DNA of 53,503 nt from positions 1 to 53,503 of the forward strand of contig CACWPS010000012.1 in assembly GCA_902762875.1 (NCBI GenBank), read 5' to 3'. This document shows positions 1 to 53,503 of the stretch, piece by piece. Below the pieces are notes generated by a model that made no database searches, was not told where the DNA came from, and worked only from the letters and a program-made list of their open reading frames with translations. Every line of letters begins with the position of its first letter. Position 1 is the first letter of the stretch. Source of the DNA: Oscillospiraceae bacterium. GTDB lineage: Bacteria > Bacillota > Clostridia > Oscillospirales > Acutalibacteraceae. A program made the position numbers and the translations under genes.

Positions 1-1
1 C

Positions 2-121
2 AAGAACGGATATGTTGAATTCCGAGGATTTTTCGGCGAATATGCCGCCGAAGCAGAGGGCAAGGAGTTCCACATAGCCATACATAAAAATGAAAGCAGC
101 AACTTTGAACTGTCTTTATAA
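2..121 (+). CDS. C-terminal end of a xylanase-like glycoside hydrolase (partial)
   Basis: The frame is open from the window edge and stops at TAA 119-121, giving 39 C-terminal residues. They contain FRGFFGEY followed by a short beta-type tail. A similar FRGF(Y/H/L)G-Y segment closes many GH10 endo-xylanases, so the full gene may be a xylanase; this rests on one remembered motif. The stop lies 10 bases before the ATG of the next gene, so the two are probably co-transcribed. The catalytic part is outside the window. Any other beta-sandwich-ending secreted protein is possible. Confidence 0.45.
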   Translation, partial: KNGYVEFRGFFGEYAAEAEGKEFHIAIHKNESSNFELSL

Positions 122-131
122 GGGTGATATA

Positions 132-860
132 ATGAAAAAAGCGTTAGTTACGGGTTCTTCAAGAGGAATCGGCAGGGCGATAGCGGTTCGCCTTGCAAAG
201 GACGGATATTATGTATTTGTTCATGCAGCGGGAAATATAGAAAAAGCGCATGAAACAGCCGAAATAATAGCCCAAAACGGCGGTAAGGCCGAGGTTGTAA
301 CAGCAAATCTATGCGATATTAAGCAAACAGAAAAATTAGCTGAAACGGTTAAGGATATAGATGTGCTTGTTCTTAACGCCTCATTGCAGTACCGTACCCC
401 GTGGGCGGAAATAACCGCCGAGGAGTGCTACGAGCAGTTAAATTGCAACTTTGTGTCTTCTATGCTGTTAATTCAGGCGGCTGTGCCTTATATGAAGAAA
501 AACGGCTGGGGAAGAATAGTAACCATAGGCTCTGTTCAGGAGGCAAAGCCCCACCCTGATATGCTTGTTTACTCCGCAAGCAAGGCGGCGCAGACTAATA
601 TGGTGCAGTCCCTCTCCTTACAGCTTGCAAAGGACGGCATCACCGTAAACAATGTTGCCCCGGGCGTTATCTACACCGATCGCAATGTTAAAGCCCTTTC
701 TGACCCGGAATATGCCAAAAAGGTGACCGATAGTATTCCCGTCGGCTTTTACGGAGAGCCAGAGGACTGTGCGGGAATGGTATCCCTGCTTTGCTCGGAC
801 GAGGGGCGTTATATTACGGGGCAGTCGATTTATGTTGACGGAGGAAAGAGCGTACAATGA
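132..860 (+). CDS. SDR-family oxidoreductase (FabG-like)
   Basis: This 242-aa protein is a classical short-chain dehydrogenase/reductase. The cofactor loop TGSSRGIG spans residues 7-14, a LNAS segment replaces the usual NNAG, the catalytic Ser is in TIGS, and YSASK supplies Tyr and Lys. The C-terminal YITGQSIYVDGG is typical of FabG-like enzymes. The likely reaction is NAD(P)H-dependent carbonyl reduction, but the substrate cannot be read. I start at ATG 132 because AGGGTG precedes it and the family begins just before the glycine loop; the longer frame from 90 overlaps the upstream gene. Its stop overlaps the next ATG by 4 bases (ATGA). With a hydrolase on each side, a role in sugar or acid catabolism is as likely as fatty acid synthesis. 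Confidence 0.85.
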   Translation: MKKALVTGSSRGIGRAIAVRLAKDGYYVFVHAAGNIEKAHETAEIIAQNGGKAEVVTANLCDIKQTEKLAETVKDIDVLVLNASLQYRTPWAEITAEECYEQLNCNFVSSMLLIQAAVPYMKKNGWGRIVTIGSVQEAKPHPDMLVYSASKAAQTNMVQSLSLQLAKDGITVNNVAPGVIYTDRNVKALSDPEYAKKVTDSIPVGFYGEPEDCAGMVSLLCSDEGRYITGQSIYVDGGKSVQ

Positions 861-1546
861 AAATTCGGTTTTTAGGTCAGAGCGGTTATCTGCTTAAATC
901 GGGCAATACCGAAATAATAATAGACCCCTATCTTTCGGACAGCGTAAACCGTGTGGCTGGCAGACCCCGCACACTTCCCGTTCCGATAAATCCCAAGGAT
1001 ATAAGATGTGATGCGGTTATATGCACCCACAATCACCTTGACCACTTAGACCCCGATACGGTTTCCGAAATTCCGCCCGAGCAGTATTTTATAACCACAA
1101 AAGAGGGTGTTGAGGAGCTTAAAAGGCTTGGCAGAAAAAATGCCGCCGCACTTAATGTGGGCGACAGTATAAAAATCGGTGATTTCACTTTAACCGCCGT
1201 TTTTGCCGACCATACGGTCGAGACGTTCGGACTGATTGTCAAAGCGGAGAATAAAACACTCTATTTCAGCGGAGACACACTTTACAACGAAAAGCTGTTT
1301 AATATAGCTGAATACAACCCCGACATCACCTTTATCTGCATTAACGGCAGGCTCGGGAATATGAATGTGGACGAGGCGCTTATTACCGCAAAAAAAATCG
1401 GCGCAAAAATAAACATTCCAAACCATTATGATATGTTTGAATCAAATTCTGAAAACCCGCTCCTTTTCTCCGAAAAAATTTCAGGCGGCTTTGTAATGGA
1501 GTTTAACAAAGAATATTTATTAGAAAAAGATTTGATATTAAAATAG
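857..1546 (+). CDS. MBL-fold metallo-hydrolase, UlaG-like
   Basis: The 229-aa protein has the metallo-beta-lactamase fold signature HNHLDH at residues 58-63, an early DPYL strand, and later SGDT (Asp ligand) and NHYD (His ligand) segments. The compact single-domain layout resembles the UlaG / L-ascorbate-6-phosphate lactonase-like branch of the superfamily. It probably binds two metal ions and hydrolyses a lactone or phosphoester in the cytoplasm; the substrate is unknown. It starts inside the stop of the SDR gene (ATGA overlap), so the two are translationally coupled. A strong terminator follows, ending this operon. It is not an antibiotic beta-lactamase by this reading. Confidence 0.8.
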   Translation: MKIRFLGQSGYLLKSGNTEIIIDPYLSDSVNRVAGRPRTLPVPINPKDIRCDAVICTHNHLDHLDPDTVSEIPPEQYFITTKEGVEELKRLGRKNAAALNVGDSIKIGDFTLTAVFADHTVETFGLIVKAENKTLYFSGDTLYNEKLFNIAEYNPDITFICINGRLGNMNVDEALITAKKIGAKINIPNHYDMFESNSENPLLFSEKISGGFVMEFNKEYLLEKDLILK

Positions 1547-1560
1547 TCTAAAAATTTAAA

Positions 1561-1608
1561 AACCTCTGTGTTTGATAGATTTATCAAATGCAGAGGTTTT
1601 TTGTGTTA
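1561..1608 (+). terminator. Rho-independent terminator of the SDR/MBL operon
   Basis: AACCTCTG pairs with CAGAGGTT and TTTGATA pairs with TATCAAA across a short loop, followed by a run of T. It lies 14 bases after the MBL stop. Confidence 0.85.
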
Positions 1609-1617
1609 AAATAATCC

Positions 1618-1646
1618 GAATAGTATACAAGCCGCCAATCATATTT
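1618..1646 (+). promoter_or_regulatory. Possible sigma-G-type promoter of the deacetylase gene
   Basis: GAATA (1618-1622), a 17-base spacer and CATATTT (1640-1646) resemble the forespore sigma-G consensus (GMATR, 17-18, CATNHTA) with one mismatch at the end of the -10. No good sigma-A promoter is seen here. It fits a spore-wall deacetylase but is short and A+T rich, so chance is possible. Confidence 0.35.
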
Positions 1647-1683
1647 TTAATATGTAACCACTAATAAAAAAGGAGAGGCAGTT

Positions 1684-2226
1684 ATGAAATTTTTAATAAT
1701 AACAAAAAAGCATATTATGTTGGGAATCGCTGCGGTGTTAGCTGTGACGGGTATAACGGTAGGCTCTATGAGCGCCTTTGCAAACAATGACCGAAAGCTG
1801 CCGATTTACTGTGTCGAAACCGATAAAAAGCAGATTGCGATTTCATTTGATGCCGCTTGGGGAAATGATGACACCCAAACGCTCATAGATATTTTAAAGG
1901 AATACGATGTGCCCGCAACCTTTTTTGTAGTGGGTTCTTGGGTGGATAAATACCCCGAATCGGTAAAGGCCCTTTCCGATGCAGGGCATCAAATTCAAAA
2001 CCACTCCAACACCCACCCGCATATGCCCCAGCTTTCAAAAGAGCAGATGCGGGACGAAATAGAAAGCTGTAATAAAAAGATTGAGTCGATAACCGGCGTT
2101 TGTCCTACCCTACACCGCCCGCCCTACGGGGACTATGACAACGCCCTTATAGAAACCCTCGCCAGCCTTAATATGTACACAATCCAATGGGATGTTGAAA
2201 CACTTGCAACAAAAGTAATAGTGTGA
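1684..2226 (+). pseudogene. Polysaccharide deacetylase (PdaB-like), N-terminal part, interrupted by an element
   Basis: Residues 1-34 form a signal/anchor helix. NodB-fold motifs follow: SFDAAWG (54-60), NHSNTHPH (106-113, metal His) and RPPYGDYD (145-152). The true gene sequence ends at WDV (residue 171); the last 9 residues are read from the inserted element. Motifs 4 and 5 (DVDSLDW, IVLFHN) are found 4.9 kb away at 7084-7337. Joining the fragments at ATGTTGA gives a 253-aa deacetylase, the normal length for Clostridia PdaB-like sporulation deacetylases that act on peptidoglycan. SD AGGAGAGG precedes ATG 1684. As it stands, the product lacks catalytic residues and should be inactive unless the element excises. 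Confidence 0.9.
2192..2219 (+). other. attL: core plus right arm of attP
   Basis: Core ATGTTGA (2192-2198) is followed by a 9-base spacer and AACAAAAGTAAT (2208-2219). The last 12 bases are the exact reverse complement of ATTACTTTTGTT at 7068-7079 in attR. The inferred attP is therefore a pair of perfect 12-bp inverted arms separated by 20 bp that contain the core. This matches the symmetric half-sites bound by large serine recombinases. Confidence 0.88.
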
Positions 2227-2232
2227 TATAAT
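2204..2232 (+). promoter_or_regulatory. Promoter of the recombinase gene, inside the attP arm
   Basis: TTGCAA (2204-2209), 17 bases, TATAAT (2227-2232). The attP arm AACAAAAGTAAT occupies the spacer, so recombinase bound at attL or attP should cover the promoter and repress its own gene. That last step is inference. Confidence 0.7.
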
Positions 2233-2335
2233 ATGCAAGGGAAAGATATCTTTTGTGGTGCTTCAAGCAGTGAAAAAGATAGGATTTTCAAAGAAATACT
2301 TGATATTATATTTTCAAAAAAAGGGGATGTTGAAA

Positions 2336-3820
2336 GTGATAGCGATATATGCGAGACAGTCGGTAGACAAGAAAGACAGTCTTTCAATAGAAACTCAAAT
2401 TAACCTTTGCACCAATTACATAAATGCTAGCCCACACTCTGAAACGATTGAAACATATCAGGATAAAGGTTATTCAGGAAAGAATATTCACAGACCTGAT
2501 TTTACACGAATGATGGCAGATATAGAAAGTGGCAAAATATCAAAAATCGTTGTTTACAAACTTGATAGAATAAGCAGAAATCTTTTAGATTTTATGAGTA
2601 TGTATAAAATCTTTAATGAGCATAAAATTGAGTTTTGTTCTGTAAATGATACTTTTGACACTACTACCCCTATGGGTCGCGGTATGTTAAAAATAGCAAT
2701 GGTTTTTGCGGAAATGGAACGAGAGTCAATTCAACTCCGTGTTAAAGATAACTATTACGAACGGATTAAGGATGGCAGATGGGCGGGTGGTCCAGCCCCT
2801 TATGGTTTTAAAAACGGAAGAACAAAAAACAATATACCTACACTTATTAGAGTTAGCGAAGAAATTACCGCCATTAAATTAGCATTTAATCATTATGAAG
2901 ATGATTTTGCAATGTCTCTCGGTAAGGTGGCAAGATTACTTGAAAAAAAGGGATACCAAAGCAGAAAACGGAAAACATTTGACAATGTTACAATCGCTCG
3001 TATTTTGCAAAACCCTGTTTATGCAATAGCAGATGAAACCTTATATAAGTTTTTCAAAACAAGAAAAGCAAAAATAATTAACCCCATAGAAGAATGGGAT
3101 GGCACTCGTTCCGCAGTAATAGTCGGTAAAAGGGTTGCAAATAATAACACAAGAAAATATACTGACTTGTCGGAACAAACAGTTTATTTAACTAATTTTA
3201 AGGGTTTTATAAAATCAAGACAATATGTTAAAGTGCAAGAACGATTGGCACAAAATCAACAAATTAAGAGAGCAAATGCACCGACAAGAATGGAAGAATT
3301 GGCAGGGTTAGTTAAGTGTAGCAAATGCAAAGAACACTATGCTGTTAAAATGTATAATGCTAACAAACTTGATTGCTATGGTAATCGTTCACTGCATTTA
3401 TGCGATGCTACTTTCAAAACGGTCAATTTTGAAGAATTAAGAAAAAGCATCCGTATAAAAGTTTTGGATGTTATAAAACACTTGGCAGAGCGAGTTGAAA
3501 AAAGTGAAAGAGGTTATAAAAAAATAGAGGAAGAGTTAAATGAATTAGTTAAAAAACGAGATAATCTCGTTTTGTTATCTTTGGGCAAAAGCAAATTAGA
3601 AAAAGCATTTGCAGATACTATTGAGAAATTACAAGACCAAATAGAAGAAAAGGAATTGCAACTGTCAACATACACTCCTATCAGATATGAAGCCTTTAAT
3701 TTTGACCTTATTGAAATGGAACTTGCTGATGTTGAAAAGGCAAAAGAGATTTACCGCAAACTAATTAAAAGGGTTTTACTTGAAGAAAACGGCGATTACA
3801 CAATAGAGTGGAAGATATAA
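2336..3820 (+). CDS. Large serine recombinase (site-specific integrase/excisionase)
   Basis: The N-terminal resolvase domain begins IAIYARQS, with the nucleophile Ser at residue 9 from the chosen start, then YSGKNIHRP and VVYKLDRISRN. A Recombinase domain follows (GRWAGGPAPYGF onward), then a zinc-ribbon region with CSKC and later Cys pairs, then a coiled coil and C-terminal beta region. This is the full large-serine-recombinase plan. I prefer GTG 2336 because AGGGG lies 9 bases upstream; ATG 2327 would sit directly on that SD, and the 2255 frame start has no support. It is the only recombinase in the element and is placed next to attL, as usual. It should catalyse attP x attB integration; excision would need a directionality factor, possibly one of the small ORFs. 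Confidence 0.93.
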   Translation: MIAIYARQSVDKKDSLSIETQINLCTNYINASPHSETIETYQDKGYSGKNIHRPDFTRMMADIESGKISKIVVYKLDRISRNLLDFMSMYKIFNEHKIEFCSVNDTFDTTTPMGRGMLKIAMVFAEMERESIQLRVKDNYYERIKDGRWAGGPAPYGFKNGRTKNNIPTLIRVSEEITAIKLAFNHYEDDFAMSLGKVARLLEKKGYQSRKRKTFDNVTIARILQNPVYAIADETLYKFFKTRKAKIINPIEEWDGTRSAVIVGKRVANNNTRKYTDLSEQTVYLTNFKGFIKSRQYVKVQERLAQNQQIKRANAPTRMEELAGLVKCSKCKEHYAVKMYNANKLDCYGNRSLHLCDATFKTVNFEELRKSIRIKVLDVIKHLAERVEKSERGYKKIEEELNELVKKRDNLVLLSLGKSKLEKAFADTIEKLQDQIEEKELQLSTYTPIRYEAFNFDLIEMELADVEKAKEIYRKLIKRVLLEENGDYTIEWKI

Positions 3821-3821
3821 C

Positions 3822-3864
3822 AAAAAAGATATGAGAGATTTTAGTTTTCTCTCATATCTTTTTT
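3822..3864. terminator. Bidirectional terminator between recombinase and mob module
   Basis: AAAAAAGATATGAGAGA pairs with TCTCTCATATCTTTTTT around a short loop. T runs on both strands end the recombinase transcript (plus) and the mob/small-ORF transcript (minus), which converge here. Confidence 0.85.
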
Positions 3865-4008
3865 TGCTTTTTCTTCATTGTAAATCTGCTCTGCTTGTTT
3901 ATAAGTGCAGTTTGTCTTTTTTCGTATTTCTGCAATTCGGAGTGCCTTTTTCCATTTCTCAACATTACACCTTTTGCACTCTTTTTCATAATTGGAATCA
4001 TTACACAT
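3841..4008 (-). CDS. Small hypothetical protein (55 aa) downstream of mob
   Basis: The ORF starts at ATG 4008 on the minus strand, 4 bases after the mob stop, with GAGG 7 bases upstream. The product has an N-terminal pair of cysteines (CKRC), a basic helix (KWKKALRIAEIRKK) and a lysine-rich tail, compatible with a small DNA-binding or zinc-knuckle protein. No family was recognised. Its stop lies in the terminator hairpin. Coupling to mob suggests a mobilization accessory role or a recombination directionality factor, both inference. Confidence 0.6.
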   Translation of the reverse strand: MCNDSNYEKECKRCNVEKWKKALRIAEIRKKTNCTYKQAEQIYNEEKAKKDMREN

Positions 4009-4012
4009 ACAA

Positions 4013-4699
4013 CTACCTCAATTCATCAAAAATATCACTTTCAAGGGATTGCGGTGCAATTTCTTTTTCATCTGATAAAACATTGTTTGCCATTTCAATC
4101 AGTTCTTTTTCCAACCTTTCACTTTCTGCTTTGTGCCATTCGTGTAGTGTTTGGTGTCTTGCCCCTGTCTGCTCCTTGCTTTCGCCACGAATAAGACCAA
4201 ACTGAGCCATTGCAGCCGCATAACTGTCTTGTAATTCAATTATTTGAGATTTCTTTCCAAAATACTTACTTGCATTAAACTTACCATTATCAAAAGTGGA
4301 AATATACCCGTGTATATGGAATGTTTTTTCATCCGCATTGGTAAATAACTTTAATAATTTTTCTTTTCCAAAGGTCTTACACAACCATTTAACATTTGCC
4401 TTTATCCACTCATTTTTATCAATCGAATCTTCCATTTCGGGCGAAAAAGTTAAAACGAATTCTGTTAATACAACGGCATCTTTTCGCACCTTTTTGCCTG
4501 TCGCTTTCTCTTGAGCTTTAATTGCTCTTTTTAAAGTCTTTCGCATTGTTTCATTATACTGGCTATATGAAATATTTTCTTTTTCTCTTTCGGGGTGTGC
4601 TCGGTTTTGTAGTCGCTTTCTGTATTTTTGGTGTCGCTCAATATTTGCTACACTACCGAGTTTGTATTTTTGAAATCGCATTATCGCATAATTGCTCAT
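4013..4699 (-). CDS. MobV/Pre-family relaxase (short form)
   Basis: The 228-aa protein begins SNYAIMRFQKYK, as Pre/Mob plasmid recombination proteins do. It carries ENISY, KDAVVLTEFVLTFSP and DEKTFHIHGYI with the H-x-H metal motif, then FNASKYFGKK, GLIRGESKE and GARHQTLHEWH. These are the conserved MobV relaxase blocks. It would nick oriT and attach to the 5' end for transfer by a helper conjugation system. Pre/Mob proteins are usually 350-450 aa, and this one lacks the long C-terminal region, as in compact integrative mobilizable elements. SD AAAGGAG lies 8 bases before ATG 4699, inside a hairpin. It is translationally close to the 55-aa ORF. Confidence 0.88.
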   Translation of the reverse strand: MSNYAIMRFQKYKLGSVANIERHQKYRKRLQNRAHPEREKENISYSQYNETMRKTLKRAIKAQEKATGKKVRKDAVVLTEFVLTFSPEMEDSIDKNEWIKANVKWLCKTFGKEKLLKLFTNADEKTFHIHGYISTFDNGKFNASKYFGKKSQIIELQDSYAAAMAQFGLIRGESKEQTGARHQTLHEWHKAESERLEKELIEMANNVLSDEKEIAPQSLESDIFDELR

Positions 4700-4709
4700 A
4701 TCAAAAACT

Positions 4710-4772
4710 CCTTTGCTTTGAAATCAAGAGCAAAGGAACGGCAACACACACGAAAGGAAAAGTGCTGCCGTT
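4710..4772. promoter_or_regulatory. Two inverted repeats upstream of mob: candidate oriT / SD-masking hairpin
   Basis: CCTTTGCT (4710-4717) pairs with AGCAAAGG (4729-4736), extended by TTGA/TCAA. The mob SD AAAGGAG lies in this stem. A second repeat pairs 4737-4747 with 4762-4772 (10 of 11 positions). MobV oriT sites are inverted repeats next to mob, so this is the best oriT candidate; no nick site was identified. The stretch 4773-4970 holds no gene, only a small palindrome GGTTTATACTAAACC near 4890. Confidence 0.45.
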
Positions 4773-4978
4773 TAACCTTACGAAAAACCACTTGGAAAAC
4801 GGTGTCTTTTCGTGCGGTCATATCTCTGCTCTACAAAATCAGTATGTGAAATCTGGTTTTATTTCGGCAGAAATATGACTTACTACGGTTTATACTAAAC
4901 CTGTAAGGTCTTGCAGACGGCATTTGCAAAAAATATCTCTCATATTTATTGCAAAGAAAACGAAAGGAGCAAACGAAA

Positions 4979-5083
4979 ATGAACGAAACACTTTACGATT
5001 TAGAGCAAAAAAGAAAAGCGGTTGAACAAGATATACAGGCATTATATGAAACCTTACAAAAAGAAATTGCTCAGACCGATTAA
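4979..5083 (+). CDS. Small coiled-coil ORF (34 aa)
   Basis: ATG 4979 has AAAGGAG 9 bases upstream. The product is one charged amphipathic helix (LEQKRKAVEQDIQAL) with no recognised family. Its stop sits in the loop of the following terminator. The strong SD supports translation. Small helical ORFs in integrative elements can be excisionases or mobilization accessory proteins, but nothing here decides that. Confidence 0.5.
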   Translation: MNETLYDLEQKRKAVEQDIQALYETLQKEIAQTD

Positions 5084-5094
5084 GGTCTGAGCAA
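5068..5094. terminator. Bidirectional hairpin between convergent genes
   Basis: TTGCTCAGACC pairs with GGTCTGAGCAA around GATTA. It separates the 34-aa ORF from the XRE gene arriving on the other strand. Only weak T tracts follow. Confidence 0.65.
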
Positions 5095-5097
5095 TAA

Positions 5098-6174
5098 TTA
5101 TTTCATTTTTTCTTGTAGGCGGTTTAAGACCTTTTTAAACCTTGATTCATTTTCAAATGGTTTTAAACTTTTTGCACTAGAGATTATATTATAATATCTT
5201 TCAAAGTCGGAAATTGGAACATTAAAAGACATTGTGTTTTTATCAAAAGTCAATTTTGACAACAACGGCGAATTGTATTTTTGACCGCCGTTTGATAATA
5301 CACTTTCTATGGTTTCAAAAATATTTACAACTTCTTCCATCGCATTAAACATTTCATTGACTTGGTTGAGTTTCGCATAAGCGAACATTAAATCTTCGTA
5401 TGCACTTGCTTTCATATACAATAAATATCCTTCTTCACCAAGTGCCTTTATAATTGCTAATGCTCTATGGCAAACATCAATAGCAATATTGGGGTCTCCC
5501 CAAATATAATTATGCTTTGATATGCAAAGAATGTCGCATAATATTTTTTCAGCACTTGCGAGGATGCAATCCGCTTTATAATCTGCTCTTTCCTTTGCGG
5601 GAACGGCAAGGCTTAATAAATCCATTTTTGAATATGCAACATCAGGTAATAAATCAGCAGTTTCTTTTACTTTTTCTCTTTTCCCACAAAACGAGTAAGC
5701 AAATGCCAAATCAACAATAGTTTTATATCTGATTTTATCAATATTGCAATCACGAAAAATCAAGTTTGCCTTTTGTTCTATATTTGCAAGCCATTCATCA
5801 GTATCTTCATAAACCATTACTTTATATTCAATCAAATCGCTTAATAATTTGTGTTCGTTTGGATATGTTTTTAATGCTTCTTCAATAATTTCAATGCTTT
5901 TATTGATTTCGCCTGTATGGGTATAACTCCTTGCTTGTTTTAATATGGTTTCAATTTTTTCGTTAGTATTATCAAGAGAAACACCCAACAAGTAATCTGC
6001 AGTAACACCAAAAAAATTAGCAATCGCAGGCACAAGTGTTATATCAGGGAAAGCAATAGAGTTTTCCCATTTTGATACCGCTTGATATGACACCCCTAAA
6101 TACTCGGCAAGAGTATCTTGTGTTGTATGACTATCGTTTCTAATTTTCTTTAATCGTTCCCCAAAGTTTTTCAT
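5098..6174 (-). CDS. XRE-family regulator with TPR-like helical repeats
   Basis: The 358-aa protein has an N-terminal HTH of the Cro/C1 type (FGERLKKIRNDSHTTQDTLAEYLGVSYQAVSKWEN), then about 290 residues of helical TPR-like repeats. This layout is that of peptide- or protein-sensing regulators of the Rgg/PlcR-like kind, but no peptide gene is visible nearby. The start at ATG 6174 is fixed by AAAGGGAGGT; the longer frame runs into promoter DNA. Two promoters with identical -10/downstream sequence precede it, suggesting autoregulation. It probably controls element genes or excision. It could also be a passenger host-interaction regulator. Confidence 0.85.
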   Translation of the reverse strand: MKNFGERLKKIRNDSHTTQDTLAEYLGVSYQAVSKWENSIAFPDITLVPAIANFFGVTADYLLGVSLDNTNEKIETILKQARSYTHTGEINKSIEIIEEALKTYPNEHKLLSDLIEYKVMVYEDTDEWLANIEQKANLIFRDCNIDKIRYKTIVDLAFAYSFCGKREKVKETADLLPDVAYSKMDLLSLAVPAKERADYKADCILASAEKILCDILCISKHNYIWGDPNIAIDVCHRALAIIKALGEEGYLLYMKASAYEDLMFAYAKLNQVNEMFNAMEEVVNIFETIESVLSNGGQKYNSPLLSKLTFDKNTMSFNVPISDFERYYNIISSAKSLKPFENESRFKKVLNRLQEKMK

Positions 6175-6196
6175 TATATTACCTCCCTTTGAGATA

Positions 6197-6295
6197 ATTA
6201 TATAGAACTTATTAAAACATATCAATAACTGTGTCTTTTAGTTCTGCTCAACCCCAAGTTGAGATAATTATAGCACAAATAAAAAGAAATTACAA
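6197..6295 (-). promoter_or_regulatory. Tandem promoters with duplicated operator-like boxes for the XRE gene
   Basis: P1 is TTGATA-17-TATAAT (plus coordinates 6220-6225 and 6197-6202). P2 is TTGTAA-17-TATAAT (6290-6295 and 6267-6272). Both -10 boxes lie in the same 14-mer TTGAGATAATTATA, present at 6189-6202 and 6259-6272. A palindrome CTCAAC-5-GTTGAG (6247-6263) abuts P2. The repeated box is a good candidate for the regulator's own binding site. Confidence 0.7.
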
Positions 6296-6352
6296 TAAAT
6301 TGAATTGTTTTCGTTTTTCAAACTCAACAAACATACTTAAATCAAATTAAAT

Positions 6353-6389
6353 AAAAAAAGACCTAATTCCACGGAATTGGAATTAAGTC
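6353..6389 (-). terminator. Terminator on the minus strand
   Basis: 6360-6371 pairs with 6378-6389 (12 pairs, one G-U on the minus-strand RNA), followed on that strand by seven U. No minus-strand ORF lies just upstream of it, so it may end a non-coding transcript from the right end of the element. Confidence 0.6.
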
Positions 6390-6454
6390 GCAGTTCATTA
6401 CTTCCCAATAAGCAATGAACTTTGATATAAGTATGATAAAACACTTAAAAAATC

Positions 6455-6490
6455 AAAGTCCTGTCGGTAAGTAATTGACAGGACTTTTTT
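6455..6490 (+). terminator. Terminator-like hairpin on the plus strand
   Basis: AAGTCCTGTC pairs with GACAGGACTT across an 11-base loop and is followed by T6. Upstream 6393-6420 holds another hairpin (GTTCATT/AATGAAC). No ORF feeds it. Confidence 0.6.
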
Positions 6491-7067
6491 CTCTTGCTTG
6501 GTTTAGGCGGTGCATAACACCGATAAGCACCATAAAATAATTCGTGTGTGGACGAGCATAAGTAATAAATCGCCTCGGCGGTTTGAGTGTGGTTTCTCAA
6601 ATTGTCGTCAATGGAAAAGGTTGTCAGTAAATCGCCATATAAAAAAAGAGAACTGTGCGGGTGGAACCTCTGAAAAAGGAACTATTGTATAAAATCAAGG
6701 GCGGAGTGAGATTTCCTGTAAGGGTTGCAATAGTAGGCAATGAAAAAACCTAACTCTTAAACCACGATGCGAACGGAACGAAAGCGAAAGCACACCGTTT
6801 CACTAATTAGAGTTTTTCCTTGCTTTTTGCAAGGGGAAACTCTATCATCTGCTCACTCCACTCCGCTCTGCTCCCGTTTGCACTTTTAAAAATTAAATCG
6901 AAGATTGAGCATAACATAAAACACAGTAAAAATAATAACATAAACCTTTTGAAACGAGCATCAAGCGAAGTTTCAAACCCTTGGTTCTTTGGGGATAAAG
7001 AACGAAAGGGGTGAATAGAGCGAGGCATCGCCTCGCTCTAGAGGGGAAAACAACAAAAAAATATTAT

Positions 7068-7090
7068 ATTACTTTTGTTTCGTATGTTGA
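7068..7090 (+). other. attR: left arm of attP plus core
   Basis: ATTACTTTTGTT (7068-7079), TCGT, then core ATGTTGA (7084-7090). Immediately after it the host gene resumes with DSLDW codons. Together with attL this defines attB as the PdaB-like codons for WDVDSLDW, a conserved stretch of the gene. Confidence 0.88.
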
Positions 7091-7337
7091 CTCCCTTGAC
7101 TGGAAGGAAAACGCCACACCCGATACAATTTGTCAAAGGGTGACAAACAAGGTTAAAAACGGCTCTATTGTCCTTTTCCACAACGACGCCGACAATACGC
7201 CCGCAGCTCTGCCCACGATACTCAAATGCCTAAAAGACGAGGGGTATGAGTTTGTGTTTATAAGTGATTTAATTCTTAAAGACAATTACGAAATCAAACA
7301 CGACGGAACGCAGTGCAAACTAAAAGACGGCGAATAA
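7084..7337 (+). pseudogene. Deacetylase C-terminal part 1 (separated by the element)
   Basis: From VDSLDW onward this encodes the last 80-odd residues of the interrupted deacetylase, with NodB motif 4 (DSLDW) and motif 5 (GSIVLFHND, metal/catalytic His region), then GYEFVFISDLI and a short polar tail. GTT at 7086-7088 is in phase with GTT 2194-2196 of the N-terminal part, so excision gives a continuous frame. An ORF start at 7011 exists but lies in element DNA with no convincing SD. The stop overlaps a terminator. Confidence 0.9.
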
Positions 7338-7349
7338 TCGCCGTCTTTT
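7322..7349 (+). terminator. Terminator of the deacetylase gene
   Basis: AAAAGACGGCGA pairs with TCGCCGTCTTTT around ATAA; the loop contains the stop codon. The next 90 bases (to about 7440) hold no gene, only repeated AGAACCGTCC-type motifs common in Clostridia intergenic DNA. Confidence 0.85.
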
Positions 7350-7443
7350 CCTATGCCACAAAGACAGAGAACCGTCCCCTGTCTTACCATTCACATAAAT
7401 ACTCTGTCCCCTTGCGTTCTACACACAGAACCGTCCGTTTTTA

Positions 7444-7472
7444 TTGACCTGTATTCAAAAGTATGGTATAAT
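7444..7472 (+). promoter_or_regulatory. Promoter of the TPR cargo gene
   Basis: TTGACC (7444-7449), 17 bases, TATAAT (7467-7472). Transcription would begin near 7479, shortly before ATG 7496. Confidence 0.75.
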
Positions 7473-7495
7473 TTTATGTATCTAAAAAACAAAGG

Positions 7496-8197
7496 ATGAG
7501 AAATATAAAAAATTTACGCAAAGGTCAAATATTGTGGTTTATCGATAAAGAGAATTCAAAAGAGGAAAGTGTAGTAATAAACGAGGTGTGCAAAGAAACT
7601 TTCACTTTTATTTATAAAGGCAAACCGATAAAATGCCCAAAAGTAAAAATAGGCAACGGTATTTATAAGCATTCTAAAAACAATGCAAAAATTTTCTATA
7701 TGGGCGAATTGTTTTTCTTTGATGGAAAATGGAAAAGATATGATAATAAAATTTATAGTGCAAAGTATCAAGATAAATTATCTAAAATATTTGATAAAAG
7801 ATTCCCTTTTAGCGAGCTCGCAACCTTACTTTTGATAGAACGAGCACGGAAAGCTAAAGAGTCTAAAAAATACGATATTGCTATAAGTTATTTTGAAATT
7901 GCTTTACTCAAATCATCAATTAGTGAAGTATTAAATTATATATCTGAATTAACTTCATTATATAGAAAATGTCATAGACCTAATGCTGTTATAGAATTAT
8001 ATAAATACATATGTAAAAAGCATAAAAGTTTTTATTTTCCGAATTCTTTCCTAACATCGCTTTCGGCTGCTTATTTAGATATTGGAAACAAAGAAAAAGC
8101 ATTACAATATGCAGGTGAGGTTTATGGTAGAATGGGAGGAAAAAAAGATAAGGAATTAGAAAAAATTTATTTTAGAATAAACACATACCGTGATTGA
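7496..8197 (+). CDS. TPR-like cargo protein of unknown function (233 aa)
   Basis: The protein has an N-terminal small beta-rich part (KGQILWFIDKENSKEESVVI) that may be an SH3-like fold, and a C-terminal helical part with TPR-like repeats (AKESKKYDIAISYFEIALL; KALQYAGEVYGRMGG). No known family was recognised. Its A+T-rich codon use matches the element and not the host flanks. It ends 8 bases before the arm of the orphan attR, the position expected for cargo at the right end of a second, mostly deleted element. ATG 7496 touches its SD (AAAGG); a TTG near 7531 with AAAGG 7 bases upstream is an alternative start. Confidence 0.65.
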   Translation: MRNIKNLRKGQILWFIDKENSKEESVVINEVCKETFTFIYKGKPIKCPKVKIGNGIYKHSKNNAKIFYMGELFFFDGKWKRYDNKIYSAKYQDKLSKIFDKRFPFSELATLLLIERARKAKESKKYDIAISYFEIALLKSSISEVLNYISELTSLYRKCHRPNAVIELYKYICKKHKSFYFPNSFLTSLSAAYLDIGNKEKALQYAGEVYGRMGGKKDKELEKIYFRINTYRD

Positions 8198-8205
8198 AAT
8201 TAAAC

Positions 8206-8228
8206 ATTACTTTTATATCTAATGTTGA
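8206..8228 (+). other. Orphan attR-like site
   Basis: ATTACTTTT, a 7-base gap and ATGTTGA (8222-8228), followed by deacetylase codons. The spacing and the 9-base arm match attR at 7068-7090; the gap sequence differs. No partner attL is present downstream of 7090. Confidence 0.75.
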
Positions 8229-8469
8229 CAGTCTTGACTGGAAAGATACCGCCACCCCCGACAGTATTTGTAAGCGTGTTACATCAAAAGTAAAAAACGG
8301 CAGTATAGTACTCTTCCACAACGACGCCGACCACACCCCCGAAGCCCTGCCGACCATTTTAAAATGCCTTAAAGATGAGGGATATGAGTTTGTATTTATA
8401 AGTGATTTGATACTTAAAGAAAACTATGAAATCAAACACGATGGAACGCAGTGCAAAATTAAAGAATAA
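8222..8469 (+). pseudogene. Second deacetylase C-terminal fragment (paralogue remnant)
   Basis: It encodes VDSLDW to the end of a PdaB-like deacetylase, about 80 residues. The protein is very similar to the fragment at 7084-7337 (GSIVLFHNDAD, GYEFVFISDLIL, IKHDGTQCK), but many codons differ at the third position. It is therefore an old paralogue and not a fresh duplication. Its N-terminal half is missing. The ORF start at 8194 lies in element DNA. Most likely a tandem deacetylase gene was hit by a related element and then lost its left half. Confidence 0.85.
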
Positions 8470-8580
8470 AAAAATAATAAATAATAAAAAATGTGCCGTG
8501 CGATGCACGGCATTTATTATACCGTTTCGCTATGCGAAACACCAATTTTTTCTTTCTTCTTTATTATTTATTCTTTAAAA
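8462..8580. repeat. MITE-like A+T-rich palindromic element
   Basis: AAAGAATAAA and A/T-rich flanks are repeated in inverted form at both ends. Inside are two perfect hairpins: TGCCGTGC/GCACGGCA (8494-8512) and GTTTCGC/GCGAAAC (8524-8540). It abuts the stop of the fragment above; the first hairpin may act as its terminator. Confidence 0.5.
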
Positions 8581-8754
8581 TATCGTAGGGACAGGCGTCC
8601 CCGACTGTCCGTTAATCCAACACAATAGAACCGTCCCTGTGTGTTTCTGTGTGGTGACCTTAGTATATTACTTTTTGCAATAAATGTAAAGAATAAAAAC
8701 ACAAAAAGAAAGACAACTCAACATAAAAAAGAAAAACACCTCAACATAAGGTGC
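8581..8754. other. Intergenic stretch with short repeats
   Basis: Contains the GGGACAGGCGTCCCC and AGAACCGTCC motifs also seen at 7360-7435, then A+T-rich DNA with TTATGTTGAG twice on the minus strand (about 8715-8750) just upstream of the antisense-RNA promoter. No ORF. Confidence 0.5.
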
Positions 8755-8783
8755 TTGACAAGTACGGAAATATGTACTATAAT
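8755..8783 (+). promoter_or_regulatory. Consensus promoter of antitoxin RNA 1
   Basis: TTGACA (8755-8760), 17 bases, TATAAT (8778-8783): a perfect sigma-A promoter, as expected for an abundant antisense RNA. Confidence 0.88.
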
Positions 8784-8789
8784 ATAGGT

Positions 8790-8877
8790 GAAATAAGGCA
8801 CACCGTATAGACGGTTAACCTATTTTGTAGTTAAAAAGATAACCGCAACTTTTGGTCGAGGGCGGTTATTTTTTTAT
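8790..8877 (+). ncRNA. Antitoxin antisense RNA 1 (type I TA)
   Basis: A transcript from the promoter above would run about 88 nt to a terminator (ATAACCGC/GGCGGTTAT then T7). It has a 5' hairpin (ACCGTATAGACGGT). Its 3' end is complementary to the end of the toxin mRNA, including the last toxin codons. The same architecture recurs at 16345-16436, which supports a real RNA gene. Confidence 0.75.
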
Positions 8878-8937
8878 GCTTATTATGTAACCGATTACAA
8901 GCACCATAAGAATTATGATAAATGTTTCTTGTTCCAT
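8866..8937 (-). CDS. Type I toxin 1, holin-like (23 aa)
   Basis: This short ORF encodes MEQETFIIILMVLVIGYIIS followed by IKK, a single membrane helix with a basic tail. The SD AAAGGGGGTG precedes ATG 8937. The size, charge pattern and strong SD match the Hol-Tox / TxpA-like class of small Firmicutes toxins. It should insert in the cell membrane when its antisense RNA is lost. A hairpin CCCTC/GAGGG lies upstream in the leader. The second locus at 16423-16509 encodes a similar peptide in the same arrangement. Confidence 0.75.
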   Translation of the reverse strand: MEQETFIIILMVLVIGYIISIKK

Positions 8938-9041
8938 TGGCACCACCCCCTTTATTCAAGAGGGCGAAAAGTGTGCCCTCTCAAAAGAGGGACAACCGCC
9001 TACCGTTGTGATAGTCCTTAGGGGTGCAAAGCACCATACAT

Positions 9042-9070
9042 ATTTTAACATATTGAGACATATTACGCAA
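9042..9070 (-). promoter_or_regulatory. Promoter of toxin 1 mRNA
   Basis: On the minus strand TTGCGT-17-TAAAAT (plus 9065-9070 and 9042-9047). The leader is about 100 nt and includes GGTGC/GCACC and the SD-proximal hairpin. Confidence 0.6.
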
Positions 9071-9107
9071 CAGTATCATTTTTAAAGTTTTCATGCCACG
9101 CTTAGTC

Positions 9108-9136
9108 TTGACGAAAGTGAAATAATGTGTTATAAT
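9108..9136 (+). promoter_or_regulatory. Promoter of the hydrogenase-maturation operon
   Basis: TTGACG (9108-9113), 17 bases, TATAAT (9131-9136), giving a leader of about 140 nt before ATG 9282. Confidence 0.8.
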
Positions 9137-9234
9137 AATCTTACAATCTGACATGAAGTTTTCTGCGCGGTATTTGCGGAATTCCGAGGTGAAAGATGCA
9201 CAGATAACAAAACTGATTTTAAGTATATATCTGA

Positions 9235-9264
9235 CCGCATCGTTTACCCGATGCGGTTTTCATT
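9235..9264 (+). terminator. Leader terminator / attenuator of the hyd operon
   Basis: CCGCATCG (9235-9242) pairs with CGATGCGG (9249-9256), followed by TTTTCATTTT. It sits between the operon promoter and the first SD (AAAGGAG), so it should reduce or control read-through. The upstream leader contains CGGAATTCCG but matches no riboswitch I know. Confidence 0.6.
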
Positions 9265-9281
9265 TTAAAGGAGAATGAGAA

Positions 9282-9542
9282 ATGGAAACACGGGTTGCCG
9301 TTATGGGCATTATTGTTGAAAAGACCGATTCGGTTGAAGCGCTAAACTCGCTTTTACATCAATACGGACAGTATATCATAGGCAGAATGGGTCTTCCCTA
9401 TAGGGATAAAAGAATAAATATTGTCTCTATCGCTATAGACGCCCCGCAGGATACCATAGCGGCGCTTGCGGGAAAAATCGGGGCTATTGACGGGGTAAGC
9501 GTAAAGACCGCCTATTCAAATGTGATTACCAATGCAGAATAA
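9282..9542 (+). CDS. TM1266-like iron-only hydrogenase system protein
   Basis: The 86-aa protein has a ferredoxin-like/ACT-like pattern (RVAVMGIIVEKTDSVEALNSLLHQYGQYIIGRMGLPY, INIVSIAIDA) typical of the TM1266 family, which sits in [FeFe]-hydrogenase maturation operons and is predicted to be regulatory. SD AAAGGAG is 7-8 bases upstream of ATG 9282. Its 3' end overlaps hydE by 11 bases, so the genes are coupled. Its molecular role is not established. Confidence 0.85.
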   Translation: METRVAVMGIIVEKTDSVEALNSLLHQYGQYIIGRMGLPYRDKRINIVSIAIDAPQDTIAALAGKIGAIDGVSVKTAYSNVITNAE

Positions 9543-10617
9543 GCTTTATTCCCTTATAGATAAATTAGAAAAGGAGCACAGCCTTTCCCCCGATGAATAT
9601 AAACAGCTGTTGGATGGACGCACCCCCGAATTAGCGGAGTATACGGCGAAAAAAGCGGTGGCGGCAAGGCAGGCGGTTTACGGAAATGATGTATATGTTC
9701 GAGGACTTATCGAGATAAGCAACATCTGCAAAAATGACTGTCTTTATTGCGGAATACGCCACAGCAACAAAAGCTGTTCACGATACCGCTTAGGTGAAGA
9801 GGAAATCCTCTCCTGCTGTGAAGAGGGGTATGCTTTAGGCTTTCGCACCTTTGTTATGCAGGGCGGCGAAGACCCCTTCTTTACCGATGAACTGCTTTGC
9901 GACTTAATAGGTAAAATCAAAAAGCAATATCCCGACTGTGCGGTAACCCTTTCCCTCGGAGAACGCAGCTTTGACAGCTACAAGGCGCTGTTTGATGCGG
10001 GGGCGGACAGATATTTGCTAAGGCACGAAACAGCCGACCCCGAATTATATAAAAAGCTCCACCCTGAGGATTTGTCCTTTGAGAACCGTATTAATTGCCT
10101 TAAGAACCTAAAGGAAATAGGTTTCCAAACAGGTTGCGGCTTTATGGTGGGTGCACCCTATCAAACAAACAGCTCCTTAGCGGCGGATTTAAAATTTGTA
10201 GAGGAATTCCGCCCCGCTATGTGCGGAATAGGACCCTTTATTCCCCACGGGGCAACACCCTTTGCTGAATTTAAGGCGGGAACCCTTGAAGTCACCCTGT
10301 TTTTACTTTCGCTGTTAAGACTTATGGACCCGAGCCTTTTATTGCCCGCCACCACGGCGTTGGGTACTATTAACCCCACAGGGCGTGAGCAGGGCATTTT
10401 AGCGGGGGCAAATGTTGTTATGCCCAACCTCTCCCCCGTATCGGTACGCAAAAAATACGAGCTGTACGATAACAAAATCTGTACGGGTGAGGAATCGGCA
10501 CAGTGTAAAAGCTGTTTAAGTAGAAGAATGGAATCAATAGGCTACAAAATAGTCACCGCAAGAGGGGACAAAAAGCCTTTTAATATTCAATTAAAACAAG
10601 AAGGAAGTAATAATTAA
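9532..10617 (+). CDS. hydE: [FeFe]-hydrogenase maturase HydE (radical SAM)
   Basis: The 361-aa protein has the radical-SAM motif CKNDCLYC (residues 66-73), a glycine-rich MQGGEDP strand, and a TIM-barrel ending with MPNLSP, as in HydE. HydE takes part in building the diiron subcluster of the H-cluster on HydF. The start at ATG 9532 lies inside the TM1266 gene. The last base of its stop is the first base of the hydG ATG (TAATG), showing tight coupling. Confidence 0.95.
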   Translation: MQNKLYSLIDKLEKEHSLSPDEYKQLLDGRTPELAEYTAKKAVAARQAVYGNDVYVRGLIEISNICKNDCLYCGIRHSNKSCSRYRLGEEEILSCCEEGYALGFRTFVMQGGEDPFFTDELLCDLIGKIKKQYPDCAVTLSLGERSFDSYKALFDAGADRYLLRHETADPELYKKLHPEDLSFENRINCLKNLKEIGFQTGCGFMVGAPYQTNSSLAADLKFVEEFRPAMCGIGPFIPHGATPFAEFKAGTLEVTLFLLSLLRLMDPSLLLPATTALGTINPTGREQGILAGANVVMPNLSPVSVRKKYELYDNKICTGEESAQCKSCLSRRMESIGYKIVTARGDKKPFNIQLKQEGSNN

Positions 10618-12065
10618 TGTCACAGTACAATCCAAAATCCCTGAAAGCCGAGGAATTTATAAGCCACGAAGAAATCCTTGAAACTTTGCGTTATGCAGAA
10701 GAAAACAAGCACAATATCCCCTTGATTGACAGCTTACTCAAAAAAGCAAGGCCTGTTAAAACCGCAAACGGCGTACACTGTGCGGGACTTACCCACAGAG
10801 AGGCTTCGGTACTCCTTGCCTGCGACATTCCCGAAAAGGTGGAGGAAATGTACCGCCTTGCCGAGGAAATCAAGCTTGCCTTTTACGGCAACCGCATTGT
10901 TATGTTTGCCCCATTGTACCTTTCAAATTACTGCGTAAACGGCTGTGTTTACTGCCCTTATCACTATAAAAACAAGCACATCGCCCGCAAAAAGCTTACC
11001 CAAGAGGAAGTAAAACAAGAGGTTATTGCCCTACAGGATATGGGGCACAAGCGCCTTGCTATAGAGGCGGGGGAAGACCCTGTAAACAACCCTATTGAGT
11101 ACATTCTTGAATGTATTAAAACCATTTACAGTATCCAACACAAAAACGGCGCTATACGCCGAGTAAATGTAAACATTGCCGCCACCACGGTGGAAAACTA
11201 CCGCAAGCTTAAGGAGGCGGGCATAGGCACCTACATTCTTTTTCAGGAGACCTACCATAAGGAAAGCTATCTTGAGCTTCACCCCACAGGTCCTAAGCAC
11301 GATTACGCCTACCACACCGAGGCTATGGACCGTGCTATGGAGGGTGGAATTGACGATGTAGGCTTAGGTGTACTCTTCGGTCTTGAGGGTTACCAATACG
11401 AGTTTGCGGGACTGTTAATGCACGCCGAGCATTTAGAGGCGGTGCACGGCGTAGGGCCCCACACCATAAGCGTTCCGAGAATTAAGCGTGCAGACGATAT
11501 TGACCCCGATGTATTCGATAACGGAATTCCTAACGAAATTTTTGAGAAAATCATAGCCTGTATCCGCATTGCCGTACCCTACACGGGTATGATTATTTCC
11601 ACAAGAGAGAGCGAGGAAGTCAGGGGCAGAGCGTTAGAGCTTGGCATTTCCCAAATAAGCGGTGCCTCCCGTACATCTGTTGGGGGATACACAGAGGAGG
11701 AGCGCCCCCACGATTCCGAGCAGTTTGATGTTTCCGACCAGAGAACCCTTGACGAGGTGGTAAACTGGCTGATGAAGAAGGGCTTTATCCCCTCGTTTTG
11801 CACCGCCTGCTACCGTGAGGGCAGAACGGGCGACCGCTTTATGAGCCTTTGCAAAAACGGGCAGATTTTAAACTGCTGTCACCCCAACGCACTTATGACG
11901 CTAAGCGAATACCTTGTAGATTACGCAAGCGAGGATACCAAAAAGGTTGGCTTTGAGCTGATTGAAAGGGAGCTTAAAAAAATTCCCGCAGAGAAGGTCT
12001 GCAAAATTGCAACCGAGAATATTGAACAGATTAAAAACTCCAACCGCCGCGATTTTAGATTTTAA
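10617..12065 (+). CDS. hydG: [FeFe]-hydrogenase maturase HydG (radical SAM tyrosine lyase)
   Basis: The 482-aa protein has CVNGCVYC (106-113) for the radical-SAM cluster and the C-terminal CTAC-x22-C motif for the auxiliary cluster that carries the dangler iron. HydG cleaves tyrosine to give the CO and CN ligands of the H-cluster. The length is normal. ATG overlaps the hydE stop by one base; hydF follows 12 bases after its own stop. Confidence 0.96.
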   Translation: MSQYNPKSLKAEEFISHEEILETLRYAEENKHNIPLIDSLLKKARPVKTANGVHCAGLTHREASVLLACDIPEKVEEMYRLAEEIKLAFYGNRIVMFAPLYLSNYCVNGCVYCPYHYKNKHIARKKLTQEEVKQEVIALQDMGHKRLAIEAGEDPVNNPIEYILECIKTIYSIQHKNGAIRRVNVNIAATTVENYRKLKEAGIGTYILFQETYHKESYLELHPTGPKHDYAYHTEAMDRAMEGGIDDVGLGVLFGLEGYQYEFAGLLMHAEHLEAVHGVGPHTISVPRIKRADDIDPDVFDNGIPNEIFEKIIACIRIAVPYTGMIISTRESEEVRGRALELGISQISGASRTSVGGYTEEERPHDSEQFDVSDQRTLDEVVNWLMKKGFIPSFCTACYREGRTGDRFMSLCKNGQILNCCHPNALMTLSEYLVDYASEDTKKVGFELIERELKKIPAEKVCKIATENIEQIKNSNRRDFRF

Positions 12066-12077
12066 GGAGGAATTGTT

Positions 12078-13280
12078 ATGGGTCTTAATTCCACGGTTTC
12101 TGCCGAGAGGGTACATATCGGCTTTTTCGGTCTGCGCAACGCAGGAAAATCAAGCCTTGTAAACGCAGTAACGGGGCAGAAGCTTTCGGTAGTGTCCGAG
12201 GTAAAGGGCACCACAACCGACCCCGTTAAAAAGGCAATGGAGCTACTACCTATGGGGCCTGTTGTCATTATCGACACTCCGGGAATAGACGACGAGGGTG
12301 AGCTTGGCGAGCAACGGGTTTCCAAAGCAAAGCAAATTCTCCGTCAAGCGGATGTTGCCGTTCTTGTGGCTGACGCACAAAGAGGCTTACAAAATGCCGA
12401 CAATGAGCTTGTAGCGCTTTTTAAACAGCGCAAGCTTCCCTATGTTATTGTTTACAACAAGTCGGATTTACTGCCGAAAATTCCCCCCGAAACCGAAAAT
12501 GAAATTTATGTAAGTGCTAAGACGGGTGCGGGAATCCACGAATTAAAGGAAAAAATCGCCGCACTCTCAAAGACGGCAGATAATGACCGTAAAATTGTTT
12601 CGGATTTAATAGAGTCAGGTGATACCGTAATACTGGTAACCCCCATAGACTCCGCCGCCCCTAAGGGCAGGCTTATTCTTCCCCAACAGCAAACCCTGCG
12701 TGAGCTTTTAGAGGCGGGTGCACTAACTATGGTAGTGCGTGAAACCGAGCTTGAAGCGTCGCTTAAAGCTCTTAAAACTCCCCCACGTATGGTGATAACC
12801 GATTCCCAAGCCTTTGGTGTGGTAAGCAAAATTGTGCCGAAAGATGTTGAGCTTACCTCTTTTTCAATCCTCTTTGCCCGCTATAAGGGCGACCTTGCAA
12901 CCGTAATAGGCGGTGCGGCAAAGCTTTCTAAGCTAAAGGACGGCGACAGGGTGCTTATTTCCGAGGGGTGCACTCACCACCGTCAATGCCAGGATATAGG
13001 AACGGTGAAGCTCCCGGGTTGGATTGACAGCTACACCGGCAAAACACTTGACTACTCCTTTACCTCGGGCACGGAATTCCCCGAAGATTTATCACAGTAT
13101 GCCCTGGTGGTTCATTGCGGCGGCTGTATGCTAAACGAAAAGGAAATGAAGTCCCGCCTTAAATGCTGTAACGAGCAGGGGGTACCTGTCACCAATTACG
13201 GCATTGCAATAGCCCAGATGCACGGCATTTTAAAGCGCTCCCTTGAGCCCTTCCCCGATTTGCTGAGTATCTTAAAGTGA
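12078..13280 (+). CDS. hydF: [FeFe]-hydrogenase maturation GTPase/scaffold HydF
   Basis: The N-terminal GTPase has G1 GLRNAGKSS (18-26), G3 DTPG and G4 NKSD. The C-terminal cluster domain has CTHH and, about 70 residues later, HCGGC, the HydF iron-sulfur ligands. HydF is the scaffold on which HydE and HydG products are assembled before transfer to HydA. SD AAGGAGG precedes ATG 12078. No hydA lies in the window, so the hydrogenase must be elsewhere. Confidence 0.95.
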   Translation: MGLNSTVSAERVHIGFFGLRNAGKSSLVNAVTGQKLSVVSEVKGTTTDPVKKAMELLPMGPVVIIDTPGIDDEGELGEQRVSKAKQILRQADVAVLVADAQRGLQNADNELVALFKQRKLPYVIVYNKSDLLPKIPPETENEIYVSAKTGAGIHELKEKIAALSKTADNDRKIVSDLIESGDTVILVTPIDSAAPKGRLILPQQQTLRELLEAGALTMVVRETELEASLKALKTPPRMVITDSQAFGVVSKIVPKDVELTSFSILFARYKGDLATVIGGAAKLSKLKDGDRVLISEGCTHHRQCQDIGTVKLPGWIDSYTGKTLDYSFTSGTEFPEDLSQYALVVHCGGCMLNEKEMKSRLKCCNEQGVPVTNYGIAIAQMHGILKRSLEPFPDLLSILK

Positions 13281-13316
13281 AAAAACAGTATAATATCCCC
13301 AGCCGGTTACGCTGAC

Positions 13317-13347
13317 GGCCCCCATAAGGCTTGGGGGCCTTTGTTTT
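13317..13347 (+). terminator. Terminator of the hyd operon
   Basis: GGCCCCCA (13317-13324) pairs with TGGGGGCC (13332-13339), then TTTGTTTT. Confidence 0.88.
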
Positions 13348-13421
13348 ACAAAGCTTTAAATATTGCCGATTTTTATTGCAATTTAGGTAGGTTTGTTATA
13401 TATTATTAGTGGTGATACAAA

Positions 13422-14153
13422 ATGGACTTGATAAACAGTGCGGCAGGAACGCCTATAGGCCGTGTGCTTTTAAGCGGTGCGGTCGTGAATTTTGTGCTTG
13501 TAATAATAGGCAGTCTCTTAGGTCTGCTCTTTAAAAGGGGCATACCCGAAAGGGTTCGTAAAACCCTTATGAACGGAATGGCACTTTGCGTTATATATAT
13601 AGGCATAACGGGACTTTTTGAGGAAAATACTAATATAATAATTATTATACTCTCCCTTGCGTCAGGCGCTGTTATAGGTGAGCTTATCGACCTTGATAAG
13701 CGGGTAAACAACCTTGGCGAACGGCTTGAGAAAAGCTTTAACAAAAACGGCGGCAACACCAAAATAGCCGACGGCTTTGTAACCGCAACGCTTCTTTTCT
13801 GCGTGGGTGCTATGTCTATTGTGGGCTCTATAAACAGCGGTATTTCGGGGGACAACTCCACCCTTTACTCAAAATCTATTATCGACTGTGTTTCGGCTAT
13901 GGCGTTTACCTCAAGCCTCGGTATAGGGGTAATGCTTTCCGCCTTTCCGGTAATAATTTTAGAGGGCTCCATAACCCTTTTAGCCGTGGTAATCTCCCCC
14001 GTTCTTACCGATTCGGGAATTGCAAATATGTCGGTAATAGGCTCTCTGCTTATAATAGCTCTGGCACTTAATATGCTGGGAATTACCAAAATCAAGGTTA
14101 TGAACTATATCCCCGCAATGCTTATTCCGCTTGTAGTATGCTTTTTCATTTAA
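13422..14153 (+). CDS. DUF554-family membrane protein
   Basis: The 243-aa protein has about six or seven hydrophobic helices. The N-terminal glycine-rich strand (VIIGSLLGLLFKRGIPERVRKTLMNGMALCVIYIGI) and SGAVIGELIDLDKRVNNLGE are characteristic of DUF554 (YdfK-like) proteins. Function is unknown, possibly transport. A weak SD (GGTGA) precedes ATG 13422. CapA-like 14166 starts 12 bases after its stop with AAAGGAG, so the two form an operon. Confidence 0.8.
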   Translation: MDLINSAAGTPIGRVLLSGAVVNFVLVIIGSLLGLLFKRGIPERVRKTLMNGMALCVIYIGITGLFEENTNIIIIILSLASGAVIGELIDLDKRVNNLGERLEKSFNKNGGNTKIADGFVTATLLFCVGAMSIVGSINSGISGDNSTLYSKSIIDCVSAMAFTSSLGIGVMLSAFPVIILEGSITLLAVVISPVLTDSGIANMSVIGSLLIIALALNMLGITKIKVMNYIPAMLIPLVVCFFI

Positions 14154-14165
14154 AGGAGTTTAACT

Positions 14166-15500
14166 ATGTCAAAAAAAAGGACTAAAAGACAAAAGGCAAT
14201 AATCAGAAGAAGAATATTTTTAACCTGCTCGGCGGCGGTGCTTATCGCCGTAATCGCACTTATAGCCTTTTCGGTAAATGCAATCCTAAAGGTTTCAAAA
14301 AAGGATACGGACAAGCCCTTAGATAATAGTAACAGCTCCTCGGCTGTCTCAAGTGAAGAAATACCCGAAACCTACGCAACCGTTATAAGCACGGGGGACA
14401 TTATGGCGCATTCAACCCAGCTTACAGGGGCTAAAACTGCATCGGGTGAATATGATTTCAGCGCCTTTTTTAAAGAGGCTTCCCCCTATTTTAAGGCGTC
14501 AGATTTAGCGGTTGCAAATTTAGAAGTCACCTTCGGCGGAACAGAATCGGGTCAGTACAGCGGCTACCCCGTATTTAATACGCCCGACAGTCTTGCAGAC
14601 GCAATAAAGGACTCGGGGCTTAATTTCCTTGTTACCGCAAACAATCACGCTTACGACACAGGCCTTTACGGGCTAAAGCGCACAGCCCAGGTATTAAAGC
14701 AAAAGGGCATTGAATTTATCGGCACAAGGGAAACCACCGATGACCTAAGCTTTGCCGTAAAGGAAATCAACGGGATTAAAATAGGTATTGCCAACTTCAC
14801 CTACGAAACCTCAGGGCAGGTCGCAGGCAGAAAATATTTAAACGGCGCAATAATAGCTAAAGAGGCAAACGATTTAATTAACAGCTTTTCCTATGACCGC
14901 ATTGACGAATTTTATGCGGATTCAGCGAATATGATAAGCCAAATGAAGTCGGGCGGTGCGGAGTATATTGTTTTCTATATGCATTGGGGCAACGAATATA
15001 AATTGAGCCCCGATACATGGCAGAAAACAATCGCACAAAAGCTTTCAAACCTCGGGGTTAATATGATAATCGGAAGTCATCCGCATGTTATTGAGCCTGT
15101 GGAGCTTATCCGTTCCGAAGACGGTGAAAGCACCACGGTATGTATTTACTCTTTGGGTAACTTTGTTTCAAACCAGCGCAAAGAGCTTATGAACAGCTGT
15201 CCTACAGGGCATACCGAGGACGGTGCGCTCTTCAGCTTCACTCTTAAAAAGGATAAGGACGGAGTCACCTTAAATAGTCTTGACCTTGTGCCCACCTGGG
15301 TGAACAAATACAAGGGTGGCGGCGGCTACCTTTACACGGTATATCCCCTTGAAAGCGCTGAGGACGGAAGTACTAAATACTCCCTTGACTCCGCTGCGGC
15401 GGCAAATGCGGCAAAATCCTTTGAGAGAACAAAGGCAATAGTTGCCGCAGGACTTACCGAATGTCAGCAGGCGATAGGCTGTGATATAACATTCAAGTAG
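14166..15500 (+). CDS. CapA-family (PGA_cap) metallophosphatase-like surface protein
   Basis: A basic N-terminus and one membrane helix (about residues 16-42) are followed by a Ser-rich linker and a large extracytoplasmic domain. That domain has STGDIMAH, VANLEVTF, TANNHAYDTG, YMHWGNEY and GSHPHVIEP, the metal-binding blocks of the CapA/PGA_cap family. Family members act in poly-gamma-glutamate capsule attachment or as surface phosphodiesterases, but no other cap genes are here. SD AAAGGAG precedes ATG 14166. Its end overlaps the convergent CPBP gene by 8 bases. Confidence 0.85.
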   Translation: MSKKRTKRQKAIIRRRIFLTCSAAVLIAVIALIAFSVNAILKVSKKDTDKPLDNSNSSSAVSSEEIPETYATVISTGDIMAHSTQLTGAKTASGEYDFSAFFKEASPYFKASDLAVANLEVTFGGTESGQYSGYPVFNTPDSLADAIKDSGLNFLVTANNHAYDTGLYGLKRTAQVLKQKGIEFIGTRETTDDLSFAVKEINGIKIGIANFTYETSGQVAGRKYLNGAIIAKEANDLINSFSYDRIDEFYADSANMISQMKSGGAEYIVFYMHWGNEYKLSPDTWQKTIAQKLSNLGVNMIIGSHPHVIEPVELIRSEDGESTTVCIYSLGNFVSNQRKELMNSCPTGHTEDGALFSFTLKKDKDGVTLNSLDLVPTWVNKYKGGGGYLYTVYPLESAEDGSTKYSLDSAAAANAAKSFERTKAIVAAGLTECQQAIGCDITFK

Positions 15501-16296
15501 TTTTTTTACGCTTTTTAAGCCTTAAAATAAAGAAGGCGCAAACAGCTATATTTGCCGCAAGTAAAATGAGGCTTCCCTCAAGCTTCATATCTCCCCCTGC
15601 AAGGTACTTATTTCCACTCCAAAGAGTATTTATGACTGTGGGATATTCTGATGAGAGGGTGTAGCTCCCAAGCAGAAATCCGCTTATTAAATTATAGAAA
15701 AACCGTGCGGTTATAGGTGCTAACAGAGAGTAGGAATACTCCGCCAACAGGCAGAGAATAATATTTGTAACCAGCATATTAAGGGCGTAAATCACCCCGT
15801 GGGAAAAAACATTTATGTTAAGAGAAATGAACAATAGGGTTACAACTGCGGTAACAGCAGGCAGGCTGTAATACTTCCTGTAAAGCTTAAACAGATAACC
15901 TCTTAACAACAGCTCGTTTGCGGCGGCTTCAAACAAAAGTGCAATAAGCCAAAACACAATTCCGCTTGTTTTTTGAGCCCCGTTAAGCCTAAGTGACTTG
16001 AAAATCCAAAGGGGCAAAACGGTAACCCCCAAAGGAATCACTGCGGAGATAAGCCCCAGCGAGTAATGCCGCAGCTTATTTTTAAAATTAAATACCCGAA
16101 GCCTGTTTTTCTCCACCGCCTTTATAAAAAAGAGGGTGAACGCCAGTGTAACAACGAGCAAAATCCCCTCGCGCCAAAGGGTTAAAAGTGCAGAGTTTTC
16201 GGTTTTTATATCGGGTATATAATAGGCGACGACTATCGCTAAATCGAAAAAGAAAAGCGTTTTATAAATATTTACGATTAAATTCTTCACATACAT
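15493..16296 (-). CDS. CPBP (CAAX protease-like) membrane protein with degenerate active site
   Basis: The 267-aa protein has about eight hydrophobic helices and the layout of CPBP intramembrane proteases. The usual EExxxR motif reads NELLLRG, the FxxxH motif reads FISLN, and the last His (before FFYN) is Arg (PITARFFYN). Three catalytic positions are thus changed, so it is probably a non-proteolytic relative. ATG 16296 lies just inside the promoter of antisense RNA 2 on the other strand. Convergent with the CapA gene. Confidence 0.75.
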   Translation of the reverse strand: MYVKNLIVNIYKTLFFFDLAIVVAYYIPDIKTENSALLTLWREGILLVVTLAFTLFFIKAVEKNRLRVFNFKNKLRHYSLGLISAVIPLGVTVLPLWIFKSLRLNGAQKTSGIVFWLIALLFEAAANELLLRGYLFKLYRKYYSLPAVTAVVTLLFISLNINVFSHGVIYALNMLVTNIILCLLAEYSYSLLAPITARFFYNLISGFLLGSYTLSSEYPTVINTLWSGNKYLAGGDMKLEGSLILLAANIAVCAFFILRLKKRKKTT

Positions 16297-16309
16297 TCCC
16301 CTCTATCAC

Positions 16310-16338
16310 TTGACATTTTAAAAAATTTTCGCTATAAT
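16310..16338 (+). promoter_or_regulatory. Consensus promoter of antitoxin RNA 2
   Basis: TTGACA (16310-16315), 17 bases, TATAAT (16333-16338). Confidence 0.88.
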
Positions 16339-16344
16339 AAGTGT

Positions 16345-16436
16345 GTAAGGCAAACCGATAGACGGTTAGCCCCTAACTAAGAACTAAAAAAGATTTAGCC
16401 GCTAAGTTTGGACGCTGGGCGGCTATTTCTTTTTTG
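16345..16436 (+). ncRNA. Antitoxin antisense RNA 2 (type I TA)
   Basis: About 92 nt from the promoter above to a terminator (AGCCGC/GCGGCT, then TATTTCTTTTTT). The 5' hairpin AACCGATAGACGGTT matches RNA 1. The 3' end is complementary to the end of the toxin 2 mRNA. Confidence 0.75.
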
Positions 16437-16509
16437 TTATTTGCATAACAAGTGCGATAATTGCAACAATGAGCGTTCCTAAAAGAAACAAATCGTTGTA
16501 TGTAACCAT
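16423..16509 (-). CDS. Type I toxin 2, holin-like (28 aa)
   Basis: The ORF encodes MVTYNDLFLLGTLIVAIIAL followed by VMQITKKK. The start, single membrane helix and poly-Lys end fit the Hol-Tox family well. SD GAGGGGGTGG precedes ATG 16509 and can pair with CCCC upstream (CCCCT/AGGGG), which would mask it. The gene converges on antisense RNA 2. Compared with locus 1, a 239-bp inverted-repeat block separates its promoter from its leader hairpin. Confidence 0.8.
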   Translation of the reverse strand: MVTYNDLFLLGTLIVAIIALVMQITKKK

Positions 16510-16554
16510 AAGCACCACCCCCTCTTAAGGGGCAAGAGTTTAACCGCCTACCGT

Positions 16555-16793
16555 AGGCTGGCGAGAGTCGAACCCGTCACGCCTGACATTTGAATAATTT
16601 TGTTCGTACTTGTCTCATCACTTGCAATACGCCGGTATTGCCGCATTCTTCGACTTCGCCCGAATCAAAATTCTTCTAAATGGCAGGTCGAAGAGTTTGT
16701 GTCTCCGACTTTTTTCGTCCTGCGAAGTCACGAATTTGCAGGAAGGGAAAAGGCGGACACCCAAACCGTAACGGGTTCGGCTCTCGTCAGCCT
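16555..16793. repeat. Inverted-repeat-bounded structured block (MITE-like) in the toxin 2 leader
   Basis: The ends 16555-16577 and 16771-16793 are 23-base inverted repeats differing at two positions. Inside are GCAATAC/GTATTGC (16623-16640), CTTCGAC/GTCGAAG and TCCTGC/GCAGGA hairpins. No credible ORF. A collapsed copy of the terminal repeat lies at 43798-43822. On the toxin mRNA the two ends could pair over about 200 nt. Confidence 0.6.
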
Positions 16794-16814
16794 GGGCTCG
16801 CCTTACACATATGT

Positions 16815-16843
16815 ATTATACCAGTTTCTTATATATTTTGCAA
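16815..16843 (-). promoter_or_regulatory. Promoter of toxin 2 mRNA
   Basis: Minus-strand TTGCAA-17-TATAAT (plus 16838-16843 and 16815-16820). The predicted leader is about 300 nt because of the block at 16555-16793. Confidence 0.7.
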
Positions 16844-16850
16844 CAGTCGG

Positions 16851-16902
16851 TTGACAAGTGCGGGTTTTTGGGGTATACTAATTTGCGAATGAGTTGCAAA
16901 TT
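16851..16902 (+). promoter_or_regulatory. Promoter and palindromic operator of znuABC
   Basis: TTGACA (16851-16856), 17 bases, TATACT (16874-16879), directly followed by AATTTGC-9-GCAAATT (16880-16902) at the start site. The position suits a repressor such as Zur, but the sequence is not a clear consensus Zur box. Confidence 0.65.
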
Positions 16903-16925
16903 TAAAAATGATTGGAAATACTACT

Positions 16926-17891
16926 GTGAAAAAATATATTAAGCACATTTTGCCGATTTTTTCGGCGGTTTTAATTTTGCTTAGCCTTTGCGCCTGCGGG
17001 GGAACTGCGACAACGGAAAGCGGAAAAATCAAGGTTGTCTGCACCGTCTTCCCGATTTATGACTGGACAAGGAAAATAGCAGGAGACAAAGCGGAAATTA
17101 TATGGCTTACCGAGGGCGGCACAGATATGCACAGCTTCCAGCCCTCGGCGGCGGATATGGTTAAAATCGCCGAGTGTGATATTCTTGTATATATCGGCGG
17201 AGAGTCGGATAAATGGGTGGACGAGGCGGTAAAGCAATACCAAAACGAAAAACGCACACTTATTAATTTAACCTCTCTTTTAGGCGGCTCCTTAAAGGAA
17301 GAGGAGCATATAGAGGGTATGGAAGAGGAGCACGAGCACGGGGAAGAAGCCGAGTATGACGAGCATATCTGGCTTTCCCTTAAAAACGCCGCTCTTTTTG
17401 CGGGCGCTATTGCCGATTCGTTAGCCGAAAAAGACCCTGAAAACGGCGAATTTTATAAAGAAAATGCCCTTAATTACACCGAAAAATTGAATTTACTTGA
17501 CGGTGATTACGAAAAGGCGGTAAGCGCCGCTCCCCTAAAAACCCTACTTGTGGCCGATCGTTTCCCCTTCAGATATTTGACCGAGGATTACGGGCTTTCG
17601 TATTATGCGGCATTCCCCGGTTGTTCCGCAGAAACCGAGGCGAGCTTTGAGACCGTGGCGTTTTTAAGTGCTAAGGCAGATGAATTAGGGCTTAAGTATA
17701 TTATAAAAACCGAAACCGCAGGGACCAAAATCGCCGAGACTGTGATTGCCAATACCAAAGAAAAAAATCAGGAAATACTTGTGCTTGACAGTATGCAGTC
17801 GGTAGGCAGTAGGGACGCAGAAAACGGTACCACATATCTTTCGGTAATGGAAAAAAATCTTGAAACCCTTAAAAAGGCATTAGGAGAATAA
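16926..17891 (+). CDS. znuA: Zinc ABC transporter, substrate-binding lipoprotein (ZnuA/AdcA-like)
   Basis: A signal peptide ends in a lipobox LSLCAC. The mature part is a cluster A-I metal-binding protein: VVCTVFPIYDWTRKIAG, GGTDMHSFQPSAADM (metal His), an acidic His loop (EEEHEHGEEAEYDEHIW) and TEAETASFETVAF-like late regions. The His-rich loop points to zinc. GTG 16926 begins VKKYIKHI, a normal lipoprotein start; ATG 16908 is possible but has no SD. znuC starts 3 bases after its stop. Confidence 0.88.
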   Translation: MKKYIKHILPIFSAVLILLSLCACGGTATTESGKIKVVCTVFPIYDWTRKIAGDKAEIIWLTEGGTDMHSFQPSAADMVKIAECDILVYIGGESDKWVDEAVKQYQNEKRTLINLTSLLGGSLKEEEHIEGMEEEHEHGEEAEYDEHIWLSLKNAALFAGAIADSLAEKDPENGEFYKENALNYTEKLNLLDGDYEKAVSAAPLKTLLVADRFPFRYLTEDYGLSYYAAFPGCSAETEASFETVAFLSAKADELGLKYIIKTETAGTKIAETVIANTKEKNQEILVLDSMQSVGSRDAENGTTYLSVMEKNLETLKKALGE

Positions 17892-17893
17892 CA

Positions 17894-18577
17894 ATGGCTC
17901 TTCTTAAAGCTTGTAACTTAAAGCTTGGCTACGAGGGTAAAACCGTTGTAGATAACCTTAATTTTACGGTAAACAACGGGGATTACCTTTGCATTGTGGG
18001 GGAAAATGGGTCGGGTAAAACCACCCTTATGAAGACGATTTTGCACCTCAATCCCCCGATTTCAGGGAAGATTGAGACGGGGGAGGGTTTAAAGCCGTCG
18101 GAAATAGGCTACCTGCCCCAGCAAACCGAGGTACAGCGTGATTTCCCCGCCTCTGTTTGGGAGATTGTGCTGTCAGGCAATTTAGGTCACAGCGGAATTG
18201 TGCCCTTTTATACAAGGGCGCAAAAGGAAAAGGCGAGAAAAAACCTCCGAAAAATGGGTATCTCGGACCTTTCTAAGTGTTGCTACCGTGAGCTCTCGGG
18301 GGGTCAGCAACAGCGTGTTTTGCTTGCAAGAGCGCTGTGTGCCACCACCAAAATGTTGTTATTAGACGAGCCTGTTTCGGGGCTTGACCCTGTTGTAACG
18401 GCGGAAATGTATTCCACAATCGAAGCGCTTAACAAAGAGGGCATAACCGTGATTATGATTTCCCACGATATGGAGGCGGCGCTTAAATACGCCACCCACA
18501 TTTTGCAAATAGGAAAGGATATTTTCTTCGGGACTAAGGCGGAATATCTGAAACACAGGGAGGAAAACGGCATATGA
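17894..18577 (+). CDS. znuC: Zinc ABC transporter, ATP-binding protein
   Basis: The 227-aa ABC ATPase has Walker A GENGSGKTT, signature LSGGQQQR and Walker B LLLDEP, then SHDM. It energises import with znuA and znuB. SD AGGAG lies in the end of znuA. Overlaps znuB by 4 bases (ATGA). Confidence 0.93.
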   Translation: MALLKACNLKLGYEGKTVVDNLNFTVNNGDYLCIVGENGSGKTTLMKTILHLNPPISGKIETGEGLKPSEIGYLPQQTEVQRDFPASVWEIVLSGNLGHSGIVPFYTRAQKEKARKNLRKMGISDLSKCCYRELSGGQQQRVLLARALCATTKMLLLDEPVSGLDPVVTAEMYSTIEALNKEGITVIMISHDMEAALKYATHILQIGKDIFFGTKAEYLKHREENGI

Positions 18578-19419
18578 GCGGAATTTTTGCGCAAATCGCC
18601 CACTATTTCCAGTATCCCTTTGTGCGCTACGCTATGATAGCGGGGGTACTTATTGCCCTTTGCTCCTCGCTCCTTGGGGTAACTCTTGTGTTAAAGCGGT
18701 TTTCCTTTATAGGTGACGGGCTTTCCCATGTTGCCTTCGGCGCATTGGCAATAGCCTCTGCTTTAGGAATTTCAAACAATATGATAATAGTGCTTCCCGT
18801 TACGGTTATAAGTGCAGTTTTACTCCTTAAAACGGGCAAAAATGCGAAAATAAAGGGTGACGCCGCAATAGCTATGATTTCGGTAGGCGCTTTGGCTATC
18901 GGCTACCTTGTTATGAATGTTTTTTCGACCTCATCTAATGTTTCGGGTGATGTTTGCAGTACCCTTTTCGGCTCCACCTCTATTCTTACTCTCTCAAAGG
19001 GCGAGGTTTGGCTCTGCGCTGTACTGTCAGCAGTTGTGACAGTAATATTTATTCTGTTTTACAATAAGATATTCGCCGTCACCTTTGACGAAAGCTTTGC
19101 AAGAGCAACTGGCGTAAGAGCAGGGGCGTATAACCTGATAATTGCTATTATTACGGCGGTTATAATTGTGCTTGCAATGAATTTGGTTGGTTCTCTGCTA
19201 ATTTCCGCTCTGGTTATCTTCCCTGCGTTATCTGCAATGAGACTCTTTAAAAGCTTCCGGCCCGTTGTGATTTTTTCGGGCGCAATCTCGGTTTTCTGCG
19301 CCGCCGCCGGAATACTCTTTTCAATCCTTGCGGGAACGCCTGTAGGCTCAACCGTAGTTGCAGCGGATATAGTCGCATTCTTAATTTGCAGTATAGCGGG
19401 AAAGATACTGCATAGATAA
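18574..19419 (+). CDS. znuB: Zinc ABC transporter, permease
   Basis: The 281-aa protein has about eight membrane helices and the ABC-3 family sequence RFSFIGDGLSHVAFGALA near the N-terminus. ZnuB-type permeases form the membrane pore of zinc and manganese importers. It is the last gene of the importer operon; a terminator follows. Confidence 0.92.
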   Translation: MSGIFAQIAHYFQYPFVRYAMIAGVLIALCSSLLGVTLVLKRFSFIGDGLSHVAFGALAIASALGISNNMIIVLPVTVISAVLLLKTGKNAKIKGDAAIAMISVGALAIGYLVMNVFSTSSNVSGDVCSTLFGSTSILTLSKGEVWLCAVLSAVVTVIFILFYNKIFAVTFDESFARATGVRAGAYNLIIAIITAVIIVLAMNLVGSLLISALVIFPALSAMRLFKSFRPVVIFSGAISVFCAAAGILFSILAGTPVGSTVVAADIVAFLICSIAGKILHR

Positions 19420-19444
19420 ATTAAATATTGTACCGCTTTTAACT

Positions 19445-19470
19445 CGCCCGATTTACGGGCGGGTTTTTTA
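19445..19470 (+). terminator. Terminator of znuABC
   Basis: CGCCCG pairs with CGGGCG around ATTTA, followed by T6. Confidence 0.8.
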
Positions 19471-19486
19471 TATTTTTAAAAATTAC

Positions 19487-19537
19487 TTGACAAATACATA
19501 TGAACAGCGTATCATATGTATAGCAATTCATATGAAT
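19487..19537 (+). promoter_or_regulatory. Promoter and ArsR/SmtB-type operators of the metal export operon
   Basis: TTGACA (19487-19492), 17 bases, TATCAT (19510-19515). ATACATATGA and TCATATGTAT (19494-19503 and 19512-19521) form a perfect 10-bp inverted repeat across the spacer and -10. A second palindrome ATTCATATGAAT (19526-19537) follows. Position and CATATG-rich sequence fit autorepression by the next gene. Confidence 0.8.
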
Positions 19538-19549
19538 GGAGGCTCAATT

Positions 19550-19906
19550 ATGCACAACCACGAAGCGATATTAAGCGCTGTCAAAAACGAACTGCCCACC
19601 GAGGAGCTTTTATGCGATTTGGCGGATTTGTTCAAGCTTTTCGGAGACACCACCCGAATGAGGATACTTTTTTCCCTTTTCGAGTCGGAAATGTGCGTCT
19701 GCGCTATTGCGGAACTGCTCCATATGACCCAATCGGCAATCTCGCACCAGCTAAAGGTGCTCAAAGAAAGCAAGCTTGTAGACTGCCGCCGAGACGGAAA
19801 AACAATTTACTACTTTTTGGCGGATAATCATGTGAGAACAATAATAGGTCAGGGTTTTGACCACCTTATAGAGGAAAGGAAGAATGAAAATGAGGAAAAC
19901 ATTTGA
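19550..19906 (+). CDS. ArsR/SmtB-family metal-sensing repressor
   Basis: The 118-aa winged-helix protein has MCVCAIAELL (Cys49, Cys51; alpha-3 metal site) and an alpha-5 zinc pattern D92-x-H94-x10-H105-x2-E108. The recognition helix is TQSAISHQLKVLKESKL. Having both site types resembles CadC/ZiaR-like sensors; the alpha-5 site suggests zinc. I start at ATG 19550 because GGAGG lies 7 bases upstream and the longer frame covers the promoter. It overlaps the HMA gene by 23 bases. Confidence 0.9.
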   Translation: MHNHEAILSAVKNELPTEELLCDLADLFKLFGDTTRMRILFSLFESEMCVCAIAELLHMTQSAISHQLKVLKESKLVDCRRDGKTIYYFLADNHVRTIIGQGFDHLIEERKNENEENI

Positions 19907-20108
19907 GCTAGAAGATTTGGACTGCGCTAACTGTGCCGCAAAAATGGCGGAGGGTATAAGAAAAATCGAGGGTGTAACCTATGCCGATGTAAATTTTCTC
20001 ACCCAAAAGCTAACGCTTGAAGCTGAAGACAGCGAATTTGACGCAATTATGAAAAAGGCGGCGAAGGTCTGCAAAAAGATAGAGCCCGACTGCCGCATTA
20101 AATTTTAA
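19884..20108 (+). CDS. Stand-alone heavy-metal-associated (HMA) domain protein
   Basis: The 74-aa protein has one ferredoxin-like HMA fold with the CANC metal motif (Cys14, Cys17). The next gene, a P-type ATPase, has no HMA domain of its own, so this protein probably acts as its detached metal-delivery domain. The start lies in the arsR 3' end, with GGAAAGGA upstream. Confidence 0.88.
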   Translation: MKMRKTFELEDLDCANCAAKMAEGIRKIEGVTYADVNFLTQKLTLEAEDSEFDAIMKKAAKVCKKIEPDCRIKF

Positions 20109-20121
20109 GAGGTGCTTTTTT

Positions 20122-21951
20122 ATGAGCCGTAAACATAAAAAAAGGCTTGCGAGAATACTGATTGCCGCCCTATTGCTTGGGGTAATAGCCTTTTTGCCCA
20201 TAGGCGAAAAAATTAAGGCGGTTTTGTATCTTTTACCCTACCTTATTGTGGGGTGGGATGTTTTGTGGAAAGCGGTGCGGAACATCGTCCACGGTCAGGT
20301 GTTCGATGAAAACTTTTTAATGTCCCTTGCAACCGTAGGGGCATTTGCCCTCGGCGATTATATCGAGGCGGCGGCGGTAATGCTTTTCTACCAGATAGGC
20401 GAGCTGTTCCAGAGTATCGCCGTAGGAAAAAGCCGAAAAAGCATTGCTTCCCTTATGGATATTCGGCCCGACAGCGCAACGTTACTTCGTGACGGCGAGG
20501 AACTGAAGGTTTCCCCCGACGAGGTACAAAAGGGCGAAATAGTTTTGGTAAGGGCGGGGGAAAAAATCCCGCTTGACGGTATTGTTTTAGAGGGCACCAC
20601 CACCGTCAACACAGCGGCGCTTACGGGCGAAAGCCTGCCTGTAGATATTGCGGCGGGTGACAGGGTGGTAAGCGGCTCGATAAATTTAAGCGGAGTAATC
20701 ACCCTTAAAACCGAAAGTGTTTACAGCGAAAGTACGGTGGCAAAAATCCTTAACTTGGTTGAAAACTCCGCCGCCAAAAAGGCAAAAACCGAGAATTTTA
20801 TCACCAGATTTGCCAAATACTATACCCCAATAGTTGTAGTCTCTGCGGTGCTTTTAGCGGTCCTCCCTCCCCTTATATCGGGCGGCGAATGGGCAGACTG
20901 GCTCCATCGGGCGCTTATATTCCTTGTGGTCTCCTGCCCCTGTGCCCTTGTAATTTCGGTGCCCCTTTCCTTTTTCGGGGGCATAGGCGGTGCTTCAAAG
21001 CGGGGTATACTGATTAAGGGCGCTAACTACACAGAGGTTTTAGCGAAGACAGGCACCGTGGTCTTTGATAAAACGGGAACCCTTACTAAGGGTACCTTTA
21101 AGGTCACCGCAATTCACCCAGAAAGTATGAGCAAGGCAGAGCTTTTAGATATTGCGGCGGCGGCGGAAAGCTATTCTAACCACCCGATTGCCGAATCTAT
21201 TATCGCCGCCCACAATGGGCACATCGACCGCTCCCGCATAGGCAATGTCACCGAGCATACGGGAATGGGGGTAGAGGCTGTAATTGACGGCAGAGTTATT
21301 TTTGCGGGTAACGGCAGACTTATGGAGCTTGCCGGTGCCGACCTACACGACTGCCACATAGCGGGAACTGTTATTCATATTGCAGAGGGCAAAAACTACC
21401 TCGGACACATTGTAATTTCGGACGAAATAAAGCCCAATTCCAAGGCGGCTATAGCCGAGCTTAAAGCCTTAGGCATTACCAAAACCGTAATGCTTACGGG
21501 CGACCGAAGGGAGATAGGCGAAGCCGTAGGCAAGGAATTAGGGCTTGACGAGGTACATGCGGAGCTTTTACCTGACGGCAAGGTAAAGGCAGTAGAAAAG
21601 CTGATAGACAAAAAAGCTCCCCTCGCTTTCGTAGGGGACGGTATTAATGACGCACCCGTGCTTGCCCGTGCCGATATAGGCATCGCTATGGGGGGTATGG
21701 GCAGTGATGCGGCGATTGAGGCGGCAGATGTGGTGCTTATGGACGACGAGCCCTTAAAGCTCCCCGAAGCAATAAAAATCGCACGGAAAACAATGCGGAT
21801 TGTATGGCAGAATATTATTTTTGCCCTCTCGGTTAAAGCGGTTGTGCTTGTATTGGGAGCGCTGGGAATAGCGGGTATGTGGCTTGCAATTTTCGCCGAT
21901 GTTGGCGTTACGGTGCTTGCTATACTTAATGCGATGCGAGCTATGCGTTAA
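20122..21951 (+). CDS. Zn/Cd/Co-type P1B ATPase (ZntA/CadA-like), HMA-less
   Basis: The 609-aa pump has TGES (168-171), the CPC metal motif (272-274), phosphorylation Asp316 in DKTGTLTKG, the SNHP motif and GDGINDAP. The last helices carry a conserved Lys (SVKAVVLVLG) and DVGV, the P1B-2 signature for zinc, cadmium and lead efflux. The N-terminal HMA domain found in most ZntA/CadA is absent and is encoded by the preceding gene. SD GAGGTG precedes ATG 20122. Controlled by the ArsR gene upstream. Confidence 0.92.
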   Translation: MSRKHKKRLARILIAALLLGVIAFLPIGEKIKAVLYLLPYLIVGWDVLWKAVRNIVHGQVFDENFLMSLATVGAFALGDYIEAAAVMLFYQIGELFQSIAVGKSRKSIASLMDIRPDSATLLRDGEELKVSPDEVQKGEIVLVRAGEKIPLDGIVLEGTTTVNTAALTGESLPVDIAAGDRVVSGSINLSGVITLKTESVYSESTVAKILNLVENSAAKKAKTENFITRFAKYYTPIVVVSAVLLAVLPPLISGGEWADWLHRALIFLVVSCPCALVISVPLSFFGGIGGASKRGILIKGANYTEVLAKTGTVVFDKTGTLTKGTFKVTAIHPESMSKAELLDIAAAAESYSNHPIAESIIAAHNGHIDRSRIGNVTEHTGMGVEAVIDGRVIFAGNGRLMELAGADLHDCHIAGTVIHIAEGKNYLGHIVISDEIKPNSKAAIAELKALGITKTVMLTGDRREIGEAVGKELGLDEVHAELLPDGKVKAVEKLIDKKAPLAFVGDGINDAPVLARADIGIAMGGMGSDAAIEAADVVLMDDEPLKLPEAIKIARKTMRIVWQNIIFALSVKAVVLVLGALGIAGMWLAIFADVGVTVLAILNAMRAMR

Positions 21952-21961
21952 AAAAGTATTT

Positions 21962-22195
21962 AAAAGGGGCTGTCGCATTAAGGTAAAATTGCACAAACTG
22001 AAATAGGTTTGTTAAGTTCAAGGCTCCCTCTGACGAGGGAGCTGTTGAGCGTAGCGAAACTGAGGGAGAGAAAAGGTTGCATTTTTATACAGCTTTACCC
22101 CTTCTCTCCCTCCGTCACGGCAAAGCCGTGCCACCTCCCTCGTCAGAGGGAGGCACTGATTTGTGCAAATTGCCTTTAATGCGACAGCCCCTTTT
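21962..22195. repeat. MITE copy A
   Basis: The 20-bp termini AAAAGGGGCTGTCGCATTAA are perfect inverted repeats, and similarity continues into GCACAAA. The centre holds CTCCCTCTGACGAGGGAG and its inverted copy plus CACGGC/GCCGTG hairpins. No ORF. The same termini occur in the copy at 27766-27983. Confidence 0.8.
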
Positions 22196-22205
22196 TTACT
22201 GTTTA

Positions 22206-23687
22206 TCAGTCTTGATTTTCGTTTTCAGGCTCCATTTCCTCTTCTGCTTGGTTGCCGTCATCTACTGTTACCTCATCAAAATCGGGTCGGAAAAGTAAAT
22301 CGGAGTAATCATCATCTTCGGGCTCATTCCTGCCCTTTACAAGCTTCACAATCAAAAGAACTATAAGCACTGCCGCTCCCACAGCCGCTAAAAACAGTCC
22401 TATAATAACCGTTTTAGCATTGGCTGAAAGGGATTTAAAGCGGGTTAAAAAGCCTGCTTCGCTGAGCTCCTTTTCCGCAACAGGCACAAGCTTAAACTCG
22501 GGTGCTCTTTGAAGCACATTTTCCTTTGAATCATAGCGATAGATACGGTAGCCGTTATCGTAGAAGCAATATACATAATAGAAATCGGTAAAATCAGAGT
22601 TGCTCGAGGCGAATGCCTTTACGCTGAAGTCCCCTATCTTAACGGCGGTTTCGTAGTACCCTTCGGCGGCTGTAAGCTCTGCGGGAACATCTGCAAAAAT
22701 ATAAATCTTATCCCCTATAGCTACACACTGCAGTCTTTCAAAAGTATCGCCGTTTAACAAATAGGGCGTTGCAATTTCGCTGTCCGCCGCTTTTAAGTAG
22801 TAGAGGGTGTAATTTCCGTCTGCATCCTTTGCGACCGAAATATCAACACCGTTATACTGGGCAGTTTCCACTAAAAAGCCTGCAGGCAATATTACCCCTG
22901 AAATATCATTAAGTACTATGTATGAAGCACCGTCAACCGTTGTTTCCAATGGGTTTACCTCGGGTACTTCGGGCTCTGCTTCGGTGGTTAAATCAGAACG
23001 GGTTATCTTAATTGTGTAAACCTTCTGTGCTCCCGAAGGTGCGGTGACGGTTACCGTACGGATGTTTTCGCCGTCCTTTAGCACAGACTCCCCCGCAATT
23101 TCAACCTTAGCGCCGCTGTCCTGTGCGGTGGCGTACACCTTAACCTCTGTAACGCTTGTGGCAACCGTAGCGGTATAAGAGGTTTTAGAGGCAGAAAACT
23201 TAGGCGACAGGGTTCCCTTGCTTAAGGAAAGTGACTTTAAATTAGCATTGTTCGACTTTGCGGCGTCCGAAACGGTCATGGTAGCAGAAGCTCCCACCGA
23301 TTCCTCGGTATTTTGGTAATATGCAACGCCCGACGCCTGAACAGTAGACGAGCCCGAGGCAATCGCCGTAAACTTAAGGGAATACGACTGTTTTGTAGCC
23401 CCGCTTGGCAGTCCTGCAACCTTTACAACTCCCGCACCGCCCGAGGCGCTGTCTCCGCTTTCAAAGCGAAGCACATCGGGGTTATAGCTGACGCTTAATT
23501 CGGTGCTGTACATAGCCTCACTGCCGTTTACCGTTACGGTTACCGTTACGGCATCATTAACCTTGGGGCTTTTACTGCTAAAAGCTATTGTCGCCGTCGC
23601 CGCGGCGGACGCAGTGAAAACAAAGCAGCCTAAAATCAGGGTCGCCGATACAATCAGCGCAGATAATTTTTTGATTAATTTACTCAT
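22206..23687 (-). CDS. Membrane-anchored cohesin-like protein
   Basis: A signal peptide (1-28) leads into a cohesin-like beta domain (about 30-138: ATIAFSSKSPKVNDAVTVTV, LSVSYNPDVLRFESG), then a cadherin-like beta-sandwich (about 145-232: LKSLSLSKGTLSPKFSASKTSYTATV). After a Pro/Glu linker and a domain of unknown fold come a membrane helix (VIIGLFLAAVGAAVLIVLLI) and an acidic cytoplasmic tail. The gene directly upstream encodes a dockerin-bearing glucosaminidase, so this protein probably holds that enzyme at the membrane. SD GGAGAGG. A cohesin fold call from sequence alone is moderately certain. Confidence 0.75.
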   Translation of the reverse strand: MSKLIKKLSALIVSATLILGCFVFTASAAATATIAFSSKSPKVNDAVTVTVTVNGSEAMYSTELSVSYNPDVLRFESGDSASGGAGVVKVAGLPSGATKQSYSLKFTAIASGSSTVQASGVAYYQNTEESVGASATMTVSDAAKSNNANLKSLSLSKGTLSPKFSASKTSYTATVATSVTEVKVYATAQDSGAKVEIAGESVLKDGENIRTVTVTAPSGAQKVYTIKITRSDLTTEAEPEVPEVNPLETTVDGASYIVLNDISGVILPAGFLVETAQYNGVDISVAKDADGNYTLYYLKAADSEIATPYLLNGDTFERLQCVAIGDKIYIFADVPAELTAAEGYYETAVKIGDFSVKAFASSNSDFTDFYYVYCFYDNGYRIYRYDSKENVLQRAPEFKLVPVAEKELSEAGFLTRFKSLSANAKTVIIGLFLAAVGAAVLIVLLIVKLVKGRNEPEDDDYSDLLFRPDFDEVTVDDGNQAEEEMEPENENQD

Positions 23688-23707
23688 AATACCTCTCCGT
23701 TTTCTTA

Positions 23708-25417
23708 TTAATCAAGACTTTTTACGCCTAAAATATGCATTTGGACATTTGCTAAATCTCTGCCGTTTATTATGCCGTCGCCGTTAGTGTCTCCCGCAAG
23801 AAAAGCGTCCCCCGACAAAAGCTGTACACCAAGTATATGCATTTGGACATTTGCCAAATCTCTGCCGTTAATTGTGCCGTCGCCGTTAGTGTCTCCGCAA
23901 ACAACCGGGGGAGCACTACCGCTTGAATCCACATAAAGGGTGCAATTACTGCCCGCATCTACATATATGTAATAATCATTTATATATCCTGTTTGAGATT
24001 TTACCGAGAGCGAAATCCTGTTATTACCCGCAACCAGCTGATAGCTCCCCGCCCCCGCATAGGAAGCCCCGTCGGGCACCGTAACCCTTACCGTAGTATC
24101 CCCCGATACCTTAAGGTCGTAGCTGTATGTAAACCTGTTAAAGGAAGGCGTAAGTCCCGGAGCCGAGATTGAATTGAAGTAATAATTATTAAGCTTTTCG
24201 TTCTTTTCGGGAATTGCCGAAACAGCAGAGGGCATATCCTTATAAACGGGTATTAAAAAGTCAAGCTCCGCATCCTTAAGCTCGGCATATGTTTTTGCAA
24301 GCTTTTCTCCCGAGGAAGCCGCATTGTGCACCGCAGTTGCGTACTGATGCCAGATTCTATCAGGGTCTTTTATATTGTAATTCATATAGAAATATGTATT
24401 CTGCCCTGCGCTTACATAGCTGTTACCGCAAAACTTTGCGCCGCCGATAATTGACTTTGAGCGGGTATTCCACCCCTCCAATTTAGCCCTTTCAAGACCG
24501 AGAATAACTGGATTTGTTTCGCTTGCTCCCACATTAAAGAAATTGTAATAACCCTTATAGCCCTCATAATTACCTGAAATGAGGTCTGAAGTGCCGTTTA
24601 CACCCTGTTCTTGTATTATCGTGCCCGCAAGAATATAAGGATTAACGCCCGACTCACTTGCCGCATTCATAATATCCTTTACATAAGCGTCACCGTCGCC
24701 GTCATAACCCCTTTCAAGGAAGGTTCCGCTTATAACCTTGCGGAGTCCCGCCTCGGTTTGGTGAACAGGATCATAGGATTGCTGTAAAAAGGTGTATATA
24801 GAATTTGCATTAAGGAAGTTGCGGGGGTCCATATAATACTTTATTACCTCACGGGATACATAATACCAACGGCCGTTTTCCTTGGAAACCCACTCTCCCG
24901 TGCCCCAGTCATAGGAGCCTAAATCCATAGAGCGCCAGGACAGACTCTTATAATCCGTGACCTTTCTTACAAGCTCAAGCCTTGCCGCCTCGTCAAGGGT
25001 CATATCAATATTATCGGGGTAAAACTTCCAGTTTGGATAAACCGAGTGAAGCTGACGCAGATAGTCCCTATAGCTTTCGGGAAAAGCTTTAAGCTGTTCT
25101 TCAAAGCTCTGGTCTGTCACAACAGGGATTTCTTCAATAAAATCGCTTCGGATATATCCCGTAATATCACCGTAAGTGATATTAAACCATACATAGCCGT
25201 CAGTACCCTGCCTTTCGCCGTTCTTAGTAACATACACATAAGAAAGCGTGCCGAGGCTGTTACTGCTTGTAGTCGCATCCTCACGGACATTGACATTGCT
25301 TCTCTTAACATAATACACCACATTCGCCGCAGATACCCCAAAGGTGCTGCAAAATGCCGCCGAAAGCAATATTATTACAGATAAAAAGACGCAGATAGGT
25401 CTGCAAACTTTGCTCAT
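23708..25417 (-). CDS. Secreted SH3b-glucosaminidase with C-terminal dockerin
   Basis: The 569-aa protein has a signal peptide, a bacterial SH3 domain (about 33-95: SNVNVREDATTSSNSLGTL), a GH73-like endo-N-acetylglucosaminidase domain (about 150-390, with the catalytic-type Glu in AGTIIQEQG), a cadherin-like beta domain, and a type I dockerin. The dockerin is two copies of GDTNGDGxINGRDLANVQMH followed by ILG. The activity should be peptidoglycan cleavage outside the cell. SD AAGGAG. The cohesin gene follows after 20 bases. Confidence 0.88.
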   Translation of the reverse strand: MSKVCRPICVFLSVIILLSAAFCSTFGVSAANVVYYVKRSNVNVREDATTSSNSLGTLSYVYVTKNGERQGTDGYVWFNITYGDITGYIRSDFIEEIPVVTDQSFEEQLKAFPESYRDYLRQLHSVYPNWKFYPDNIDMTLDEAARLELVRKVTDYKSLSWRSMDLGSYDWGTGEWVSKENGRWYYVSREVIKYYMDPRNFLNANSIYTFLQQSYDPVHQTEAGLRKVISGTFLERGYDGDGDAYVKDIMNAASESGVNPYILAGTIIQEQGVNGTSDLISGNYEGYKGYYNFFNVGASETNPVILGLERAKLEGWNTRSKSIIGGAKFCGNSYVSAGQNTYFYMNYNIKDPDRIWHQYATAVHNAASSGEKLAKTYAELKDAELDFLIPVYKDMPSAVSAIPEKNEKLNNYYFNSISAPGLTPSFNRFTYSYDLKVSGDTTVRVTVPDGASYAGAGSYQLVAGNNRISLSVKSQTGYINDYYIYVDAGSNCTLYVDSSGSAPPVVCGDTNGDGTINGRDLANVQMHILGVQLLSGDAFLAGDTNGDGIINGRDLANVQMHILGVKSLD

Positions 25418-25452
25418 CTTTCTACTCCTTATTATTTGGCATATACATCTTA

Positions 25453-25481
25453 ATTATATATTTACGCCCCTGTTATGTCAA
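25453..25481 (-). promoter_or_regulatory. Promoter of the glucosaminidase/cohesin operon
   Basis: Minus-strand TTGACA-17-TATAAT (plus 25476-25481 and 25453-25458), a perfect sigma-A promoter. Confidence 0.88.
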
Positions 25482-25599
25482 CCTTTTGTGATAAAAAAAT
25501 CGGAATTTGTCGAATGTTAAATTCTTGTAAAACTTGTTAGATTTGAGTTCATAATCATATGAAATTGGTGTTGTAACATCTGTTTAGAGGAGGGAAAAT

Positions 25600-25899
25600 A
25601 TGTTTCAAACGATTTTTAAGAGATACGAAAAGAAATATATGTTAAACGAAAAGCAGTATGGCAGCATTGTTGTAAGCTCGCCTGAGTTTTCTGTCGGCAG
25701 CAGCTATACCGTAACAATAGGCGGTACGGTGACAGACTGTGACGAAAACGGCTACACCGCATCAGGCAAGGTTACAGGCGGTGACAGTAGCTTTGCGGTG
25801 GAAATAAGCTCGGTATCAACCTCATACGGCTCGACCGGCGGTATGGGCGGTAAGCCCGACAGAGAAAGCGGCGGCAAAAAGTCCTTTGGTATGGGATAA
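25600..25899 (+). pseudogene. In-frame fusion remnant: VTC-domain start joined to a carbohydrate-binding protein end
   Basis: The first 20 residues (MFQTIFKRYEKKYMLNEKQY) match the start of VTC-domain polyphosphate polymerases. The rest (IVVSSPEFSVGSSYTVTIGG, ISSVSTSYGSTGGMGG) matches the C-terminus of Cthe_2159-like carbohydrate-binding proteins. Genes of these two kinds are often neighbours in Clostridia, so a deletion probably fused the ends of an operon in frame. SD AGGAGGG is still in place. The product, if made, lacks every catalytic part. Confidence 0.65.
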
Positions 25900-25912
25900 A
25901 AACAAAGCGGAA

Positions 25913-26225
25913 TTCCACTGCCGACTATTGCAATAGGTTCTCTTTCAATAGTCGTGGCGTAGTTTGGCTCCCTCTGACGAGGGAGCTGTCGAGCGAAGCG
26001 AGACTGAGGGAGAGAAAAGCCAAAGTATATATCTTTCTTTACTCTCTCTCCCTCCGTCAAAACCTACGGTTTTGCCACCTCTCAACTGCCGTTTCGGTCG
26101 GTGCTTCTAAGCTTACGCTTAGAGATTGCCACAGGCAATCCGCACCCTCGTCAGAGGGAGGCGAAAGATGGTTTGTCGACACCCTCAAGCGGAAGTCCCT
26201 CATCGGACCTCCGCTTTGTTTTTTT
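25913..26225. repeat. Nested palindromic repeat block C
   Basis: GACTATTG/CAATAGTC (25923-25953) is followed by a unit with CTCCCTCTGACGAGGGAG and its inverted end (25966-26163), as in MITE copy A. A further TCTAAGC/GCTTAGA insert lies inside. The 3' end is a plus-strand terminator (AAGCGGAAGTCC/GGACCTCCGCTT, then T). AAAACAAAGCGGA at 25900-25912 is the inverse of 26209-26221, as if the block had split an older terminator. Confidence 0.65.
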
Positions 26226-27738
26226 CGGGTTTGCCGTTTAAATCGTCAATCGTTATCTTACTTTCGTGGGGTATCGGCTTCCAATCAACCTTTTTAAACA
26301 GGGCGATATACTGGGTGTATCTTCCTATAATATCGAAGGTCGGCCAAGTAATTGTATAAAGCGCCCTTTTGTAAAGTGGCATTTTCTTCATTCGCTTATG
26401 CTCGACTATAAACAGATAAACCGCCGCCCACATATTTTCAATATACATTCCCAAGCGGTACAAAAGCCTTAGCCAAGCTTGCAAAAGCATACCGATAAAT
26501 ATTGCGCCCACGCCCGATTCCGCCGTGATTTTAAAGGGGAAAAGGAAATGCAAAAGCTGACCTAAATATGTGCTTTTTGAAAAAAAGCAGATTCCGTCAA
26601 TACCGTGAACGCCACAGTAAAAGCCGTAAGCCAAAACAGAAACCAAAAGCCAGCGGATTATATTTATAACCGAAAACGGGGTCAACTGCATTAGGGTATC
26701 GTAGGAGGCGAAACGGTGGCGTATTGATTCAACCGCCGACAGACACAGCTCCTTAAAGCTCCTTTTGCCCTTTTTCTTTTCACTATCTCGCCAACGGGTC
26801 TTTAAAAAACGCTTGCCGAAAAATATATTGATAAAAAGATAGGGGCCTGTTTCTGCAAAAGCGAGCAGGTGTCCCTTTGACCAACGAAGCCTTTGTCTTA
26901 ATGCTATTTTTAAGCTTGTGGGCTGTTCGTCATAGAATTCAGCGGCATCATTGTATGTAATTGCATAACCCTGTGCTACAGCATCGGCAGTAAGCGCCCT
27001 ATCCTCTGTAAGAGAGGTGTACTTCCAGCCGTCCTTGACAATTTCATTGGCAAAGAGAAATCCCGTGCCCTGAATATTAGTAGCAAGCCTTAAAACAGAA
27101 CGCGCACGGTGATTAAAACGGATTGACCTAAGCCAATGGAGCGCATAGGTAGAAGCAACCCAAGACTCGTCAAAATTCTTTGTATTCCTGTATGAAGTTA
27201 TAAGCTTTTCCCCCGCATCAAAGGAATCGTTCATACGGGAGATATAGTCGGATTTTAAAAGATTATCCGCATCAAAAACAAAATAGCCCTCAAAGCTTTG
27301 CCTTCCGTAATCCTCCTCTATTCTTTCAAATAGGAACTGAAGTGCAAAGCCCTTTGTCCTATGCTCGTTATCAGACCGTTCATAGCATACAGCACCGTGT
27401 TTTCGGGCGACCTCAGCGGTTTTATCGGTACAGTTATCCGCCACAACAAAGGTGGTGATAAGCTCTTTAGGATAATCCTGCTTTGCAATGCTGTCAAGCA
27501 GGTTGCCTATAACCTTTTCCTCATTCCTTGCCGCAACCACAACCGCATATTTATGCTGTTTTTTAGCAGGCTTAAACCTTCTTGTGAAAAAAAGCCCGAT
27601 TATTCGGTAAGCCGTCTTATAGGCGAGCATAACCGAAAAAACCGTTCCGATTGCGGCGTATATCACCTTAAGCACGGGATACCAACCGCCTACGGTTGCA
27701 AGAACGCCCGCAAGCTCGGGTGTTATATTAAAAAGCAT
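26200..27738 (-). CDS. Family 2 membrane glycosyltransferase
   Basis: The 512-aa protein has two N-terminal membrane helices, a GT-A domain (YAVVVAARNEEKVIGNLLDSI, the DxD-type DADN, TEDRALT, and RQRLRW matching QxxRW) and four or so C-terminal helices. This is the plan of processive or semi-processive synthases related to hyaluronan and cellulose synthases. It probably makes or extends a cell-surface polysaccharide; the sugar is unknown. SD AAAGGAG precedes ATG 27738. A terminator hairpin on the other strand overlaps its stop. Confidence 0.88.
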   Translation of the reverse strand: MLFNITPELAGVLATVGGWYPVLKVIYAAIGTVFSVMLAYKTAYRIIGLFFTRRFKPAKKQHKYAVVVAARNEEKVIGNLLDSIAKQDYPKELITTFVVADNCTDKTAEVARKHGAVCYERSDNEHRTKGFALQFLFERIEEDYGRQSFEGYFVFDADNLLKSDYISRMNDSFDAGEKLITSYRNTKNFDESWVASTYALHWLRSIRFNHRARSVLRLATNIQGTGFLFANEIVKDGWKYTSLTEDRALTADAVAQGYAITYNDAAEFYDEQPTSLKIALRQRLRWSKGHLLAFAETGPYLFINIFFGKRFLKTRWRDSEKKKGKRSFKELCLSAVESIRHRFASYDTLMQLTPFSVINIIRWLLVSVLAYGFYCGVHGIDGICFFSKSTYLGQLLHFLFPFKITAESGVGAIFIGMLLQAWLRLLYRLGMYIENMWAAVYLFIVEHKRMKKMPLYKRALYTITWPTFDIIGRYTQYIALFKKVDWKPIPHESKITIDDLNGKPEKNKAEVR

Positions 27739-27765
27739 TTTTAACTCCTTTTAAACACAAAATGT

Positions 27766-27983
27766 AGGGGACTGTCGCATTAAGGTAAAATTGCACAAAT
27801 GAAAGGCCCCCTTGCCTAAAGGGGGCTGTCACGGCGAAGCCGTGACTGGGGGATTTGGCTTGCAAAAAGCCTAAATATATCCCTCCACCGCCAAAATCCC
27901 CTCGCCAACCTAACGGTTGGCCCTCTCCCCTTTAGGCAAGGGAGGCATTTTTATACAAAATTCCTTTAACGCGACAACTCCTT
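27766..27983. repeat. MITE copy B
   Basis: Ends GACTGTCGCATTAAGG and CCTTTAACGCGACA are inverted, related to copy A. The centre instead carries CCCCCTTGCCTAAAGGGGG and GCCAACC/GGTTGGC hairpins, so the core has been exchanged. It lies just upstream of the glycosyltransferase SD. The rest of 27739-28045 is A+T-rich and empty. Confidence 0.75.
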
Positions 27984-28045
27984 AATAATTATACCATTGC
28001 CTAAAAGTAAAATCAAGTCCTATAATTTGTCATTATAATTTAATT

Positions 28046-29953
28046 TTATTGTTTTGCGAGCAATTCCTCATATTCTCCGTTTAAACGCTCCCATTCGGTC
28101 AAAACGCAATCAAGCTCGGTTTCAAGGGACTCAATTTCGGTTTGAAGCTCGGAAAGCCGCATATAATCCGATTGGTTTTCGGGGAAGGAAAGCTCCTCCT
28201 TTACCCCGCCGATTTTTTCCTCTAACAGGGATATTTTTTCCTCTGCCTTAGATATAGCCCGTTCGTATTTTGCCCGTTCCTTTGCGGGGGTGGTGTAGGT
28301 CTTTTTAGGCTTTATAGGCTGTTCGGCTTTCTTTTGCTCGGCGGTCGGCATATTTTTATTATCAAGATACTGCCCGTAGCCGTAGGGGTAGTATTTCACC
28401 CCGTCCGCTTCAAAGGATAAAAGGCTGTTTGAAATTTTGCGGATAAAATAGCGGTCGTGGGAAACAAAAAGCACCGTACCCGAATAATTCGTCAGCATTT
28501 CTTCAAGGGTTTCCTTGCCCACAATGTCCATATGGTTTGTTGGCTCGTCTAAAATTAAAAAATTCGGTCTTTTTTTGAATATTTTGCAGAGAGCTAACCT
28601 CACCCGCTCCCCGCCCGAGAGCATATCCACAGTTTTAAAAACATCCTCCCCGCTAAATAAAAACGCACCCAAAGCACTCCTCGCCTCAAAATCGGTCATA
28701 GCGGGAAAGGCCTTTAAAAAGTCGGCTAAAACAGTATCGGAGCTTGAGTAAAGCGCCATCTGCTGGTCAAAATAGCCGACACTTACTCTGGGACCGAACT
28801 TAAACTCCCCCGAAAGCGGCTTTACAGCCCCTATAAGGGTCTTAATAAAGGTGGATTTTCCAAGTCCGTTACCGCCTATAATACCCACCCTGTCCGACCT
28901 GTGCATTTCAAGGTCTATTACAGAAAGCGCCGAGGTATAGCCTATTTCAAGCCCTTTGACCGATAAAACATCCTTAACGCCTATGTCCTCGGGCTCAAAA
29001 TCTGCGTGAAAGGTGCGCATATCATAGGCAAGGGGAGCTTCTACAGGCTTCATTCTTTCAAGCTGTTTAAGCTTTGACTGCGCCATAGCCGCCTTTGTGG
29101 GCTTATAGCGAAATTTCTCCACCAATTCGGTAAGGCGTGCTATCTCCTTTTTCTGCGCCTCGTACTCCTTAGCCTGCTGTTGTCTGCGCTCCCTTTTAAG
29201 GGCTGTAAACTGTGTATAGTTTCCTGCATATTTATATGTTTTACCGTACTCAATCTCGTAAACGGTATCCACCGTATTATCAAGAAACATTCGGTCGTGG
29301 GAGACCACAACAAAGGCTTTTTTATATGATCTTAAATATTCCTCAAGCCACTCCACCGCCTCAATATCAAGGTGGTTTGTGGGCTCGTCCAAAAGCAAAA
29401 TATCGGGCTTTGACAAAAGCAACTTTAAAAATGCGATTTTGGTGCGCTGACCGCCAGAAAATTCCGAAAGGGGTCTGTTTTTCTGTTCATCTGTAAAGCC
29501 GAAGCGCTTTATCGCCGCCTCGTACTCCCTTTCAAAATAAAAGCCGCCTCGGTTGGTAAAAATGTCTAAAAGAGCGGTGTAGCCCTTAATGTTTTCCTCG
29601 CTCTGCTCACACTCCATTTTTCCCTGCGCCCTATCAAGCTCCTCTTTAAGCTCAATTATATCCGAGTACGCCTTTCTTATCTCGTCCTTAAGTGTTACGC
29701 TTTCATCATCAAAGGTCATCTGTGACAGCACGCCGATTACAGGCTTTCCCGAAACCGCTATAAAGCTTTCTTCATCGCTGTCCTGTTTTGCAAGGGTATA
29801 CTCCCCCGAAATCAGCTTTAAAAGGGTGGTTTTGCCGCAGCCGTTGCGCCCTACCACCGCAATTTTGCTCGTATCGTTTATCTCTATGTTAACAGAGCTT
29901 AAAATCGGCTCACCCGAAAGCTCGACCGTGCCGTTTTGAATTTTAAGCTGCAT
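28046..29953 (-). CDS. ABC-F ATPase
   Basis: The 635-aa protein has two ABC domains without membrane helices: Walker A GRNGCGKTT and GGNGLGKST, signatures FSGGQ and LSGGE, and Walker B LLLDEPTNHLDIEAVEW and LILDEPTNHMDI. The linker is rich in Arg/Lys (KRERRQQQAKEYEAQKKE) and the C-terminus is a coiled coil. ABC-F proteins act on ribosomes in translation or antibiotic protection. It starts 20 bases downstream of an ABC exporter gene, so the two are probably one transcript. A YdiF/Uup-like housekeeping role is most likely; resistance to the exported product is the alternative. Confidence 0.9.
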   Translation of the reverse strand: MQLKIQNGTVELSGEPILSSVNIEINDTSKIAVVGRNGCGKTTLLKLISGEYTLAKQDSDEESFIAVSGKPVIGVLSQMTFDDESVTLKDEIRKAYSDIIELKEELDRAQGKMECEQSEENIKGYTALLDIFTNRGGFYFEREYEAAIKRFGFTDEQKNRPLSEFSGGQRTKIAFLKLLLSKPDILLLDEPTNHLDIEAVEWLEEYLRSYKKAFVVVSHDRMFLDNTVDTVYEIEYGKTYKYAGNYTQFTALKRERRQQQAKEYEAQKKEIARLTELVEKFRYKPTKAAMAQSKLKQLERMKPVEAPLAYDMRTFHADFEPEDIGVKDVLSVKGLEIGYTSALSVIDLEMHRSDRVGIIGGNGLGKSTFIKTLIGAVKPLSGEFKFGPRVSVGYFDQQMALYSSSDTVLADFLKAFPAMTDFEARSALGAFLFSGEDVFKTVDMLSGGERVRLALCKIFKKRPNFLILDEPTNHMDIVGKETLEEMLTNYSGTVLFVSHDRYFIRKISNSLLSFEADGVKYYPYGYGQYLDNKNMPTAEQKKAEQPIKPKKTYTTPAKERAKYERAISKAEEKISLLEEKIGGVKEELSFPENQSDYMRLSELQTEIESLETELDCVLTEWERLNGEYEELLAKQ

Positions 29954-29973
29954 ACTTTTTCACTCCAACAGGC

Positions 29974-31638
29974 TTATTTTATTACCGTAAATTTTTTATT
30001 TTCCACCCGCACAATTTTGTCGCACACCTTAAGGCTTGTGTTTCTGTGGGTTATGAAAATAACGGTTTTATCGGTCATATTTTTAATATTGCCAAGCACC
30101 TTGGTTTCGGTGGCTTCGTCAAGGGCACTTGTGGCCTCGTCAAGCAAAAGGACAGGCGCATCGTTAAGGAGCGCACGGGCAATCGAAATGCGCTGGAGCT
30201 GACCTTCGGAAAGCCCCGCTCCCCGTTCGGACAATACTGTATCAAGCCCCTCGGGCAGGGCTACAATATAATCGTAAATTTCGGCAGCCTTTGCCGCTTT
30301 TATAATTTTTTCCTCGTCAATATCAGGGTCGCAAAGGGTGATGTTATCCCTAACCGTGCCCGAAAGCACCATATTCCCCTGGGGCACATATGAAAACAGT
30401 CCCCGCAAAGAGGTATCAACTTCTGTTTCGCCGTTTACGGTTATGCTCCCCGACCGAGGCTCATAAAGCCCCAAAATAAGCTTAAAGAGGGTGCTTTTAC
30501 CGCTGCCCGATTCACCCGTAAGGGCGGTTATTTGTCCCTTTTCGGCTGCAAAGCTGCAATTCTCGAGTATTGCCTCGCCGCCGTAGCTAAAAGATACATT
30601 ATTAACCTCAAGCCTTAAAAAGTCAGACTTAAGGGCGTTTATTTTGCCCTCCGACAAAGTCGGCTGTTCATTCTCAAGATTTTCAAGCTCCATAAGCCGC
30701 TCTGCCGAAGCCAATGCAGAATAATACTTAGGCATTATGCCCGAGACATTTTGAAGGGGCGCTCTAAGCTGGGAAATCAGCTGTAAAAACGCCATTAGCG
30801 TGCCATATGTAATAGTACCCGCCGCTATCGAGCCGGCACCCCAAACCAAAACGGCATAATAGCCAACAGTAAAAAAGGAATAAAGGCAAATATGCGCCAG
30901 CACAGAAACGCTTGTCCGCTTCATCTTGACCTTGAAATTTTCTTCCATAAAGGAGCCAAGCCTTGCTTTAAAGGGATTCTCACTTACAAAGCTCTTTATA
31001 ACCACAACATTTTCAAAACATTCCTGCAAAAAGGCTCTGGTTTTTCCCTCGGTTTTCTGGCATTCCTTGTGCAGACGCTTGTATCTCTTATTAATAACCC
31101 TGCCGATTGCGGGAACCGCAATTCCCAGCAGTAGTATTATGACCGCAAGATAAGGGTTGAGGATTAGCATTGCCCCTATGCCCGTTACGATTTTTGTAAC
31201 CATAGAGGTGACGCTCGGAATAATTGTGACCGAGCCCGAAACCACCACCTCTGTATCCGAAGTAAAGCGGTTTAAAATATCCCCCGAATGATAACCCGCA
31301 AGCGACGAATACTTCTTTTTTAAGACGGATGTGAAAAGATAGCTTCTAAGCGAAACGGTAAGCTTGCCGTTTGCGTAGGCGCTCAAAAACGATTGAACCG
31401 CACTTAATACCACCTGCGCCGCTATTATTGCAAAAAGTGTTAAGCCCGCAGACACAAGACTTCCGCCCGTATCCTTTGTCGCTATATCAAAAATCCGCTT
31501 TGTAACAAGGGCTATTCCAACACCTGTGCATGCCGATAAAGCCGTCACTGCCGAGACGGCTATTATAAGCGGTAAATATTTTTTAACCCGTGAATAAATC
31601 CATTTAAGGGTATTTTTATTGCTTTCCTTTTTTGCCAT
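29974..31638 (-). CDS. ABC exporter (fused membrane and ATPase domains)
   Basis: The 554-aa half-transporter has six membrane helices (about residues 15-290) and a C-terminal ATPase with Walker A GESGSGKST, signature LSEGQ and Walker B LLLDEATSALDEAT. It should work as a homodimer exporting peptides or lipophilic compounds. It starts two bases after the stop of a PqqD-like gene, a layout seen in peptide-modification clusters. No peptidase C39 domain is present. Confidence 0.9.
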   Translation of the reverse strand: MAKKESNKNTLKWIYSRVKKYLPLIIAVSAVTALSACTGVGIALVTKRIFDIATKDTGGSLVSAGLTLFAIIAAQVVLSAVQSFLSAYANGKLTVSLRSYLFTSVLKKKYSSLAGYHSGDILNRFTSDTEVVVSGSVTIIPSVTSMVTKIVTGIGAMLILNPYLAVIILLLGIAVPAIGRVINKRYKRLHKECQKTEGKTRAFLQECFENVVVIKSFVSENPFKARLGSFMEENFKVKMKRTSVSVLAHICLYSFFTVGYYAVLVWGAGSIAAGTITYGTLMAFLQLISQLRAPLQNVSGIMPKYYSALASAERLMELENLENEQPTLSEGKINALKSDFLRLEVNNVSFSYGGEAILENCSFAAEKGQITALTGESGSGKSTLFKLILGLYEPRSGSITVNGETEVDTSLRGLFSYVPQGNMVLSGTVRDNITLCDPDIDEEKIIKAAKAAEIYDYIVALPEGLDTVLSERGAGLSEGQLQRISIARALLNDAPVLLLDEATSALDEATETKVLGNIKNMTDKTVIFITHRNTSLKVCDKIVRVENKKFTVIK

Positions 31639-31639
31639 A

Positions 31640-31915
31640 TCAGTCTTCTGTAATACCGTTTTCCCTCATTGTCCTTAAAAATACATCAATATCGCCGAGT
31701 GCTAAAACGGTGGAAATATCAAAATTATCTAAGAGCGCATTTAACATCTCGGTCTTTGTAACATCCTTTTCCTTAAGCAAATTCCAGAGAAAAAGGGCGG
31801 TTTCGGTAAGGACGATTGTATTTTCAAGCTCGCCGTTATCCGATACAACAGTATACTGCCCTTCAAAGTTTTTCAGGCTGAAGCCTTCTTTAATACGCAC
31901 AAATAGCACCCCCAC
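31640..31915 (-). CDS. PqqD-family protein (RiPP recognition element fold)
   Basis: The 91-aa protein shows the PqqD pattern: VRIKEGFSLKNFEGQYTVV, then IVLTETALFLWNLLKE and an LLDNFDISTVLALGDIDVFLRTMRENG end. PqqD-type domains bind leader peptides of RiPP precursors for modifying enzymes. No precursor or radical SAM enzyme is adjacent. It heads the operon with the ABC exporter and the ABC-F gene. The start is the ORF's ATG; no strong SD was seen. Confidence 0.78.
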   Translation of the reverse strand: MGVLFVRIKEGFSLKNFEGQYTVVSDNGELENTIVLTETALFLWNLLKEKDVTKTEMLNALLDNFDISTVLALGDIDVFLRTMRENGITED

Positions 31916-31936
31916 TTGTTAATAAAAGGTAAATTT

Positions 31937-31989
31937 ATTATATACTAAAACAAAAAATATTGCAAGTGCAATACATTTAGGTGTATAAT
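31937..31989. promoter_or_regulatory. Divergent promoters sharing one palindromic -35
   Basis: TTGCAA (31960-31965) reads the same on both strands. Minus strand: TTGCAA-17-TATAAT (-10 at 31937-31942), driving pqqD. Plus strand: TTGCAA-18-TATAAT (31984-31989), driving the DUF6106-like gene. The -35 lies in TTGCAAGTGCAA. Confidence 0.75.
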
Positions 31990-32022
31990 GTATACATATT
32001 AATCATTCTGAGGAGTTATGAC

Positions 32023-32535
32023 ATGGATACTTTTTTTGAGCAGATAATCTCGATTAAAAAAACAGGTGAAACCGTTGCGGCGCTTATAGGCATTTGGCTT
32101 GCGGCCTTTGTTGTTTGCTTTTTGCTTTTCTTTACAGGATTCTTCGATATGCTTACATTTTTGCTTATTGCAGGCGTACTTTACGGCGCATTTAAGCTTT
32201 CCGGCCTTTTAAATATAGAGTACGAATATATTGTAACCAACGGAATAATGGATATTGATAAAATAACGAACAAAAGCTCCAGAAAGCGTGTGCTTTCCTT
32301 TGAGCTTCAAACCGTTTCAAGGATAGAAAAATATAATCCGTCTCTCTTAAATTCGGTAAATTCCAAGGATGTGCTTATCGCCTGCAATCAAGACGATAAG
32401 GACGCTTACCTTATGGTTTCCTCTACCGAGGGCAAGGGTACTAATTACCTTGTTTTCGCCCCTGATGAGCGTTTGCGCTCGGCTGTTGTAAAGTTTGTGC
32501 CTATGTTTGTTGCAAACAGTGCGTTTAAGGACTGA
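32023..32535 (+). CDS. DUF6106-like membrane protein
   Basis: The 170-aa protein has two membrane helices (about residues 18-65) and a cytoplasmic beta-rich part with EYEYIVTNGIMDIDKI, typical of DUF6106 / PH-like proteins of Clostridia. Function unknown. ATG 32023 is chosen because GAGGAG lies 7 bases upstream; the longer frame starts at the promoter. nnr follows after 7 bases. Confidence 0.75.
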   Translation: MDTFFEQIISIKKTGETVAALIGIWLAAFVVCFLLFFTGFFDMLTFLLIAGVLYGAFKLSGLLNIEYEYIVTNGIMDIDKITNKSSRKRVLSFELQTVSRIEKYNPSLLNSVNSKDVLIACNQDDKDAYLMVSSTEGKGTNYLVFAPDERLRSAVVKFVPMFVANSAFKD

Positions 32536-32542
32536 GAAAGTT

Positions 32543-33991
32543 ATGAAAATACTTACAACCGATTTAATAAGAAGGTCGGAGGAGAGCGCCGTAAAAAGCG
32601 GCGCTTTTTCCTTAAGGGACTTAATGTTCCGTGCGGGTAAAGCGGCGGCGGAAATAATAATGCAAAAATACGACTGCCGAAACAAAAAAATAACCGTTGT
32701 ATGCGGCAGAGGCAACAACGGCGGTGACGGCTGTGTAATTGCGGGAATTTTAGCCGAAAACGGAGCTCGGGTTACGGTTTGTACTCCATTAGGCTTGCCT
32801 GCAACCGATAATGCGGAGTATTATTATAATAAGCTAAAATTTGTAACCAAAACCGATACCTTTTCACCTGATGCCGATATTATTATAGACGCTGTTTTCG
32901 GTATTGGCCTAAATCGTTCACCCGACGAAAAAACCTTAGAGCTTATAAAGGCGATAAACCGCACAGATGCGGTAAGAATTGCGGTGGATATTCCAAGCGG
33001 AGTTGAGGCGGACAGCGGTAAGGTATTAGGGACGGCGGTTAATGCCGACCTTACTATAACCTTTATCGCCCTAAAGCCCTGCTTTGTACTGCCCGACGGC
33101 TCCGATTACTGCGGTGAAACAGTTGTCGCTGATATAGGCGCACCCCCCGTAGGTTACAGCTTTCTTACAACCGAAAAGCCAATATTTAAAAAGCGCAGGC
33201 ACAACTCCCACAAGGGTACATTTGGCACAGGGCTTATGCTTTGCGGCAGCTACGGTATGGCGGGGGCGGCAGTTCTTGCGGCAAGGGCGGCGGCAAGAAG
33301 CGGAATAGGCATAGTAAAAGCGGTGCTTTGCGATAATATTTACTATCCCTTTACCGTATCGGTGCCCGAGGCGGTCTGCGTTCCGATTAAGCCCAATAGT
33401 AAAGGCACACTCTGCCCTGATAATCTTAATTTAACGGAGCTTTTAAAGGGCTGTACTGCGGTGCTTATAGGCTGTGGAATGGGCAACAACGGGGACACCG
33501 CACGGCTTGTAAAGGAGCTTTTAGAAACCTCGGAAATTCCTGTTGTTATAGATGCAGATGGCATAAATGCACTATCGGACGGCATAGATATTATAAAGAA
33601 AAGCAAGGCTCCTGTAATTCTTACTCCCCACCCCGGCGAAATGGCAAGGCTTTGTTCGATAAGCATTTCCGAGGTAGAGGAAAACCGAGTGGAAATCGCC
33701 AAGGACTTTGCCGTTAAATACGGCTGTGTGCTGGTGCTTAAGGGTGCAAATACCATTGTTGCCACCCCGTCAGGTGAAGTGTACTTTAATATGACGGGTA
33801 ACCCGGGTATGTCCACAGGCGGCAGCGGTGATGCGCTTGCAGGCATTACCCTTTCCCTGTTAGCCCAAGGCTTTAATGCGGAAGATGCGGCAAAGGCGGC
33901 GGTTTATCTTCATGGCGAGGCGGGCGACAAAGCCACGGCCAAGCACGGCGAGCGGGGTATGCTACCCACCGATTTAATTGAGGAGCTTTAG
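32543..33991 (+). CDS. nnr: Bifunctional NAD(P)H-hydrate epimerase/dehydratase
   Basis: The 482-aa protein joins an N-terminal epimerase (NnrE: VVCGRGNNGGDGCVIA, VDIPSGV) to a C-terminal ADP-dependent dehydratase (NnrD: GTFGTGLMLCGSYGMAGAA, LTPHPGEMARL, NPGMSTGGSGDALAG). It repairs hydrated NAD(P)H. Start at ATG 32543; the upstream part of the longer frame overlaps the previous gene. Length is normal for the fusion. Confidence 0.94.
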   Translation: MKILTTDLIRRSEESAVKSGAFSLRDLMFRAGKAAAEIIMQKYDCRNKKITVVCGRGNNGGDGCVIAGILAENGARVTVCTPLGLPATDNAEYYYNKLKFVTKTDTFSPDADIIIDAVFGIGLNRSPDEKTLELIKAINRTDAVRIAVDIPSGVEADSGKVLGTAVNADLTITFIALKPCFVLPDGSDYCGETVVADIGAPPVGYSFLTTEKPIFKKRRHNSHKGTFGTGLMLCGSYGMAGAAVLAARAAARSGIGIVKAVLCDNIYYPFTVSVPEAVCVPIKPNSKGTLCPDNLNLTELLKGCTAVLIGCGMGNNGDTARLVKELLETSEIPVVIDADGINALSDGIDIIKKSKAPVILTPHPGEMARLCSISISEVEENRVEIAKDFAVKYGCVLVLKGANTIVATPSGEVYFNMTGNPGMSTGGSGDALAGITLSLLAQGFNAEDAAKAAVYLHGEAGDKATAKHGERGMLPTDLIEEL

Positions 33992-34016
33992 TTTATTCCG
34001 ATAGGAGTGCTTAAGC

Positions 34017-34520
34017 TTGAAAAAAATAATATCGGTTTTGTTATTTTCAGTTTTGTTTCTTTGCGCCTGCAAAGAAAGCAAAGTAAATATAACACCTGTT
34101 ACAATGGGTATTTCCTTTACAGCCGAGCTTACATATTACAACGAATGCTACGAAGCAAATGTCACGGTAGCAAATAACGGCGAAACCGATATGGAAATAA
34201 CCTCCCCCGATACAATAAAGGGGCTTATGTTTCACTTTAACGGCGATAGTGTTACGGCTGAGTATTCGGGGCTGGAATATAAGGCGGATTTTAAGTCCCT
34301 TCCCGAGGGCGTATGCTGTGCAAAGCTTTACGAGATATTAAAGGACACCTTTAATGAAGACACAACAGTAACCTTAGAGGGAGACAGTTATTATATTGTG
34401 CGTGACAGCGAGAATTTAAGCTATAAGCTATACCTCGGAGCTACGGGACTGCCAATCTCCGCCGAGGAAAAAAGCACAGGCTTTACGGTTAATTTTAAAA
34501 ATGTGACGATATTGAACTGA
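34017..34520 (+). CDS. Putative lipoprotein (167 aa)
   Basis: A signal peptide ends in LFLCAC, a lipobox with Cys17-19 region. The mature part is beta-rich without a recognised family (ELTYYNECYEANVTVANNGE). It begins with TTG 34017; AGGAG is 9 bases upstream. It should be tethered to the outer face of the membrane. It follows nnr by 25 bases and is probably co-transcribed. Confidence 0.7.
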   Translation: MKKIISVLLFSVLFLCACKESKVNITPVTMGISFTAELTYYNECYEANVTVANNGETDMEITSPDTIKGLMFHFNGDSVTAEYSGLEYKADFKSLPEGVCCAKLYEILKDTFNEDTTVTLEGDSYYIVRDSENLSYKLYLGATGLPISAEEKSTGFTVNFKNVTILN

Positions 34521-34526
34521 TAAAAA

Positions 34527-34890
34527 GCCTCCCTTGTGTAAAGGGAGGGGGACCGCCTGCGCCCCTTGCCTAAAGGGGAGAGGGCCGACCGTTAGGTTGG
34601 CGAGGGGATTTTAGCGGTGGAGGGATTGTTATTTTGCAATTTTAGCACTTTAACATCCTTTATCCTTTGACAATCCCTCAGTCACTGCGTGACAGCGTCT
34701 CTCCTGTCGGCTCGGCAGTTGAGAGGTGGCACGGCTTTGCCGTGACGGAGGGAGAGAAAACGCTTTAATAGAGGATTTTCTGACTACCCCTCAGTCTGCT
34801 TCGCAGACAGCTCCCCTGACAAGGGGAGCCGAAAACAGGCTTTTTCGACACTCTCAGCTCCCTTTACACAAGGGAGCCTTTGTTTTGTGC
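34527..34890. repeat. Nested palindromic repeats D
   Basis: The outer pair CTCCCTTGTGTAAAGGGAG (34530-34548) and CTCCCTTTACACAAGGGAG (34857-34875) enclose at least two other units. One, with GCCTAAAGGGGAGAGGG and GTTAGGTTGGCGAGGGG, is the inverse of the core of MITE copy B. The other, with GCACGGCTTTGCCGTG and ACGGAGGGAGAG, matches copy A. No ORF in 34521-34930. Confidence 0.75.
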
Positions 34891-34930
34891 GGTTCTCTAA
34901 AAAATTACGAACTCCGCCCTACGGTGTTAA

Positions 34931-35854
34931 TTATTTCAGCTTTTCTATCGGTAGCCAAATTTCAATGTATCTCTTTTCTTTCTGGTTTTTCGGGAACCAA
35001 TAATAAACTGATATTTCGGGCGCTTCGGCAATTTCAAAATCATTTGCAGGCAGCCACTCCGATACAATCCGTTTTCTGATGTCCATATAGTCTTTAACGG
35101 GATGCGGCTGATTTTCGGTTGTAAAAATGGCATAAGTTTGTTTTGGAACGGTTATATTTTCAAAGCCGAAAGCTTCCATACATTCAATTCCTGTAACTTC
35201 TTTATTGTACATATTTTCCCGTTCGTATTTTTCAAGCTCGGCTACATAATAAAAATCATATCCATCGTCATCAATATTGGTGATAAGACACACATCCGTA
35301 CCCGTATCACCCGACGCTCCCTTTGCACCGCGCAAAAGCCATTGCTTTGCCCTCGTTGTCACAAACAAATTACCTTCCTGTTTCTCTCGATTCTCCCCAT
35401 ACGGTACACCTTTGAAATGAGCCTTGTATCCTGTAAGTATCATTTCGGGTTTTTGTTCAATTCTGTAATTCATAGCTTTACCGCCTTCCAAAGAAAATTT
35501 TAGTACAAGGCGGGAAAAGGACTTGAGATTACTGCCGTTATTGCGAGCCTGAGACGGCAATATACCGTGAAACTGCTTAAATGCTTTTGCAAAGCTGTCC
35601 GGACTTTCATAGCCATATTTCAGTGCTACATCAATAACCTTTGCTGTCCCTGTTGCAAGCTCCGTGCCGGCAAGCGACAGTCTGCGATTACGGATATATT
35701 CCCCCATTGTGAATCCGCAAAGAATACTGAACACACGCTGAAAATGATAGCTCGATGAAAAGCTTTGGGCGGCAACCGTATCGTAGTCAATTACTTTCGT
35801 CAGATTATCTTCGATATAGTCGATAGCCTTCTGCATTCCAACAATCCAGTCCAT
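34931..35854 (-). CDS. AraC-family regulator with GyrI-like effector domain
   Basis: The N-terminal AraC DNA-binding domain has two HTH units (IDYDTVAAQSFSSSYHFQRVFS; KVIDVALKYGYESPDSFAKAFKQFHG). The C-terminal half (about 140-307: PEMILTGYKAHFKGV, EAFGFENITVPKQTYAIFTT, ISVYYWFP) is a GyrI-like/SOUL-type small-molecule binding fold as in Rob and BltR-type regulators. Start ATG 35854 has GAAGGA upstream. The target is not evident from neighbours. Stand-alone gene. Confidence 0.88.
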   Translation of the reverse strand: MDWIVGMQKAIDYIEDNLTKVIDYDTVAAQSFSSSYHFQRVFSILCGFTMGEYIRNRRLSLAGTELATGTAKVIDVALKYGYESPDSFAKAFKQFHGILPSQARNNGSNLKSFSRLVLKFSLEGGKAMNYRIEQKPEMILTGYKAHFKGVPYGENREKQEGNLFVTTRAKQWLLRGAKGASGDTGTDVCLITNIDDDGYDFYYVAELEKYERENMYNKEVTGIECMEAFGFENITVPKQTYAIFTTENQPHPVKDYMDIRKRIVSEWLPANDFEIAEAPEISVYYWFPKNQKEKRYIEIWLPIEKLK

Positions 35855-35937
35855 ATTATCCTTCCCTGTCTGCCTATATTCTATCAAAAGACGAATTATA
35901 TTTCCCGATATTCCGTGCTGAGTACAGTCGGATAAAT

Positions 35938-36012
35938 TAAAACGGACGGGCAATGCCCGCCCCTACGGTGGTTAAATTGATTTTTCGTAGGGGCGACCAT
36001 CGGTCGTCCTGT
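35938..36012. repeat. Short repeat F
   Basis: GGACGGGCAATGCCCGCCC and GGGGCGACCATCGGTCGTCC are two hairpins facing each other around CGTAGGGG, a common intergenic motif pair. The first bases of the region are A+T-rich spacer. Confidence 0.6.
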
Positions 36013-36019
36013 CTAACAT

Positions 36020-36688
36020 CTAAATAAGATACAACCCCGACTCCAGCACAACAAAGCGGTTGTCCCCCACCTTTACATACTGCTTTACCGGTTCTTCGAA
36101 TTCTTCAAAATCGAAAACGCTGTAGGTTTCAAGGTTTACCTCGGTAAGCTTTGAAGAGCCCGCATTGCTTACCATAACCGTATCCCCCTCAACAAAAAGC
36201 CCCGACGGCTTACTGAAGGGGGATTTATTGCCCCCGATTCTAAGCTCCTCCCGCATTGTGGTAAGGTTGTAGCGAAGGAGCACATTACAGTCTGCAAAGC
36301 TTGCCCAAAGGGCATTTTTATAAAGGGCTATGTCGGTAGCATTACAGCCTCGGTATTTAAGCTCCCCCGTCCATACAGAAACTGCGTCCGCCCCTAAAAG
36401 TCTGGCAGTACCGTCCTGCGACAGCAAAAACACCTTGCCGTTGGGAAGAACTATGGATTTTTCGGTAATATAGTTATCGCACTGCATAGCAACCGACTTG
36501 TAATTATTTCCGAATTTAGTAAGCAGATATATGGTATTTACAATATCGGTAAATCTGCCGTTTTCAAAGGTAATCATTTTATAACCCACCAAGGCCTTTT
36601 CCTCGATAACATCCTTGCAATAGGAAAAAATTATACCTCCCGATGTGGGCAAAACCTCATAAACCTCGCCCGAAAAAACCTTTTTCAT
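36020..36688 (-). CDS. Hypothetical beta-rich (NHL/propeller-like) protein
   Basis: The 222-aa protein is made of short beta repeats (GKVFLLSQDGTARLLGADA, YKNALWASFADCNVLLRYNL, GDTVMVSNAGSSKLTEVNL) like NHL or WD-type blades, without a signal peptide. No family was recognised. It is the last gene of the murD-led operon, 16 bases after the Met-gamma-lyase-like gene. Confidence 0.6.
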   Translation of the reverse strand: MKKVFSGEVYEVLPTSGGIIFSYCKDVIEEKALVGYKMITFENGRFTDIVNTIYLLTKFGNNYKSVAMQCDNYITEKSIVLPNGKVFLLSQDGTARLLGADAVSVWTGELKYRGCNATDIALYKNALWASFADCNVLLRYNLTTMREELRIGGNKSPFSKPSGLFVEGDTVMVSNAGSSKLTEVNLETYSVFDFEEFEEPVKQYVKVGDNRFVVLESGLYLI

Positions 36689-36704
36689 CTATTTTCACTC
36701 CGTG

Positions 36705-37991
36705 TTAAATTCTGATTTTTCCTGCTTCAAGCATTTTTTGCGTCGCTAAAAGCACACCCGCACGGGCGCTGTGGAAGTTAAGTCCCCCCTGCATCCAGGC
36801 GGCATAGGGCTCTCTTAAAGGACCGTCTGCCGAAAGCTCTATTGAAGCGCCCAAGGTAAACGCCCCCGCCGCCATTATAACCTCGTCGGTATAACCGGGC
36901 ATTGCCCAAGGCTCGGGCACAACAAAGGAATCCACAGGTGCGCCCGACTGCATACCCTGACAAAATGCGATAAGCCCCTCTCTTGAGCCCAAGGTCACGC
37001 ATTGGATAATATCGCCCCGTTTTTCGGTGAACTTAGGCGCAACCTCAAAGCCTAAGCTCTCGAAAAGTGCAGATGCGTACACAGCAGTTTTAAGAGCCTC
37101 TCCCACAACATGGGGAGCCGAAAAAAGCCCCATATAAAGCTCACGGCTGTGGCCTAAGGTGGCGCCCACCTCTCTGCCGACTCCCGGGCAGGTAAGCCTT
37201 GCCGCGCACCTTTCCACAAGCTCTTTTTTGCCCGCAATATAGCCCCCTGTGGGCGCAATTCCCCCGCCGGGGTTTTTAATAAGGGAGCCTGCAATTATAT
37301 CTGCACCCACCTCGGTGGGCTCTTTTTTTTCAACAAATTCGCCGTAGCAGTTATCAACCATAATAACAGAATCGGGGGAAACCTCCCGCACAGCCTTGCA
37401 GAGCACTTCAATATCGTCAACAGTAAGGCTGGGTCTTGTGCTGTAGCCTCTGGAGCGCTGAATATACGCCATTTTATATTTGTTGGCTTTAAGCTCTGCT
37501 TTTATAGCGTCTATATCGGGTGTGCCGTCTGCCTTCAGCTCAACCTGTGCATACTCTACCCCGAAATCGGCTAACGAGCCGTCGGTCCTTTCATCAATTC
37601 CGAAAACGCCTGTGATAGTATCGTAGGGTCTTCCCGTAAGGCAGAGCACCCTGTCATTAGGTCTAAGTATTCCAAACAAAGCTACAGTTAAGGTATGGGT
37701 TCCCGAAACGAAATTATGGCGCATAAGTGCGTCCTCAGCCCCTAAAGCATCCGCCATAACCCTTTCTAAAATCTCCCGTCCTCTGTCGTCATAGCCGTAG
37801 CCCGTAGAGCCCGCCATAGACGATTCGCTGACGCCGTTTTTTATAAATGCAGAAAGTACCTTTAACTGATTATATTCGGTAACCTCATCAATTTCCTTAA
37901 AGCGTTCGCCGCATTTTTCGATGGTTTCCCCGTTTAATTTTAAAAGCCTTTCATCTATGTTAAAAAAGCTGTTTATGCTTGTTTGCACCAA
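36705..37991 (-). CDS. PLP-dependent methionine gamma-lyase-like (aluminium-resistance family) protein
   Basis: The 428-aa protein matches the Met_gamma_lyase family (PF06838): GSTGYGYDDRGRE, MRHNFVSGTHTL, VDNCYGEFVE and the PLP Lys in GSLIKNPGGGIAPTGGY. It is a cysteine/methionine-type fold-I PLP enzyme of uncertain substrate. It overlaps the GNAT gene by 19 bases. Length normal. Confidence 0.9.
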   Translation of the reverse strand: MVQTSINSFFNIDERLLKLNGETIEKCGERFKEIDEVTEYNQLKVLSAFIKNGVSESSMAGSTGYGYDDRGREILERVMADALGAEDALMRHNFVSGTHTLTVALFGILRPNDRVLCLTGRPYDTITGVFGIDERTDGSLADFGVEYAQVELKADGTPDIDAIKAELKANKYKMAYIQRSRGYSTRPSLTVDDIEVLCKAVREVSPDSVIMVDNCYGEFVEKKEPTEVGADIIAGSLIKNPGGGIAPTGGYIAGKKELVERCAARLTCPGVGREVGATLGHSRELYMGLFSAPHVVGEALKTAVYASALFESLGFEVAPKFTEKRGDIIQCVTLGSREGLIAFCQGMQSGAPVDSFVVPEPWAMPGYTDEVIMAAGAFTLGASIELSADGPLREPYAAWMQGGLNFHSARAGVLLATQKMLEAGKIRI

Positions 37992-38656
37992 TATCCCGCC
38001 TTGTATAATTTTTTAAATCCGTTTTTTTCGTAAAATCCTATTAAATTTTCTTCACAGCAAAGAAGTAGCTCTCTGCCGTAATTTTTCTGCAAAATCGCCT
38101 TTAAAGCTACCGTTCCGAGCCCCTTTTCACGGCTTACAATTCCGTTTAACAGGGCGTAATCCCCCGTGTGAAAGGAGACTGCGGCGCATTTGTCCCTTAT
38201 GGCAAAATAATCCCCGAGCCCTCTGTTTAACCGTCTGCAAAGGTCTACCGCAAAATACGGGTATTCGGGCAGGGAAAATTCCTTGACATTTAAAATATCG
38301 TAAATTTCCCGGCTTTTAAGGCTGTCGCCTAAGGTCTCCCCTAAAATATCCGCTTTACGGGACATAACATACACCGAATGAACACCCTTTAGTCCTATTC
38401 TTTCCAAAACCTTAAGACTTCCAAAAATAGTCCCTGGCGAAATTACCGAAATAAATTCTTTTATTTCATCGGTGTCGCCCTTTTCGCAGAATACAGTCAT
38501 ATCTCCGCCCGCAAGGGAAAAATAAGCCTTACCGCCGTCCTGTTCCCAAAAAAGCACATCCTTATCGTCCTTATAACAGTCGAAAAGGCATTTTAGCCTT
38601 ATATACTCAGCGCTTGGAAAGCTTGCCTCGGGCAGAGTATTTATAAGGGTAATCAT
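37973..38656 (-). CDS. GNAT-family N-acetyltransferase-like protein
   Basis: The 227-aa protein has a degenerate N-terminal half and a C-terminal GNAT core (GLGTVALKAILQKNYGRELLLCCEENLIGFYEKNGF), where GLG is the CoA loop and FYEKNGF the usual end. Start ATG 38656 overlaps the upstream peptidase stop (ATGA). The substrate is unknown. Confidence 0.75.
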   Translation of the reverse strand: MITLINTLPEASFPSAEYIRLKCLFDCYKDDKDVLFWEQDGGKAYFSLAGGDMTVFCEKGDTDEIKEFISVISPGTIFGSLKVLERIGLKGVHSVYVMSRKADILGETLGDSLKSREIYDILNVKEFSLPEYPYFAVDLCRRLNRGLGDYFAIRDKCAAVSFHTGDYALLNGIVSREKGLGTVALKAILQKNYGRELLLCCEENLIGFYEKNGFKKLYKAGYWCKQA

Positions 38657-39660
38657 TGAATTTCGCCTGAGCAGATGCCCTTTATCATATATTCTGCGAG
38701 CCTTGCCGCATTTTTTATATCCTCTGCATCTGCAACACAAGAGGGGGAATGGATATACCTACAGGGCACCGAAATCGCAAGGGTTCTTACTCCCCCGCGG
38801 CTTAAATGCACGGCACCCGAGTTATTGCCCCCTGCGACCGCCGCCTTTGACTGACATTTTATTCCGCTTTTTAATGCCGCATTGTAATAATCTCGGTCAT
38901 ATACAGTCGCCCTGTCCATAAAGGAAACAGCGGGGCCCTCGCCTAAAAGGCAGACCCTTTTTGAGGTATCAACCCCTGCAATATCAGCGGCGGTGGTGGC
39001 CTCAAGGACTATTGCAGAATCAGGCTCTACCGTAAAGGCCGCCGCCTTAGCGCCTCTAAGCCCCACCTCTTCCTGAACCGAAAAGGTTGCATAGAAATCA
39101 TAGTCGCTGTCGGCCATTAAAAGGGAAATGAGGATTGCACAGCCCGCACGGTCATCAATGGCTTTTGCCTTGATTTTACTGCCCATTTGGGTGTATTCCC
39201 CGCAGATAACGGCACGGTCGCCTATACGGACAAGCTTTAATGCCTCTTCTTTGGAAGATGCACCTATATCTATATAAAGGCTATCCGCTTTGGGTAGCTT
39301 TTTGCGCTCCTCGGCAGAAATCAGGTGAATAGGCTTGCCCGTAATAACGCCGTTTATATTGCCAATCCTAACCCTTCTGAACATAAGCACAGCGGTATCA
39401 ATTCCCCCCACCGCCGAAAAACCTAAAAACCCGCCCGAGGTGACCGAGGTTATAATAAGCCCCACCTCGTCCATATGAGCGTCCACCATAAGCTTTTTAT
39501 TAGAGCGGTTTTTGCCCTTTTTAAAGGCGATAATACTGCCCAGCGGGTCTATTTTGTACTCACAATGCCCCTCTATTTTAGAAATTATATAATCCCTTAC
39601 CGAATTTTCCTCGCCCGAAACACCGTCAAGTGCGGTAAGTTCTCTTAAAATATCAAACAT
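38653..39660 (-). CDS. M42-family aminopeptidase (copy 1)
   Basis: The 335-aa protein has the M42 metal ligands: DAHMDEVG, AIDDRAG, QEEVGLRGA, LEATTA and RYIHSP. M42 enzymes are large cytoplasmic aminopeptidase assemblies using two metal ions. The start overlaps copy 2 by 8 bases. The two copies are clearly diverged. Confidence 0.9.
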   Translation of the reverse strand: MFDILRELTALDGVSGEENSVRDYIISKIEGHCEYKIDPLGSIIAFKKGKNRSNKKLMVDAHMDEVGLIITSVTSGGFLGFSAVGGIDTAVLMFRRVRIGNINGVITGKPIHLISAEERKKLPKADSLYIDIGASSKEEALKLVRIGDRAVICGEYTQMGSKIKAKAIDDRAGCAILISLLMADSDYDFYATFSVQEEVGLRGAKAAAFTVEPDSAIVLEATTAADIAGVDTSKRVCLLGEGPAVSFMDRATVYDRDYYNAALKSGIKCQSKAAVAGGNNSGAVHLSRGGVRTLAISVPCRYIHSPSCVADAEDIKNAARLAEYMIKGICSGEIQ

Positions 39661-40666
39661 TTAAAAGACCCCCTGACAAAATGTATTTTTCCAGCAGGTC
39701 GCAGACTGAATTAAGGTCCTGAAGGCTTAGTGTCTCAGCCTCGGTGTGCATATTTCTAAGGGGAATTGACAAAGTACATGTCTTAACCCCGCCACGGGAA
39801 ACCGAAATAACATCGGCATTAGTTCCCGTTTTACCGCCCATAGCCTCAAGCTGATATTTAATGCCGTTGTGCCGGGCTAAATTAATAAGCCTGTCCGACA
39901 AATCCCGGCAAAGCACGGGAGAAACGCCTATCATAGCGCCTCCTGTGAGTTTACCGCACTCGGTTTCGCTGATTCCTATGCCGTCCCCGAAGCTTACATC
40001 AACCGCTATCGCCTCATCGGCGTTTATATCAAAGGCGGCGGTTGTCGCCCCACGCATACCCAGCTCCTCGCCGTCGCTTAAAAGAAATGCTACACTTACA
40101 GGCAGCTCCTTGCCCGAAAGCCGACTTGCTACCTCTAAAAGGCAGGCAACCCCCGAGCGGTCGTCAAATGAGCGGCCTGTTACCAAATCGCCTGAAAGCG
40201 GGGTCGGTTTTGCCGAAAATGTAACATAATCCCCTACCGAGACAACCTCTCTTGCCTTGTCGCCAAGTCCCGTATCAAGCTTTATTTCCGCAATATCGGT
40301 ATACTCCGCTTCACCCTTTGCAAGGTGGGGCGGCGTACTGCAAAATACGGCGGGGATTTTTTCCTTACCGTGAACCGTGACCGCCCTTGCGGGGAGTGCT
40401 CTAATATCAATTCCCCCCGAATTTGAGACGGTTAAAAAGCCCTCGTTATCAACATCGGTCACTATCATACCAATCTGGTCTATATGTGCGTCCAGCAGTA
40501 CCGTGTAGTCGCTTTTACCCTTAATAAAACCTAAAACGCTTAAATTGCCGATACTTTTAACCTCGGCGTATTCGCTTAAAATTTCCTTAGCGTAGTCGCT
40601 CGCCTCGGTCACGGTGTCTATCGTGTCCCTTTCGGAGAGAGAAAACAAAATTTCCTTAATATCCAT
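39653..40666 (-). CDS. M42-family aminopeptidase (copy 2)
   Basis: The 337-aa protein has DAHIDQIG, SFDDRSG, DGEELGMRGA, AVDVSFGDG and RNMHTEAE, the same ligand set as copy 1 but with different surroundings, so the two likely differ in substrate or form mixed complexes. ATG 40666 overlaps the murD stop by one base. Confidence 0.9.
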   Translation of the reverse strand: MDIKEILFSLSERDTIDTVTEASDYAKEILSEYAEVKSIGNLSVLGFIKGKSDYTVLLDAHIDQIGMIVTDVDNEGFLTVSNSGGIDIRALPARAVTVHGKEKIPAVFCSTPPHLAKGEAEYTDIAEIKLDTGLGDKAREVVSVGDYVTFSAKPTPLSGDLVTGRSFDDRSGVACLLEVASRLSGKELPVSVAFLLSDGEELGMRGATTAAFDINADEAIAVDVSFGDGIGISETECGKLTGGAMIGVSPVLCRDLSDRLINLARHNGIKYQLEAMGGKTGTNADVISVSRGGVKTCTLSIPLRNMHTEAETLSLQDLNSVCDLLEKYILSGGLLNV

Positions 40667-42051
40667 TACAGCTTGTTTACCAGTTCCTTAAAATAATTGC
40701 CTCTTGCTACGAAATTCGGGAAAGCGTCAAAGCTTGCGCAGGCAGGGCTTAAGGTTACAATATCGCCCGCTTTCGCATCCTTATGTGCGGCGGCGACCGC
40801 CTCGGCAATGTCGGCTACCCTTACAATTTCCGGCTCGCCCTTATAATCCTTATCGGCACGGACGCATTTTTCAATCTTTTCAGCCGTATCACCGCAAAGA
40901 TAAAGCATTTTAACCTTATCTATAATGTAAGGCACCATCGGCTCAAAGGGAATGTGCTTGTCGTAGCCGCCCGCAATAAGCATTACCTTTTGGTCAAAGG
41001 CTTTAAGCCCCGCAATAGTTCTTGTAGGACTTGAAGCTATAGAATCGTTATAATACTTAACCCCGTCAAGCTCCCTTACAAACTCAATCCTGTGCTCAAC
41101 ACCCTTAAATTCGTGGGCTACCTTTTTAATTGTATCTACGCCCACATAGCCCCAAACTGCGGCAATAGCGGCAAGGTAATTTGCAACATTGTGGTCTCCC
41201 AATACCGCAATTTCGCTCCTGTGCATAATCGGAGCGTCAATTCCTCGGTAGGCCATATGGATAACCCCGTCGGTATCAAGCCACGCACCGTTTTTAAGGG
41301 GGCGCTCCATACTAAAGGAGAGGGACTGTCCTCTGACATACTTCCTAAAATCACGGGTTATATCGTTATCACGGTTTAAAACCGTCCTTGAAAAGGCGTT
41401 TTGGTGCAGAAGAACATTCTTTTTTGCCTCGACATATTCGTCCATATCCTTGTGGATATCAAGGTGATTGGGCGCAACATTAGTTACAACCGCAACATCG
41501 GGACTCTTTCTCATAGAGATAAGCTGAAAAGAGGAAAGCTCGGCTACAACATAATCTTGGGGCTTTATGTTTTCAATCTCGGGGAGTAAGGGTTTTCCGA
41601 TATTACCGCCTAAGTGTACGGTTTTACCCTCCGCCTCAAGCATTTTTGCAATAAGGGTGGTGGTGGTGGTCTTACCGTCCGAGCCGGTCACCGCAAAAAT
41701 AGTTGCGGGGCAGAGGTCAAAAAATACCTCCATTTCGCTTGTTACAGCTATACCCTTTTTTCGTGCCGCCTCAAGCTCGGGCAGATTAAAGTTCATACCA
41801 GGTGTGCGGAAAATAATGTCTACCTCCAAATTGTCGAGATAGCCCTCGCCCAGTCTAAGCTCGGCTCCCGCCGCCTCGATTTCATCTGCCGCCGCACCTA
41901 TCTGCTCTCGGGTTCTCCGGTCGCAGGCATAAACAGTTGCACCCTTGCTTAAAAAGTTCATAATAAGCGGGGTATTGCTTACACCTATTCCGCACATTGC
42001 TATTTTTTTGCCGTTGATCTGTTTAAAAAACTGCATGCAATCCAAAATCAT
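40666..42051 (-). CDS. murD: UDP-N-acetylmuramoylalanine--D-glutamate ligase
   Basis: The 461-aa Mur ligase has GSDGKTTTT (ATP loop), ELSSFQL, NVAPNHLD and DSIASSPTRT. It adds D-Glu to UDP-MurNAc-Ala in the cytoplasm. It stands outside a dcw cluster and heads a peptidase operon. SD GGGAGG is very close to ATG 42051; a TTG at 42045 or ATG 42036 could be the real start. Confidence 0.95.
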   Translation of the reverse strand: MILDCMQFFKQINGKKIAMCGIGVSNTPLIMNFLSKGATVYACDRRTREQIGAAADEIEAAGAELRLGEGYLDNLEVDIIFRTPGMNFNLPELEAARKKGIAVTSEMEVFFDLCPATIFAVTGSDGKTTTTTLIAKMLEAEGKTVHLGGNIGKPLLPEIENIKPQDYVVAELSSFQLISMRKSPDVAVVTNVAPNHLDIHKDMDEYVEAKKNVLLHQNAFSRTVLNRDNDITRDFRKYVRGQSLSFSMERPLKNGAWLDTDGVIHMAYRGIDAPIMHRSEIAVLGDHNVANYLAAIAAVWGYVGVDTIKKVAHEFKGVEHRIEFVRELDGVKYYNDSIASSPTRTIAGLKAFDQKVMLIAGGYDKHIPFEPMVPYIIDKVKMLYLCGDTAEKIEKCVRADKDYKGEPEIVRVADIAEAVAAAHKDAKAGDIVTLSPACASFDAFPNFVARGNYFKELVNKL

Positions 42052-42089
42052 TGCCTCCCGTCAGTATTAAGTCATATTACATCTATTTT

Positions 42090-42118
42090 ATTATACTTAA
42101 TCCAAAGGAAAATATCAA
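42090..42118 (-). promoter_or_regulatory. Promoter of the murD operon
   Basis: Minus-strand TTGATA-17-TATAAT (plus 42113-42118 and 42090-42095). Confidence 0.75.
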
Positions 42119-42190
42119 CAGTAAGAAAGCTTTTTTTGACAAATAATTAAAGAGTTAGGCGAATAGAATATATAGGGAGGGTGGGAAAAT

Positions 42191-43024
42191 ATGAATTATA
42201 TAAACTGCAAAGACACCTGCTTGCCTTCGGATATGCGAAAAGCGGTGGAATTTTGGGCAAGAAACACTGTCGGACACATTGAATCCCTTTTAAGGCTTAA
42301 GGGCTCATCTGCGGCAATAATGCAACCCTGTTTTACTAAGGAGCTTGAAAATTTGCTAAACAGCTTTAAAAAAATAAGCGCCCTCTACAGTAATGAGGAC
42401 GCATTCAGACTGCCCGCAAAGCCGCAGGTGCTTTTTTCGGAAAACCGAAAACTTATAAATCTGCTTGAGCGAATGAAGTACGAGGGCTTTGGCGGCTACC
42501 CCTATTTACAGCAGACTATTTTTCACTACATTTATGAACAGAGGTACATAAATGCAATTTTCGGGGTGCAAAACGAGTCAAGAGGGCTTATAACGGTACG
42601 CTTTTCGCCTATAGGCAACTACCCCTTTATCTGCATATACAACCAGATGTGTTTTTGGAGCGTAATAGGCGCAATCCACCCCTCTTTAATGATTGGAAAC
42701 GATAGATTTTATCGTTCGGCTTCAATGCACACCAGAGAGTATCTGACCGAAATCACAAACCGTTTTAATTTAATCTGCTTTAGGTTAAGTGCGCTTAAAA
42801 AGCCGCCTGCAAAAAATGAGCTAAAGCCCGTTTTTGATGAGTTTTGCCGTCTTAACTTAGAATTTTTGCGATTTTTAAAAGCCATAAGGGAAAAGGGCGG
42901 CGGAATTTATACGGCAGGCGTACCTACCGATATGCCCCAAAGCTTTTACAAATCCCTCGACCACATAATCGGCGAGCACACCCTTGTAAAGGAGCTGTGC
43001 GACACTATGTGTGAAAGGTTTTAA
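42191..43024 (+). CDS. DUF2935-like helical protein
   Basis: The 277-aa protein has two related helical halves with EFWARNTVGHIESLL at the start and CFWSVIGAIHPSLMIGND in the middle, a pattern like DUF2935 of spore-forming Firmicutes. Function unknown. SD GGAGGGTGGG precedes ATG 42191; TTGACA occurs upstream at about 42136 without a proper -10. No signal peptide. Confidence 0.65.
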   Translation: MNYINCKDTCLPSDMRKAVEFWARNTVGHIESLLRLKGSSAAIMQPCFTKELENLLNSFKKISALYSNEDAFRLPAKPQVLFSENRKLINLLERMKYEGFGGYPYLQQTIFHYIYEQRYINAIFGVQNESRGLITVRFSPIGNYPFICIYNQMCFWSVIGAIHPSLMIGNDRFYRSASMHTREYLTEITNRFNLICFRLSALKKPPAKNELKPVFDEFCRLNLEFLRFLKAIREKGGGIYTAGVPTDMPQSFYKSLDHIIGEHTLVKELCDTMCERF

Positions 43025-43032
43025 ACTAAAAA

Positions 43033-43172
43033 AGCCTCCCTTGTGTAAAGGGAGGTGGCAGCCGAAGGCTGACGGAGGGATTGCAATTAATGAAAATAAC
43101 ATTATAAAGCACTAAACAATCCCCCGGTCATAGCTTTGCCGTGACAGCCCCCTTGTGTAAAGGGGGCTGTTG
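43033..43172. repeat. Palindromic repeat E
   Basis: CCTCCCTTGTGTAAAGGGAGG and CCCCCTTGTGTAAAGGGGG-type hairpins at the two ends face each other around an A+T-rich centre. They share the CTTGTGTAAAG motif with block D. Confidence 0.65.
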
Positions 43173-43180
43173 TTTTGCTG

Positions 43181-43774
43181 TTACTGCTGATTTATTACCT
43201 TCTTAACCTGGGGCAGACGGAAAAGAATTACCGCCGCAACGGTGGTAAGAATGAGCTCCGGGAGCATATACATACCGTTGTAAGCGAGCGAATAAAGCAC
43301 AGGGTGGTTTGTAAATACGCTTCCGAAAAGCTCGAACTGCTCAAGATTTTTAAAGATAATAAAGCCCGAAAGGAAGTGGCTTACAAATCTTAAAGCAACT
43401 GCAAGCGCAACACCGCCACAGATACCGACATAGCCTTTTTTAGCAAAAATTCCCGCTATACCAAGAACTGTGAAGGCAACTATGTAATCGAGTAAGATTG
43501 TGCCCACAAGCATTACGGGAGTAAGTCCCCAACCGAGAAGCCCGTCCAAAGCGATTCCGAGGACAAGCTGAATAAGCGAGTAAACAAAGGCGCTTCCGAA
43601 GCCCCATTTAAGTCCCAGCATAACCGAAATCATAACAATCGGCAGCATACTTAAAAGGGTTACCGAGCCGCCCAGCGGCATTTTTACCACCTTTATAAGG
43701 CTAAGCACCGTTGCGAGAGCCACAAAAATTGCGCTGAGCGTGAGCTTGTAGACATACTTTTTTGACATTTCCAT
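43181..43774 (-). CDS. thiT: ECF-type thiamine transporter substrate component
   Basis: The 197-aa protein has about six membrane helices and the ThiT pattern (AIFVALATVLSLIKVVKMPLGGSVTLLSMLPI, then GWGLTPVMLVGTILLDYIVAFT). It should bind thiamine and work with a shared ECF energising module encoded elsewhere. A TPP riboswitch with terminator precedes it, which supports the thiamine assignment. SD GAGGAG precedes ATG 43774. Confidence 0.92.
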   Translation of the reverse strand: MEMSKKYVYKLTLSAIFVALATVLSLIKVVKMPLGGSVTLLSMLPIVMISVMLGLKWGFGSAFVYSLIQLVLGIALDGLLGWGLTPVMLVGTILLDYIVAFTVLGIAGIFAKKGYVGICGGVALAVALRFVSHFLSGFIIFKNLEQFELFGSVFTNHPVLYSLAYNGMYMLPELILTTVAAVILFRLPQVKKVINQQ

Positions 43775-43797
43775 TTTTTACACTCCTCTGACCAATC

Positions 43798-43822
43798 AGG
43801 CTGGTTCGACCCTCGTCAGCCT
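43798..43822. repeat. Collapsed copy of the 16555-16793 terminal repeat
   Basis: AGGCTG joined to TTCGACCCTCGTCAGCCT. The right part matches the end repeat of the block in the toxin 2 leader. It lies in the thiT leader between terminator and SD. Confidence 0.5.
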
Positions 43823-43860
43823 AAGCGGTCTTATTAAATTTCTGCAATCCCCCTGCGAAT

Positions 43861-43889
43861 AAAAAAACCGCAGGCAATTAGGCCTGCGG
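43861..43889 (-). terminator. TPP-riboswitch expression platform terminator
   Basis: CCGCAGGC/GCCTGCGG then seven U on the minus strand, just downstream of the aptamer. TPP binding should favour this stem. Confidence 0.88.
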
Positions 43890-43904
43890 CAATACTTTAG
43901 CGTA

Positions 43905-44000
43905 TTTCCCTACGACGGCATTATCCGTATCAGGTCACAGGTCGGAGTCATAGCAAAAAGCGGACTCCCTCTCAGCCTGAGTTTCATCAAGCTCCCTAAA
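43905..44000 (-). promoter_or_regulatory. TPP riboswitch (THI box)
   Basis: On the minus strand the aptamer shows GGGAGCTTGATGAAACTC, CTGAGAGGGAGTC, ACCTGATACGGATAATGCC and GTCGTAGGGAA, the conserved THI-box segments in order. It lies in the leader of thiT and should switch off transport when TPP is abundant. Confidence 0.96.
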
Positions 44001-44049
44001 ATTGCAAAAAAATTATAGCACTAAAGCGAAATTCTGTCAAGTGGGAAAA

Positions 44050-44319
44050 TTATTTAATTATAGACTCATCCTGCACGCCCTTGTATTTGCGCTTTGTCGC
44101 CATTCCCCCTCGGATATGCCGTTCCTGCTTGTTTTTTTCCAGCACCTGCTTTACCTTGCGGTATAACTGCGGATTTTCGTGACACAGCCGTTCGGTCACA
44201 TCCTTATGTACGGTGCTTTTGCTGATTTTAAACACCTTAGCGGTCGCCCTAACCGTCGCTCCCGTATCTAATATATACTCCCCGAGTATTTCCGCCCTGT
44301 CCTGCGTGACCTCTTTCAT
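44050..44319 (-). CDS. spoIIID: Sporulation transcription regulator SpoIIID
   Basis: The 89-aa protein has one HTH (ATVRATAKVFKISKSTVHKDVTERL) in the normal SpoIIID frame, plus a basic C-terminus (RHIRGGMATKRKYKG). SpoIIID is a mother-cell regulator acting after sigma-E. SD GGGGAG precedes ATG 44319. A sigma-E promoter lies upstream. A leader hairpin (AAGGGCG/CGCCCTT, 44337-44357) lies between. Confidence 0.95.
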   Translation of the reverse strand: MKEVTQDRAEILGEYILDTGATVRATAKVFKISKSTVHKDVTERLCHENPQLYRKVKQVLEKNKQERHIRGGMATKRKYKGVQDESIIK

Positions 44320-44368
44320 ACAATCAACTCCCCAAAAAGGGCGTTACAATCGCCCTTGCGACTAATTA

Positions 44369-44397
44369 ATTGTATGCTTAATTTTAAAAAAATATGA
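44369..44397 (-). promoter_or_regulatory. Sigma-E promoter of spoIIID
   Basis: Minus strand: TCATATT (plus 44391-44397), 14 bases, CATACAAT (plus 44369-44376). Both hexamers and spacing match the sigma-E consensus (KMATATT, 14-15, CATACAMT). Confidence 0.85.
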
Positions 44398-44460
44398 CGG
44401 ATGTACCGCCGATTACCTCTTACAGTAATTCTTATATACAGGGCACTCTGTTTAACATAC

Positions 44461-44497
44461 ACGAAATATTCGTTTTGCGCAAAAATATAATATTTTT
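44461..44497. promoter_or_regulatory. Cluster of three palindromes
   Basis: ACGAAATATTCGT, then TTTTGCGCAAAA (44473-44484), then AAAAATATAATATTTTT. It lies between the NTase terminator and the spoIIID promoter. Function unknown. Confidence 0.35.
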
Positions 44498-44523
44498 ATA
44501 ATTCCTTCAACTCACAAAAATAA

Positions 44524-44563
44524 GCCCCGCATACAGGCATCAAATTCAACCTGAATGCGGAGC
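44524..44563 (-). terminator. Terminator of the nucleotidyltransferase gene
   Basis: GCTCCGCATTCAGG pairs with CCTGTATGCGGGGC on the minus strand, then TTATTTTTGT. Confidence 0.8.
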
Positions 44564-44569
44564 ATTTAC

Positions 44570-45733
44570 TCACTCAAACAGTTTCAATTCAGAATACAGT
44601 TTCTTACGGCGTGCGGCACCGTTGACAACTATTTTATCATCCAACTTGCGTTCACCTCGCAGAACCATTTTAAGATAGTCTAACACAACGCCGAACATAC
44701 TTTTCTGCTCTTTTTGAGCTTTAGTCTTTATTGTGTTGAGTACTTGGCGTGCTGCAGATTTGCTATCCACACTTCCATCACTTCGATTTTTGATGTACTT
44801 AATCTGGGCAAAGCGGTCCAAATTTTTTTTGCCGAAATTACCGCCCTCCAAAATATCTTCGATAAGTGCCTGCTTCATTTCTGCGGTGGCATTTCCTGCC
44901 CACGATTGCTCCGGCAGACCAAGATATTCCGAAGAAACCAAGGTCAGCATTTGAGCAAATTTCCAAAGTCCGCATTTTTGTAGCTTCTCTTTGAACAACT
45001 CCTCGAAGTTTGGAACCCGTTGGACAAATACTGACCAATCACACAAATGGCGAAGTCCGACACCTTCGGAGGTTAGGTGTGATGCAGTGTGCAGCAACAG
45101 TACCATACCGTGATGAAATGTATCAGGGATTCGGTAATTGCTGACTTGCGAGGAAATCGGTATCGCAGTCTCAAAGATGTCTGCCATCATTTTATTTATT
45201 TCATTGCCGCACTTCCCTGCCGGAACGCCGTTTATCGAGCGGTGCATCTCCCAAACTTCGTTTGAATAGCGATGATATACCACATGGATTGTATTTCCGT
45301 TATCGTCCGCTGTCGGCGAAAAACCTTCTGCAAGAAGAACTTCTCCTGCACGCTGTATATCCTCGTTGCGCACCAAAAAATCTACATCCCCATAAGCTCG
45401 AAGTGCCGTTTCGGGATAATAGTAACCTGAGGCATAACCCTTCAAAATAACATAAGGAATATTGTTCTCGGTCATCAGTCGGTGGACTTCCCCGTGTTGG
45501 TACTCCACCTGCACCGAATTTCGGACAGAATTGTCCAACAAATTTTTCCACTTAACATCTTCGTTTTCGGGCAATAAGGTCTTGATCTGCCAATAAACAA
45601 GCGGGAAAACAGCCTGCATCATGGATTCATGAAGAAAAGCATTCAAATCAATACCATCGAGATTAACCGGTTTGTTTGTCATAAAAAGGCTATTGGACAG
45701 GCTGTTCAAAACTTGTTCATATATTGGATCCAC
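44570..45733 (-). CDS. Uncharacterised nucleotidyltransferase (NTP_transf_5 family)
   Basis: The 387-aa protein has the family core IPYVILKGYASGYYYPETALRAYGDVDFLV, where GDVD is the metal motif. Members often sit in RiPP or surface-polysaccharide clusters. I prefer GTG 45733 because AAGGAGG lies 9 bases upstream; the ORF extends to 45772 into the remnant gene. It lies just downstream of a truncated sugar aminotransferase. Substrate unknown. Confidence 0.8.
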   Translation of the reverse strand: MDPIYEQVLNSLSNSLFMTNKPVNLDGIDLNAFLHESMMQAVFPLVYWQIKTLLPENEDVKWKNLLDNSVRNSVQVEYQHGEVHRLMTENNIPYVILKGYASGYYYPETALRAYGDVDFLVRNEDIQRAGEVLLAEGFSPTADDNGNTIHVVYHRYSNEVWEMHRSINGVPAGKCGNEINKMMADIFETAIPISSQVSNYRIPDTFHHGMVLLLHTASHLTSEGVGLRHLCDWSVFVQRVPNFEELFKEKLQKCGLWKFAQMLTLVSSEYLGLPEQSWAGNATAEMKQALIEDILEGGNFGKKNLDRFAQIKYIKNRSDGSVDSKSAARQVLNTIKTKAQKEQKSMFGVVLDYLKMVLRGERKLDDKIVVNGAARRKKLYSELKLFE

Positions 45734-45775
45734 GAACGTTATCCTCCTTCCCCTTTCGCTTCTCGATTGCACGGT

Positions 45776-46024
45776 TCACAAACCACGGGGGTTGACGGTC
45801 GCCGCAAAGGTCATATCGGAACAAAAGGCCTTATCACCCTGTTTTACCCCTGCAAGCTTTACCGCAAGGTGCAGAGCGGCTGTGCCGCAGGAAAGCGCCA
45901 CGGCATATTTACAACCCGACTTTTCACGGGCAAAACTTTCCGCCTCAACAATATTCTCGCCCACCGTTGACATCCAGTTAATCTCATATGCTTTCGTTTC
46001 ATATTTAAGCTCATCGCCGTGCAT
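45776..46024 (-). pseudogene. Truncated DegT/DnrJ-type sugar aminotransferase (N-terminal part)
   Basis: Residues 1-79 match the start of PLP sugar aminotransferases (NWMSTVGENIVEAESFAREKSGCKYAVALSCGTAALHLAVKLAGV, DMTFAATVNP). The frame then meets RGL and a stop; the PLP Lys region is absent. The neighbour upstream encodes a PglF/CapD-type dehydratase, so this was probably the matching 4-aminotransferase (PglE-like). It has been cut by whatever brought in the nucleotidyltransferase gene. Confidence 0.85.
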
Positions 46025-46135
46025 TGTCGGTAATGAAGGCCGGATTTAATTTTTAAAAGGTTCCATTTGCCATTAAATCTTTCCTTTAAAGAATTGCGTT
46101 AAAACAGCATTTTTGCTCACAATAACAATATCGGC

Positions 46136-48100
46136 CTAAACGGTTGCAAGCGCCGCACTGTCTGAGGATTCAGAGGACAGACCTTCGTCACCGACCTCGC
46201 TGTTTACCTCTTCGGGCGTTTTAAAGGTAGGTACGACATCCTTAAGCGCCTGTCTTGCCTTCTCATCATCACCCGTAGCGCACGCATCGATCAATATTTC
46301 CATTTTGCGTTCTATTTCTTCCCTTGACAGGGGAGCGTCCTTTTCAATGAAAAACAGGTTGTCATCGGTTTTATCCAATTCCTCGGTCTTAACCAAAAGC
46401 TCCTCATAAAGCTTTTCACCCGGCCGAAGCCCCGTTTCCACAATCTCTATTCCCTGAACGCCCGAAAGGCGAATCATATTCTCCGCCAAATCGAGAATTT
46501 TAACCGGCTTGCCCATATCAAGCACAAAAAGCTCGCCGTTTTTCGCCATTGCACCTGATTTCAACACCAGCTGTGAGGCTTCGGGTATAGTCATAAAATA
46601 TCGGATTATCCGCTTATCCGTAATTGTAACGGGACCGCCGTTTTCAATCTGCTTTTTAAAGAGCGGAATTACCGAACCCGCACTGCCCAAAACATTGCCG
46701 AAGCGGGTTGCGCTGTATTTAACCTTACCGTAAGTCGCAGCGCTGCCCACCAACATTTCGCACATACGCTTTGTAGCGCCCATAACATTAGTCGGGTTTA
46801 CCGCCTTATCGGTTGAAACCATCATAAGGCACTCCGCCTGATATTTTTCACACATCTCAATAACATTTTGAGTTCCGAAAACATTGTTATACACCGCTTC
46901 AACGCAGTTATGCTCCATAAGCGGAACATGCTTATGCGCAGCGGCGTTGATTACAATCTGCGGACGGTATGTACTAAAGACCCTTTCGAGTCCTGCTTTA
47001 TTGGTAATGGAAGTGATTTCAACCCGCAAATCCAGCCTGTCGCCGTAGGCGATTTTAAGCTCCTGCTGAACGCTGTAGGCACCGTTTTCATATATATCGA
47101 GAATAATAATTTGGCGGGGATTCATTTTTGCAAGCTGTCTTGTAAGCTCAGAGCCTATTGAACCGCCGCCCCCCGTAACCAGAATTACCTTTCCGCTGTA
47201 ATACTCCTTTGTGGCTTTATCCATAACAACCAGCGGCTTTCTGAACAACAGCTCCTCAATATCAAATTCGCGAAGTCTGCGCTTTCCGCCCGCCGACTGC
47301 ATTATAGGATAGTCGTATACCTTAATTTTGCGGCCGCTTTGCCTGTAATAATCGTACAGCTCTTTTTTGCGCTCGCTGTCCAAGGATGGGACGGCAAATA
47401 CAATTTCCTGTACCCCCAGCTCATCAAGCCTGCCGAAGGTCGCCTCGCTCTCCGAAATAACAATAATACCATGGATAATTTTCCCCGCCTTTTCGCGGCT
47501 TATATCTACAAAGCATTTAGGGAGGTATGCGGCGGTGGGGTTACTCCTAAGCTCCTCCGCAAGGCTTACGCCGACTCTGCCCGCACCGATTATTGCTATG
47601 CCGATTTTACCCATGCTTCCTTTAGCATCGCCGCTTTCAAACTGCATTTTGTTGCCTGCGAAAACAAGCAGAAGAAGCCTTAATACCTTGCCCTTTATGC
47701 CGTCACATCCGCCGCACTTATAGGCATAGCGGTACATCATTCGCATTGCAAGGGCACCCAGCAAATTCATAGAACAAATAGCCAACAGCCTAACGGGGGT
47801 GATTTTCTGCATCGGAAGCAGAAGCTGAAAGCATAAATTTACTACACAGGCGATAGAGTCGGACATCAGCAGTCTTATGTAGCACTGAATACCGCCGTAG
47901 CGCCAAATCTGTGAATATACCCCGCCGAAAAAGCGGCAGGCAAACACGCAGAAAAAAGAAAGGGCCGTCTGTGATATTCCGCCCGCAACCGTTAAAGCCT
48001 CATTACTTCGGTAAACCGCAAGCAACAAAAGCTCTACTGCAAATAAAATAAGAATATCATATACGACCAATCGCCATCTAATATTAATGCGTTCATTCAT
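46136..48100 (-). CDS. Membrane UDP-sugar 4,6-dehydratase (CapD/PglF/FlaA1-like)
   Basis: The 654-aa protein has about four N-terminal helices (1-150), a CoA-binding-like Rossmann domain, and an extended-SDR domain with GGGGSIGS and STDKAVNPTNVMGATKR, the PglF/FlaA1 active-site block. It should convert UDP-GlcNAc to UDP-4-keto-6-deoxy sugar, first step to bacillosamine-type sugars. The C-terminal acidic tail is long. The aminotransferase partner is truncated. Confidence 0.92.
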   Translation of the reverse strand: MNERINIRWRLVVYDILILFAVELLLLAVYRSNEALTVAGGISQTALSFFCVFACRFFGGVYSQIWRYGGIQCYIRLLMSDSIACVVNLCFQLLLPMQKITPVRLLAICSMNLLGALAMRMMYRYAYKCGGCDGIKGKVLRLLLLVFAGNKMQFESGDAKGSMGKIGIAIIGAGRVGVSLAEELRSNPTAAYLPKCFVDISREKAGKIIHGIIVISESEATFGRLDELGVQEIVFAVPSLDSERKKELYDYYRQSGRKIKVYDYPIMQSAGGKRRLREFDIEELLFRKPLVVMDKATKEYYSGKVILVTGGGGSIGSELTRQLAKMNPRQIIILDIYENGAYSVQQELKIAYGDRLDLRVEITSITNKAGLERVFSTYRPQIVINAAAHKHVPLMEHNCVEAVYNNVFGTQNVIEMCEKYQAECLMMVSTDKAVNPTNVMGATKRMCEMLVGSAATYGKVKYSATRFGNVLGSAGSVIPLFKKQIENGGPVTITDKRIIRYFMTIPEASQLVLKSGAMAKNGELFVLDMGKPVKILDLAENMIRLSGVQGIEIVETGLRPGEKLYEELLVKTEELDKTDDNLFFIEKDAPLSREEIERKMEILIDACATGDDEKARQALKDVVPTFKTPEEVNSEVGDEGLSSESSDSAALATV

Positions 48101-48204
48101 TATTCTCTCTACTCTCTACTTTTTAAAATCCACTTAAATAATAAACCCCTATACTGTTTGCTGTATATGCCGATAGTAAAATTAATAATAGCCTAACTGT
48201 TGTT

Positions 48205-48233
48205 ATTTTAGCATATGTAAATATTTTTGTCAA
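48205..48233 (-). promoter_or_regulatory. Promoter of the dehydratase gene
   Basis: Minus-strand TTGACA-17-TAAAAT (plus 48228-48233 and 48205-48210). Leader about 95 nt. Confidence 0.8.
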
Positions 48234-48318
48234 TAATTTGAAACCTTTTTAGCCGCTGTAAATCAGCGCCTCTTTTTCCTATTTTTGTAACAAATTAACA
48301 AATACGGTCGCAAAGAGA

Positions 48319-48357
48319 TTAAAATACAGCCGTTAATCAAGTGTTTTTTAACGGCTG
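48319..48357 (-). terminator. Probable terminator of the iscS operon
   Basis: CAGCCGTT (48327-48334) pairs with AACGGCTG (48350-48357). The U tract on the minus strand is weak (TATTTTAAT). The rest of 48234-48422 is empty. Confidence 0.5.
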
Positions 48358-48422
48358 CGAAAACAATAAAATAATCTCCCAAAAGTGCTATAGCAGGACC
48401 TTTTAAGTATATGCTATGCCTT

Positions 48423-49553
48423 TTATCCAAACAGGGTATTGAATGTTTCGTGAAGATACGCCGAAGCGGTTACGCCGTCCTGTGCCGGAACATAGAATAT
48501 GCAATAGCACAGCACCGCCAATACGATAAGCAACAGTACGGATATAATAAGTATCGGGAGATTTCCCAAAAGCAGAGATTTGCGTTTTTCTGCGGAATTA
48601 TCGGGTGCGTGATAGGTTGAATCACCGTACTCCTCTAAAGTATAGTTGTTGCTCTGATATCCTATGCGGCCTTTTTTCGGTTTTTCATGCTCTATAAAAA
48701 GCTCGGGCTCCTCGGTTTTTGACGGCTCTGCGGCACGGGAATCGTCAGTTTCAAAAGTCATACCGCCTTCAAGGGTAACATCGTCTGCATTAGAGGAAAA
48801 ATCGGAAAGGGGCTTATCGGCAGGCTCTTCGGTCTCTGTTTCTGTTTCCGCTTCCGCCTCAGGTTCCTCGGTCTCTGCTTCTTTTTCCGTCTCAGGCTCG
48901 GCTGCTTCCTTAATCTCTTCGACCGTTTCGGCAGAGTTGTTATCTTCTGCCTCCCCGGTTTCTTCCGGCGTTTCCTCAAAAACAGCATCTGCGGGCTCGC
49001 CGACTTCTTCGGGCAAAGCATCAGTTATCGGCTCAGGCGGAGCGATAACGGTCGGTACCTCGGTATCGGTGTTTTTCGCCTGTGCCTTTATGTCAAGCGT
49101 GCAAAGCTCCTCAATATAGGGATGAATAAGGGTTTTCATAATCCCTTTACGAAGCTCCCTTTCGTCCGAAAGCAGTATCATAGACTGGGGACCGCTCTCA
49201 ATAATACAACCGCCGAACTCGCCCTCGGGAGTAACAAGGGGAGTAGCACCGCTGATAACACCAATGCCTTCCTCGGACTTAATGCCGTACATACTCTTAT
49301 CGATTTCGGTCACGGTTTTCGCAATAGCTTTAGCAACCGTTTCAATAATCCCCTCTTCACCCGAAAGCTCACCTGCAATAATTATCACACGGCTGCGGGA
49401 TACCGCCCTTGCAAGGTCATGCACCAGGGTCTTTTTATCCGAAGCCTTATCGGTCAGCAATCTCATACGGCAACAGCCGCAGAGATTAAACTCCATTTCA
49501 AAATCGGTATTGGTTTTGTAATAGATTATATCCACCTTAAGATTCTGTATCAT
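48423..49553 (-). CDS. MoCF-like (CinA N-domain-related) protein with acidic linker and membrane anchor
   Basis: The 376-aa protein starts with a domain of about 165 residues resembling the MoCF/CinA-N fold (SRVIIIAGELSGEEGIIETVAKAIAK, ISGATPLVTPEGEFGGCIIESGPQSMILL). A Glu/Pro-rich low-complexity linker follows (about 180-265), then one membrane helix (LPILIISVLLLIVLAVLCYCIFY) near the end. It is the last gene of an operon with cinA C-domain and sortase B. Start ATG 49553 fits GGGGGAG. Function unknown. Confidence 0.7.
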   Translation of the reverse strand: MIQNLKVDIIYYKTNTDFEMEFNLCGCCRMRLLTDKASDKKTLVHDLARAVSRSRVIIIAGELSGEEGIIETVAKAIAKTVTEIDKSMYGIKSEEGIGVISGATPLVTPEGEFGGCIIESGPQSMILLSDERELRKGIMKTLIHPYIEELCTLDIKAQAKNTDTEVPTVIAPPEPITDALPEEVGEPADAVFEETPEETGEAEDNNSAETVEEIKEAAEPETEKEAETEEPEAEAETETETEEPADKPLSDFSSNADDVTLEGGMTFETDDSRAAEPSKTEEPELFIEHEKPKKGRIGYQSNNYTLEEYGDSTYHAPDNSAEKRKSLLLGNLPILIISVLLLIVLAVLCYCIFYVPAQDGVTASAYLHETFNTLFG

Positions 49554-49572
49554 ATATACTCCCCCTCTATTA

Positions 49573-50499
49573 TCAGTCAAACGGATAGTCAATTCCTCGG
49601 TCGTCATACCAACGCTTCGGGTACTTAGGCGACGGATTAGCCGAAGCGTTTGAAGTATCTACCGAAACATCCTCGTCTTCACGGGTTTCCCTTGCCATCA
49701 CCACAAATCTCGCATCATCGAAATCATATGTGCAGGTGACAAGCGTAATTATATTATCGCCGTTTTTAACATCAACCCCTGTATTTATAAGACTGCGCTC
49801 GCAGGCCTCATTAACCCAGGAATCAAAATCCTCATCATCAATAAAGTTTTTTCTCGAAATATTATAAATATAACCGTTATCGTCTGCCTTGGAAGCGTTT
49901 AGCACAAACGCCGCATAAATCTTATATGTACTCTTTTTGTAAAGGGTGGAAAACTCTACCGTGGGATTTTGCTTGTAGAAGCTCAACTGCTTATATTTTG
50001 TAAGATTGCCGAACATGGAGCCGTTTTTCATATGATGTCCGTACACTACAAGGTTTTTGTCGGTCTCGGCCTCGGTTATCACATTTTGACAATCAAAAAA
50101 CAGTGCCCCGTATATACTGCTTTTCTTTTGCTGATTATGGTTTAAATAAAAATCATTATTATCGGTTTGATAAATCGGATTATCTATTTTAGTGTTCGGC
50201 ACGGTTATCCAGCCCTTAAAATCGCTGTTTTCCCTGAGCATAAGCTCGATTACCGAAGGCTGCGGTTCTTCTTCCGTTTCACTTGTATGCCATACAGAGC
50301 GAGACTGTTCTATAATACTGTCCTGATGCTTTGCATTTAAAAAATAATTTGCAATATACACAGCCGAAACAACAAAGACCGTAAGCGTTATCAGGAAAAA
50401 CACCTTAATGATTATCTGCTTAAGGTTATCCCGCTTATTTGGGATATAGGATAAATACAATCTGTGAAAAAAATTGTCCTTTTCTTTTGCGTGTTTCAT
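49573..50499 (-). CDS. Class B sortase
   Basis: The 308-aa protein has a cytoplasmic basic start, one membrane helix (about residues 29-52) and a sortase domain with catalytic His in VVYGHHM, Cys in LVTCTYDF and a late Arg (ARFVVMAR). This is the class B plan. The C-terminal tail is polar. Start overlaps the cinA stop (ATGA). No substrate with a sorting signal was seen in the window. Confidence 0.9.
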   Translation of the reverse strand: MKHAKEKDNFFHRLYLSYIPNKRDNLKQIIIKVFFLITLTVFVVSAVYIANYFLNAKHQDSIIEQSRSVWHTSETEEEPQPSVIELMLRENSDFKGWITVPNTKIDNPIYQTDNNDFYLNHNQQKKSSIYGALFFDCQNVITEAETDKNLVVYGHHMKNGSMFGNLTKYKQLSFYKQNPTVEFSTLYKKSTYKIYAAFVLNASKADDNGYIYNISRKNFIDDEDFDSWVNEACERSLINTGVDVKNGDNIITLVTCTYDFDDARFVVMARETREDEDVSVDTSNASANPSPKYPKRWYDDRGIDYPFD

Positions 50500-50990
50500 T
50501 TTTTTGATTCCCCGATTATCTTTATTATAAGCTTAAATATTTCATAAACCGCCGTTTCCCTTACATAATCACGGGAAAGTGGTTCGATGTTGAGCTTTTC
50601 TACCTGAACCCCGCCGTCATACGCCGCCGCTATATACACAAGTCCCGGAGCGTGACCCTCAGAACCGTCGGGCCCCGCAACGCCCGTAACCGAAACACCT
50701 ATGCTTGAATCCGCCAAAATCCTGACATTTTTCGCCATTTGCTCTGCCGTTTCGGGGCTAACTGCGCCCAAAACTTCAAGGGTGTTTTCGTCCACACCTA
50801 AAATCTTATTTTTTATTCGGCAAGAATAAGAGGTAATTCCCAACTCAAAAACCGAGGAAGTACCGGGAACGGCGGTGATATACGAGGAAACCAGTCCGCC
50901 GGTGCAGGACTCAGCCGTAGCTACCGTCATATCCTTTTCCTTTAAAAGGGCTACCGCTTTAAGCCCAAGCTCATAAACCTTACCGTTCAT
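50496..50990 (-). CDS. CinA C-terminal domain protein (nicotinamide-nucleotide amidase)
   Basis: The 164-aa protein has ATAESCTGGLVSSYITAVPG, SETAEQMAKNVR-like and SVTGVAGPDGSEG, the PncC amidase signature that deamidates NMN. Only the C-domain of CinA is here; a MoCF-like domain is encoded two genes downstream. Start ATG 50990; the frame goes back to a TTG at 51008. Confidence 0.9.
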   Translation of the reverse strand: MNGKVYELGLKAVALLKEKDMTVATAESCTGGLVSSYITAVPGTSSVFELGITSYSCRIKNKILGVDENTLEVLGAVSPETAEQMAKNVRILADSSIGVSVTGVAGPDGSEGHAPGLVYIAAAYDGGVQVEKLNIEPLSRDYVRETAVYEIFKLIIKIIGESKK

Positions 50991-51013
50991 ATCTCTACCG
51001 CTTTGCAAAATTT

Positions 51014-52183
51014 TTATTCAATATAGGAGTACTGGGTCTCGCTTACCGCCTTTTCCACAAGCCGTTCCACATCGAGCCCCTTTTCCGCCTCAAGGCAGGA
51101 CTCAAGCGTAGGTCTTGTTTTCGGGTGCTTAGGAGTAAATACCGTACAGCAATCCTCGTAGGGCAAAATCGAGGTCTCGAAGGTGTCAATATTCCTTGAA
51201 ATCTTTACTATTTCTTCCTTGTCCATACCGATAAGGGGACGGAGTACCGGCATATTTACAACGCTGTCGGTCGTCACAAGGGCAGGCAGTGTCTGGCTTG
51301 CTACCTGACCCAAGCTCTCGCCTGTAATAAGGGCAAGACTTCCTGAATCCTTAGCCAACCGTTCGGATATACGCATCATCATACGGCGCATTATAAGGGT
51401 GAAATAATCCTCGGGGCAGTTTTTGCCTATCTCGTCCTGTATTTCGGTAAAGGGCACTATTGCAAGGTTGATAGTTCCGCTGTACGCCGCAACCTTTTTA
51501 AGCAGGGTGCGCACCTTTAGCTCCGCACGGGGGCTTGTATAGGGCGGGCTCGCAAAGTGTATCGCATTAAGTCTTAGTCCCCGCTTTGCCATAGTCCAAG
51601 CGGCAACGGGGCTGTCAATCCCGCCGGAAATAAGAATCGAAGCCTTCCCCGCTGTCCCAACGGGAAGACCCCCTGCACCCTTTAGCTGTTCTGCCCTTAC
51701 ATAGGCGGCAAAATCCCTGATTTCAACATATACCACACGGTCGGGATTGTGAACATCAACCTTCAAATGTGGGAAATTTTGGAGCAGTACCGCCCCCACC
51801 TCTCGGCATATTTCGGGGGAGGTAAGGGGAAAGCGTTTGTCGGCCCTTTTAGCCTCCACCTTGAATGTCTTTATCTTTTCCATTTCTGTTCTAAGATATT
51901 CAGGGGAGCGGGAAAGTATGTCCTCAACCGTTTTTTCGCAAACACAGGCACGGCTGAAGCCCGCTATACCGAAAACTCTGCCGACCCTTAAAAGCGCTTC
52001 CTCGAAATCGTAGTCCTCACTCTTTGGCTCAATATAAATGGTTGATTGGGACTTGCGAATTTCCACCTCGCCTAATTCCCTTAAACGGCGCCTAATATTC
52101 TTAATCAGTATATCCTCAAAATTACAGCGGTTAAGTCCTTTAAGCGCCAATTCGCCGTTTTTAATCAAAATTATCTCTTTCAT
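51014..52183 (-). CDS. thiI: tRNA 4-thiouridine synthase ThiI
   Basis: The 389-aa protein has an N-terminal ferredoxin-like plus THUMP region and a PP-loop domain (SGGIDSPVAAW). MPVLRPLIGMDKEEIV is the ThiI end. It lacks a rhodanese domain, as in most Firmicutes ThiI. It transfers sulfur to tRNA U8 and receives it from the cysteine desulfurase encoded just upstream (one-base overlap). Confidence 0.95.
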   Translation of the reverse strand: MKEIILIKNGELALKGLNRCNFEDILIKNIRRRLRELGEVEIRKSQSTIYIEPKSEDYDFEEALLRVGRVFGIAGFSRACVCEKTVEDILSRSPEYLRTEMEKIKTFKVEAKRADKRFPLTSPEICREVGAVLLQNFPHLKVDVHNPDRVVYVEIRDFAAYVRAEQLKGAGGLPVGTAGKASILISGGIDSPVAAWTMAKRGLRLNAIHFASPPYTSPRAELKVRTLLKKVAAYSGTINLAIVPFTEIQDEIGKNCPEDYFTLIMRRMMMRISERLAKDSGSLALITGESLGQVASQTLPALVTTDSVVNMPVLRPLIGMDKEEIVKISRNIDTFETSILPYEDCCTVFTPKHPKTRPTLESCLEAEKGLDVERLVEKAVSETQYSYIE

Positions 52184-53316
52184 CAGTTTGCCTTTCTAAG
52201 CTGTTTTTTTGCCTCTTCAAGTGCTGAAATAAGCATATCCGTGTCTTCTTTTGTGTTGTATCTTGAAAAGCTTATTCTAAGGGCGCTGTCGGTGCGCTTC
52301 CTATCAAGCCCCATTTCGTTAAGTACATAGCTGCCGTGCCCTTTAGCACAGGCACTTCCGCTTGAAACAAAAACATTTCGGCTTTCAAGAAAATGAAGCA
52401 GGGTTTCCGAACGGTAGCCCACAAGCGAAGCGTTTAATATATAGGGCAGGCACCCCTCGGGCGAGTTTATAACAGCACCTATTTCAAGAAGCCTGTCCCT
52501 TGTATAGTCAAACAGTTCCTGCCTAATCTTAAGCTGTGTTTCGGGCTTTGGCAGTTCTTCCGCCGCACCCATAAGCCCCATAATAAGGGGGAGCGATTCG
52601 GTGCCCGAGCGGATACCCCGTTCCTGACCGCCGCCGGTTATAAGGGGGCTTATATGCACGCCCTTTTTGCAGTATAAAAAGCCTACTCCCTTAGGCCCGT
52701 GAATTTTATGGCCGCTGGCGGATAACAGGTCAACCCCTAACTGCTTAACATTAACAGAGAGCTTGCCGTATCCCTGCACCGCATCGCAATGAAACAGTGC
52801 TAAGGGTGCTATACGCTTTGTAAGAGCTACCGCCTCTTTCACAGGCTGTATTGCCCCCGTTTCGTTATTTACCAGCATCATACTTACAAGCAGAGTATTA
52901 CCGTTAAGGGCGTTTTCAAGCTCTGTAAGCGGAATAATTCCGTTATTATCAGGCTTTAGACGCACCACCTCAAATCCGTTATCCTCCAGCCTTTTTGCGG
53001 TTTCTAATACCGAGGGGTGCTCGATAGCCGTTGTGATAATCCTTCCGCCCCTGCCTTTTGCTTTAAGTACAGATAGAATAGCGGTATTGTTAGCCTCGGT
53101 ACCGCTTCCCGTAAAGAAAATTTCATCTGCCCTTGCATTTACGGTATGTGCAATACATTCCCTCGCATCATTAAGGGCGATTTCCGCCTCCATTCCTATT
53201 CGGTGCAAGGAAGAAGGGTTGCCCCAGTTTGATTCAAGGGCACGGGTTATATATTCCACCGCCTTTTTGGACGGCTTTGTGGTAGAACTGTTATCAAGAT
53301 AAGCGATATGCTCCAA
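52183..53316 (-). CDS. Cysteine desulfurase (IscS/NifZ-type partner of ThiI)
   Basis: The 377-aa fold-I PLP enzyme has the PLP Lys in SGHKIHGPKG and the catalytic Cys in SSGSACAKG, with GGGQERGIRSGTE between. It supplies persulfide sulfur, most likely to ThiI given the overlap. The start is TTG 53316 with AAGGAG 9 bases upstream. First gene of a five-gene operon ending at 48423. Confidence 0.93.
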   Translation of the reverse strand: MEHIAYLDNSSTTKPSKKAVEYITRALESNWGNPSSLHRIGMEAEIALNDARECIAHTVNARADEIFFTGSGTEANNTAILSVLKAKGRGGRIITTAIEHPSVLETAKRLEDNGFEVVRLKPDNNGIIPLTELENALNGNTLLVSMMLVNNETGAIQPVKEAVALTKRIAPLALFHCDAVQGYGKLSVNVKQLGVDLLSASGHKIHGPKGVGFLYCKKGVHISPLITGGGQERGIRSGTESLPLIMGLMGAAEELPKPETQLKIRQELFDYTRDRLLEIGAVINSPEGCLPYILNASLVGYRSETLLHFLESRNVFVSSGSACAKGHGSYVLNEMGLDRKRTDSALRISFSRYNTKEDTDMLISALEEAKKQLRKAN

Positions 53317-53340
53317 AACTTCGCTCTCCTTATGCTTATA

Positions 53341-53379
53341 TATTGTTTATTATACAACATTTTCACGCAATAAACAATA
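53341..53379 (-). promoter_or_regulatory. Promoter of the desulfurase operon inside an 11-bp inverted repeat
   Basis: TATTGTTTATT (53341-53351) and AATAAACAATA (53369-53379) are perfect inverted repeats. On the minus strand -35 TTGTTT (plus 53372-53377) and -10 TATAAT (plus 53349-53354) are 17 bases apart and lie in the arms, so a protein bound to the palindrome would cover the promoter. Confidence 0.7.
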
Positions 53380-53463
53380 GCTATACACCTAATATTTTTA
53401 ATTTTTTTCTGTGTTGTAAATAGATATGAACCACTTTTCTTAAAAAAAGAAGAAAAGAAATGG

Positions 53464-53469
53464 TATAAT
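53464..53469 (+). promoter_or_regulatory. Possible -10 box of a plus-strand gene beyond the window
   Basis: TATAAT follows an A-rich stretch. No clear -35 (TTCTTA is at the wrong distance). What it drives is outside the window. Confidence 0.25.
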
Positions 53470-53503
53470 AGCGATGTGAGCCTTGAAACGGAGCCGTAGG
53501 CAG

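Follow-up and report, generated by a model that had tools for sequence, protein, structure and literature searches.

A mobilizable element and a putative gene-restoring cassette at one serine-integrase target in a deacetylase gene of an Oscillospiraceae bacterium

Described systems that resemble the locus

Integron gene cassettes are single-gene units that are inserted at one site by a tyrosine recombinase. The units described here, found in a 53,503-nucleotide stretch of an Oscillospiraceae contig (CACWPS010000012.1; the window) and in its relatives, resemble them in being single-gene cassettes at one site, but the recombinase is of the serine family and the boundary is the 3' end of a coding sequence. 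An Rfam search of window positions 1-12000 returned nothing over the gathering score, although Rfam may hold no attC model.

Serine-integrase integrative mobilizable elements (IMEs) of Firmicutes, such as those in rumA of streptococci and Tn4451, are described as combining a serine recombinase and a relaxase with an in-gene site, a short shared core and disruption of the gene (PMC5704250). These features recur at the present locus, which differs in having a PdaB-like deacetylase as target, three arm types at one site and companion cassettes that restore the gene. The same account describes cis-mobilizable elements and accretion, in which a single target holds a tandem array of another element and units that lack a recombinase but carry an attachment arm (PMC5704250), as is the case here. 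Cis-mobilizable elements are flanked by attL and attR, whereas the right border here is attR', the left border is a rebuilt gene that reads across, and the window's unit includes 82 codons of the target; the cargo of the present units is usually a single gene. The genomic islands at ssrA of Dehalococcoides likewise involve the serine recombinase family, tandem islands and repetition of the 3' end of the target, and 15 of them are reported without an integration module; their repeat is 20 bp of the tmRNA gene, while that of the present locus is about 250 bp of diverging protein-coding sequence (PMC3146451). The skin, gin, yin and SPbeta elements of spore formers are similar in that a recombinase-bearing element splits a spore gene, but nothing seen at the present locus speaks for programmed excision.

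The split gene, its attachment sites and the element

The features of the locus are collected in Table 1. The earlier note had described positions 2192..7090 as a deacetylase gene split by a recombinase element. The split gene stands, but the extent was too narrow, as a second 3' end at 8227-8469 had been overlooked; this copy and the cassette in front of it are the more surprising part of the locus.

Table 1. Coordinates of features at the deacetylase locus of the window
Feature	Position	Strand	Remarks
PdaB-like polysaccharide deacetylase gene, 5' half	1684..2196	+	171 codons; Polysacc_deac_1 E 7.5e-41; aligned across relatives
attL, GGATGTT-GA-AACACTTGCAACAAAAGTAATA	2190..2220	+	crossover GA 2197-2198; left end repeated in G026, G054, G056
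Integrative mobilizable element, 4.9 kb	2197..7088	.	end sequences matching G026, G054, G056
Large serine recombinase, 500 aa	2318..3820	+	Resolvase E 3e-36; Recombinase E 2.3e-10
MobV relaxase, 228 aa	4013..4699	-	Mob_Pre E 1.8e-25; NF041497 116.2 bits, cut-off 100
HTH_3 and TPR-like protein, the element's own cargo	5098..6174	-	HTH_3 E 8.5e-12
attR, TATTACTTTTGTTTCGTATGTT-GA	7067..7090	+	crossover GA 7089-7090; right end repeated in G026, G054, G056
Deacetylase first 3' half, start of cassette	7089..7337	+	82 codons and stop; in-frame join
Cassette of 1138 bp, with a 3' end of the deacetylase gene, a single cargo gene and the right arm of the attachment site	7089..8226	.	
Cassette cargo gene, 233 aa	7496..8197	+	weak TPR match
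attR' of cassette, ATTACTTTTATATCTAATGTT-GA	8206..8228	+	
Deacetylase second, displaced 3' half	8227..8469	+	80% identical to 7059-7327

In its present, interrupted state the deacetylase 5' half runs on to a stop at 2226. Joined to the first 3' half as had been proposed, it gives a single open frame of 253 aa that contains WDVDSLDW. The suggested PdaB-like identity is supported by the uninterrupted gene of relative G069, for which TIGR02764 is the top model, at 218.1 bits and thus under the curated cut-off of 237.4. Uninterrupted genes had been named as a check, and 47 genes (46 from genomes of the genus and one from G118) cross the junction without a break. The exact motif WDVDSLDW is present in 17 of the 47, W..D.LDW in 44, and SHDW or SIDW in the other three. 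Stops within the matched 3' part were flagged for G004, G017 and G063, so reading across the junction is not equivalent to proved function.

Protein identity of the first 3' half to relatives reaches 93%. Its similarity to the second 3' end extends over 269 nt and includes the ATTACTTTT arm, and positions 8726-8816, which lie after the second 3' end, recur in relatives downstream of their last 3' end. The gene of G069 is closer to the second copy and those of G043, G007 and G063 are closer to the first, a conflict that makes identity silent on which copy is native. The idea that the second 3' end derives from a full-length paralog in the same genome was rejected, as none is close (other matches, 31% and 28%). 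Across 496 pairs the 3' half is more alike than the 5' half (74.6 versus 71.3%), and in nine close pairs it is less alike (81.2 versus 86.9%); with a larger species set, two of the closest pairs have a 3' identity that is equal or higher. The 3' half may be turning over faster, but these comparisons are only suggestive.

The repeat ATGTTGA is present at both ends of the element as the earlier note had stated, with copies at 2192 and 7084, but it was rejected as a 7-bp core since GA, the first two bases of an Asp codon, is all that attL and attR have in common across seven elements. By itself the 7-mer is no evidence, because it occurs seven times in the first 9 kb. The seven elements have three arm types, all with GA, and the left ends of G035, G038, G028 and G021 differ while still containing it. 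The arms predicted for the circular junction, ATTACTTTTGTT (7068-7079) and AACAAAAGTAAT (2208-2219), are indeed perfectly inverted and spaced 20 bp apart, and they lengthen by one pair to 13; Markov resampling of the junction (n=500) gave 13-pair arms in no case and 12-pair arms once. The site is empty in some relatives and filled in others, and the model of a serine-recombinase element with attB in deacetylase codons and a symmetric-armed attP has held up.

The element has a recombinase (best solved relative, TP901-1 integrase), its own relaxase without mating-pore genes, a short core and an empty site in relatives, as expected of an IME with a serine integrase. Apart from the recombinase, MobV and HTH-TPR genes, it contains no open reading frame of more than 124 aa. 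Cargo differs from one relative to the next in the four that were read (G056, G026, G054 and G035), and by its MobV relaxase and varying cargo the element looks like a mobilizable element of ordinary type. Elements with identical end sequences are present in G026, G054 and G056 (on separate contigs for the two ends in G054 and G056), in agreement with the boundaries proposed earlier; the recombinases of these relatives are 92-96% identical to that of the window, and the identical ends extend across four species. No viral contig matched the recombinase pattern, and all of the 3908 plasmid records were under 60% identity. PADLOC matched 11 models (RmrA, HTH_VI, PDC-M69A and capH) to the HTH-TPR protein, within its first 147 residues.

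Cassette-like units in relatives

Two deacetylase 3' ends lie on one contig in 11 of the 70 genomes of the genus. G118, from a different genus, adds one, and 12 further loci from metagenome-assembled genomes add two, which gives 14 loci at which units were measured, and their cargoes differ. Among the 12 units measured first, the arm is within one mismatch in 10, degenerate in one and missing in one. Without mismatches, the arm occurs 14 times in 70 genomes, every time at a deacetylase 3' end or a remnant of one. When one mismatch was allowed it was found at 33 places versus 18 for a backward control, indicating that single-mismatch matches are mostly due to chance. An empty site is seen when G068 is compared with G052: positions 7626-8423 of G052 correspond to 8353-9150 of G068, and 8189-8875 to 9831-10530, so that the core flanks the additional 915 bp of G068 on either side. 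The order is the same when G064 is compared with G052. Because both flanks align with a relative free of the unit, the units sit at the crossover with a complete gene left in front. Old 3' ends have been reduced to remnants in G007, G063, G002 and G057.

There is one main cargo open reading frame in 13 of the 14 units. G055 has two cargo genes. No integration or transfer genes were found among the open reading frames of the 14 units or in Pfam searches of eight cargo proteins. The cargo of the window cassette has no homolog in the other 197 of the 198 genomes searched. Cargo comes back to the deacetylase locus, as in SIG570 (L248), where an uninterrupted deacetylase gene is accompanied by homologs of the cargoes of G068 (72%), G118 (47%) and G029 (62%). 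Five of the 14 units (G059, G045, G068, L227 and L246) carry lipoprotein-like cargoes with about 45-70 N-terminal residues in common, a likeness seen with low-complexity filtering off; with the filter on there is no related pair. An anti-phage role of the cargoes was considered and rejected. Of five cargo proteins taken from the 14 units, four had no match in PADLOC, and the ATPase/STAS protein of G055 matched DrmA (E 2.4e-27). DUF6883 was likewise rejected as a site-bound gene: it occurs at 11 places in the genus, and just three of these coincide with a deacetylase 3' end or lie no more than 5 kb from one.

A proposed cycle and its alternatives

It is likely that a cassette and a mobile element have become stacked here at a single target of serine integrases, with the IME delivering recombinase-less cassettes that restore the gene. 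The cassettes themselves are best read as a variant of cis-mobilizable elements. Comparison of relatives shows that the recombinase inserts the mobilizable element into the conserved WDVDSLDW motif, with crossover at the GA of the Asp codon, and so cuts the gene. It also shows that units consisting of a spare 3' end, usually one gene and a right arm occupy this GA in many relatives; the spare 3' end continues the 5' half and makes the gene whole, and the old one is stranded downstream, where some copies have decayed. The movement and origin of cassettes are inferred. The mobilizable element may act as carrier: lying in front of a cassette, it would recombine attL with the distal attR', bypassing its own attR, and the resulting circle of element and cassette would integrate in the deacetylase gene of a new host. 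The element could then exit alone through attL x attR, so that a restored, chimeric gene remains with the cassette after it. Stacking can also result from later insertion alone, given that arms differ between element and cassette, both in the window (TTTCGT type and TATCTA type, respectively) and in G038, where a recombinase with quite different arms precedes the cassette.

Homologous entry is a less likely but serious alternative explanation of the same structure. A circle with cargo, arm and 3' end, produced by aberrant excision, would enter through one crossover anywhere within the 250 bp of the 3' end, and the attachment arm would be a mere fossil of an older serine-integrase event. The final structure would be identical and require no attR x attB reaction. 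The patchy identity between two 3' copies is consistent with this; in G033 the copies are 90-100% alike over 120 nt and then 63-87%, which gene conversion or homologous insertion would fit too. On direct reading, several cassettes also retain, past the stop codon, a terminator-like CCGTCTTTTTT and host-like intergenic sequence. Homologous entry would, however, require rare aberrant circles again and again for many different cargoes. It also leaves unaccounted for the contigs of G031, G010, G022 and G008, which stop 2, 2, 1 and 11 bp beyond the deacetylase 5' half, though these stops are perhaps due to the element rather than to cassettes. With rounded contig numbers as input, four such stops among 59 compare with 0.039 expected (P 9e-8). 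The G031 contig, which ends in GGTTGA, shares an overlap of exactly 141 bases with another contig that spans the entire junction, resembling a branch in an assembly graph. Further contigs stop nearby for other reasons, before the core (G033, G050 and G015) or within the 3' half (G003 and G057). As the four stops lie 1-11 bp past the last codon of the 5' half, the junction is probably polymorphic, in keeping with the proposed cycle.

An ordinary stack, in which a mobilizable element landed in front of a degenerate older element (CIME) and no cassette was mobilized, is improbable. Several 3' ends are remnants, and CIMEs and accretion are described for IMEs (PMC5704250), but a decayed element should leave attL at the left, where a complete 3' half continues the gene, and the one main cargo frame of nearly every unit also counts against this origin.

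That the element is a skin-like intervening sequence, excised from the deacetylase gene as the cell sporulates, is rather more improbable. The gene is PdaB-like, SigG-like factors exist in the genus, though over the curated cut-off in none of 70 genomes, and intervening elements have been reported for sigK, gerE, spsM and yabG. The sigma-G-like promoter of the earlier note survives as a sporulation-type motif: [GT]AATA-N15..19-CATA lies upstream of 24 of 55 genes, that of the window included, where a Markov control gives 1.5 on average, but the motif was picked after 17 upstream sequences had been viewed and the count is therefore not independent. Against a sporulation switch, the cargo of the element is exchangeable, a relaxase is encoded on it, and the site is used by elements of three arm types. 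As a separate observation, 11 of 70 genomes have a SigG-like gene solely as fragments, and it is probably split by an element. Tandem duplication or assembly error can hardly explain the two 3' ends, for although nearly all sequences compared are metagenome assemblies, these come from several projects, with goat, deer and sheep guts among the sources, and the second copy starts at the identical base after the identical arm in 10 of the 12 units measured first.

An in-gene serine-integrase element normally costs its host the gene, whereas units at this same site return the gene with another 3' end and add a new gene. The delivery of cassettes by mobilizable elements could, more tentatively and at somewhat less than even confidence, be a serine-integrase counterpart of the integron, in which about 250 bp of an enzyme 3' end would serve single-gene, recombinase-less cassettes as landing site and repair patch, same-site mobilizable elements would deliver them, and each event would add a gene and swap the C-terminal third of the deacetylase. 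If the transfer cycle holds, it would constitute an integron-free route of gene capture among uncultured Clostridia of the herbivore gut, and its readable landing marks would allow the gain and loss of cassettes to be measured from metagenomes.

A deacetylase gene split by a mobilizable element

When the 5' half of the PdaB-like deacetylase gene is joined to nucleotides 7089-7337, a single open frame of 253 aa results, as the earlier note had read it, and the window's own genome (G000) has no further close copy of the 5' half. The best model for the corresponding gene of a relative, G069, is PdaB (TIGR02764), with a score of 218.1 bits that falls below the cut-off of 237.4. The insert carries a recombinase as well as a relaxase (see table) and is classed here as an integrative mobilizable element. 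Such elements, along with CIMEs and accretion, are covered in PMC5704250, and PMC3146451 deals with ssrA islands of Dehalococcoides. No tRNA and no Rfam match was found in nucleotides 1-12000 of the window. By direct reading, the TTGCAA-17-TATAAT motif inside the left end of the element overlaps the whole left arm and could drive expression of the recombinase.

Features of the window and of related loci
Feature	Location	Details
Sporulation-sigma-like motif GAATA-17-CATAT	window 1618-1645	upstream of deacetylase gene
Deacetylase gene, 5' half	window, start 1684	cut after codon 171; Pfam Polysacc_deac_1, E 7.5e-41
Recombinase element	window 2197-7088	
TTGCAA-17-TATAAT	window 2204-2232	
Serine recombinase	between deacetylase halves	500 aa
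MobV relaxase	between deacetylase halves	228 aa
Small ORF	between deacetylase halves	
HTH-TPR protein	between deacetylase halves	
Repeated 3' region	window 7059-7327 and 8197-8465	identity 80%
Four Recombinase-domain matches	G000:C1:13614-21716	inside 8 kb
Two neighbouring ORFs of the related element of G035	L069 5883-7426, oriented	DNA methylase-like and restriction enzyme-like; direct reading only, without profiles
TPR-like cargo	window, G033	
Lipoprotein-like cargo	G045, G068, G059, L227, L246	direct reading
Membrane protein cargo, zinc-ribbon-like end	G118	direct reading; similar ends in remnant loci G007, G063
Barstar cargo	G029	E 6.4e-21
DUF6883 cargo	G050	E 1.6e-7
ATPase/STAS protein and second gene	G055	
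Barstar-like gene directly upstream of deacetylase gene	SIG570 (L248 2149-2430)	62% identical to G029 cargo
SigG-like pieces (L195-L211)	G033, G011, G042, G043, G054, G013, G064, G006, G024, G022, G044	

Seven elements were compared (G000, G026, G054, G056, G035, G038 and G028; in G054 and G056 the left and right ends are on different contigs), and the sole bases common to their attL and attR sites are GA. Three types of arm occur among them, one in the window, G026, G054 and G056, another in G035 and the third in G038 and G028; the left end in G021 resembles that of G038. The presence of GA in the first codon of all 70 3' halves is expected and is no proof in itself, because GA opens a conserved Asp codon. 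The circular form of the window element would have 13-bp arms 20 bp apart, which was equalled in none of 500 resamplings. In G028 the two halves of the gene share a contig but are separated by about 49 kb, and in G038 the distance is about 13 kb; thus inserts at the deacetylase site differ greatly in size.

Upstream of the deacetylase genes, a motif picked after inspection of 17 of the 55 sequences scored, [GT]AATA-N15..19-CATA within 120 bp, was present in 24 of the 55, whereas 200 Markov controls averaged 1.5 and never exceeded 6.

Second 3' ends and the insertion of cassettes

The 82-aa 3' half matched in 156 of 198 genomes, the window's own included, and several genus mates have two close matches on one contig. 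Of 75 stretches taken from relatives, the named ones being Clostridia/Oscillospiraceae metagenome assemblies (in many cases obtained from goat, deer, sheep, buffalo, cattle or horse), G068:C42 was kept out of the census and the other 74 were mapped with the window. In groups that are not exclusive, a gene reads through the junction in 46 of the 70 genus genomes, a single contig holds two 3' ends in 11, and five (G000, G026, G035, G054 and G056) have a recombinase element with the 5' half visible. Four more (G002, G007, G057 and G063) retain the second 3' end as a remnant. Among the ambiguous cases, the 5' half lies outside the sequence seen in G015, G016 and G022, where an arm precedes the 3' end (in G015 the arm has two mismatches and there is an additional short remnant), and it stands alone in G008, G010 and G021; in G018 a distance of 4 kb separates two partial 3' ends. 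The 14 units measured, counting one from another genus (G118) and two from MAGs (L227 and L246, among 12 further loci), are 695-2863 bp long. The arm had at most one mismatch in 10 of the first 12, being degenerate in G029 and missing in G064.

As judged from alignment of close relatives, units insert exactly at the deacetylase site. The single gene of G052 aligns with the first gene of G068 from upstream through the 3' half, and its 3' half and downstream DNA align with G068 a second time, starting at the second core of G068; the same order was found for G064. A 91-bp sequence that is single-copy in the window (8726-8816) is found again in relatives, where it lies 0.3-1.1 kb beyond the last 3' end (95.6% identity in G069, 79% in G015, 73% in G031, and 80% over 56 bp in L242, among the loci compared). 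It therefore seems that the native flank lies beyond the second 3' end and that 7089-8226 was inserted, on thinner evidence than that from G052 and G068; identities of the two 3' copies to relatives do not single out the native one.

The favoured route for cassettes is that attL would recombine with the distal attR', excising element and cassette together, that the resulting circle would integrate by attP x attB, and that the element would later exit alone. Each of these is an ordinary kind of serine-integrase reaction. Homologous recombination within the 250-bp 3' end is a possible alternative way in for cassettes. A limited literature search, in which subscription journals were mostly absent, found neither a deacetylase as target nor gene-restoring serine-integrase cassettes, and the term 'polysaccharide deacetylase' was absent among the matches listed.

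Contigs end 1, 2, 2 and 11 bp beyond codon 171 in four of 59 5' halves (0.039 expected). In G031 the terminating contig and one running on into the 3' half have exactly 141 bases in common, and the latter has C next after GTTGA. Since a second successor starting with C would have shifted the break, the unseen alternative, as judged from the assembly rather than from reads, probably starts with another base, like attL. No overlapping partner contigs were found for G010, G022 or G008.

Cargo of the units

Of the 14 units, 11 have their main cargo ORF on the opposite strand and two (the window and G038) have it on the same strand, while G055 has one of each. No pair of cargo proteins matched at 1e-3 with the low-complexity filter on; with the filter off, the five lipoprotein-like cargoes had about 45-70 N-terminal residues in common, and additionally switching off composition correction gave a weak match between G064 and L246 over 65 residues. 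By direct reading, the right ends of several loci resemble GCAAAATGCACAAGCCCTTATAAAATATTACTTTTG, possibly a promoter adjoining the arm. The order in G050 (HipA-like gene, first arm, 3' end, DUF6883 gene, second arm, second 3' end) represents either two successive units or an element and a unit. In SIG570, a relative with an uninterrupted gene, three cargo families have homologs around the deacetylase gene, and the locus has neither an arm nor a second 3' end; it is either an old array stripped of its marks or a source-type neighbourhood for cassettes.

A probably split SigG-like sigma factor gene

Among the matches listed, 11 of the 70 genus genomes have a SigG-like sigma factor gene solely in pieces, which cover residues ~1-98 to 1-120 and 89-253; scores were below the curated cut-off in all 70, whole copies reaching up to 432.7 of 457 bits. 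Titles and abstract starts of the literature matches listed did not name sigG as a target. In G044, direct reading gave a recombinase-like ORF of 524 aa 1.9 kb ahead of the right piece. With small differences allowed, GTTATAGAGTGTCGAAAT adjoins six of eight left pieces and an end like TATTACTTTTTCGCCATTCTATAACC precedes eight of nine right pieces; the pieces of G013 and G006 have different ends. From these common ends, the SigG-like gene appears to have been split at a single place by a single family of elements.
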